Below are positions 1 to 33,013 of a stretch of DNA of 33,013 nucleotides, in pieces. Each line of letters begins with the position of its first letter. Within the stretch, counting starts at the first letter, position 1. Below the pieces are notes generated by a model that had not been told where the DNA came from, made no database searches, and worked only from the letters and a program-made list of their open reading frames with translations. The stretch is from a virus: positions 1 to 33,013 of the IMG/VR virus record IMGVR_UViG_3300017735_000051. One strand, given 5' to 3'. The position numbers and the translations under genes were made by a program.

Positions 1-75
1 ATGCATTACAACCTAGAAGCTCTTACAGAAAAAGTAAAAGTCCTGTTTGATTTTCATAACAAAAGAAAAAAATAA
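1..75 (+). CDS. Small ORF or 3' end of a longer gene at the window edge
   Basis: A 24-residue reading frame runs from an ATG at base 1 to TAA at 73-75 and ends in a basic tail (NKRKK). The frame is open to the window edge, so this may be the C-terminus of a longer gene. It lies 4 bases before the next small basic ORF and in the same direction, which fits the late operon. No family is recognised. Confidence 0.35.
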   Translation: MHYNLEALTEKVKVLFDFHNKRKK

Positions 76-79
76 CATT

Positions 80-166
80 ATGCCAAAAGGAAAAGGAACA
101 TACGGAAGTAAATTAGGTCGTCCACCCAAGAAGGGAAAAATGGGCAAAAAGGGAAAGTGTAAGTAA
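80..166 (+). CDS. Very small basic Gly/Lys-rich protein
   Basis: The frame encodes 28 residues, almost all Gly, Lys and Pro (GRPPKKGKMGKKGKCK near the end), with no acidic residue. Its TAA stop overlaps the ATG of the next gene as TAATG, a junction used repeatedly in this genome, which supports translation. It is the first of three consecutive small basic proteins. A nucleic-acid or virion-associated role is inferred only from charge and position. Confidence 0.5.
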   Translation: MPKGKGTYGSKLGRPPKKGKMGKKGKCK

Positions 167-312
167 TGCCCAAGGACGCTTGTTACAATAAAGTTAAATC
201 CAGATACAAAGTATTTCCCAGTGCTTATGCCAGCGGAGCTATAGCCAAATGCAGAAAGGTGGGGGCTTCAAATTGGGGAAACAAAAAAGCTAACATCAAG
301 CGCAGGAAGTAA
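166..312 (+). CDS. Small basic protein with PSAYASG motif
   Basis: This 48-residue protein contains VFPSAYASGAIAKCRKVGA. I recognise the PSAYASG...CRK signature as a recurrent one in small proteins of marine phages and some large DNA viruses, with no established function to my knowledge. The start is fixed by a TAATG overlap with the gene before it, and its own stop overlaps the next ATG in the same way. The charge is strongly positive, with two cysteines. A role in virion or nucleoid packing is a guess from composition and from the neighbouring basic genes. Confidence 0.8.
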   Translation: MPKDACYNKVKSRYKVFPSAYASGAIAKCRKVGASNWGNKKANIKRRK

Positions 313-590
313 TGGCGGTTCGTAAGACAAAGGCAGGCAGTGACCTAAAAAGATGGTTCAAAGAAAAGTGGGTGGATGTCCGATCGGGAAAGCCCTGCGG
401 ACGACGCAAGGGAGAAAAGCGAGGAACGCCCTATTGCAGACCATCAAAGCGTGTAAGCAAAAAAACACCTGCCACTGCGTCGGAAATCACATCTTCTCAA
501 AAAAAGAAAAGGGTATCTCAAAAAAAGAAACTAGGTCAACCAGCGGGAAAACCTCGCAGGGTTCAAAGCATTAAGAGAAAGAGTAAATGA
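312..590 (+). CDS. Conserved small basic protein (WFKEKWVDV / CGR / YCRPSKR motifs)
   Basis: The protein has 92 residues. The N-terminal half (about residues 10-50) carries LKRWFKEKWVDVRSGKPCGR followed by a YCRPSKRVS motif; I recall this arrangement from conserved small proteins of phages and large DNA viruses of unknown function. The C-terminal half is a disordered Lys/Arg/Gln/Ser tail. The two cysteines at about residues 29 and 42 could be paired or bind metal, which is untested. TAATG joins it to the previous gene, and ATGA joins it to the large Ser/Thr/Asn protein that follows. Confidence 0.85.
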   Translation: MAVRKTKAGSDLKRWFKEKWVDVRSGKPCGRRKGEKRGTPYCRPSKRVSKKTPATASEITSSQKKKRVSQKKKLGQPAGKPRRVQSIKRKSK

Positions 591-3500
591 GTTTAGGAAA
601 CGGCAATATACATCAAAAGGGTGAGATACCAGAAATCACAAAACTATTTAACAATAGAATTAGAGTAGTTCGTAGGTTTCAAAAATTTACTAGAGAAGAT
701 GTAGATAACTCCAACTTGGGTTCCCTTATGGGGGACTTTGGTGATCTGGATACAACTGGGGAGCAAATAGTTGGTCAGGGTTATACAAATTGCCGATTAA
801 TATCCGTAGAGGTTGACAATAGATTTAACCAACAAGCCAATGCGGATAATCCTGTTCTTGTAAAAACTTACGAAACACTGACTGACACCTTTGTCCAAAT
901 TGATGACGACCTTGAACTCACCGAGCAAAATGGACTAAAGACAGTTACAAAAGTTTTTAGGGCGAAGTCTGGGACTACGTCCACTGACGTAGTTGGAACT
1001 ACGAGTTTTGAGGATTTGGTGTTGGCTTCCGTAAAGCTAGAGGACAATGGTGCTTTTGCCGAGCTAACTCAAGTTTTTTCTGAAAGAGGTATTTTAAACT
1101 TAGAAACTCCCAAGGTGGGCGGGGTTCAAAGGGTTGTAGTCACCGCTTTGGGTTTATCTGAGAGCTTAATAACAAGCGAATTAACTCAAGTAACCTCCAA
1201 CCACAAATTGGTTAATCGGGTTGATCAAAACTTTAATGGATTGCAAACCGTTGTTTACACATTTGAAGTTGATGATTTTGAAGTATTTGTAACGGAGGAT
1301 GGTGAGCTTACTAATGTCGTAAAAACAGAACTCAGTTCTAGCTCAATCACAAGGGGAACAATTGGGACTACAAGTATTACTGTAAGCGGTCAAAGTTTTT
1401 TATTGCAAAAAGAAGAACTTGATAACGATGGATTAATTAAAAAATCCATACAAACATTTATAAGGCTGGAGTCCGCTTCCTTTCCAGCTACACAAATATT
1501 TGAAATAGACTCCAGATACGGAGTCGGCTTACCCATTGAAAGGCAAGTAGTTGCGCCCAGCGAAGCAACTGGATCCGTTGGGGAGACAGAAAGTGTTCAA
1601 GTTGAACCCATAAATTCTTTCAGTTCTGTAAAATTTACTGCAACAAAAGCCAGCGCGGATGCAATAGCGGAACAAGTATGGTACGACAGGAGAAATGTTA
1701 CTTTTCCCGCTCAGTTACAATCCGTTGTAGTTGTCGGATCAGAATCCCCAGTTGTAGTTGCGAATTATATAAACGCACCCACATCTCCCCTTAAAATAAA
1801 AACAACAAGAACTTTTCACTGGGGTACACCCCCCGAAGAAGCGGGGACCAATGAAAGAACATTTTTAGATACTCCATTTGCTGGGGCAGTAGAAATAGTT
1901 ACTAGAAGCGAAAGGATCAACGAAAATAACAGCAATTCTACTAGCTCAAATACTTCCAATAGCACTAGCAACTCTACTAGCAACAATACTTCAAGTAGCA
2001 CTTCTGATAGTGAAAACACTAGCAACAGCTCGTCCCAAAACAATAGCACTAGTAATTCGACAAGCAGTTCTACCAATGCTGGCTTTACTTCTTCTAGTGG
2101 AACTTCTAGTGGAACCTCAAGTGGAACATCTACAAGTTCTGGAACCTCTACAACCACATCCTCAAATAGCGGCACATCTTCGAACTCTTCAACTAACAAC
2201 AGTACGGGGACATCCACAAATAGCGGATCCTCTAGTTCTAGCAACACTAGTTCTTCGACTTCTTCTGGAACCAGTTCTTCAACTAGCAAAAGTTCTTCAC
2301 AAAATACCAGTGATAGTGTTGGCAATACCACCAGTAATACCACTAGCAATAGTAGTACAAATAGTACTTCTAACACTACCACTAGCGGACAAAATACTAC
2401 AAATAATACTGTAGTATCCTCAAGTGATTCAAATACCACTAGCAATAGTAATAGCTCGTCCCAGAACAATAGCACCAGTCAAAGCACTAACAATTCGAAT
2501 TCATTTAGTAGCGTTAATTCTGTAAGCAATACCAATAGCCGTGCTAGCATTAATGGATCGAGCAATAGCAATACTACCGTAAAAAGTAGTTCGGATACTA
2601 GTACTGACAGTACCAGCAATATTACTACTAATGTCATACTAAATAACTCATTCAACCATAGCGATACGACAGTCGGTAGTGATGTGGATAGCTTTGGCGA
2701 CAACGAAACAGAGGTTAACACGACCACGCAGAGTGCAATTGACAAGCCAGTTTATGTTTCGGCAACGGAAAGAAACACTAAGGACAAAACTAGTACAGCT
2801 TTGTTGAATTCCTATAAGCGAACTGATTCAGTCTCATCTACAGATGTTACGAGCAATGGTAATAGCAATACAACAACCGACACCAACGTAAATGGGTCTT
2901 CTAATTCAAGTACAAATTCAAACATAGACTCCAATAGTAATAGTGATAGCACGAGCCAAACTACAGCTAACACCGCAAGTGATTCTAATAGTAATGGAAA
3001 TTCTACTACTAGCAATAATAGTAATAGTAATTCATCCACAAACTCTACAACAAACGTCAATAGCACCAGTAATAACAATTCTAGTGTTACTAACAACGTA
3101 AATGGGTCTTCTAGCGGTACTGTAAACTCAAATACGAATTCAAGCTCGGGTGGAACGAGTAATAACAACGTAAGCTCAACATCCAATATTAGTGGAAACT
3201 CTACAAGTAATTCTACCACCATCGGTACTTCAGATAGCTCATCAAATGGCACATCAAGTGTCCAGAGCAATACTGAGTCCAGCAACAACTCAACATCCCA
3301 AAGCTCGGTATTATCCGAAAATGTATCAAGTTCCCAAGGTCAAGGCACTTCTACGAGCACCACTGAGTCCAGCACTCAGGTAACGTCCTCGGGCACATCC
3401 CAGAGTACGGGTCAATCAGAGAGTTCAAACTCGGGAACCTCTGAATCCACAAGTAGCGGAACATCGAATTCCACTGGAACTAGCTCTAATTCGGGAACAA

Positions 3501-3823
3501 ACAACAGTACGTCTTCCAATTCTGGAACGTCTAGCTCTAGCTCTACATCCAACAACGTGGGGGAAAGCACAAGTAACGGAACCAGCAAAAATACTGGAAA
3601 AAGAATAGTTACAGTTAATTTAAAATCCTGCTTGCGTAGTGCTATTGATCTTACTATACCAAGTAATGCTGAGAGTGGCGGAAGCATTTCAATTACTGGA
3701 ACATCTCCAACCGCACTTCCTTGGGGTGAATATACTGAAATATCAAGAAGATCTTCCCATTGGAGAAACGGAGTTTGGGTAAGAGAAATAGAAGAAGCTC
3801 TATTGCCGAGTCAACCATCTTAA
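587..3823 (+). CDS. Large Ser/Thr/Asn-rich virion surface or fibre-like protein
   Basis: This 1078-residue protein has three parts. Residues 1 to about 444 look globular and beta-rich (many alternating Val/Thr/Leu segments). Residues about 445-1004 are an extreme low-complexity tract of Ser, Thr, Asn and Gly, with a short more complex island near residues 690-750. The last ~75 residues form a compact tail with Trp-rich motifs (LPWGEY, SSHWRNGVWVREIEE). The ATG overlaps the preceding stop as ATGA. Position in the late operon and the globular-stalk-globular layout suggest a fibre, spike or other surface protein; this is inference. N-x-S/T sequons are abundant. No intramolecular chaperone or enzyme motif was seen. 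Confidence 0.85.
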   Translation: MSLGNGNIHQKGEIPEITKLFNNRIRVVRRFQKFTREDVDNSNLGSLMGDFGDLDTTGEQIVGQGYTNCRLISVEVDNRFNQQANADNPVLVKTYETLTDTFVQIDDDLELTEQNGLKTVTKVFRAKSGTTSTDVVGTTSFEDLVLASVKLEDNGAFAELTQVFSERGILNLETPKVGGVQRVVVTALGLSESLITSELTQVTSNHKLVNRVDQNFNGLQTVVYTFEVDDFEVFVTEDGELTNVVKTELSSSSITRGTIGTTSITVSGQSFLLQKEELDNDGLIKKSIQTFIRLESASFPATQIFEIDSRYGVGLPIERQVVAPSEATGSVGETESVQVEPINSFSSVKFTATKASADAIAEQVWYDRRNVTFPAQLQSVVVVGSESPVVVANYINAPTSPLKIKTTRTFHWGTPPEEAGTNERTFLDTPFAGAVEIVTRSERINENNSNSTSSNTSNSTSNSTSNNTSSSTSDSENTSNSSSQNNSTSNSTSSSTNAGFTSSSGTSSGTSSGTSTSSGTSTTTSSNSGTSSNSSTNNSTGTSTNSGSSSSSNTSSSTSSGTSSSTSKSSSQNTSDSVGNTTSNTTSNSSTNSTSNTTTSGQNTTNNTVVSSSDSNTTSNSNSSSQNNSTSQSTNNSNSFSSVNSVSNTNSRASINGSSNSNTTVKSSSDTSTDSTSNITTNVILNNSFNHSDTTVGSDVDSFGDNETEVNTTTQSAIDKPVYVSATERNTKDKTSTALLNSYKRTDSVSSTDVTSNGNSNTTTDTNVNGSSNSSTNSNIDSNSNSDSTSQTTANTASDSNSNGNSTTSNNSNSNSSTNSTTNVNSTSNNNSSVTNNVNGSSSGTVNSNTNSSSGGTSNNNVSSTSNISGNSTSNSTTIGTSDSSSNGTSSVQSNTESSNNSTSQSSVLSENVSSSQGQGTSTSTTESSTQVTSSGTSQSTGQSESSNSGTSESTSSGTSNSTGTSSNSGTNNSTSSNSGTSSSSSTSNNVGESTSNGTSKNTGKRIVTVNLKSCLRSAIDLTIPSNAESGGSISITGTSPTALPWGEYTEISRRSSHWRNGVWVREIEEALLPSQPS
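1918..3600 (+). repeat. Low-complexity Ser/Thr/Asn coding tract
   Basis: About 1.7 kb is built from shuffled AGC, ACT, AAT, TCT and GGA codons. It includes short near-repeats such as GGAACTTCTAGT units near 2099-2135 and a repeated GTAAATGGGTCTTCT at about 2889 and 3100. The same composition produces long open frames on the opposite strand and in other frames (for example 1816-2475 and 2812-3288 minus), which are artefacts. Such tracts are prone to recombination and assembly collapse, so length may vary between isolates. Confidence 0.9.
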
Positions 3824-3824
3824 A

Positions 3825-5174
3825 ATGGATTCAAAAACACAGTCCAAGCCCACCTACAGAATTGAAGAAACTAGGGAGTTGCTTCCTAAGCTCGTTGATC
3901 AAGTAGTTCAATCAAATTCCTTAAATGAAAAAAATATTAAAGAAGAGATAGAGGAATTAATTTCAAATGATCCGAGTTTTGTTAGATCCATATCAAACGC
4001 AATAAACAATGTTCCTTCCGCTGGGGGAACTCTACCCATCGCAAACCAAGAGCCTGAGGGTGTAGTAAAACCCATCGAAATGCCCTTTGAGGAGGTCAGG
4101 GAAATCGGGGGAGATTTTACTGCTCCCAGTGATAGTGATAGTGATAAAATTAATGTAGGGGGTAATGTGTCGGAAGCCCCTAGTTTTTCCAATGATTCAT
4201 CATCCGTTTCAACGCTGGGTGAAAGCATTAAGTCCGAAATTTACTCCCTAGCTCAATCCTTAATGAGCGAATTGCGATCCCTTGGCAACAGATCTTCAGG
4301 AGATGATACAGCCCTGAATGGCAGTCCAGAGGATATTAGGCAGTTAGCCAATGAAATGGGAAAGGGGAAGGGTCCAGATGGTGGTAATATACGTTTTGAA
4401 AGAATGGATGATGGAAACTATCAACAGTACATTGACGGGAATAAGGGAGAAGTTTTTACGGAAAATGAATTAAGGAACGCAGTGGGCGGTAGCGGTTTTG
4501 CTGGTAGTGGTTCTGATATAACTGAAAACCAAAGTTTTTTAGATAAAATTAACGAAGCAGGAAAAGGGCAAGCACCAGATGGTGGTAATATACGTTTTGA
4601 AAGAATGGCTGATGGAAATTATCAGCAATATGTTGACGGGGCGAAGGGCGAAGTTTTTACAAAAGAAGAACTACAGGAAGTCTATCAAGATCAAGAAAAA
4701 GAAAAGGAATCAGGTGAGACTGGAGATGTAAGTTCAACTCCAGATGAAGATAGAGCTGAGGATAGTTCAAAAACTTCCAAGACTTCAGATGATTCTTTTC
4801 CCGTTCCGCTTGATGTTACGGGAGAAATTTGCATAGTTGGCTTTGATAAATTTGAAATTTGGGATAAAATTAAAGAAAATCAAAGTAACTCAAAGGGATT
4901 AACCCTACAAGCCTCCGTGTCAGACCAGAGTGGCTTTCCGAGTGCAGGAAGTATAGAATTTATAGATGAATACGATCCATCTCAAACAATGGAACAACTA
5001 ATGGAATTTGATGGGGCGGGCGTTAATAAAAGACAAACTAAATGGAAATTACCATTAGCCAAAAAAGATTCATCATCAGGGGGATGGGAGCCTCTATCTC
5101 AAGGCGGATATTACAACCTAAGTCTGTTTTGTGTTAATGGAGTTCCCTCTCAATACCCATTAAGAAACTTTTGA
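3825..5174 (+). CDS. Probable virion protein with an internal duplication
   Basis: This 449-residue protein follows the fibre-like gene by one base. Residues 1 to about 170 are acidic and Ser-rich. Two copies of a ~40-residue unit (about residues 176-215 and 243-282) share GGNIRFERM, DGNYQQY and KGEVFT. An acidic Ser/Glu/Asp linker follows, then a C-terminal domain (about 325-449) with ICIVGFDKFEIWDKIKEN. No family is recognised. Its place among late genes suggests a structural or fibre-associated protein. The repeats could be binding or adaptor modules. Confidence 0.8.
   Translation: MDSKTQSKPTYRIEETRELLPKLVDQVVQSNSLNEKNIKEEIEELISNDPSFVRSISNAINNVPSAGGTLPIANQEPEGVVKPIEMPFEEVREIGGDFTAPSDSDSDKINVGGNVSEAPSFSNDSSSVSTLGESIKSEIYSLAQSLMSELRSLGNRSSGDDTALNGSPEDIRQLANEMGKGKGPDGGNIRFERMDDGNYQQYIDGNKGEVFTENELRNAVGGSGFAGSGSDITENQSFLDKINEAGKGQAPDGGNIRFERMADGNYQQYVDGAKGEVFTKEELQEVYQDQEKEKESGETGDVSSTPDEDRAEDSSKTSKTSDDSFPVPLDVTGEICIVGFDKFEIWDKIKENQSNSKGLTLQASVSDQSGFPSAGSIEFIDEYDPSQTMEQLMEFDGAGVNKRQTKWKLPLAKKDSSSGGWEPLSQGGYYNLSLFCVNGVPSQYPLRNF
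4350..4670 (+). repeat. Direct repeat, two copies offset by 201 bp
   Basis: The copies lie at about 4350-4469 and 4551-4670. They share a perfectly matching stretch of about 32 bases starting at CCAGATGGTGG (4374 and 4575), then continue with scattered, often synonymous, changes. The offset is 67 codons, so the frame is kept and the duplication is visible at the protein level. The mixture of identical and diverged parts suggests an older duplication under selection or partly homogenised by recombination. Confidence 0.85.
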
Positions 5175-5189
5175 TTTTTTTAAATCAAA
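5170..5189 (+). terminator. Weak AT-rich hairpin after the duplicated-repeat gene
   Basis: TTTGATTT (5170-5177) and AAATCAAA (5182-5189) form a perfect 8-bp inverted repeat around a TTTT loop, overlapping the stop codon of the preceding gene. It has almost no G/C and no following T-run, so it would be a poor intrinsic terminator. It may instead be an mRNA end or processing structure. Confidence 0.25.
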
Positions 5190-5225
5190 CAAACAAACAA
5201 AAATTATTAACCAAAATTAAAGATT

Positions 5226-5630
5226 ATGTCACTAACAATCACATCAACTAAGTCGTTTTCTGGCACTGCTGGAAATTATAGCCTATCGGAAAGTTTTACT
5301 GGTAGCGCACTGTCGTCCGCAAGCGAAACTGTAAATGCTTCTTCCTCAACTGACGTAGAAATATTTGCCAACAACTCTGCTGGGGAATTAAAATTTATGG
5401 CAATCAAGTCAGACAAAGAAGGAAGTTTTACAGTCAAGGATTCCAGCGGAGCAACTCTAGGCACTTCCAAAACCCTAACTGCTGGCGTTTCCAGAGTTTT
5501 CTTTGGTACTTCTCTAACTGGAGTTGATTTTTATAATGATGCAGATATAGCATCCATAGATGTTGCAAATTCAGATACATCAGTTCAAGCCGCTGTAAGC
5601 ATAGATTTACTCTATGACGCAACTCCTTAG
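5226..5630 (+). CDS. Small probable virion protein, Ser/Thr-rich beta protein
   Basis: This 134-residue protein is rich in Ser, Thr, Ala and Val with almost no Trp or Cys and alternating beta-strand-like patterns (VEIFANNSAGELKFMAI, GSFTVKDSSGATLG). The composition and size resemble small decoration, tail-sheath or fibre-tip proteins, but no family is recognised. The leader is AT-rich (AACCAAAATTAAAGATT before ATG) with no Shine-Dalgarno site. It stands alone between two intergenic gaps of 36-51 bp, unlike the overlapping genes elsewhere, and could be separately expressed at a high level. Confidence 0.8.
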   Translation: MSLTITSTKSFSGTAGNYSLSESFTGSALSSASETVNASSSTDVEIFANNSAGELKFMAIKSDKEGSFTVKDSSGATLGTSKTLTAGVSRVFFGTSLTGVDFYNDADIASIDVANSDTSVQAAVSIDLLYDATP

Positions 5631-5666
5631 TATTTAGCTTTTTAATATTTAAAGCATAAATTACTA

Positions 5667-6749
5667 ATGAGTCAGAATCCGAAATTTACTACTCTAGGGA
5701 AATTTGGCTCCACTGGGCACGTCCAAAATTGCCCCTACCGTATGGATGTAACTCCAAATGGAGATGGTGATCCAAATGATGAAAATTGGACTGGGATTAT
5801 TGACTATAAACCTTTGACCTTCAGGGAAGCCCATTACATTTATTGGATGATGAAAAAGGCAAGTGTTTCGGGTAACGCTTCCTTTAGTGCTAGTGCCCGT
5901 AATACGGGTGATTATGAACGAATCACAGCAAAAAGGCAACCCGATGGCTCTTATGTGACTACGGTAGCTGATTCGATGTCTGGCACTGCATCTCCCTCCT
6001 CCTCAGATTACAGTGATACGCTTCAGTTCAACTCAGACTACTATGGTAGCCAAACTGAACCCGTAGCACCCGCAAAAAGAATGTGTAGGAAGGGTAATTT
6101 CAATAAACATTATAATATGCTAGAAAACCCTAATGACTCAAACACAGATGCCGTTACAGGCAATAACGCATATGGTGGTATTAGAGCGAGCACGGGGGGC
6201 AGTATGGGCTTGTATTATTATTACGGCTATTATGTTAATGATCGCGTATCAGCGCATGTTCAAATTCCGCCTGCGAATTTTTTTGCAATGTATGATAGCG
6301 GTGAATTCAAGGGGTATGGGTTTAAAGATTTAGCGTCTTTTGATATCCATGTATCCGCGAGCGCAAATTGTCGACAACCTGTATCAAGCAGTCTAGCACC
6401 CTCATTGAACGCAGGCGTACATATGGGAGGGTTTGGGGGCATATCAAGCATAAAATACACGGATAAAAACACTATGTGGGAAGACACTCAAATAAGTTCC
6501 TCAGTAGATTTCGGGGGGTTTGATTTTTTTGCAGAAGGATTGGGCGGAAATTTTGATATTTCAAACTCTGGAAAAAGTGTTACATTCAGCTATTCGGACT
6601 CCGATAGCGACAGCGGAACGTATGATGTTAATACAATAGATTCAACAACTGGAGCGGGTATAACTTACTCGGGGGATGGTGAGTGTGAGGTTGAAGCCTC
6701 ATTTGATATAACCTTTGAAGCACCTAAATACTGGGACTACCCCACTTAA
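5667..6749 (+). CDS. Probable virion protein, unrecognised
   Basis: The 360-residue product is rich in Gly, Ser, Tyr, Asp and aromatic residues. It has a Tyr/Gly patch near residues 175-190 (YYYYGYYVND) and a C-terminal Ser/Asp run (DSDSDSG, about 310-320). An N-terminal segment contains FREAHYIYWMMKK. No signal peptide, membrane segment or catalytic motif is obvious. It is late, in the same direction as the structural genes, and precedes the two internal-virion-like genes, which suggests a tail or fibre component. The leader lacks a Shine-Dalgarno site. Confidence 0.8.
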   Translation: MSQNPKFTTLGKFGSTGHVQNCPYRMDVTPNGDGDPNDENWTGIIDYKPLTFREAHYIYWMMKKASVSGNASFSASARNTGDYERITAKRQPDGSYVTTVADSMSGTASPSSSDYSDTLQFNSDYYGSQTEPVAPAKRMCRKGNFNKHYNMLENPNDSNTDAVTGNNAYGGIRASTGGSMGLYYYYGYYVNDRVSAHVQIPPANFFAMYDSGEFKGYGFKDLASFDIHVSASANCRQPVSSSLAPSLNAGVHMGGFGGISSIKYTDKNTMWEDTQISSSVDFGGFDFFAEGLGGNFDISNSGKSVTFSYSDSDSDSGTYDVNTIDSTTGAGITYSGDGECEVEASFDITFEAPKYWDYPT

Positions 6750-6778
6750 ACAATCAATGATATAATAAAAGGAATATT

Positions 6779-8629
6779 ATGGCAGAACCCAGACAAAGAA
6801 CCCTGAGCAAAGATCAGGAAAAATTAGCTGAAGCCGCAAGGGAAAACAGTAAAGTAAACTCATCCGTTGACGATAAATTGCTTAATCCACTTATAGCTAC
6901 GGAGGTAGCCGCGGGCACAAGCAAGTTTTTAAATACCCCTAGAGACATATCTAAAATTGTCAACAGTCCCCTTGTTCAAAACACGAATAAAGCTACTAAA
7001 GCTATTTCTACTGTGGGAAGGGTTGCAAATACTTCTCCCGTAAAGATGCCAGTGGCGGGTAGTTTTTTTAGCCCTCTATTTGCGTACGCAGTAGCCAATG
7101 AAGTTACAGGTGAAGTAAGAGAAGACGGAAGGGATTTAAATACCCTAATCGGAGAAGGTATAGGGGGGGCTATAGGAAAAGCAAAATACGGAGATGGTTC
7201 TCTACCAGCTTTTTCCGCAAAAGAGCGACAAGCAATGCAAGATGGCTTGAATGTCAACAAGCCCATAATGGAAAGAACTGGACCCAGAAACCAACGCAAG
7301 AACACTGTAGTGGGCTACGAGCCACTTAGCCAAGGTGTTAAGAACGACTTGGGATTAGAGGACAAAAGAGAAATGTTTTCTCAAGAAATGGCGGACAAAA
7401 ATCCCATTCGCGGAACATTTACATTGCCCGATGGAACGGTAGTTATGCAGAGAGAGGATGGCACTAGGTTCAATCCAACTCAAGAGGAACTACAAAACTT
7501 TAACAGAACAATGCAGGGGTTAAATCAGCCCTCTGTAACTGGACTAGGCGTAGGCGGAAGCGAAGGCGTAGTTGTTAATGAAGGAAACCCCAATGACCCC
7601 TATGGGTTTACTCCCCAAAAACCCGAAGTTGAGGGAACTGGCATGAGTTCCGTAGCGGACAAGATGCTAGCTGACTTCCAAAGATTCAAGGATAGCGGAA
7701 AAGAAATGACTCCAGAAATGGAACAAAAAGCCATAGATTTGGCGGCATCCGTGGGCAGGAAGTTTGATCCCGAACAGGGATATAGCAATGTATTTGAGCC
7801 AGAAATACTTGAGAAATATAATCAAAGAGTAGCTGACGGTAATTTTGATCCTAGCACTATTGAAAGACAAGAACAACCAAGCAGTCTTGACTTAGCCCTG
7901 CAAGAGCGCAGAGAATCCCAAGCGCAGAGCGACCGAAGTTTTGAAGTTAATCGGGGTCGCATGGAGGACGATCGAAGGGATCGCGAAGAAAGCGGAGGAG
8001 CTATGATTAGAGTAAATGGCGTACAAGTTCCAGCTACGAAAGAAAACAGAGAAAAAAGAGACTTAGAGAATAGGCTAAAAGAAGAAGCCAGAGATCAAGG
8101 TCTATCTGAATCTGGCGTTAGGGACTACGTTAGAGAAAAGTTAGAAGAGCAAAAGAGTGATGAGTATCAACAAGAGGTTGATCGCATTAAAGAAGAGCTG
8201 GAAATAAGCACCAAGGCGGCAGAACTAGAAAAGAAAAGGCAAGACCTACTTCCAGATGCTCCAGAAAGACCAAAGCCCAGTGAAATCAAATCATTTATTT
8301 CAAATGCAGAAGATCAGTTTGATTTGGTTTTTGATCCAGAAACATTTACATTTAACACCGTGGAAGACGGAGGGTTTTGGGGGTCTGATAAAGAACACCC
8401 CTTGAATCCAAATAGTGAGCTTTATCAAAAATTAAAGCAAGTCGAGGGCAGTGAATATTTCTTGTCGCCCCCATCGGATGTAATGAACATCATGGAGCAA
8501 TCAATAGAGGACGCAAAACAGTCCTCTCTGGGATATGTGGGAGTTCAGGCGGATGATGGAAGAGTATATAATATAACTGCTGGTGGAGACATAACTCATG
8601 TTGGATACAGTGGTGAAGAAATCAAATAA
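6779..8629 (+). CDS. Probable internal virion or ejection protein
   Basis: This 616-residue protein is hydrophilic and largely helical. Residues about 30-140 contain Ala/Gly-rich segments (VAGSFFSPLFAYAVANEV, IGEGIGGAIG). Residues about 370-510 are strongly charged with coiled-coil character (Glu/Lys/Arg/Gln-rich). It lies two bases before the 1602-residue polyvalent protein, and a pair of large helical proteins at the end of a late operon is typical of ejected inner-core proteins of podoviruses; the role is inferred from that. The start has AAAGGAATATT before ATG, one of the better ribosome sites here, and an extended -10-like TGATATAAT lies at 6758-6766. Confidence 0.75.
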   Translation: MAEPRQRTLSKDQEKLAEAARENSKVNSSVDDKLLNPLIATEVAAGTSKFLNTPRDISKIVNSPLVQNTNKATKAISTVGRVANTSPVKMPVAGSFFSPLFAYAVANEVTGEVREDGRDLNTLIGEGIGGAIGKAKYGDGSLPAFSAKERQAMQDGLNVNKPIMERTGPRNQRKNTVVGYEPLSQGVKNDLGLEDKREMFSQEMADKNPIRGTFTLPDGTVVMQREDGTRFNPTQEELQNFNRTMQGLNQPSVTGLGVGGSEGVVVNEGNPNDPYGFTPQKPEVEGTGMSSVADKMLADFQRFKDSGKEMTPEMEQKAIDLAASVGRKFDPEQGYSNVFEPEILEKYNQRVADGNFDPSTIERQEQPSSLDLALQERRESQAQSDRSFEVNRGRMEDDRRDREESGGAMIRVNGVQVPATKENREKRDLENRLKEEARDQGLSESGVRDYVREKLEEQKSDEYQQEVDRIKEELEISTKAAELEKKRQDLLPDAPERPKPSEIKSFISNAEDQFDLVFDPETFTFNTVEDGGFWGSDKEHPLNPNSELYQKLKQVEGSEYFLSPPSDVMNIMEQSIEDAKQSSLGYVGVQADDGRVYNITAGGDITHVGYSGEEIK

Positions 8630-8631
8630 CT

Positions 8632-11600
8632 ATGGCTCAGATTATTTCTGAAGAAAGCTACAATAAAGTTGTAGAAGAAACTAAAGTACCCAAAGCTAGG
8701 GTTTTGACTCCAGAGGAATACGATGCAGTAATTAAACAAGCATCTAATCCATCTGACGATGATATAACTATTGGAGATTACTTAAGAACCGTTCCAGCTA
8801 CCGCTGTGGATATTACTTTGGGTGCGGGCGAGGGATTTGCTTCAGCTATAGGAGAGTTCACTGGGGACTATGATTTAGCGCGCAAGATAGGTGCGTTTAG
8901 GGAAGATGTAAACGATGCAATCATGGGCGATACTCCAGATGAGTTGCAGTCGGACTTCGCATATAAGTTATCATCGGGATTGGGTAGCACCCTGCCATAT
9001 TTAGGGGCGGCTATTCTTGCCAAGAAACCATCCTTATTGGCGAAATCTGGTGTAGGTGCATTTTTCTTATCCTCTGCTGGTCAACAAGTTAGGGATGATT
9101 ATCTGGCAACTCAGGGAGTCACTTCTGAAGATGCAAGCGACGAACAGATGTCGGAGTCCAACAAGGCTGGAGCCGTTGGGGCAATCCCCATTGCGCTCGC
9201 AGAAAGACTGGGAGCTGGGTTAATACTTAGACCTTTCGCAAGTGGACCCATCCCAGCAGGGAAAGTTATGGAGCGCATCACTCAATACGCTACCGCTGGA
9301 GCAGGAGAAGCACTCACGGAAGCAACGCAGTCGGGTTTAATTAATTCAATCGCTGGATATGTGAGAAAGTATGATGAGGACAGACCCATAACTCAGGGTA
9401 TGGCTGAATCAGCATTAATTGGATTCTTGGTTGGTGGTGGTGTGAACGCTACTATGGACACCGTTCAAAGAAAAATTACCCAAGCCGATAGGTTAAGGGC
9501 TGGTGTAGCAAATGGAGATATAAATGCCAAGGACGTAATTGATCCAGAAATTGGCAGTAAGTTGACTGAGGTCGCCATGGATTCCAACGCTATACCCGAA
9601 GCTGACACTAGACAACAGGGTCGAATTACCGATCCAGCGGGATGGAGAAACTTTGTATCAAAAACACTTACACCCATTAGTCGTAGACTGGGTCGCGCTG
9701 GTAAGGAGGTAGTAAGAGAGTTCCGAAAATATGAAATGGATGTTGGCATAAAGACCAAGGATTTAAAGGAAAGGATATTGGACTTTCAGCAATCCATACA
9801 GAAATTAAAGAAAACAAGTCCCAAGGATTACGAAGCACTTGCCTTGGCACTGGCTAATGCAAATCAGTTTGCTACATCAATGCCCAACAGTGTTGAGAGG
9901 GATTTAAATAAGAGGCAACAAATACAGCCAGAGATGGGTTTTTCTCAAAGCGAACAACTTTTAAATGCAACAAATGTCGATGCGGGTCTCATAAATAATC
10001 AAATTGAGCAAGCAAGGAATGCTATAGAGCAAAGGGGATTAAAAACAAAAATAGAAATAATTGAGGGAGGCAACTCTTTCTATGATCCCATTGCGAACAC
10101 CATAGCAATTTCCGCGGAGCAAGCGGACGGAACAACAGTTGCTCACGAATTTTTTCATGCAGTTCTAGGACAGTCCGTAAAGACTGACATAGAATTGCAG
10201 GACATGACTAGGGGAATGTTCGATAGCGTCATCAGAGCCTCCGTAGATGGGTCATCTCTAAACACACAACTAAAGAGCTTTATATCCAAATACGACGAGA
10301 ACATACAGAACGAAGAATTTTTAGCCCAAACCGTAGGTGAACTAGCTCGTCAATACACTACGCTGGACTTGAACACTCAGACTAGAATTAAAATATGGGT
10401 AAACCAAGTAATGCAAGCCTTGGGAATGGGGGGAGTATTTAAACAGGCAGAGACGGATGCCGAAGTTATAGAACAGCTCAATGCGTTTTCCCGTTTTTCT
10501 GGCAACCCAGATGTTCTTACGAACAATGTAAACCCATCCTTCGTAAAACAAATGGTGGATCCCAGTGGTGAACAGGCGTTTCTTAGCCAACCAATAGAGG
10601 CTTCTAAGTTTCAACTGGCTGATTTTCAATCATTACCGAAATTAAAATTTACATCTAAATCCAAAAAATATTCTCGGATTACCGAAGAAAACAAAATTGA
10701 TTTTGCTAGTCTTGTCTCCAAGCTCAAGAAGGAAGACGCAAGGGTTACCTTTTGGGCGGCTGATCAGTTCGGAAGTGGCACATATAAAGATATGGTCACT
10801 GGCAAATCCTATGATTTAGATGGAGGAATAAGTTTCCCCTTTGATAAAAGAGGGAAGAGAAAGAAATATGCGTGGGCTTCAACATCCAATGAATCCATGC
10901 GTAAGATGCTGGGGGACGCGGATTATGTATTTTTGGTTTCTGGAAAACCAGATTCCCAGCTTCTTTATAATTCTCAACTTCACAGTATATTGGCAGACAG
11001 AGCCAAGAAGCAATACGGCAGTATAGAGAATGCCTTTACCAAGATACTTGAGCTGGCGGAAGCAGAGGGAAGAAGTAACAAGTCCCTTAACACTCTTGCA
11101 AGAATACGAGACAAGGGAGCAGACCAATTCTTTTCTGAATCATCGAATACCCAGCTCGGCAATTTCTTAAAAGAATTTAAAGGACAGTCAGAGCTATCAG
11201 CGGACACAGAATACACTAGAGCCGTTGAGTCCATTATGCCAAATGCAAACGAACTACGTGACGGATTTCTCAAGGACAATGATTTCCAGTTCTTGGATAT
11301 TATGGGTGTTATGCAAACCACTGGAGAAGTAGGCATAGGGGAGTCTGGTCATGGAACATACAGGGATGGAGTAATTGGAAAGTTTATAGGAATACCAGAT
11401 GTCAGAGTTCAAGCCTATGATTTATTTACGGATGAGGCGAAGGCTCAATTTAAAGATCAAATGGTAAAGAATGCTGTAAATACAAGAAAGCAAGCGTTCT
11501 TTGATAAAGAGGGTGTTGAAGCCAGTCCAGAGCAAGTCGAGGAGTTTAGACTCGAAAAAGAAAATAACGCAGTTCAGTTTTTTGATAAGCCAACTAAGTA

Positions 11601-13440
11601 TCACTCTCAGTGGACTGGGGGGACTGTGGGATACAAGAGCAGGCAAGCAAGTTCATTTATAGACCCCCTAGCTACCCAAGAAGAAGTCTTTACCCCTGCA
11701 ACATCAGAGCAATTCAGGGAGGGAGCAAAGTCCCTACGAAGATATCAGAAGGGTAGAGCCACTGACGAAGAGCGCATAAGGGGTTTATCAGATGAGGGCT
11801 TAAGGGTACTACAACGCAATGGTATGGTTGAACAGTATGTAGAAGTTCGCAAAGTTCTAGAAGAATTAAAAAGCGAATACGAGACTCTTGGGCTGGATAT
11901 GAATTACATAGACAACTACTTCCCTAGATTGATGCAGGATTTAGATGGATTTAAAAAGTCCATTGGTCAGACTACTGGTATCGACGAAGAAATTAGACGC
12001 TATGAAAATATGACTGGTCAAAAAATGACTGCCGTAGAGCGTCAAAAGATGTATGAGAAACTTGCTAGATCCAGAATGTATCGTTCAGGCATCTCTCAGC
12101 CAGCTAATTTAAAAGAAAGAAGAAAAGATGAGGTCAAGCAAAGTGAGTTGCAGTATTACGCGGATCCCGAGCAGGCACTTGAAGAATATGTGGATAGAAT
12201 GGTAAATACCATTGAAACGAAAAAACTAATTGGTGATGCTCAGTCAGGAAAAACTCAAGGAAAAGATCAGATAGCTGGTCGCTTGGGGGTAGTGATGGAT
12301 AATTTAGCCAAGCAAGGCAGATTGCGACAAGACCAAATAGATGTCGTTCAGGGGGCTGTAGCCGCTAGATTCGGACAGCATGGAAGCCAATACGGATTCG
12401 TCAAGGGTTTGAAGAATGCTGGGTATCTAGCTACAATGGGAAACACTGGATCTACCCTAACGCAGTTGGGAGACTTTTATTTTACAATGGTTCAAAATGG
12501 TTTGATCCCTACATTGAGAGCCGCAGTTGGAAGTAAAGTACTTACTGTAGAGGACTTAGGGATAGCGAAGGACTTAGTGACAGTAGAAACCAAGGACTCC
12601 AAGGGGTTCTTGGGAAAATCCGTGGATAATGTTTTTAAATTAACTGGACTAACTGCAATAGATAGGTTGGCTAAAAATACAAACATTAACGCGGCATATA
12701 AAGTAATGCAAAAGGGTGCTAAATCCAATCAAAATAGCAGAGCATATGAAAAAACCCTAAGCAGATTAAAACGAACTCAGGGCAATGACGCATATAAAAC
12801 AATCGCAGATTTGAAAAGGGGAGTAAAGAGTGACTACGTTATAGAGGCTCTGTATAACGAGCTGGCTGATGTAGCACCAATTTCCCTGACTGAAATGCCA
12901 GAGAACTACTCCAATAACCCAAATTTAAGAATACTCTACAGTTTAAAATCCTATACAATTAAACAATTTAATTTCGTAAGAGAGCGTTCTTTTTCTAAAA
13001 TAACAGAGGGCGTTGCTACTGGAGATGCCTCAAAGTTTGCTCAGGGGAGCGTAGAGTTAATGAGAATACTGGCTTTCGGGGCACTGGCAAATGGATCCGC
13101 TGATGTATTGAAAGCGATATTGTTTAACCGAGAAATCGATGAAGAGGACTTCTGGTGGAATCATGTGCTCAGGATGTTTGGTATAACCAAATATACTACA
13201 GTAAAAGCCAGAAAAGAAGGTTTGGGGTCAGCGATCAGGGACAGTATATTGCCGCCTCAATTTAGCATTCTTGATGATATATACAGGGATGTTGCCAAGG
13301 GCGCATCCGAAGACGGGATAGATGCAAACGAAATGCGAAGCATGAAGTATATGCCCATCGTTGGAAAGCTATACTACTGGAGAGAGGGCAAGGGAGTTCA
13401 GGTAGAAGAAAAACTATCTAGGCTCAGAGGAAAAGATTAG
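8632..13440 (+). CDS. Large polyvalent internal virion protein with HExxH metallopeptidase motif
   Basis: At 1602 residues this is the largest gene here. Residues about 45-285 hold Gly/Ala-rich hydrophobic stretches that could insert in membrane (SGLGSTLPYLGAAILAKK; AGAVGAIPIALAERLGAG). Residues 505-509 are HEFFH within TTVAHEFFHAVLG, a zincin active-site motif. Residues about 685-800 look like another globular domain (FWAADQFGSGTYKDM, YVFLVSGKPDSQLLYNSQ). The C-terminal third, with GLTAIDRLAKNTNINAAYKV, resembles LPD38-type large polyvalent protein domains. Such proteins are packaged and injected with DNA. The peptidase is inferred from the motif alone; the third zinc ligand was not assigned. 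The end overlaps the convergent minus-strand gene by 17 bp. Confidence 0.85.
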   Translation: MAQIISEESYNKVVEETKVPKARVLTPEEYDAVIKQASNPSDDDITIGDYLRTVPATAVDITLGAGEGFASAIGEFTGDYDLARKIGAFREDVNDAIMGDTPDELQSDFAYKLSSGLGSTLPYLGAAILAKKPSLLAKSGVGAFFLSSAGQQVRDDYLATQGVTSEDASDEQMSESNKAGAVGAIPIALAERLGAGLILRPFASGPIPAGKVMERITQYATAGAGEALTEATQSGLINSIAGYVRKYDEDRPITQGMAESALIGFLVGGGVNATMDTVQRKITQADRLRAGVANGDINAKDVIDPEIGSKLTEVAMDSNAIPEADTRQQGRITDPAGWRNFVSKTLTPISRRLGRAGKEVVREFRKYEMDVGIKTKDLKERILDFQQSIQKLKKTSPKDYEALALALANANQFATSMPNSVERDLNKRQQIQPEMGFSQSEQLLNATNVDAGLINNQIEQARNAIEQRGLKTKIEIIEGGNSFYDPIANTIAISAEQADGTTVAHEFFHAVLGQSVKTDIELQDMTRGMFDSVIRASVDGSSLNTQLKSFISKYDENIQNEEFLAQTVGELARQYTTLDLNTQTRIKIWVNQVMQALGMGGVFKQAETDAEVIEQLNAFSRFSGNPDVLTNNVNPSFVKQMVDPSGEQAFLSQPIEASKFQLADFQSLPKLKFTSKSKKYSRITEENKIDFASLVSKLKKEDARVTFWAADQFGSGTYKDMVTGKSYDLDGGISFPFDKRGKRKKYAWASTSNESMRKMLGDADYVFLVSGKPDSQLLYNSQLHSILADRAKKQYGSIENAFTKILELAEAEGRSNKSLNTLARIRDKGADQFFSESSNTQLGNFLKEFKGQSELSADTEYTRAVESIMPNANELRDGFLKDNDFQFLDIMGVMQTTGEVGIGESGHGTYRDGVIGKFIGIPDVRVQAYDLFTDEAKAQFKDQMVKNAVNTRKQAFFDKEGVEASPEQVEEFRLEKENNAVQFFDKPTKYHSQWTGGTVGYKSRQASSFIDPLATQEEVFTPATSEQFREGAKSLRRYQKGRATDEERIRGLSDEGLRVLQRNGMVEQYVEVRKVLEELKSEYETLGLDMNYIDNYFPRLMQDLDGFKKSIGQTTGIDEEIRRYENMTGQKMTAVERQKMYEKLARSRMYRSGISQPANLKERRKDEVKQSELQYYADPEQALEEYVDRMVNTIETKKLIGDAQSGKTQGKDQIAGRLGVVMDNLAKQGRLRQDQIDVVQGAVAARFGQHGSQYGFVKGLKNAGYLATMGNTGSTLTQLGDFYFTMVQNGLIPTLRAAVGSKVLTVEDLGIAKDLVTVETKDSKGFLGKSVDNVFKLTGLTAIDRLAKNTNINAAYKVMQKGAKSNQNSRAYEKTLSRLKRTQGNDAYKTIADLKRGVKSDYVIEALYNELADVAPISLTEMPENYSNNPNLRILYSLKSYTIKQFNFVRERSFSKITEGVATGDASKFAQGSVELMRILAFGALANGSADVLKAILFNREIDEEDFWWNHVLRMFGITKYTTVKARKEGLGSAIRDSILPPQFSILDDIYRDVAKGASEDGIDANEMRSMKYMPIVGKLYYWREGKGVQVEEKLSRLRGKD

Positions 13441-13942
13441 AATCAACATCTAACTTTATTTCCTTCTTCATTAACATATACGGTATTTTGTATAAATCCT
13501 CGGGATGAATTTTTGTAAGAAGGTCATCTCGACCATATTTCTTTCTAGTGTACATCTTATACATACACTCCTTGGGGGAATCAACCATGCACTCCTTATC
13601 AACCAAGTCGTCAACTAAACTTATTAGGTCAAATTTTTTAACTACCACGAAGAACTCTTCTCTTTCAAAAGCAAAATGAGTTGCGTCCCCGTATAACCAC
13701 CCATCATAGCCCTTAATATTTTTAAACTCCACCCATAGAGTATTTGGATCCTTTATGGATTTAACATCCACTGTCATCCCAAAATTGCATCGGAAATCGA
13801 TGTGATCGAACTGACCATTATCAACATCGGTAAACTTTATATTAGCACCAAAAAATGAATCCAAAGATTTTTTAAAAATATTTTCCGCATTGGCTCCCTG
13901 CTTACTAGCTCTACCAGTTCGATCATATTCATTCCTATACAT
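13424..13942 (-). CDS. Putative PD-(D/E)XK-type nuclease
   Basis: This 172-residue protein has a GANAENIF motif (Glu about 20) and then FDHIDF (Asp about 46/49). TVDVKSIK follows (Asp59-x-Lys61), and WVEFKNI comes after it. This order matches the helix Glu, Asp and D/E-x-K of restriction-like folds and small phage resolvase- or endonuclease-like proteins. The assignment is from motif pattern only. The ATG at 13942 sits directly after the T-run of a minus-strand terminator and has no Shine-Dalgarno site. It would therefore depend on read-through, a leaderless transcript or an unseen promoter. It converges with the late operon and overlaps its last gene by 17 bp. Confidence 0.65.
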   Translation of the reverse strand: MYRNEYDRTGRASKQGANAENIFKKSLDSFFGANIKFTDVDNGQFDHIDFRCNFGMTVDVKSIKDPNTLWVEFKNIKGYDGWLYGDATHFAFEREEFFVVVKKFDLISLVDDLVDKECMVDSPKECMYKMYTRKKYGRDDLLTKIHPEDLYKIPYMLMKKEIKLDVDSNLFL

Positions 13943-13978
13943 AAAAAATGCCTTACCCCCAACTCATTGAGGGTAAGG
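13943..13978 (-). terminator. Rho-independent terminator of the replication transcript
   Basis: Read on the minus strand, CCTTACCC (13978-13971) pairs perfectly with GGGTAAGG (13958-13951), and a small inner stem is possible. CA and six T residues (13948-13943) follow. This is a classical intrinsic terminator for transcription coming from the HNH and helicase genes. It abuts the ATG of the nuclease gene at 13942. In the plus direction no T-run follows. Confidence 0.8.
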
Positions 13979-14061
13979 ACTTAGTGATATCGGAGTTAAT
14001 AAAGGAGAGGCAACGAAAAAACCCCACCTTCCAGCGATTGCTCAACTGGATTACCGATAAA

Positions 14062-14286
14062 TTATCCATTCCTAGAACGATTTTTTTTCTTTGATTGAAC
14101 GCGAAGGTTTTTCCTAGAGCTATTCAGAGGATTGCGGTCTTTGTGATCTACATCCTTGCCCCTCAGTTTAGACTTGCCGACAGCCTTTACCATCTTCCGT
14201 CTGGACTTTTTGCGAGCATCATTTCTTTTCCGTTGCTCTGGTTTGCTCTGGTAGTTATCGTATTCTTTTCTGTAGTTCCTAGGCAT
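14062..14286 (-). CDS. Small HNH endonuclease
   Basis: This 74-residue, very basic protein has a C-terminal core with DVDHKDRNPLNSSRKNLRV, the D-H...N...N-L pattern of compact phage HNH nucleases. A Lys/Arg-rich N-terminal half and a basic tail (KKKNRSRNG) probably bind DNA. Free-standing HNH proteins of this size may be homing endonucleases or assist packaging and nicking; the genome context does not decide. It has its own sigma-70-like promoter directly upstream (14295-14324). The -10 box is only 8 bases from the ATG, so the transcript would be nearly leaderless. Confidence 0.8.
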   Translation of the reverse strand: MPRNYRKEYDNYQSKPEQRKRNDARKKSRRKMVKAVGKSKLRGKDVDHKDRNPLNSSRKNLRVQSKKKNRSRNG

Positions 14287-14294
14287 AGGCTAGA

Positions 14295-14324
14295 ATTATA
14301 ACACAAATTGTTTAAAATTTGCAA
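14295..14324 (-). promoter_or_regulatory. Sigma-70-like extended -10 promoter for the HNH gene
   Basis: On the minus strand, TTGCAA (14324-14319), an 18-base spacer and TATAAT (14300-14295) are seen, with TGT directly before the -10 (extended -10). The ATG at 14286 follows after 8 bases. A start about 7 bases after the -10 would give a leader of only one or two bases. The spacing and geometry match the promoter in front of the portal gene. Confidence 0.65.
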
Positions 14325-14343
14325 GTTATGTAGATTTAGTTAA

Positions 14344-14541
14344 TTATTCCTTCTCCACATCGTTAGTAAGGATTCGCTCTTGTAGCCTAGCTATTTTGTT
14401 TTTCATCTTCTCAATATCGTGATTGAGAGTTTCGTTTTGTTTAGTTAGGGCATCGCAAGCCTTGGTCATTGCGTTGAGTCCCCTTACGAGAACCTGCTCG
14501 GTGTCTGGCTTGAATAGCGGTGTTGAGTTTTTTTGCGACAT
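14344..14541 (-). CDS. Small coiled-coil protein
   Basis: This 65-residue protein has a helical heptad-like region from about residue 25 to 60 (LTKQNETLNHDIEKMKNKIA), predicted by eye as a coiled coil. It lies 23 bases downstream of the helicase gene on the same strand. The leader is AT-rich with TATAAT directly against the ATG and no Shine-Dalgarno site. No family is recognised; a partner of the helicase is conceivable only from position. Confidence 0.65.
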   Translation of the reverse strand: MSQKNSTPLFKPDTEQVLVRGLNAMTKACDALTKQNETLNHDIEKMKNKIARLQERILTNDVEKE

Positions 14542-14564
14542 ATTATATTATTTTTATTGGTTAA

Positions 14565-15908
14565 TTATTGAAATCTTCCTATGGAGTTTACGAATTTAAA
14601 GGTTCCTTTTAGGTCTCTTTCTCCTTCGCGATTCTTGGCGACATTGTAATCCATTGCAAGGTAAGGAACGCCATTTGGATCAACGTCCCTACAATGATCT
14701 ACGTCTCCTCCTCTGGGATACATCAAAACAACTATATCCGCGTCGTTTTCTATATCTCCAGAGTCCTTCAAATCATATAGGACTAGACCAGAATCCCGCA
14801 TAGCACCAGTTCTATTTATCTGAGCGAGAAGAATTACCACAACATCCAGTTCCATTGCCATTTGTTTGATTCCGTGGGACGCTTGAGAAATCCCCTCGTG
14901 CTTACTGAGATTCGGATTGAATGGTATAAGTTGTAAATAATCTACGACAATAATTTTTACACCATGCCTTCGCTTTAACCGCCTAGCTTTGGATCTTAAA
15001 TCGTCAATGTTTCTTACAGTGTGCTCAGTATATATGGGCGCATCAGCTATTTTCGTAATAGCTTCATTCACCTTATCCGTCTCTTCCTCCGTAGCCACCC
15101 CGTCGCTTACCTTGGATAAGTTTACAGCGGACGATGTTTGAGCCATTCTTTTGGTTAATTGATTGGCGGGCATTTCAAAAGAAAATATCGCAGAAGGTAT
15201 GTCATTAGTTATAGATGATCTAAGAACAAAGTTCAAAGCCAATTGAGATTTTCCGCAGGAAGTTGGAGCCGCAATAACGCAGACCTCGCCCGCACCTATA
15301 CCCCCTTCATCTAACTTTGCATCCAAGTGATCTATCCCAGTGGGAACCTTTTTTGAAACATAGGTTCCGTCGCGCATACTATTTAATCTAGCCCGCAATT
15401 CCTCTGCCGCGTGAGAAAGTGTTTCCTTTGACGTATCCAAGGAATCCATTATCTTCCTTATCTCAGATTCACTCTTGGTAGCGACCTCCGTGGGAAGTTG
15501 ATTCTCCTCCAAGCATTCAAGCTGATATCTATAGTGCCTAGATAAATTTCTGGACTGGCTATGTTTTTTTACAATCTCCGCTGAATTAATGCCAGACAAA
15601 GGAGTCTGAGGACTGCTCATTATTTTAAATATATGAGGCATCCCACCCACGGCATCCAATTTATTACTTGATCTCAACTCATCGCTAAGAGTAACCTCAT
15701 CTATTGGAGTTTTTTTATTAACCAGATTGCCGATTGCCTTCCACATCTCTCTGTTGGTCTGACTGTAGAAATCGCTTTCGGATATAATTCTAGATATATC
15801 ATCAAACACATAACCATCGCTTTCGGCTACGGCACTGGAAATTACGCTCATTTCCGCCTCGGAGCAATAAAAGTCTTGGCGTTTAACTGTTTGGTCTTGT
15901 AAGTCCAT
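14565..15908 (-). CDS. dnaB: DnaB-family replicative helicase
   Basis: The protein has 447 residues from the ATG at 15908 (449 from 15914). Numbered from 15914, residues about 17-110 form the DnaB N-terminal helical domain (AEMSVISSAVAE, DFYSQTNREMWKAI). The RecA-like core has Walker A APTSCGKS (216-223), FSFEMP with catalytic-type Glu247, Walker B IIVVDYLQLI (321-330) and LLAQINR (362-368). The P-loop keeps the GKS but lacks the first Gly. It unwinds DNA 5'-3' at the phage fork. I prefer 15908 because it gives the TAATG overlap with the upstream gene used across this genome. No fused primase domain and no separate primase gene were seen. Confidence 0.93.
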   Translation of the reverse strand: MDLQDQTVKRQDFYCSEAEMSVISSAVAESDGYVFDDISRIISESDFYSQTNREMWKAIGNLVNKKTPIDEVTLSDELRSSNKLDAVGGMPHIFKIMSSPQTPLSGINSAEIVKKHSQSRNLSRHYRYQLECLEENQLPTEVATKSESEIRKIMDSLDTSKETLSHAAEELRARLNSMRDGTYVSKKVPTGIDHLDAKLDEGGIGAGEVCVIAAPTSCGKSQLALNFVLRSSITNDIPSAIFSFEMPANQLTKRMAQTSSAVNLSKVSDGVATEEETDKVNEAITKIADAPIYTEHTVRNIDDLRSKARRLKRRHGVKIIVVDYLQLIPFNPNLSKHEGISQASHGIKQMAMELDVVVILLAQINRTGAMRDSGLVLYDLKDSGDIENDADIVVLMYPRGGDVDHCRDVDPNGVPYLAMDYNVAKNREGERDLKGTFKFVNSIGRFQ

Positions 15909-16297
15909 TAACATAAATCCCCCTCTTCGATCCTCTTGGCTTTAGCCTTATGCTTGGCTCTTAAATTTTGAACAGTTGTTGTGGGTATATCATAATACAT
16001 ACCGATGATCCAAGCGGGTATGTCTAAATCGGACAAGATCACTTTTCTCATTGCTTCAGTAATTTCTGTGTATCTCTGCTTGGCTTGAGTTTCCATAAAC
16101 TCCTCAAAGCTCATCACTCTGATTAAGTTATTATCCTTAGCCCACTGCACATCCCTCTTAGCAAATCTAGGAAAATCCCTCTGGGACTTCTTATCCTCAT
16201 CACCCGCAAATCCATTTACTCTAGCTCTTTTATATCTATCAATGTAATCCATAATTTTATATATCGTTAAGTTCTTCTGGGAGGGTTCCGTTGTCAA
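15908..16297 (-). CDS. Unrecognised replication-block protein with C-terminal HTH-like segment
   Basis: The reading frame gives 129 residues from 16297, or 114 from the ATG at 16252. The shorter version avoids a 41-bp overlap and starts 5 bases after the upstream stop, so 16252 may be the real start. The C-terminal ~40 residues (IPAWIIGMYYDIPTTTVQNLRAK, split as IPAWIIGMYY and DIPTTTVQNL) look like a helix-turn-helix with a basic tail. It is translationally coupled to the helicase gene by TAATG. A helicase loader or regulator is possible from position only. Confidence 0.7.
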   Translation of the reverse strand: MTTEPSQKNLTIYKIMDYIDRYKRARVNGFAGDEDKKSQRDFPRFAKRDVQWAKDNNLIRVMSFEEFMETQAKQRYTEITEAMRKVILSDLDIPAWIIGMYYDIPTTTVQNLRAKHKAKAKRIEEGDLC

Positions 16298-16616
16298 TCA
16301 TTTCTTTGGTTTTTTGCCAACAAGCGATGTTCCAGAGAACGGCTCCGAAGTGATCTTCGTTAACCTGCCCGTCGCGCAATGCCCATAAATGCCTGTTAGC
16401 GGCATCACAATATCTAGATAGCGGAATACCCTTCAGCCAATTATCTCTTCCGTATTTAGTCGCTCCGTCTTCAAATCTTTTGGCTATTGATCTAAGCGCG
16501 CAAGTGGGAATCAAAGATGGAAGACCTTTGCCTTCCATTGCATCCCTTACTGCTCCAGTTTCAAAATTCGACATACTCCCACTGGAGGGGAGCACACATT
16601 TTTTATTATCTTCCAT
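16257..16616 (-). CDS. MazZ-like / dATP-dGTP diphosphohydrolase N-terminal family protein
   Basis: This 119-residue protein has FETGAVRDAMEGKG, SLIPTCALRSIAKRFEDGATKYG (in parts), GRDNWLKGIPLSRY, DAANRHLWAL and EDHFGAVLWNIACWQ. I recognise this pattern from the phage family once called DUF5664 and later linked to MazZ, a (d)ATP/dGTP diphosphohydrolase of 2-aminoadenine (Z) DNA phages. The helical all-alpha pattern with conserved Glu, Asp and His fits a MazG-type pyrophosphatase. Family members also occur in phages with ordinary DNA, so function here is open. It follows a terminator and may start a new transcript. Confidence 0.7.
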   Translation of the reverse strand: MEDNKKCVLPSSGSMSNFETGAVRDAMEGKGLPSLIPTCALRSIAKRFEDGATKYGRDNWLKGIPLSRYCDAANRHLWALRDGQVNEDHFGAVLWNIACWQKTKEMIDNGTLPEELNDI

Positions 16617-16630
16617 TTTTATATTTATTT

Positions 16631-16675
16631 AAAAAAAGGGGGAGAACGAGAATAACACAAACTCGCCCCCCCCCC
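16631..16675 (-). terminator. Rho-independent terminator between two replication genes
   Basis: Read on the minus strand, a G-run and CGAG (16675-16662) can pair with CTCG and CCCCC (down to 16638), with a small bulge. Seven T residues (16637-16631) follow directly. The plus strand shows a run of ten C (16666-16675), the longest homopolymer noticed in the window, and possibly of uncertain length in the assembly. Confidence 0.7.
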
Positions 16676-16705
16676 AATAACCAATGAACAATGAACAACT
16701 ATTTA

Positions 16706-16942
16706 TTAAAATGGTTCTTCTGATTTGACTGCTTCTTTAGCAACCGCCTCTTTTACCTTAACGGACAAGGAATAAAAAGGTACGCCCTTCTTGGACTCCT
16801 TCTTCCACGCATTAATGAAGAAGTCTTTACCCTCTACATTGATAGTGCCACCCAAATCTGGATGGGTATCCTTTTCCTTGCGATTGTTTTTAAACATCGC
16901 ACCCCTATTGGTATTGTCATACTCTTGAGTTGAATTACTCAC
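16706..16942 (-). CDS. Small conserved phage protein next to ERF
   Basis: This 78-residue protein starts at GTG with a strong Shine-Dalgarno site (GGGAGG, five bases upstream), the best in the replication block. The motif run EYDNTNRGAMFKNNRKEKD, THPDLGG and FFINAWKKESKKG is one I associate with short phage proteins found near recombination or single-strand DNA-binding genes. The compact, beta-like, basic sequence could be a nucleic-acid-binding fold, but no function is established. It ends before a terminator, so it is the last gene of the recombination transcript. Confidence 0.75.
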   Translation of the reverse strand: MSNSTQEYDNTNRGAMFKNNRKEKDTHPDLGGTINVEGKDFFINAWKKESKKGVPFYSLSVKVKEAVAKEAVKSEEPF

Positions 16943-16953
16943 TTTTACCTCCC

Positions 16954-17421
16954 TTATATTAGTTCGTTATTATTTGTAGCTACCTTCTTGGTAACTGGAG
17001 AATTTTTTCCATGCTTGTTAGTTTTATCTGGATCAAGCGAGGAATCCGAAATGCAAAGTAAATTGCCCAATGCTCTTTTAAGGCTGTAAGATGCAGAGCT
17101 ACCTGTGATTTGAGCTTCATCCATACCGCGCTTTGTTTCTGGCTCCCGAGCGAATCCCACTGCACTAGCAAGATTTTCAGTGCCCTTAATTAAAGCAACG
17201 GTTGTTTTAAGATAAACTCTATCTTCGTAAACCGCTATCTCATCCCCAGATAAAAGGGCAACTTCGTATTTAGCCAAGATGGGCTTGACTGCTTCCAAAA
17301 TACTTTCGGCACTACGATAAGTGTAGTTACCAAAATTATTGCGTTGATCCTTGGGGGCTTTGAGTTCCGATTGGATCAGTTGTAGCAGGTTTTCCTGCTT
17401 TGGTTTTTTATTTTCTTCCAT
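16954..17421 (-). CDS. erf: ERF-family single-strand annealing recombinase
   Basis: This 155-residue protein contains NFGNYTYRSAESILEAVKP (about 29-47), VALIKGTENLASAVGFARE and MDEAQITGSSASYSLKRALG (about 100-119), the signature blocks of the ERF superfamily. These proteins anneal complementary single strands during phage recombination and genome circularisation. The C-terminal ~30 residues are a basic, disordered tail (TNKHGKNSPVTKKV). It sits 2 bases after the endonuclease VII gene and near a RecB-like nuclease, a typical exonuclease-annealase-resolvase set. Confidence 0.9.
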   Translation of the reverse strand: MEENKKPKQENLLQLIQSELKAPKDQRNNFGNYTYRSAESILEAVKPILAKYEVALLSGDEIAVYEDRVYLKTTVALIKGTENLASAVGFAREPETKRGMDEAQITGSSASYSLKRALGNLLCISDSSLDPDKTNKHGKNSPVTKKVATNNNELI

Positions 17422-17423
17422 AA

Positions 17424-17861
17424 TTATTGATTAGTAATTAATTTACGATACAAATCTGTGCGTTTTTTTGAGTTAGTGCAAGCTTTTATTTCACTTTTTT
17501 TTGCTCCTAGCTTCTTTAATGCAAACACTTGATCATTAACAACTAAGCGACCAAATCGTCCAGATAATTGCTTGAGACCCACGGGATGAAGAACATTTGT
17601 GCATTCTTTTTCCAGATAATCTGCCATGTTTCTAAGGATAGTTGGAAGGCTTTCGGAGGAACTTGTCCCAAATCTTCGGAAGCTATTTTCCACACGACCC
17701 AAGAACGTGTTGCCCTCCATGGATACCACACCTCTGACCATGCCAGTTTTGTGATCATGATCCACACAGGGCTTAAAGCATCCAGTCTGCATTATTGGAC
17801 ACTCCTTCGGTTGATTCTTTTTTCGGTATTGGGCTAATTGGGAATATTTTAGATACGTCAT
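17424..17861 (-). CDS. Recombination endonuclease VII family protein
   Basis: This 145-residue protein carries CPIMQTGCFKPCVDHDHKTG and MVRGVV followed by GNTFLGRVENSFRRFG, the core of the T4 gp49 Endonuclease_7 family, which cuts Holliday junctions and branched DNA before packaging. The DHDH and GN residues are kept. The two CxxC zinc pairs of the T4 enzyme are not (CPIM and SMEG in their places); I recall other phage members with this reduced form. The C-terminal half has the ILRNMADYLEKE helix. It overlaps the preceding gene by 89 bp. Confidence 0.85.
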   Translation of the reverse strand: MTYLKYSQLAQYRKKNQPKECPIMQTGCFKPCVDHDHKTGMVRGVVSMEGNTFLGRVENSFRRFGTSSSESLPTILRNMADYLEKECTNVLHPVGLKQLSGRFGRLVVNDQVFALKKLGAKKSEIKACTNSKKRTDLYRKLITNQ

Positions 17862-18048
17862 AATCTTCAGTGTTTAATACGCGAATCCTCATTCCACGTT
17901 TAGTTGTAAGTGTGTTTTGATTTTTTTTCTTACTTTTGCCAAAGGCAAATTTAAAAGCAGTTTTTTCATCCTTCGCTATTTTCCAACAGCAATAAGTTGA
18001 ATCTGAATCATCATCAAGATGTTTGTATGTAAACAAATACGCATTCAT
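17773..18048 (-). CDS. Unrecognised small protein
   Basis: I place the start at the ATG at 18048 (91 residues), where it overlaps the upstream stop as ATGA. The upstream ATG at 18072 would add eight residues. The sequence MNAYLFTYKHLDDDSDSTYC begins an alpha/beta-like protein with a basic middle (FGKSKKKNQNTL) and RGMRIRVLNTEDYDV. The last ~30 codons overlap the endonuclease VII gene in another frame, a long overlap even for a phage. No family is recognised. Confidence 0.7.
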   Translation of the reverse strand: MNAYLFTYKHLDDDSDSTYCCWKIAKDEKTAFKFAFGKSKKKNQNTLTTKRGMRIRVLNTEDYDVSKIFPISPIPKKESTEGVSNNADWML

Positions 18049-18803
18049 CGTGGGTTCATAAAATCCATCCAATATATTTCAGCAGTGAGCTTAAAACGCT
18101 CTATACCTTTTTGCATTTGTTTCCAAGTCCACTCCTTGTGGTAATGTTTTTTGCTTCCAATGTCTATGCACACACTTGTAATCCAAGGGAGATACTCTAA
18201 GTCCCACATTCTAGCTAGCATCCAACTTTCTATAGCTAACTGAGTGCAGTCTTTTTTTTCATAGAACTTACCTCCCCTGCCCTTGCAGTCCCTACACTTG
18301 TAGTCAGCCATGAAATATTTTCCGTCTGGCATTTTGCCCACGAAGTCCACGCTACCTGCTACCTGTATTTCTGGATCCCAAGCAACCATCTCTGCCTTGA
18401 TGGGTTCGATCTTATTATCCACTAGGAACTTAATGAAGGGTTCAGCCCAAGAGTCCCAATCGGTGTCCATAGTTGGAGTCCTCCCCTCTATCATATCATT
18501 CACATGGATTTCTAATCTATTGTGAACGGATGTGCCAAATTCAGACGCAGTTATTTCAGAGCCATCCACGGGGGATTCCCTCATTCCAAACTTGCGCCTA
18601 AATATTTCATCCATGTCCCATTCTTCTTCTGCTCTGGCTAATTCAACAAACTTGTTGGGAGTCCAGATTCCGTCCAAGAATGGATCCTTAATTATTCCCA
18701 TAACAGTTGTGACTGAGGGAAACGCATTTATTTTCTTGGCTTGGGAAGGAGTGTTGGCATTGGTCAAGAAGGGTTCATCCTTGCAGTCGTAGAAATGGCT
18801 CAC
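18045..18803 (-). CDS. RecB/Cas4-like PD-(D/E)XK exonuclease
   Basis: This 252-residue protein starts at GTG (GTGA overlap with the small gene before it). The motifs run in order: FGTSVHNRLE (His94), KAEMVAWD (Glu138), AGSVDFVGK (Asp153), YFMADYKCR (Asp167-Tyr-Lys169) and CTQLAIESWM (Gln188). They match the H, E, D, D/E-x-K and QxxxY-like series of the RecB nuclease family (PDDEXK_1). With ERF nearby, a 5'-3' exonuclease making single strands for annealing is the likely role. A CRDCKG pair at about 170-174 could add a metal site but lacks enough cysteines for a clear iron-sulphur cluster. Confidence 0.85.
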   Translation of the reverse strand: MSHFYDCKDEPFLTNANTPSQAKKINAFPSVTTVMGIIKDPFLDGIWTPNKFVELARAEEEWDMDEIFRRKFGMRESPVDGSEITASEFGTSVHNRLEIHVNDMIEGRTPTMDTDWDSWAEPFIKFLVDNKIEPIKAEMVAWDPEIQVAGSVDFVGKMPDGKYFMADYKCRDCKGRGGKFYEKKDCTQLAIESWMLARMWDLEYLPWITSVCIDIGSKKHYHKEWTWKQMQKGIERFKLTAEIYWMDFMNPR

Positions 18804-18979
18804 CTTGATGCCCTTTCCGCTATGCCATTTTTCAAGTAAGACTTTTCTGCCTGTAGCTTATGACGTTGCTCTTGCATTCTATCTATCTTGTGAGAAAGGA
18901 TTCTGGATTCTGTGCGAATCATTTCAATCCTTGTTTGTGCTCTTTCGATTAGGTCTTCTATTTTTTCTTTTTTTTCCAT
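18800..18979 (-). CDS. Short coiled-coil protein
   Basis: The 59-residue frame starts at the ATG at 18979 and stops at TGA 18802-18800, inside the GTGA that starts the exonuclease gene. The sequence is almost entirely charged helix (MEKKEKIEDLIERAQTRIEM, then KIDRMQEQRHKLQAEK), consistent with a coiled coil. Tight coupling on both sides (2 bases from the replication gene upstream) supports it as real. No family is recognised. Confidence 0.75.
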   Translation of the reverse strand: MEKKEKIEDLIERAQTRIEMIRTESRILSHKIDRMQEQRHKLQAEKSYLKNGIAERASR

Positions 18980-18981
18980 AA

Positions 18982-19419
18982 TTAAAAAGGATCCGTTGTT
19001 ATAATATTATTATCTAATGGTATTGGTGTTGCAGTTTTGCAATTGGTTATCGCAGTTTTGTAATTGGGTTTTACAGAATTGCGAATGGCTTTTTTCCAGT
19101 AGGAACTCGCCTTTGCTTCACGCATGGAATCATTTGAAAGAGAATACCAACGAGTCTTATCATAAGCTCTTCTATTGAACGAGTTAGAAACCAAAGCACC
19201 CTTCTTTTCGAGAGACTTGAGTGACCTCCATACCTGTTCATAAGAAAAGCATTTGAAAGTGCTTCTCCAACCTTCTCTTGAGTTAAATGTCCAGTGCTTC
19301 CCCAAGTGAAGATTTCTTCCATCCTTCTCATTGAGAAGAACATAGAATATAATCTTGTGAAGCACGATGGCTTCCTTGAGTCCGTATCTGGATGCGTGAT
19401 CTTCATCGAACATTTGCAT
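18982..19419 (-). CDS. Winged-helix replication protein (initiator-like)
   Basis: From the ATG at 19419 the product has 145 residues; a frame open to 19494 would overlap the upstream gene by 92 bp, so the later start is preferred (GAAGAAGAAAAAGAC leader). The N-terminal domain resembles winged-helix replication proteins: HASRYGLKEAIVLHKIIFYV, then WTFNSREGWRSTF, FSYEQVWRSLKSLEKKGAL and TRWYSLS. The C-terminal ~35 residues contain a 7-residue repeat (IRNSV / KPNYKTA / ITNCKTA) whose DNA forms a 21-bp repeat array, an arrangement like an origin inside an initiator gene, as in lambda O. The role is inferred. Confidence 0.7.
   Translation of the reverse strand: MQMFDEDHASRYGLKEAIVLHKIIFYVLLNEKDGRNLHLGKHWTFNSREGWRSTFKCFSYEQVWRSLKSLEKKGALVSNSFNRRAYDKTRWYSLSNDSMREAKASSYWKKAIRNSVKPNYKTAITNCKTATPIPLDNNIITTDPF
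19015..19093 (+). repeat. 21-bp repeat array A (iteron-like) inside the replication gene
   Basis: Three units start at exactly 21-bp spacing, at 19031, 19052 and 19073. They begin GCAGTTTTGCAATTGG, GCAGTTTTGTAATTGG and ACAGAATTGCGAATGG. A flank TAATGGTATTGGTGTT precedes them. A related array with the same flank lies at 24975-25067 and a single unit at 20284. The units contain the palindrome CAATTG. Exact spacing of two helical turns is what iterons or cooperative operators show. Confidence 0.8.
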
Positions 19420-19684
19420 TGTCTTTTTCTTCTTCTCGGTTATGGCAGTCCATATCCATAAGAAACCATATGCCCTCCACGATACTTTTACCATCCAACC
19501 AAGGGAACTTGGCTAGCTCTTGCTCTGCGGAAAACTTTCCCACTCTTCGTGTGTAATGGATCTCTCCATCACCCTCGACAGGGAGTCCCATTGTGTGCCA
19601 AGATATTTGATTATCTATGATGAAGTCCACAACTTCCTCAGCGGAATATGTCTTTGCAGTAATCATTTTTTGATAGCTTCCCAT
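19403..19684 (-). CDS. Unrecognised small protein
   Basis: This 93-residue acidic protein is joined to its upstream gene by TAATG at 19684; an internal ATG at 19666 (MITAKTY) is an alternative start. It contains YSAEEVVDFIIDNQISWHTM, a two-helix segment, and GEIHYTRRVGKF. The end reaches 16 bases into the replication protein gene. No family is recognised; position suggests an early replication-block function. Confidence 0.7.
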   Translation of the reverse strand: MGSYQKMITAKTYSAEEVVDFIIDNQISWHTMGLPVEGDGEIHYTRRVGKFSAEQELAKFPWLDGKSIVEGIWFLMDMDCHNREEEKDNANVR

Positions 19685-20013
19685 TATGATTCAACCACTT
19701 CCTCAATGGCGTTTGTGATTGAATACCAGTTTATTCCGAACTCAGCGTCGTGCTCGCTCTCCAAGAATCTCAATACTTCTCTAGCTTGCTCAACTGTTAT
19801 AGATTTGCCCATGCCTTCTTCAGCGTGAGACACAACATCCTCCGTAGTCCATACAACATCGCATACGTCAGGATCCCCTGATTGAAAGAATCTTGGAGTC
19901 CTCTCGACAACTTGCATTGCGGATGTTATCTCTTTCTGGAGTATATCGCAATCCTTGGCTTGGTGATCAAGCTCTTGCAATATTGAGTATGCGTTTTGAT
20001 TTGTTATTTTCAT
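19684..20013 (-). CDS. Conserved-looking phage protein, unknown function
   Basis: This 109-residue acidic helical protein has VEQAREVLRFLESEHDAEFG followed by INWYSITNAIEEV, a C-terminal block I recall from other phage hypothetical proteins. The AT-rich leader has AAAAAGGAATAAAA before ATG, a modest ribosome site. It overlaps the next gene by TAATG. No function is established. Confidence 0.75.
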   Translation of the reverse strand: MKITNQNAYSILQELDHQAKDCDILQKEITSAMQVVERTPRFFQSGDPDVCDVVWTTEDVVSHAEEGMGKSITVEQAREVLRFLESEHDAEFGINWYSITNAIEEVVES

Positions 20014-20041
20014 TTTTATTCCTTTTTTATTTTGTTATTAT

Positions 20042-20269
20042 TTATGAGAAATTGTATCTCCAAGTTGCATTTAAGTCTGGAGCAAAAAACTCTTCAATGC
20101 CTCGGTTGTTATCATATACTGTAACTATATCTCCGATGTTACCCTCGTTGACATTATCGGCTAAGTCCTGCCTATCCTTCTCAAACATTTCCCAAGAGGA
20201 TTCACATGGGTAAACTGTCCCAAGATTCACGGCTTGGGCGAGCGGGTATTCATTGCGTTTATCTTTCAT
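20042..20269 (-). CDS. Small unrecognised protein, first gene of the replication transcript
   Basis: This 75-residue protein contains ESSWEMFEKDRQDLADN, IGDIVTVYDNN and a C-terminal ATWRYNF, an alpha/beta pattern without a recognised family. It is the first gene after the terminator at 20380 and lies 8 bases after a weak promoter candidate whose spacer is a 21-bp repeat unit. It is therefore a candidate early regulatory or host-interaction gene, inferred from position alone. Confidence 0.7.
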   Translation of the reverse strand: MKDKRNEYPLAQAVNLGTVYPCESSWEMFEKDRQDLADNVNEGNIGDIVTVYDNNRGIEEFFAPDLNATWRYNFS

Positions 20270-20277
20270 ATGTGCCT

Positions 20278-20306
20278 AGGTTTGCAGTTTTGCAATTGGG
20301 TGTCAA
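20278..20306 (-). promoter_or_regulatory. Single 21-bp repeat unit inside a promoter-like site
   Basis: On the minus strand, a perfect -35 box TTGACA (20306-20301) is followed by 17 bases that are one repeat unit (20300-20284, same core as arrays A and B). A poor -10 candidate (AAACCT) lies 8 bases before the ATG at 20269. A repeat unit filling the spacer would put a bound protein directly on the promoter, as in an operator. The -10 match is weak, so the promoter is tentative while the repeat unit is clear. Confidence 0.45.
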
Positions 20307-20379
20307 GGGTTTTGTGTAAAAATGTTAGGAGCGGAGTTTGTCCATAGTAGGGGATCGCAGATTTTTTGGGGGCGGGCAC

Positions 20380-20410
20380 AAAAAAAGCCCACACCCCGAA
20401 GAGTGTGAGC
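20380..20410 (-). terminator. Strong intrinsic terminator with UUCG loop
   Basis: Read on the minus strand, GCTCACACTC (20410-20401) pairs with GGGTGTGGGC (20396-20387), with G-T wobbles, around a TTCG tetraloop. Seven T residues (20386-20380) follow. It lies 12 bases after the 64-residue gene and ends the lysin/AAA+/VWA transcript, separating it from the replication genes. The stretch 20270-20422 holds this terminator and the repeat unit but no supported gene. Confidence 0.9.
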
Positions 20411-20422
20411 TGTGAGCTGTGA

Positions 20423-20617
20423 TTAAGTGAAAGAGCAAACGCTGACCATGGATAAGTGTTTCCATTCGTCTTCGTTAACATCTTCATATAGATCGACCTG
20501 TAAGTTTTTATACTGTCTAGCCAATTTAATTTGAGTTTTTTCGGATTCCTTCAGAGAATTGGAGCGAACAACTTTATTCCCTCCATGATTTACAGTAACT
20601 ATATATTTATATTTCAT
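20423..20617 (-). CDS. Unrecognised small protein at the end of the AAA+/VWA module
   Basis: This 64-residue protein begins MKYKYIVTVNHGGNKVVRS and continues with a charged helix (KESEKTQIKLARQYK) and an acidic end (EDVNEDEWKHL), a beta-alpha-beta-like pattern. The start context is AAAACCAATG, the same ACCAATGA form used by three other genes of this module, without Shine-Dalgarno. It lies just before a strong terminator and is the last gene of the transcript. No family is recognised. Confidence 0.7.
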   Translation of the reverse strand: MKYKYIVTVNHGGNKVVRSNSLKESEKTQIKLARQYKNLQVDLYEDVNEDEWKHLSMVSVCSFT

Positions 20618-20628
20618 TGGTTTTATTT

Positions 20629-21063
20629 TTATTTGTAGAAGATATGTCTGCCTATCTTAGAAGTGATCTTCATGTGTTTATTCCAGTATGGGTTGCAGTA
20701 ATCTGCATGGTAGTGGTCTGCGCCATCAGTGAAGTTGGTTGCAGTGTCCATAGTGATTAGAAAAGCCTCACCCCATTTGGGATGAGACTTGGCTTTGGCT
20801 ATCTGTCTGGCTATCTGCACACCATTCCAACATGAGAATTGGTATGGCTGAAGACAAACGTCGCGCTTGGACATCTTGCGCTTGGATGATCGATTAACGA
20901 TTACCTCGTGCACTGCTTCCATGGCTCCCGCAGAGGATTCGCCACCCGCTTCCAATATAATGGTAGCGATGACGATCTCTGATGAAGTCTGAGCTGGTGA
21001 TATAAGAACTGATGCCAGCAGTAGAATCGCGCAGTAGATTACTATTTCAATATAATGATCCAT
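20629..21063 (-). CDS. SleB-type cell wall hydrolase (lysin)
   Basis: This 144-residue protein has an N-terminal hydrophobic segment (residues about 5-22, IEIVIYCAILLLASVLIS), suited to a signal-anchor or cleavable export signal. It is followed by the Hydrolase_2/SleB core: IATIILEAGGESSAGAMEAV with the catalytic-type Glu at 38, VCLQPYQFSCWNG, and NFTDGADHYHADYC, PYWNKHM and IGRHIFY. Such enzymes cleave peptidoglycan glycan strands. With the N-terminal segment it may act as an exported or SAR-like endolysin. AAAGGATTAATACA precedes ATG. It sits directly after the VWA gene, an unusual place for lysis. Confidence 0.88.
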   Translation of the reverse strand: MDHYIEIVIYCAILLLASVLISPAQTSSEIVIATIILEAGGESSAGAMEAVHEVIVNRSSKRKMSKRDVCLQPYQFSCWNGVQIARQIAKAKSHPKWGEAFLITMDTATNFTDGADHYHADYCNPYWNKHMKITSKIGRHIFYK

Positions 21064-21067
21064 TGTA

Positions 21068-22579
21068 TTAATCCTTTAGAACCTCTCGCATAAGTCTGCG
21101 AGCTAGCTCAGTTGCATCCTGTGCGATCACACTGCGAGCAAAGTGATCATTCATGCGTCTGCGACCATGATCCAGATAGCGGTCATTGGGTTCGATGTAG
21201 GTCGCAATCGTGTTCAGACCCATGTTGCGATATTGCTGAATATCAATGTCTCTATCATTCAAGCAGGAGTCAGTGAAGACCACTGAAGTTGTGCATCGTT
21301 TGATTACTGGCATCCATCGCTTGAAGCAGTCCATGATACCCTCGCCACATCCATCTACCTCTAAGCAATTGATCCACTCATTTGACTGATTGGTAATGCG
21401 CTTGGATACATTGCGACCAGAGCGATGATCGACTTGAGTAAGCAGGATTTCAAGATCAATCTTGTTTTGCTTGGCTAGTTGTCTGAATGCTAGGATGAAC
21501 TCCTTGCCACCATGCACTCCATATGTGTCTTGCATCGATCCACTTGTGTCCACAATGAGCGCAACACTGCGCTTGCCGTTTGTGCGTCCACGATTTAAGA
21601 ATGATCGCTCACTACCTTGCATCGCTTGACTGGCGTGCAGTCTATTGCCATTTGATGATAAGCGATTCTTTACGACCTTTGCATTCTGAATCACTGCGTC
21701 CATTGCTCTAGCGATTCTGGATATCTGCGAATCATTCATGCTCCTCGTTTCCTGTCCCCAAGTTTTTCGCTCTTGATGCGGCATGGTATCATCTCCTGCT
21801 TGAGGAGTGGGTTCAGTGTCCCCAGAATTATCATTGGGATCAGCTTTGCCATTGATTGTAGTGTCGTGCGTTTCCTTGGGCACTTCTTTTCCAAAGATTG
21901 CGATCCACTCCATGAGCACTGGAATCAAATCCATCGAAGTCTGGCAAGCGATTGCTCTGCGATAGAAGTCTAGGATGACCAGTCTGGTCTTCTTGTCTTT
22001 ACCCTTGTATCGCACTTCATCTGCGCCTGTCCACTTGGGCACATATGCACTAGCCTGCTTTTTGATACCTGCTTCATTGGTTTTGATCGCCCATAGTAGC
22101 GAGCTTGCGACATTGTATCGCTCTGCTACATCTTGGAAGTTTACCCATCTGAATGCGCCATCTCCATCGATGCGAGTTGCGCTATCGAATTCAATGCGAG
22201 CATCTTCAAATAGATTCCATAAGCGAAAAGGAATTCCATTTGTAGCGCAAGCATCGCTCACATTGTTAGTGCGATCAGTGCAGATGCCATGCTCTGTCTC
22301 ATGGCGAATCACTGCTTGAATGAATAACTTCATCTTGCGCTCGCAAGCATTGGTAGACGCATTTGCAATCTTCCCAAGCGATGTTCCGCACTTGATGTGG
22401 TGTTTATCCTTTGCATGATCGAATGACCAACAAGCAGTGGGTATCGTGCTGTCCACTTCCCAGATCAGACTCTTGCCTGTGACCTTCATCATCCGTTTGA
22501 GAACGCCACCTTTTTGCGTAGCGGTAATGTTGCGCTTGCAGAAGCGAAACGCTTTTTCGATTACTGTTCTTATATTCAT
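21068..22579 (-). CDS. CobT-like VWA protein with HExxH metallopeptidase-type motif
   Basis: This 503-residue protein has two recognisable parts. Residues about 85-131 hold IRHETEHGICTDR (H93-E94-x-x-H97) and WNLFEDARIEF (E125-D126...E130), a gluzincin-like pair seen in CobT-like and related VWA proteins. Residues about 338-495 form a VWA domain with MIDAS motif VDTSGSM (D344-T-S-G-S348) and VVFTDS. The middle (about 230-290) is a disordered acidic, polar linker. It pairs with the AAA+ ATPase encoded 27 bases upstream, as MoxR/VWA, NorQ/NorD and CobS/CobT pairs do. These remodel or insert metals into targets. The phage target is unknown, and peptidase activity is inferred. Confidence 0.8.
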   Translation of the reverse strand: MNIRTVIEKAFRFCKRNITATQKGGVLKRMMKVTGKSLIWEVDSTIPTACWSFDHAKDKHHIKCGTSLGKIANASTNACERKMKLFIQAVIRHETEHGICTDRTNNVSDACATNGIPFRLWNLFEDARIEFDSATRIDGDGAFRWVNFQDVAERYNVASSLLWAIKTNEAGIKKQASAYVPKWTGADEVRYKGKDKKTRLVILDFYRRAIACQTSMDLIPVLMEWIAIFGKEVPKETHDTTINGKADPNDNSGDTEPTPQAGDDTMPHQERKTWGQETRSMNDSQISRIARAMDAVIQNAKVVKNRLSSNGNRLHASQAMQGSERSFLNRGRTNGKRSVALIVDTSGSMQDTYGVHGGKEFILAFRQLAKQNKIDLEILLTQVDHRSGRNVSKRITNQSNEWINCLEVDGCGEGIMDCFKRWMPVIKRCTTSVVFTDSCLNDRDIDIQQYRNMGLNTIATYIEPNDRYLDHGRRRMNDHFARSVIAQDATELARRLMREVLKD

Positions 22580-22606
22580 TGGTTTACTTTCTATTTGGTT
22601 ATTAAT
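22577..22606 (-). promoter_or_regulatory. Repeated leader, copy 1 (before the VWA gene)
   Basis: On the minus strand the 27-bp gap between the ATPase stop and the VWA start reads ATTAATAACC ... AAACCAATGA. Copies 2 and 3 share the ATTAAYAAC beginning, an A/T-rich middle and the ACCAATGA end. No Shine-Dalgarno site is present, so the element may be the translation signal itself. Confidence 0.55.
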
Positions 22607-23704
22607 TTATGCAAGGATTCCTGCGAGTTGCTTCACTCCATTCTCACTGTCTTCGATGATATCCCCAGTGTCAGAATTCCACATGAGCATTCCATCAGTG
22701 CCATTCTGAACGATCCAATCGCGCACACTTGCATCAGTTGCATCCTTTGCATGTCTGCATCCGCGAACCAAATCTCTGATACTGAACGGCTTCTGCAATT
22801 GACCAGTGCCGAACATCTTTCTGGATTCTCCCATGGCTTCAGCAAATCGCTCTGCAAGTTGCTCTTCATCTGCGATTCCGTATTTACCTGCGACACCCTC
22901 AGCGATTGCTTTGATTGTGTCTTTACTGTAGCGAACATGCTTGAACAAGAAACGATCCATGAATGCCTCTGGTGGTTGAATGCTCGACAGATTGGTAGCG
23001 CACACAATGTGCAGATTGTCTGCGTTGCATTCCAACTGCTCCAGAACGCCATCCTCGTTTTGCTTGGTAGTAAGCTTGTAGACCAATTGACCAGACGCAT
23101 CTGGTTGTGGAGCTAAGAATGCGAGCATGGCTTCCATGGTCACAGGAGACATTCTGAAGACTTCATCCATAAAGAATAAAGTGCTCTTGCCTTCACTTGC
23201 AGAGCGCACTGCTTGCGTCAGCAGACCATCGGTAGTAATGAATCCACCTTCCTTTTTCGGTGTGCAGTTTCCAAGCAACATAGACCATTCGTCCATGTCC
23301 CCAGAGCATCCATGAGTAATGAATTCATCGTAGGATTCGCCCAGTAATGTAACACTGTAGGATTTGCCGTAGGATGGTGGAGCACTGACGCAGAGCATCG
23401 TAGGATTATCTTTTCCTGCTTCGTAGTATGGCGCAATCAAATCCAATATTGGCGTAGTGCCAGACGCAATTGCAGATGCCAGTGGCAATCGATTGGTCGT
23501 GCTTGGAGCCATGGCTTCAGCGATCTTCTCTAGTGTTTCAGACAGTGGCGATAGATTGTCCACTCTCTCATTCAACTTCTCCATGCTTGGTAGAACGTCT
23601 GCATTCAGCACATCGCGCACTATTTCCTGCACTTGGTCTGAATCGATGTTTGTCTTTCCACCCAGTAATATGTTGAGTGCTTCCTCTTTGCTTATGTTAT
23701 TCAT
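22607..23704 (-). CDS. MoxR/CobS-like AAA+ ATPase
   Basis: This 365-residue protein carries Walker A APPSYGKS (108-115), Walker B TLFFMDEVFRM (Asp180, Glu181), sensor-1 IVCATN (Asn238) and an Arg-finger-like FMDRFLF (Arg251). It also has FSIRDLVRGCRHAKD near the C-terminus. The pattern GFITTDGLLTQAVR before Walker B is typical of the MoxR/CobS group. The N-terminal ~85 residues are a helical, module-specific segment. Members hexamerise and work with a VWA partner, which is the next gene here. Marine phages often carry cobS annotations, but no cobalamin gene is near, so a chaperone or remodelling role is more likely. Confidence 0.85.
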   Translation of the reverse strand: MNNISKEEALNILLGGKTNIDSDQVQEIVRDVLNADVLPSMEKLNERVDNLSPLSETLEKIAEAMAPSTTNRLPLASAIASGTTPILDLIAPYYEAGKDNPTMLCVSAPPSYGKSYSVTLLGESYDEFITHGCSGDMDEWSMLLGNCTPKKEGGFITTDGLLTQAVRSASEGKSTLFFMDEVFRMSPVTMEAMLAFLAPQPDASGQLVYKLTTKQNEDGVLEQLECNADNLHIVCATNLSSIQPPEAFMDRFLFKHVRYSKDTIKAIAEGVAGKYGIADEEQLAERFAEAMGESRKMFGTGQLQKPFSIRDLVRGCRHAKDATDASVRDWIVQNGTDGMLMWNSDTGDIIEDSENGVKQLAGILA

Positions 23705-23754
23705 TGGTATGTATTTATATATGTGTTATTAATTGCTGATGGTCTCATCAGTGA
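23702..23754 (-). promoter_or_regulatory. Repeated leader, copy 2 (before the AAA+ gene)
   Basis: Read on the minus strand it runs TCACTGATGA ... ATTAATAAC ... ATACATACCAATGA. It is clearly related to the segment before the 98-residue gene over ~50 bases, including TCACTGATGA about 45 bases upstream. The 90-bp gap to the upstream gene also holds a 6-bp hairpin (ACAGGC-ATT-GCCTGT, 23770-23784) with no T-run. Confidence 0.65.
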
Positions 23755-23794
23755 TGCAGATAGCATCAGACAGGCATTGCCTGTTTCGACCTTG

Positions 23795-24091
23795 TTATAC
23801 ACCTTGGTATCGGCTAGCTGACTTTCTCACCCTCTCCACTTCAGTGCTTGGATTCCATCCCTCAACATGGGATTCGTGATTCATTTCATCAATGCAACAG
23901 GATGCGGTATTATCCCAACGTCGAGTGAACACAGAGTGGTATCTCCATCCATCACCCATCGCTGAATGACAGAAACTTACATCTGCTCTTTTCGTGCTGA
24001 AGTCTGAGATGTCGACCACTTGGTAGCCTAAGATGGATAGTTGCTTGATTCTAGCATTAATGGCGTTAAGCATTTCGTTTGTTTTGGTCAT
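23795..24091 (-). CDS. Unrecognised 98-residue protein in the AAA+/VWA module
   Basis: The N-terminal helix MTKTNEMLNAINARIKQLSI is followed by a mixed domain with YQVVDISDFSTKRADVSF, GDGWRYHSVFTRRWDN and two adjacent cysteines (SCCIDEMNHES). The start uses the ACATACCAATGA leader shared with the ATPase gene. Gene order suggests co-expression with the ATPase and VWA proteins. No family is recognised. Confidence 0.65.
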   Translation of the reverse strand: MTKTNEMLNAINARIKQLSILGYQVVDISDFSTKRADVSFCHSAMGDGWRYHSVFTRRWDNTASCCIDEMNHESHVEGWNPSTEVERVRKSASRYQGV

Positions 24092-24135
24092 TGGTATGTA
24101 TCTATATGGTTGTTAATGGCTTGTATCATCAGTGA
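24089..24135 (-). promoter_or_regulatory. Repeated leader, copy 3 (before the 98-residue gene)
   Basis: Read on the minus strand it runs TCACTGATGA ... ATTAACAACCATATAGATACA ... ACCAATGA (parts shown), matching copy 2 over ~47 bases. In both copies one frame ends in similar residues (AINN...TYQ then TGA overlapping the ATG). It could therefore be a short leader peptide coupled to the next gene, a conserved RNA element, or a by-product of gene duplication. Confidence 0.6.
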
Positions 24136-24410
24136 CATGGTAGCCATCCATGCCATACGCATTCGCGTTTCAACGTCTTGCCAGTATCCAACACTGGCTC
24201 AGTGCATCCACCATCTGGGCTCCAGTTGTCATGGCATACTCTGCTCGACTGGCACTTAGGATTCAACACTCGCATCCATCGGCACTCGCACTGGGTAGTG
24301 GTCAGAGTGGAACGGATGACTAACTGCATCAGCATGGTGATGTCTAACTGAACCGACTGTCTGCTGACTGGCGAATCATCCCTGCACATCCATGTCTGTG
24401 TGGGAAGCAT
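24129..24410 (-). CDS. Possible Cys-rich small protein
   Basis: This 93-residue frame has eight Cys and several His and Trp residues in its length (CECRWMRVLNPKCQSS, VCHDNWSPDGGC, RECVWHGWLPCH), a pattern compatible with metal binding. Codon choice resembles the other genes of the module by eye. It ends inside the repeated leader of the 98-residue gene. There is no recognised family and no good ribosome site, so it could be a chance frame; an alternative short frame ending at 24088 overlaps it. Confidence 0.35.
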   Translation of the reverse strand: MLPTQTWMCRDDSPVSRQSVQLDITMLMQLVIRSTLTTTQCECRWMRVLNPKCQSSRVCHDNWSPDGGCTEPVLDTGKTLKRECVWHGWLPCH

Positions 24411-24413
24411 CGC

Positions 24414-24459
24414 TCAGTGTAATCACTGACTGCATCGGTGAGTGTAATTGCAACACTCA
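24414..24459. other. Two adjacent inverted repeats
   Basis: TCAGTG-TAAT-CACTGA (24414-24429) and TGAGTGT-AATTGCA-ACACTCA (24439-24459) are perfect inverted repeats 9 bases apart with related arms. The second loop contains AATTGC, a fragment of the 21-bp repeat core. There is no T-run, so they look more like protein-binding sites than terminators. They lie upstream of the module genes. Confidence 0.5.
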
Positions 24460-24536
24460 ATTAAAGAACGACCTACAGTCTGGTAAATATTTCGCCATAT
24501 GTAAAGGATAATCGTATAGCCTATAGGGTTGTCCAT
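24423..24536 (-). CDS. Possible 37-residue peptide
   Basis: The frame starts at the ATG at 24536 and begins MDNPIGYTIILYIWRNIYQT, a hydrophobic amphipathic N-terminal half, followed by IECCNYTHRCSQ. It would be spaced 12 bases from the Cys-rich frame that follows, in the same direction. Two inverted repeats (24414-24429 and 24439-24459) lie in and just after its 3' part. Evidence is limited to spacing and plausible composition. Confidence 0.25.
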   Translation of the reverse strand: MDNPIGYTIILYIWRNIYQTVGRSLIECCNYTHRCSQ

Positions 24537-24555
24537 AGTTTTGATATTCAACGAC

Positions 24556-24831
24556 TTACGTAATCAACACAGATATAAATACTGGGAATTCTACCCAATC
24601 TGCTACCATTAATAGCATACCTACCACCCTACCCACCCACCCATACCTCACCCTATACCCATCTCCCCAGTGCAGTATATATATACCACTCATGCGTGTG
24701 CACATGGCGGTAATGGACGAGAGGATGTCCACAGTAGTTGCTGAACACCAAGGACTTAGGGCATTTTGAGTATAAGGGGGGAGGGGGTCAAGCTTTGTTG
24801 TCTTTATTTTTTTTATATATATATAAGACAC
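24556..24831 (-). CDS. Doubtful ORF with a hydrophobic C-terminus
   Basis: This frame has 91 codons from 24831, or 45 from the ATG at 24690 (MSGIYILHWGD). The end, VGMLLMVADWVEFPVFISVL, is hydrophobic and could span a membrane. The middle is encoded by the G-rich repeat of the G-quadruplex motif, which argues for a chance frame. Its only support is that it is followed, 19 bases on, by another small frame in the same direction. Confidence 0.15.
   Translation of the reverse strand: MSYIYIKKIKTTKLDPLPPYTQNALSPWCSATTVDILSSITAMCTRMSGIYILHWGDGYRVRYGWVGRVVGMLLMVADWVEFPVFISVLIT
24627..24668 (-). other. G-quadruplex motif in the divergent region
   Basis: The minus strand reads GGGTGGGTGGGTAGGG (24642-24627), four G3 tracts with loops of 1, 1 and 2 bases, a canonical parallel-quadruplex pattern. 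Additional G3 and G4 tracts lie up to 24668. A separate GGGGGGAGGGGG lies on the plus strand at 24776-24787. Nearby are AT palindromes GTATATATATAC (24675-24686) and TTATATATATATAA (24813-24826). Confidence 0.7.
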
Positions 24832-24861
24832 CCCTTAAAAAAATTGATCATTCATTGCGCC

Positions 24862-24890
24862 TTGACAACTCATGAATTTCATTGCACATA
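24862..24890 (+). promoter_or_regulatory. Promoter candidate with perfect -35
   Basis: TTGACA (24862-24867), a 17-base spacer and a weak -10 (CACATA, 24885-24890) lie 6 bases before the ATG of a 26-residue frame. Only the -35 is convincing. The stretch from about 24540 to 24860 shows low-complexity and palindromic DNA and no secure gene. Confidence 0.3.
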
Positions 24891-24896
24891 GGTTCC

Positions 24897-24977
24897 ATGC
24901 TGGATAATTACGAGTTAAAGTTCGCGGGTTTTATGATTATCGTTGCCCTTATTATTATTATTATAATGTATGTATAA
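24897..24977 (+). CDS. Possible 26-residue single-span membrane peptide
   Basis: The frame reads MLDNYELKFAG followed by FMIIVALIIIIIMYV: a short polar head and a complete hydrophobic segment of about 15 residues, the layout of tiny phage membrane proteins (holin-like or regulatory). The Ile run is encoded by ATT repeats, so chance coding of a simple-sequence tract cannot be excluded. It lies on the plus strand before the small terminase gene, with a possible promoter upstream and a weak AGG ribosome site. Confidence 0.4.
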   Translation: MLDNYELKFAGFMIIVALIIIIIMYV

Positions 24978-24978
24978 T
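24973..24978 (+). promoter_or_regulatory. -10 box before repeat array B
   Basis: A perfect TATAAT lies at 24973-24978, with TG directly before it and an AT-rich -35 region (TTATTA at 24949-24954, 18 bases upstream). Transcription would start near 24985 and pass through repeat array B before the small terminase gene at 25075, so a protein bound to the repeats could block or time late transcription. A second TATAAT lies at 24962. Confidence 0.4.
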
Positions 24979-25067
24979 GGTATAGGTGTTGCAAAATTGC
25001 AATTGGTTATTGCAAAACTGCAATTGGGTTTACGGTAAAGCCAATTACAAAATTGCAAATGGGTTTA
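24975..25067 (+). repeat. 21-bp repeat array B at the late promoter region
   Basis: Units begin at 24991 (GCAAAATTGCAATTGG), 25012 (GCAAAACTGCAATTGG) and 25047 (ACAAAATTGCAAATGG), the first two exactly 21 bp apart. The flank TAATGGTATAGGTGTT (24975-24990) matches the flank of array A with one change. The 57-base block is about 80 percent identical to array A by eye. The reverse frame still reads like the end of the replication protein (KPNC..AITNC..ATPIPL), which suggests a duplication of that gene end or one conserved binding site. Confidence 0.8.
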
Positions 25068-25074
25068 AGAAAAC

Positions 25075-25662
25075 ATGAGTGCTGTTGAAGAGAAAGATCA
25101 GTTAATGCAAAGCATATCCAATGCTATTGTAGAAATTCAGCGCACAAAGGAAGCCGACAGGATTAAAAGCCTATCTAGGCACAATCCAGAAAAGGTAGCT
25201 AAAATACTCTATCTACACGCTCTGGGCTGTTCGCAGACAAATATGATCCGCAGGCACTCAATGTCCAGAAGCACAGTCGTGCAGGTGCTAGCGGACTACG
25301 CGGATTATACAAACTCCTTCAGGGAGCTAGGAGGACAGCTAGCGGCTAGGAGCTACATCAACTTGGAATCCCTAGAGGAAGACATGATTGATGCCCTTAG
25401 AATTAAACTAGAGGGTGGCTACGAGCCAGAGTTCAGGGATTTAAAGGAAATATCCATTGCTAAGGCAAACTCCCAGAGGCAGGCTATGACAGCCAGAGGC
25501 GAAGCATCCCAAGTAGTGGATGTAAATAATACATATACAGTTGATGACTTCAATGAAACATTATTAGCCGCTAGAAATCGCATAAAAAAAATAAAAGAGG
25601 AATCCATCGAAGCCCAAGTAGTAGAGGAAGGGGACTCAAGTGGACGAGGAAATTCTATCTAA
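25075..25662 (+). CDS. terS: Probable small terminase subunit
   Basis: This 195-residue protein has a DNA-binding-like N-terminal region: NPEKVAKILYLHALGCSQTN and then MIRRHSMSRSTVVQVLADY, a helix-turn-helix. A helical, charged middle follows (EEDMIDALRIKLEGGY, KEISIAKANSQRQ) and a disordered acidic tail. This layout, and its place as first gene of the packaging operon, three genes before the large terminase, support a DNA-recognition subunit. No strong family match is recalled. There is no Shine-Dalgarno site (TTTAAGAAAAC before ATG), and the leader is repeat array B. Confidence 0.65.
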   Translation: MSAVEEKDQLMQSISNAIVEIQRTKEADRIKSLSRHNPEKVAKILYLHALGCSQTNMIRRHSMSRSTVVQVLADYADYTNSFRELGGQLAARSYINLESLEEDMIDALRIKLEGGYEPEFRDLKEISIAKANSQRQAMTARGEASQVVDVNNTYTVDDFNETLLAARNRIKKIKEESIEAQVVEEGDSSGRGNSI

Positions 25663-25837
25663 GCTAAAAGAAATACTTGGTGAACATTACCCAAATTACT
25701 GCATTATCGTTCTGGATCAAGAGGGCGAGGTTCAGTCCGAATACACAACGGTATCCGTAGCCCGAATGCTACTCAGGGAAGCATCCTTGGATTTCAGGGA
25801 TGATAATGTAGAAGTTATTTGGGACGAAGAAGGTTAA
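25640..25837 (+). CDS. Small acidic protein
   Basis: This 65-residue protein starts at GTG, inside the end of the previous gene, with GGAAGGGG upstream as a ribosome site. It is strongly acidic (MDEEILSKLKEILGEHYPNY, VEVIWDEEG) with an alpha-beta-helix-beta pattern. It is directly followed by the sulfotransferase-like gene with no gap. No family is recognised. Confidence 0.7.
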   Translation: MDEEILSKLKEILGEHYPNYCIIVLDQEGEVQSEYTTVSVARMLLREASLDFRDDNVEVIWDEEG

Positions 25838-26497
25838 ATGATAAACAGAGAATTAAAAAAACTTATAATATTGCCCCCAAAAACTGGAACCGTTTCTTTT
25901 GAAAGCGTTTTTAAAAGACCCTTTTGCGGTTACGAAGCTTACGAAAGGTATTCTTTACTTAGAATCCATATGTATATTGAGGAAGCCATCGAACACCATA
26001 GCATACATGACATAGAAAATTGGACAATATACCAAACAGCTAGAAATCCAATGGATAGAGTCCCCTCCGCTTTTTTTCATCAAAAAAAGATGGTAAATAA
26101 GAATCGCGAACCAGTTAGTGTAGATTTTGAATACTTTGTAGAATACTTAAATGAAAACAGACATATACTAACAAAGGAAGGAAAAAAAATCTTTAAATTT
26201 TATGGACCCCAGAACGATAAAAATATTCCAAAAAAAACCAATAATGGGGGTCTTCGCTTTTATATACCACAGACTTTTTGGGCTGACCCAACTAAATATA
26301 ATGTAAAGTATATTAAGCTAGGAGAAGATAACTCCCAATTGTATGCAGATATGGGATTACCCGAGGATTTAGAACTACCCCACTGGAACCATGGAAAAAA
26401 CGGCAAAAATGGGTATGAATATCTCCATACGGACAAAACAAAGGAAATAATTAAGTCCTTGTACAAAGAGGATTTCTTAAAAATAAATTATGAGTAA
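25838..26497 (+). CDS. Sulfotransferase-like protein
   Basis: This 219-residue protein begins with KLIILPPKTGTVSFESVF: residues 14-20 PKTGTVS match the 5'-phosphosulfate-binding loop of PAPS-dependent sulfotransferases. Residues 67-80 (TARNPMDRVPSAFF) match the 3'-phosphate-binding RNPxDRxxS motif (Arg69, Ser77). The end (HTDKTKEIIKSLYKEDFLKI) matches the usual C-terminal helix of the family. Such enzymes move sulfate from PAPS to hydroxyl or amine groups of sugars, lipids or proteins. The substrate is unknown. It lies between the terminase genes and overlaps the hydroxylase gene by 8 bp, so the two are probably co-translated. Confidence 0.8.
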   Translation: MINRELKKLIILPPKTGTVSFESVFKRPFCGYEAYERYSLLRIHMYIEEAIEHHSIHDIENWTIYQTARNPMDRVPSAFFHQKKMVNKNREPVSVDFEYFVEYLNENRHILTKEGKKIFKFYGPQNDKNIPKKTNNGGLRFYIPQTFWADPTKYNVKYIKLGEDNSQLYADMGLPEDLELPHWNHGKNGKNGYEYLHTDKTKEIIKSLYKEDFLKINYE

Positions 26498-27098
26498 TCC
26501 CAGAGAAATTTATAACGCAAAAGAGCGTTTACCTTTTGAAATTAGAGAAATAGGCAAGTATGAACCCAAGGATCTAGTAGAAAAATTAAACAATATGGAT
26601 TCCAGCTCATGGTTGGAAGAATCGTGGAGGGCAAAAAAATTTAAAGTTCATTCCAATACCCAAGCTTTAAATATTTTCTGGGATCAGGGATGTTTAAAGG
26701 AAGATAGGCGCGGAAAGAAACACGAAAAAAATTACAATTCTTTGGGTTTTGAACAAGTTTTGAAGGATTTAAAGCCCTTATACGAAAAAGAATTTGGAAG
26801 TGGAGAATTTTACAGGGTTCTTATTACTAGATTGAATCCTCTCTCAAGCATACCTCCGCACTGCGACGGGGGTGCTTCTTTAATGAAGGCAAGAAGAACG
26901 CACATTCCTTTGATTACTAGTAAAAATGTTGAATTCAGGGTTGGTGAAAATTTGAATTCCATACACTTAGAGGTAGGGAAAGTCTACGAATTAAACAATG
27001 CTAGGAAGCATTCAGTATTTAATCCCACAAAGGAATTTAGAATTCATCTAATTATAGATTGGTTGCAGGACAAGGGCTTTTGGTTAAAAGAAGAATAA
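26490..27098 (+). CDS. 2-oxoglutarate/Fe(II) hydroxylase, aspartyl/asparaginyl beta-hydroxylase-like
   Basis: This 202-residue protein has SSIPPHCDGGASLMKARRTH (His124-x-Asp126, Arg136, His138), FRVGENLNSIHLEVGKVYEL and NNARKHSVFN (His174), then FRIHLIIDW (Arg184). The order H-x-D, R-x-H-x-P-L, G-x-x-Y-x-x-N, H, R matches the Asp/Arg hydroxylase group, with iron ligands His124, Asp126 and His174 likely and Arg184 for 2-oxoglutarate. Known members hydroxylate Asp, Asn, Arg or Pro in proteins or peptides. Coupling with the sulfotransferase suggests sequential modification of a common target, which is inference. The stop overlaps the terminase ATG. Confidence 0.8.
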   Translation: MSNPREIYNAKERLPFEIREIGKYEPKDLVEKLNNMDSSSWLEESWRAKKFKVHSNTQALNIFWDQGCLKEDRRGKKHEKNYNSLGFEQVLKDLKPLYEKEFGSGEFYRVLITRLNPLSSIPPHCDGGASLMKARRTHIPLITSKNVEFRVGENLNSIHLEVGKVYELNNARKHSVFNPTKEFRIHLIIDWLQDKGFWLKEE

Positions 27099-28747
27099 TG
27101 GAACTCACCTTTACTCCACATCCGCTCATAGAAGCCCCTACGGACGAAGAGATTGTTCTCTTAGGGGAAAGTGACCCCGAAGCCCTTCAAGAGCTTTATA
27201 GGGTGCGTGAGGGCGTTATAAGGGCATCACAGGAGGATCCCCTTCGCCATGGATTTGATCTAGAGGGTTGGGGAAGAATTAGGGAGGGCTTAAAGGAATA
27301 CAACGAAGTTTTAGCCCTAGGGGGCAACAGATCGGGAAAAACAACGGGGTGTGCAAAGCTAGTAATGGAAGCCGTTACAAAAAACTCAGATGGACACATC
27401 GTTTGCTTTAGCCAGAATGCAGACACCTCCGTCAAGGTTCAGCAAGCCGCAGTATGGGAAATGATGCCCAAGGAGTTTAAGAAAAAGACCAAGAGCATAG
27501 AGGGCTACATTAACTTCAGTATGCAAAATGGGTTCACTGGTAGTTCTTTTATTTTCCCAGACACCAAAACCCGAGTGGATTTCAAAACATATACCCAGTT
27601 TTCCAACAACCAAACCATCTTAGAGGGCTTTGAGTTTGGGTTCAAGGGAAACCCAGAGTTAAACATAGGTAGCTGGCTTGACGAGTATCTGGGGGATGCG
27701 GCACTAGTAAATACCCTCCGTTTTCGATTAGCCACTAGAAATTCAAAAATGCTACTGGGTTTTACGCCCATTGACGGATTTACGCCCTTCGTAGCAGAAT
27801 ACCAAAAAAATGCAAGGACACTGGCTACAAAGCCCGCAGAACTCCTAAGAAATGAAGAGGTTCCCGTAATTCAGTATGCGCCCTCCAGAGATGCCGCTGT
27901 TGTTTATTTGCACTCTGACGAAAACCCCTTTGGGGGATACGAGCGTATTAAAAAGGACTTAATAGATCGACCAGACGAGGAAATCATGGTCCGCGCATAT
28001 GGCATCCCAGTAAAAAGCATTACCTCACTCCTACCCCTTTTCTCTACAGAAGTTCAAGTTCTGGGAGAAGAAGAGAACTCCGAGGGATGGACTTTTCCAG
28101 ATGTTACTGGGGATGACTTTACGCACTATCAAGTAGTTGACCCCGCGGGAGCCAGAAACTTTTGTGCCCTTTGGGCTTCAGTCAACGCACAGGGCGAAGT
28201 ATTTATTTCAAAGGAGTTCCCAGAGAGATCACAATACGGGGAATGGGCTTTATTTGGAGAAAAATGGAAGTATGGTCCAGCTTCCAAAAAAATAGGATAC
28301 GATATACAGGGGTACTGTGCTCTATTTGATGAAATAGAAGAAGAACTGGGCATTGAGGTATTTGAGCGCATAGGGGACTCTAGGTACTTTGCTAGAGAAA
28401 ATGAAAACAATTTAGACTTATTTGCTTCTTTCTCTGAGTACGGATATGACTTTGTTCCCTCGGATGGCAGGAGGGAAGTAGTGGGCATTCAGGCACTTGA
28501 TGACTGGTTTTCTTATAATCCAAACTACGAGCTGGATGATGCCAATAAGCCCCAGTGTTTTATACACGAATCCTGTGAGAATTTAATAGACAGTCTTATA
28601 AATTACAATGCTCAAGGAAAATCCGACGAAGCACTCAAGGACTTCTTTGATTTAATTAGGTATTTGCGAATGGCAAATTCTGGAGATGGACCAATACACT
28701 ACACGGACGCTGACTTTGAGCAGGTTCGATTAACAGGGGGATATTAA
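27098..28747 (+). CDS. terL: Large terminase subunit
   Basis: The product has 549 residues from the ATG at 27098 (TAATG overlap); the longer frame from 27059 would overlap the hydroxylase gene by 40 bp. The ATPase domain has Walker A GGNRSGKT (75-82) and a Walker-B-like IGSWLDEYLG (about 191-200). The nuclease domain shows YQVVDPAGARNF (Asp about 347) and later acidic residues (RIGDSRYFAREN, FDLIRYLRM). It translocates and cuts DNA at the portal. Position before the portal gene supports the call. The P-loop and sequence type are unlike T7 gp19, so packaging mode is not assigned. Confidence 0.92.
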   Translation: MELTFTPHPLIEAPTDEEIVLLGESDPEALQELYRVREGVIRASQEDPLRHGFDLEGWGRIREGLKEYNEVLALGGNRSGKTTGCAKLVMEAVTKNSDGHIVCFSQNADTSVKVQQAAVWEMMPKEFKKKTKSIEGYINFSMQNGFTGSSFIFPDTKTRVDFKTYTQFSNNQTILEGFEFGFKGNPELNIGSWLDEYLGDAALVNTLRFRLATRNSKMLLGFTPIDGFTPFVAEYQKNARTLATKPAELLRNEEVPVIQYAPSRDAAVVYLHSDENPFGGYERIKKDLIDRPDEEIMVRAYGIPVKSITSLLPLFSTEVQVLGEEENSEGWTFPDVTGDDFTHYQVVDPAGARNFCALWASVNAQGEVFISKEFPERSQYGEWALFGEKWKYGPASKKIGYDIQGYCALFDEIEEELGIEVFERIGDSRYFARENENNLDLFASFSEYGYDFVPSDGRREVVGIQALDDWFSYNPNYELDDANKPQCFIHESCENLIDSLINYNAQGKSDEALKDFFDLIRYLRMANSGDGPIHYTDADFEQVRLTGGY

Positions 28748-29166
28748 TGAAAGCAAAAGAACTAGCAGAAAAATACGGGGTTACTCCCATGCAAATAGGT
28801 AAAATACGCAAAGAAGTTTGCAGTGAAGAAGATTATTGCACGAAAACCAGAGAAATATCAAATTTTGGAGTATCAAAGATTGACGAGTATTTTAAAAAGA
28901 AGGACGACGCAATTATTGAACCCAAATTCGTTAGGGTTCAAATTTTAACTCCAACGCCAAATCCGTTGTTCTGGTATTGCAAATTATTAGAAAAACCCGT
29001 TAGAAAAGTTACGGTTAATGTTCCCCATACGCATAGGGGGTTAATGAGACGGAACTTAATATTCAAAGCCCAAGTAATAAATAAGGGTGGAGAAGATTTT
29101 TATAGACATGAAATAATCTATCAGCGTGAAATCATCAGACAAGAAAGAATTAAGAAAGTTTATTAG
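28747..29166 (+). CDS. HTH-containing small protein
   Basis: This 139-residue protein starts by TAATG overlap with the terminase gene. Residues 1-25 (MKAKELAEKYGVTPMQIGKI) look like a helix-turn-helix. The middle is basic with beta character (KFVRVQILTPTPNPLFWYCK), followed by a helical basic end (EIIYQREIIRQERIKK). A DNA- or RNA-binding or packaging-accessory role is possible. No family is recognised. Confidence 0.7.
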   Translation: MKAKELAEKYGVTPMQIGKIRKEVCSEEDYCTKTREISNFGVSKIDEYFKKKDDAIIEPKFVRVQILTPTPNPLFWYCKLLEKPVRKVTVNVPHTHRGLMRRNLIFKAQVINKGGEDFYRHEIIYQREIIRQERIKKVY

Positions 29167-29326
29167 CAGACACTCAAGTGCATTTGTTGATTGGGAAATC
29201 CTTCATAGAACCTACAAGGACTCAATGGACGAAATCCCCTTGGATAACTTTTTGGATCTAATCGGAAGAGATAGACTGTGGTATAATACTTTTTTAAATA
29301 ACATTAAAGTCAGGTTGAAAAAATAA
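29126..29326 (+). CDS. Small basic protein before the portal
   Basis: This 66-residue protein starts at GTG within the end of the previous gene (41-bp overlap). It begins MKSSDKKELRKFISRHSSAF and contains LDNFLDLIGRDRLWYNTFLN, a compact helical pattern. The portal promoter overlaps its last codons. No family is recognised. Confidence 0.6.
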   Translation: MKSSDKKELRKFISRHSSAFVDWEILHRTYKDSMDEIPLDNFLDLIGRDRLWYNTFLNNIKVRLKK

Positions 29327-29344
29327 AAACAACTGTGATATAAT
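29315..29344 (+). promoter_or_regulatory. Sigma-70-like extended -10 promoter for the portal gene
   Basis: TTGAAA (29315-29320), an 18-base spacer and TATAAT (29339-29344) are seen, with TGA directly before the -10. The portal ATG follows after 9 bases, so the predicted transcript has a leader of only two or three bases. The element is almost the same design as the HNH promoter on the other strand. It would allow the structural genes to be expressed apart from the packaging genes. Confidence 0.65.
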
Positions 29345-29353
29345 CCCAACTCC

Positions 29354-31447
29354 ATGGAAGATAAAGAGCTAGAAGCATATTATGTTACCTCTGAGCCAAA
29401 TATAAACGAACTGAAAAGCGACTACGAATCCGATGTTACGGATTTGTCCGCTTATGTTTCCCAGTGTCAAGATAGCTATGACAACAGGAACGCAGAATGG
29501 CTAGGTAAAAACAATCAACTTACAAAATCTGGAGACAACGCATTCCCTTGGGAGGGTGCTTGTGACACAGAGGTAAGGCTAATTGAGCAGTGCATTACAA
29601 CCTATGTGGGTTTAATGATGAATTCCCTATCTAGGGCAAATATACGAGCATACCCAGTGGAGTCCTCGGATGTAAAAAAAGCTGGAACAATTTCTTCGTT
29701 TTTAAAGTATATGCAAAAAACATACATTCGGGACTTTGTTTCCGAGTGTGAAACAGCGGCAAATAACCTGCTGGAAAAAGGAATGGCTATTACTTATGTT
29801 GACTGGGAAATGAAATCCAGAACGCACGACGAAGAGTTTAACCTAGAATTAATATCCGAAATCGCTCCCGAGCTATATGAGCTTCTAGCAGACGAAAGCA
29901 GGGACGATGAAACTATCGCGATGATGACCGATATGTTTGACTACGTTGATGTTCCCAAAGCTAAAAAAGCCCTCAAGGAACTCAGGGACTTCGGAGTAGC
30001 AAAAATCCCAGTAGCAAAGAAAGATGTATCTAGACCCTTTGTAGAAACAAAATTTTCTGATATAGATATAGTTATTCCATCCTATGTAACTGACATACAA
30101 CGCTCTCCTAGGGTTCACATGAGAGCTTTTCTTACTCCTCAAGAAATTGAAAACTGCGTAGAAACAAAGGGCTGGAATGCAGAACTAGCTGAGGAGTTAA
30201 TAGAAAAATACAGGGGTTTTGATTTTTCTGGCATGAATCAAGCCTCCATTAATACGACAAGAACTTCCGCAACCAGAGGAGGATCTTCCTACGGAACAAG
30301 TGGAATGCTGGACTCAAAGGATTTGATTGAAGTTATATATACTTATCGGAGATTAATAGATGAAAAGAGCGGATCAGAGGGTATATATTTAACTGTTTGG
30401 AATCCCAAGACAACAACTGGATACCTAAGCAATGAATTGCTGTCGGGTTACGACAGGTATCCCTTTGTTCTTACTCGCTTAAGCAATGCCAACAAGCGAA
30501 TATACGATATAACAACATTTGGCGATCTTCTGAGAGGACCCCAAAAGCAAATGAAAACTTTGCGCGATGGATGGAGTGATCAAATGGCACTCTCCGTTGC
30601 TCCGCCTCTACTTCACCCAGTCGGACGACCCCCAGCCCAAATGGGTGCTGGAGCTTGGATTGGTGTTAGGCAAAACGAAAAGTTTGAATTCATGAGTGTC
30701 CCCAATAACTCTGGGGCGGCTAGTCAGTTGGAAAAGTATGTTCAGCAAGAAGCCATGGACTTAGTTGGATTAAACGAAAACAGTGCATTAAGTCAGCAAA
30801 GACAGCAATTCTTTATTAATAAATTTTTAACACACTGCTCTGAAATACTAAAACTTGCTTACAAGGCTTACTTGGTATTTGGACCAGACGAAAAGTTCTT
30901 TAGAGTCACTGGATATCCAAATGAAATGGTTATTTATCGCTCCCCAGAGGACGAAGAAATAGATGTTTGCATATCCTTCGATGTTCAAAACCAAGACCCA
31001 GAAATGATGAAAGCAAAAATTTCTGCTATTTTAGAATTAGCTAGAACATCTCCGAGCAATACGTTTAATCTACAGGCGGCAGAGCAACTTGCGGCAAACG
31101 CCATTGATCCAAGCATCGCGGACGTTATTATTCAGCCCGAAGGTCAAGGGCAAGAAGAGATGATCAAGAATGTGACCGACGACCTAACAAAAATATATGC
31201 TGGAATTCCAGTGGGGGCTAGACCCAATGGTGGCGAAGTAGCAATGCAAGTTATCCAAGAATACACTCAACAAGAGGATATCCAAAAACGTATGGCTGAG
31301 GACGCTGGATTTGTTGCCAATGTTCAAAATTATGCGGCACAATATCAACAGCAAGCCGTTCAGCAACAAAACGCAGAAATCGGAAAGCTCGGAGCAAACC
31401 CCGCACAAATGGGTAGCGTAAATACTCAGAATATAGAAGAATCCTAA
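29354..31447 (+). CDS. Portal protein
   Basis: This 697-residue protein shows hallmarks I associate with podovirus-type portals: NAFPWEGACDTEVRLIEQCI (about 60-80), a hydrophobic helix-rich wing, DITTFGDLLRGPQKQMKTLR and SDQMALSVAPPLLHP in the stem region (about 390-430). It ends in a Gln-rich helical tail (QQEDIQKRMAEDAG, QYQQQAVQQQNAEIGKLG). The portal forms the dodecameric DNA channel at the capsid vertex. Position after the large terminase supports the call. There is no Shine-Dalgarno site; see the promoter upstream. The stop overlaps the next ATG as TAATG. Confidence 0.8.
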   Translation: MEDKELEAYYVTSEPNINELKSDYESDVTDLSAYVSQCQDSYDNRNAEWLGKNNQLTKSGDNAFPWEGACDTEVRLIEQCITTYVGLMMNSLSRANIRAYPVESSDVKKAGTISSFLKYMQKTYIRDFVSECETAANNLLEKGMAITYVDWEMKSRTHDEEFNLELISEIAPELYELLADESRDDETIAMMTDMFDYVDVPKAKKALKELRDFGVAKIPVAKKDVSRPFVETKFSDIDIVIPSYVTDIQRSPRVHMRAFLTPQEIENCVETKGWNAELAEELIEKYRGFDFSGMNQASINTTRTSATRGGSSYGTSGMLDSKDLIEVIYTYRRLIDEKSGSEGIYLTVWNPKTTTGYLSNELLSGYDRYPFVLTRLSNANKRIYDITTFGDLLRGPQKQMKTLRDGWSDQMALSVAPPLLHPVGRPPAQMGAGAWIGVRQNEKFEFMSVPNNSGAASQLEKYVQQEAMDLVGLNENSALSQQRQQFFINKFLTHCSEILKLAYKAYLVFGPDEKFFRVTGYPNEMVIYRSPEDEEIDVCISFDVQNQDPEMMKAKISAILELARTSPSNTFNLQAAEQLAANAIDPSIADVIIQPEGQGQEEMIKNVTDDLTKIYAGIPVGARPNGGEVAMQVIQEYTQQEDIQKRMAEDAGFVANVQNYAAQYQQQAVQQQNAEIGKLGANPAQMGSVNTQNIEES

Positions 31448-31677
31448 TGTCCATTAAAAAAACCGATAGTCTTTCGGAAGCGGTAAGCTTTCTTTCTAAG
31501 TACGAACAATATCAATATATATTAGAATTTTTAAAACAATGCAGAGAAACTAAATTTGAACTACTGGAAAAAAGTTTAGATGCCTCAGAAAGAGCGGATG
31601 CTAAAATACTTGGTGGTATGATAGAGGACGATTATTTACTAAAAACTCTTAGTCCACAAGAAGATGCCAAATCCTAA
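31447..31677 (+). CDS. Small helical protein after the portal
   Basis: This 76-residue helical protein (AVSFLSKYEQYQYILEFLKQ, then KSLDASERADAKILGG) starts by TAATG and overlaps the next gene by 14 bp. Size, charge and position between portal and basic proteins would fit a small head or scaffold-associated protein, but there is no motif to prove it. Confidence 0.65.
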   Translation: MSIKKTDSLSEAVSFLSKYEQYQYILEFLKQCRETKFELLEKSLDASERADAKILGGMIEDDYLLKTLSPQEDAKS

Positions 31678-31954
31678 ATCCAGCATGAGTTGCGGGGAAA
31701 CCCGACCCAGCAGTCGAGCTGGGAAAAAAATCATGAAGCTCTATTGCAAGGGTGGAAAGAAAAAGTTGGTTCACGCTGGAGCGAAGGGATACGGGCACAA
31801 CTATTCGCCAGCCGCAAGAAAATCATTTAAAGCTCGTCACAAGTGCTCAACAGCCAAGTGGGGAACAGCAAAACATCTAGCCTGCACTAAACTCTGGGCT
31901 GGTAAGGGCGGAAGCAAGAAATCATCACCAAAATCTAAAAAAGGAAAATACTAA
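31664..31954 (+). CDS. Small basic Cys-containing protein (KSFKARHKC motif)
   Basis: This 96-residue, very basic protein has two Cys (10 and about 28) in the N-terminal half, then GYGHNYSPAARKSFKARHKC and TAKHLACTKLW, and a Lys/Ser/Gly tail. The ARRKSFxARHxC...W pattern recurs, to my knowledge, in small proteins of marine phages and some large viruses, possibly as a zinc-binding or DNA-binding element. The function is unknown. Confidence 0.75.
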   Translation: MPNPKSSMSCGETRPSSRAGKKIMKLYCKGGKKKLVHAGAKGYGHNYSPAARKSFKARHKCSTAKWGTAKHLACTKLWAGKGGSKKSSPKSKKGKY

Positions 31955-32130
31955 TGTCATTATTTAAATCAGGACTTCAAGCAGGCATCCGTCTTATCAG
32001 GGGTGGAGCAAATCAAAAACGAACTTTGGGCACTATACCCAAAACCAACGCCAAAGCAGGATACCCAGATCGTGTGGAATCCGCGGGTGTTGTAAGCCAA
32101 ATGGCTAAAAGAAAAGGGAGGAAGAAATAA
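31954..32130 (+). CDS. Small basic protein
   Basis: This 58-residue frame starts by TAATG with the previous gene and ends by TAATG with the next. It begins MSLFKSGLQAGIRLIRGGAN and ends in a Lys/Arg cluster (MAKRKGRKK). The double overlap and the even run of basic genes support it as real. No family is recognised. Confidence 0.7.
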   Translation: MSLFKSGLQAGIRLIRGGANQKRTLGTIPKTNAKAGYPDRVESAGVVSQMAKRKGRKK

Positions 32131-33013
32131 TGGCAAGAAAACAAATAGTTACAGGACTGCTTAAAGGAGCAAAGGCTCTTAAGACTCAAACTAAAAAGCA
32201 GATTTCCAAGCAGGGCTTTGACAACTCAAAGGTTCTTCCACCTAACGTAAAGGTTACTAAGATTAAGAAGCCAGCAACAGCCAAGGTTTCGCCCCCCAAG
32301 AAAACAAGCACCGTAAATGCAAGGAAGGCTACGGGAGCAAAAAAAGTTACTCCAAATAAGGTAAAGGCTCCAGTTAAAAAGGCAGTTTCAAAGCCCTCAA
32401 AAACAAGAACCACTGCTCCAAAAAAGCCATTAACTACTGCTCAAAAGAAAGCAAATGATGCCGCAGTTAAAGCTGGCGAAAAGGCTTCAAGTTCACCAGT
32501 TGTAAAGAAGGGCACTGCAAAAACTAGATCCAAGGGTGCTGAAGCATTAAAAAATGAAGCTCCTGTTAAAGTTGCCAAGAAGAAGGTAGCTAAAAAAGCT
32601 CCAGTTAAAAAAGCTGTTAAAAAGGCGGCAAAAAAAGTAGCTAAGAAAGTGCCAGCTAAAAAGGCGGTTAAAAAAGCTACTAAGTCCAATGCTACAAAGT
32701 CTGTAGAAAAAAATCTTAAAAAGAGTTCTGAGCCCAAGAAAGAAGTTTTTGGAAAAGTAGGAAGGTCCTACCCAGCACCCCCAAAGCAGGGTCCTTCGGG
32801 TGAAGCCGCATTCACGGCTGGTCGCTCAAGTGGTAGAACACAGGGAGGAAAAAGAGCCGCGTCCTTAGCTAGAGCCATAGGAAAAGGAAACACTGTTGGT
32901 AGAAAAGCCAAGAGAGCAACTAAGAAAGCTATTAAAAAATCAAAGCCCTACGCAATCCCCGCTAGCTCACTTGGAGCTGGTTACCTAGGAGGAAAAGCTG
33001 GATCATCGGGATC
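32130..33013 (+). CDS. Histone H1-like Lys/Ala-rich protein (partial)
   Basis: The frame starts at the ATG at 32130 and is still open at the window end (294 codons seen). Residues about 45-200 are built of Lys-Ala-Pro-Val repeats (KKVAKKAPVKKAVKKAAKK, KKVPAKKAVKKATK), closely like the C-terminal tail of eukaryotic histone H1 and bacterial H1-like proteins. The part from about 207 on is less simple (GKVGRSYPAPPKQGPSGEAA, then ASLARAIGKGNTVGRK) and may be a separate domain. A DNA-condensing protein inside the head or injected with DNA is the likely idea, by composition. Confidence 0.8.
   Translation, partial: MARKQIVTGLLKGAKALKTQTKKQISKQGFDNSKVLPPNVKVTKIKKPATAKVSPPKKTSTVNARKATGAKKVTPNKVKAPVKKAVSKPSKTRTTAPKKPLTTAQKKANDAAVKAGEKASSSPVVKKGTAKTRSKGAEALKNEAPVKVAKKKVAKKAPVKKAVKKAAKKVAKKVPAKKAVKKATKSNATKSVEKNLKKSSEPKKEVFGKVGRSYPAPPKQGPSGEAAFTAGRSSGRTQGGKRAASLARAIGKGNTVGRKAKRATKKAIKKSKPYAIPASSLGAGYLGGKAGSSG

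Follow-up and report, generated by a model that had tools for sequence, protein, structure and literature searches.

A phage gene unit encoding a MoxR-type ATPase and a zincin-VWA protein, preceded by type II hammerhead ribozymes

Organisation of the gene unit

The window analysed here, 33,013 bases long, is one entire IMG/VR virus record and carries on its minus strand, at 20423-24410, a gene unit encoding an AAA+ ATPase, a protein combining zincin and VWA domains, and a SleB-type lysin (Table 1). Two type II hammerhead ribozymes, overlooked in an earlier note based on the letters of the sequence, precede the ATPase gene. That note had proposed a zincin/VWA plus MoxR-like ATPase module on phage DNA, which is borne out by the motifs and the co-occurrence of the two genes. 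With regard to its limits, the end at a strong UUCG terminator was confirmed (11-bp stem, TTCG loop and T run, conserved in L035 and L004), while the upstream end was placed too tightly, since the unit reaches into a non-coding leader.

Table 1. Features of the gene unit and its flanks in the window.
Feature	Coordinates	Strand	Basis
MoxR/CobS-like AAA+ ATPase, 365 aa	22607..23704	-	motifs in alignment, PHROG 249, cyanophage CobS profile match
503-aa protein, zincin-like N-terminal domain and MIDAS-bearing VWA domain at the C terminus	21068..22579	-	invariant motifs, profile match
HETEH codons, residues 93-97	22289..22303	-	H-E-x-x-H invariant, 13 relatives
EDARIE codons, residues 125-130	22190..22207	-	E-D-x-R-I-E invariant
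MIDAS DTSGS codons, residues 344-348	21536..21550	-	D-x-S-G-S invariant
SleB/Hydrolase_2 cell-wall hydrolase, likely lysin	20629..21063	-	Pfam PF07486, PHROG endolysin
Small ORF, 64 aa, final gene ahead of terminator	20423..20617	-	ORF list
Intrinsic terminator, UUCG tetraloop, closes unit	20386..20411	-	sequence; conserved in L035 and L004
Hammerhead 1, type II	24126..24171	-	descriptor, cmsearch, compensatory pairs
Hammerhead 2, type II, immediately 5' of ATPase gene	23737..23795	-	cmsearch, RNAalifold, covariation
Small variable-cassette ORF, 98 aa, between both hammerheads	23795..24091	-	ORF list, L006 similarity, cassette layout
Non-coding leader, partly conserved, 5' of hammerhead 1	24172..24530	-	alignment of relatives

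The lysin scored 52.2 bits against Pfam PF07486 (SleB/Hydrolase_2; cut-off 27) and E 3e-17 against a PHROG endolysin, and has an N-terminal hydrophobic segment. The predicted SleB hydrolase is thus present, but it does not belong to the system as had been proposed, as the gene is missing from a sister clade which has the ATPase/VWA pair. The small genes also lost their proposed membership: they are variable cassettes, with the 64-aa ORF lacking a family match and not found in relatives, and the 98-aa ORF, the stop codon of which abuts hammerhead 2, sharing a 46-aa similarity with the cassette ORF of L006 (E 6e-5). Judged by gene content, the core is the ATPase and VWA genes, with the lysin and small genes outside it. 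A further ORF (24129-24410) was rejected as a gene because it overlaps a hammerhead and the non-coding leader, and a 1-base indel breaks its frame in relatives.

The G/C-richer codon use noted by eye was also found by counting, with the ATPase, VWA and SleB genes at 46.7% GC and 48.2% GC3 versus 41.3% and 37.0% for the other genes of >100 aa. The exo (48.2%) and TerS-like (44.9%) genes are high as well, and this therefore represents a mid-genome trend and no proof of foreign origin. Foreign origin was rejected in favour of vertical descent, as ATPase and VWA protein distances follow those of terminase, exonuclease and Rep (rho 0.75-0.91). A cellular source was similarly rejected: only three MAG loci were found, each with this gene pair, and in one case a phage-type primase gene is nearby.

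Conservation of the ATPase and its VWA partner

The ATPase gene is located directly 5' of the VWA gene at every locus with enough flank, in relatives down to ~25% identity, and the co-occurrence of the two is strict in this gene-neighbourhood comparison. In contigs selected by DnaB, both genes were present in 7/8 spanning contigs, the exception being phage C75C1. The ATPase motifs listed in the earlier note were all seen in the alignment (Walker A APPSYGKS, Walker B LFFMDE, sensor-1 N238, Arg-finger R251), together with sensor-2 R310, and all five are unchanged across 13 relatives. Most of these relatives are 430-475 aa long and have an additional N-terminal segment when compared with the 365 aa of the window ATPase.

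The HETEH...EDARIE pair and VWA MIDAS had likewise been read correctly as parts of one protein, with R92-H93-E94xxH97, N122-L-F-E125-D126-x-R128-I-E130, the MIDAS D344-x-S-G-S-M and T436-D437 unchanged in 13 proteins down to ~25% identity. The HExxH motif and its downstream acidic ligand, which define a zincin, are kept in the alignment, and none of the relatives has lost the zinc ligands. Identity with the DUF2201-type VWA metallopeptidases was rejected, as Pfam gave no match for the window protein or its relatives.

The invariant H93, E94, H97, E125, D126, R128 and E130, and the annotation of cyanophage homologues as 'peptidase', would fit an active metalloprotease to which the AAA+ ring feeds substrate, either for maturation of head or tail proteins or for degradation of host proteins. 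We consider this somewhat unlikely, as a similar site could hold a metal for insertion and no peptidase family was matched above the Pfam cut-off. We know of no protease activity for the zincin-like domain of this type of VWA protein.

Neither protein reached the cut-off in Pfam or NCBIfam; the ATPase had no match above it to the curated AAA_3, AAA_5 or CbbQ_C models (AAA at 15.6 bits and AAA_5 at 14.8 bits, both below), and one ATPase relative cleared PF00004 at 22.1 bits. PDB sequence searches gave nothing useful. The AlphaFold models of the pair, built from shallow alignments, were poor (pLDDT 58 and 41); a structure search with the ATPase model returned merely weak dynein/AAA noise and no MoxR structure, and Foldseek with the weak VWA protein model gave NorD in the NorQD complex as top PDB match (prob 0.97, E 2.7e-3).

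Relationship to the cyanophage CobS and peptidase proteins

The earlier note had suggested that a phage-encoded system of this kind would be new, but an adjacent homologous pair is already present in T4-like cyanophages and pelagiphage HTVC008M (PHROG 249 and PHROG 459). The homology is detectable only by profile or weak local matches: the ATPase matched PHROG 249 (CobS-like) with E 3e-5 and cyanophage CobS with P 4e-6 (hhalign, prob 87), and the VWA protein matched the cyanophage 'peptidase' with P 3e-7 (hhalign, prob 93). With the window pair as tblastn query, no match was obtained in 50,697 phage records, and only its distant relatives matched cyanophages, weakly. Shared features are the neighbouring genes, the MoxR-type ATPase, the marine phage background, and an HExxH...NxxEDxRI[ED] motif followed by a VWA domain (with DWSGSM in the cyanophage and HTVC008M proteins), whereas there the peptidase gene comes first, opposite to the order in the window, and the proteins are about 680-785 aa versus 503 aa. 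A cmsearch for hammerheads at the cyanophage and HTVC008M loci found none.

The broad MoxR plus VWA architecture is also that of cobaltochelatase CobS/CobT, and the pair could be read as an ordinary CobS/CobT pair, an auxiliary metabolic function raising cobalamin synthesis by the host. PHROG 249 is labelled 'porphyrin biosynthesis', the cyanophage homologue is annotated cobS, and one unrelated hammerhead-linked operon has a CobT-type layout. However, neither CobN nor other cobalamin genes were found among the window proteins searched, in line with the earlier note, and the Pfam CobT model is silent on the window genome, yet positive in Caulobacter, making this explanation highly unlikely. At the level of profiles, the window pair is divergently related to the 'CobS' plus 'peptidase' pair of marine T4-like phages and is not a cobalamin enzyme. 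This misnamed pair gains a second, independent phage lineage without a detected cobalamin gene, an argument for reading the marine phage pair as a remodelling machine rather than a vitamin gene. The type of machine is not new, and the 'vitamin B12' names of the ocean cyanophage counterparts are misleading. The NorQ/NorD and CbbQ/CbbO systems likewise consist of an AAA+ ring partner and a VWA protein with MIDAS, but for the window pair neither nitric oxide reductase nor Rubisco is present as a target, and its sequences are not recognisably inside these families. Titles and abstracts of the literature on the function of phage MoxR/VWA or CobS/CobT held nothing decisive.

Hammerhead ribozymes upstream of the ATPase gene

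The hammerheads have the type II features: a CUGANGA/GAA core, a U-H cleavage site, closed stems I and III, and an open stem II. Hammerhead 1 has stems III and I, the core CTGATGA, a short stem II with U.U at its base, and a predicted pseudoknot between loop I and the 3' tail (GGCU/AGCC); cleavage is predicted between 24156 and 24155. It matched the descriptor, which had 0 matches in 60 shuffles of the window, scored 27 bits (E 9e-5) with cmsearch, and has compensatory changes in 5/12 pairs in aligned homologues. Hammerhead 2, with predicted cleavage between 23769 and 23768, scored 83 bits with cmsearch, and its structure was recovered unaided by RNAalifold. In its alignment 99.5% of cells are paired, with double changes in 11/16 pairs, and the covariation score was 0.524 versus 0.211 for shuffled and at most 0.072 for slid alignments. 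All three stems have compensatory changes while the catalytic core is invariant, and as comparative evidence we regard this covariation as decisive. Rfam at its gathering score reported neither window hammerhead. In many hammerheads the core CTGATG may pair instead, over 4-6 bp, with a CATCAG that comes after it, and the minimum-energy fold of the window copy favours this competing hairpin.

Ribozymes at gene boundaries and in cassettes

Relatives of the window phage have one to three hammerheads with variable small ORFs between them, and two near-identical relatives differ by exactly one ORF plus ribozyme cassette, with gain and loss located at flanking direct repeats. Within the clade the spacing from core to ATG is 33-45 nt, with one ATG read at 20 nt, and in dozens of contigs of other marine phages a stop codon and ATG are in place at 81% of hammerheads versus 0.8% at random. 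Hammerheads also occur at two other MoxR/VWA operons (L133 and L142), three lineages in all, which suggests but does not prove that such operons are over-represented, and elsewhere flank genes for the anti-restriction protein ArdC, a helicase and a sliding clamp.

Perreault et al. 2011 (PMC3088659) reported type II hammerheads in prophages, with multiple copies beside single genes, and proposed that they divide long phage transcripts into mRNAs. The window-type hammerheads share the core, permutation and several copies flanking single genes with these, but differ in being set at a constant distance from the stop and start codons, in the turnover of ORF plus ribozyme cassettes between near-identical phages, and in their recurrence at MoxR/VWA operons. 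This precise punctuation, the cassette turnover and the MoxR/VWA link are what is added to the 2011 prophage work. We tentatively suggest that exchangeable ORF plus ribozyme cassettes across many marine phages have type II hammerheads as their standard punctuation, that these cassettes are added and removed at a repeated leader 3' of the ribozyme, that MoxR/VWA operons of at least three unrelated lineages (window clade, L133 and L142) are built on this arrangement, and that the core/CATCAG hairpin may switch the ribozyme. If so, an incoming gene would bring its own mRNA-processing signal.

Alternatively, these elements could be relics or DNA recombination sites rather than active ribozymes, as the competing hairpin covers the core and cassettes are gained and lost at direct repeats. 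The compensatory changes in three stems around an invariant core and the fixed spacing from stop and start codons make this improbable, as does the cleavage by bacterial relatives of this class when tested (PMC3088659). With active cleavage, the natural hammerheads of DNA phages gain a testable job: they would cut mRNA at gene boundaries and travel with cassette genes.

Proposed role of the unit

The most probable reading is a co-transcribed unit in which a MoxR-type AAA+ ring works with a VWA partner carrying a zincin-like metal site, with an mRNA cut by hammerheads and a late or envelope target. By analogy with NorQ/NorD (PMC13036017, PMC9976466), the pore of an ATPase hexamer would take hold of an extension of the VWA domain; the MIDAS would hold the target, which ATP hydrolysis would remodel, and the zincin domain may bind, insert or release a metal, or clip the target. 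Our guess that the target is a late phage or envelope protein, with a late role in the virion or in lysis, stems from the pair sharing a terminated unit with the lysin, and from the sister clade, where the pair lies on the terminase/portal strand. The unit of the window clade sits on the replication strand as well, which weakens the case for a late role.

This shared orientation with the replication genes, and the hammerheads beside ArdC, helicase and sliding clamp genes elsewhere, would also fit an early host-takeover or counter-defence machine. The terminator and lysin set the unit apart from the replication genes in the window clade, and this, along with the position on the terminase/portal strand that the sister clade shows, leaves an early function rather doubtful. 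In the co-transcribed unit of the most probable reading, the hammerheads would cut the mRNA just past the point where the small upstream gene stops, some 65 nt ahead of the start codon of the ATPase. The ATPase, VWA and lysin genes would then have an mRNA of their own, which begins with a 5'-OH and carries hairpins at its 5' end.

Conservation and descent of the ATPase and VWA genes

A profile search of IMG/VR with the VWA protein recovered 34 contigs, with a few more distant ones added later, plus three bacterial MAG contigs. The ATPase gene is found upstream of the VWA gene wherever upstream sequence is available, although in contig L060 a 59-aa ORF may separate the two. In a DnaB-selected sample, which has some contigs in common with the first, the pair is complete in 7/8 contigs spanning the region, the exception being phage C75C1 (L053, OQ984151). 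In the slot where related phages hold the pair, C75C1 has genes for an amidoligase and a gamma-glutamyl cyclotransferase. In contig L036, frameshifts split the ATPase and VWA genes alike, reflecting either sequencing error or decay.

The protein distances of the pair follow those of TerL, the TerS-like protein, the exonuclease and Rep (rho 0.75-0.91), from which we infer that the pair descends with the phage. In the sister clade TerS, TerL, portal and pair are all on one strand; in the window's clade the pair is on the strand opposite TerS/TerL/portal and has its own terminator. The lysin, which the earlier note had counted as part of the set, falls outside the core, because SleB occurs throughout the window's clade only in contrast to its absence from the sister clade (L039-L042, L044, L061-L064) and from L043.

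Hammerhead ribozymes and ORF cassettes

Reading of the DNA 5' of the ATPase gene revealed the order GGUC-GAAA-[stem III]-UC-[stem I]-CUGAUGA-GACC, an open-stem-II permutation of the hammerhead ribozyme. The window has two matches to a strict descriptor, against none in 60 shuffled windows, and RNAalifold on 13 copies, aligned without structure guidance, returns exactly this fold, with 99.5% of alignment cells paired, double changes in 11/16 pairs, and a covariation score of 0.524 versus 0.211 for shuffles and at most 0.072 for slid controls. A covariance model places copies 5' of the ATPase gene in most window-clade loci with enough flank, and found none in the sister clade or cyanophages. It missed those of L020 and L022 (caught by the descriptor) and of L034 and L038 (seen by eye), which are another, pseudoknot-type variant, with an altered core (CTGAAGA) in L038. 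Rfam reports none of these copies. An ORF at 24129-24410 was rejected as a gene, its frame being broken in relatives by a one-base indel and a ribozyme overlapping it.

Each locus has one to three hammerheads, with one small ORF of 55-151 aa between successive copies, its stop codon touching the next ribozyme, and the next ATG within about 45 nt after each ribozyme. Contig L015 is nearly identical to L016 and L017 apart from one ORF-plus-ribozyme cassette, flanked by a repeated leader of 34 bp, which suggests that recombination at this leader adds and removes cassettes; an Erf-like annealing protein and an exonuclease are among the proteins that the phage encodes.

A pattern scan of IMG/VR, with all RNA results here being computational, found 68 stretches with 85 ribozymes counted by script (with some double counting from overlapping stretches and near-identical contigs), 83 of which fold as type II hammerheads. 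With ribozymes at contig ends left aside, a stop codon immediately precedes, and an ORF opening with ATG immediately follows, 81% of them; for random positions on the same contigs the figure is 0.8%. Flanking genes include those for SNF2 helicase, PAPS-reductase-like, ArdC anti-restriction and sliding-clamp-like proteins. Two further MoxR/VWA operons have hammerheads: contig L133 has a ribozyme followed by a CbbQ/CobS-type ATPase, a zincin whose tail is rich in Q/D, and a VWA protein encoded separately, and contig L142 has a PHROG 1297 ATPase, a ribozyme, the next gene and then another type of VWA metallopeptidase. Hammerheads flanking prophage genes were described by Perreault et al., who proposed mRNA processing (PMC3088659); what these sequences add to that work is the exactness of the spacing, the turnover of cassettes and an apparent link to MoxR/VWA operons.

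Related pairs and a proposed mechanism

Both main window proteins score below curated family cut-offs, and the ATPase weakly matches PHROG 249, the phage CobS family. The HExxH...EDxRI segment of distant relatives matches the 'peptidase' of cyanophages and HTVC008M, the gene for which likewise adjoins cobS or a MoxR-like ATPase gene, separated from it by no more than one small ORF. In profile comparison both members align with this pair (probabilities 93 and 87; P 3e-7 and 4e-6), and NorD of the NorQD complex is the top PDB match for the VWA protein's weak AlphaFold model. As the earlier note had stated, there is no cobalamin gene among the proteins searched. Two labels look like misannotations of VWA proteins: PHROG 1314, which weakly matches the VWA region, is called 'HNH endonuclease', and OR473000 gp55 is called 'ribosome assembly protein'.

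Because of the alignment with the cyanophage/HTVC008M pair and the NorD match, we took NorQD as the working mechanism: there, a VWA finger sits inside the ring pore with the MIDAS on the target, and ATP-driven twisting leads to metal insertion (PMC13036017; PMC9976466). By analogy, the phage VWA protein would act in this way. A single transcript would begin in the 24.4-25.0 kb region and be cut 3' of the small upstream gene, leaving an ATPase-VWA-lysin mRNA bearing a 5'-OH. Two possible hairpins at this end, stem I and CUGAUG/CAUCAG, may protect the mRNA; the latter, favoured by the single-sequence fold, may also limit or switch cleavage since it uses core nucleotides. The ATPase and VWA proteins would then assemble into a remodelling machine. 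Our best guess at its target, a tentative one, is a late virion or envelope protein, and a host or defence protein seems somewhat less likely.

Composition and other elements

The window, at 33,013 bases, is a virus record of IMG/VR in full. The genes listed in the earlier note are present with their motifs, the SleB lysin has a clear Pfam match, and the UUCG terminator is real. The suggested G/C-richer codon use holds for the three main genes (GC3 48% vs 37% elsewhere), although the exonuclease and TerS-like genes follow the same trend. An A-rich ACCAATG context, lacking a Shine-Dalgarno sequence, is common to four gene starts; several structural genes differ in this respect.

Coordinates of features in the window and in other phage contigs
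Feature	Contig	Position	Remark
VWA gene	window	21068-22579	minus strand
ATPase gene	window	22607-23704	minus strand
Hammerheads	window	24171-24126; 23795-23737	minus strand
Gene starts, ACCAATG context	window	20617; 22579; 23704; 24091	
TTGCAATTTTGCAA-like palindromes	window	24999-25070; 20285-20300	
GTAAGTCGTTGA...ACTATGGACA motif	window	24508-24600; 24720-24780	
Sulfotransferase-like and hydroxylase genes	window	25838-27098	
Amidoligase and cyclotransferase genes	L053	20149-22830	
Frameshifted pair	L036	6544-9454	
tRNA-like tmRNA-domain RNA	L003	3318-3382	missing from window
tRNA-like tmRNA-domain RNA	L004	8624-8689	missing from window
tRNA-like tmRNA-domain RNA	L008	5026-5090	missing from window
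tRNA-like tmRNA-domain RNA	L013	8246-8317	missing from window
tRNA-like tmRNA-domain RNA	L020	10005-10071	missing from window
tRNA-like tmRNA-domain RNA	L033	4679-4744	missing from window

An RNA of 65-72 nt encoded by relatives consists of tmRNA's tRNA-like domain, with an acceptor stem with G3-U70, a T arm and CCA, and a short covarying hairpin in place of the tag ORF and pseudoknots. A pattern scan found it in 51 IMG/VR stretches, and a literature search for similar RNAs found nothing alike; it is perhaps an alanylatable decoy of trans-translation.

The TTGCAATTTTGCAA-like palindromes recur in the divergent promoter region as well as right after the terminator, and are likely operators of one repressor. 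A motif like GTAAGTCGTTGA...ACTATGGACA is repeated in non-coding DNA and kept in contigs L006 and L010. Lastly, the interval from the TerS-like gene to TerL contains genes for a sulfotransferase-like protein and an aspartyl/asparaginyl beta-hydroxylase.
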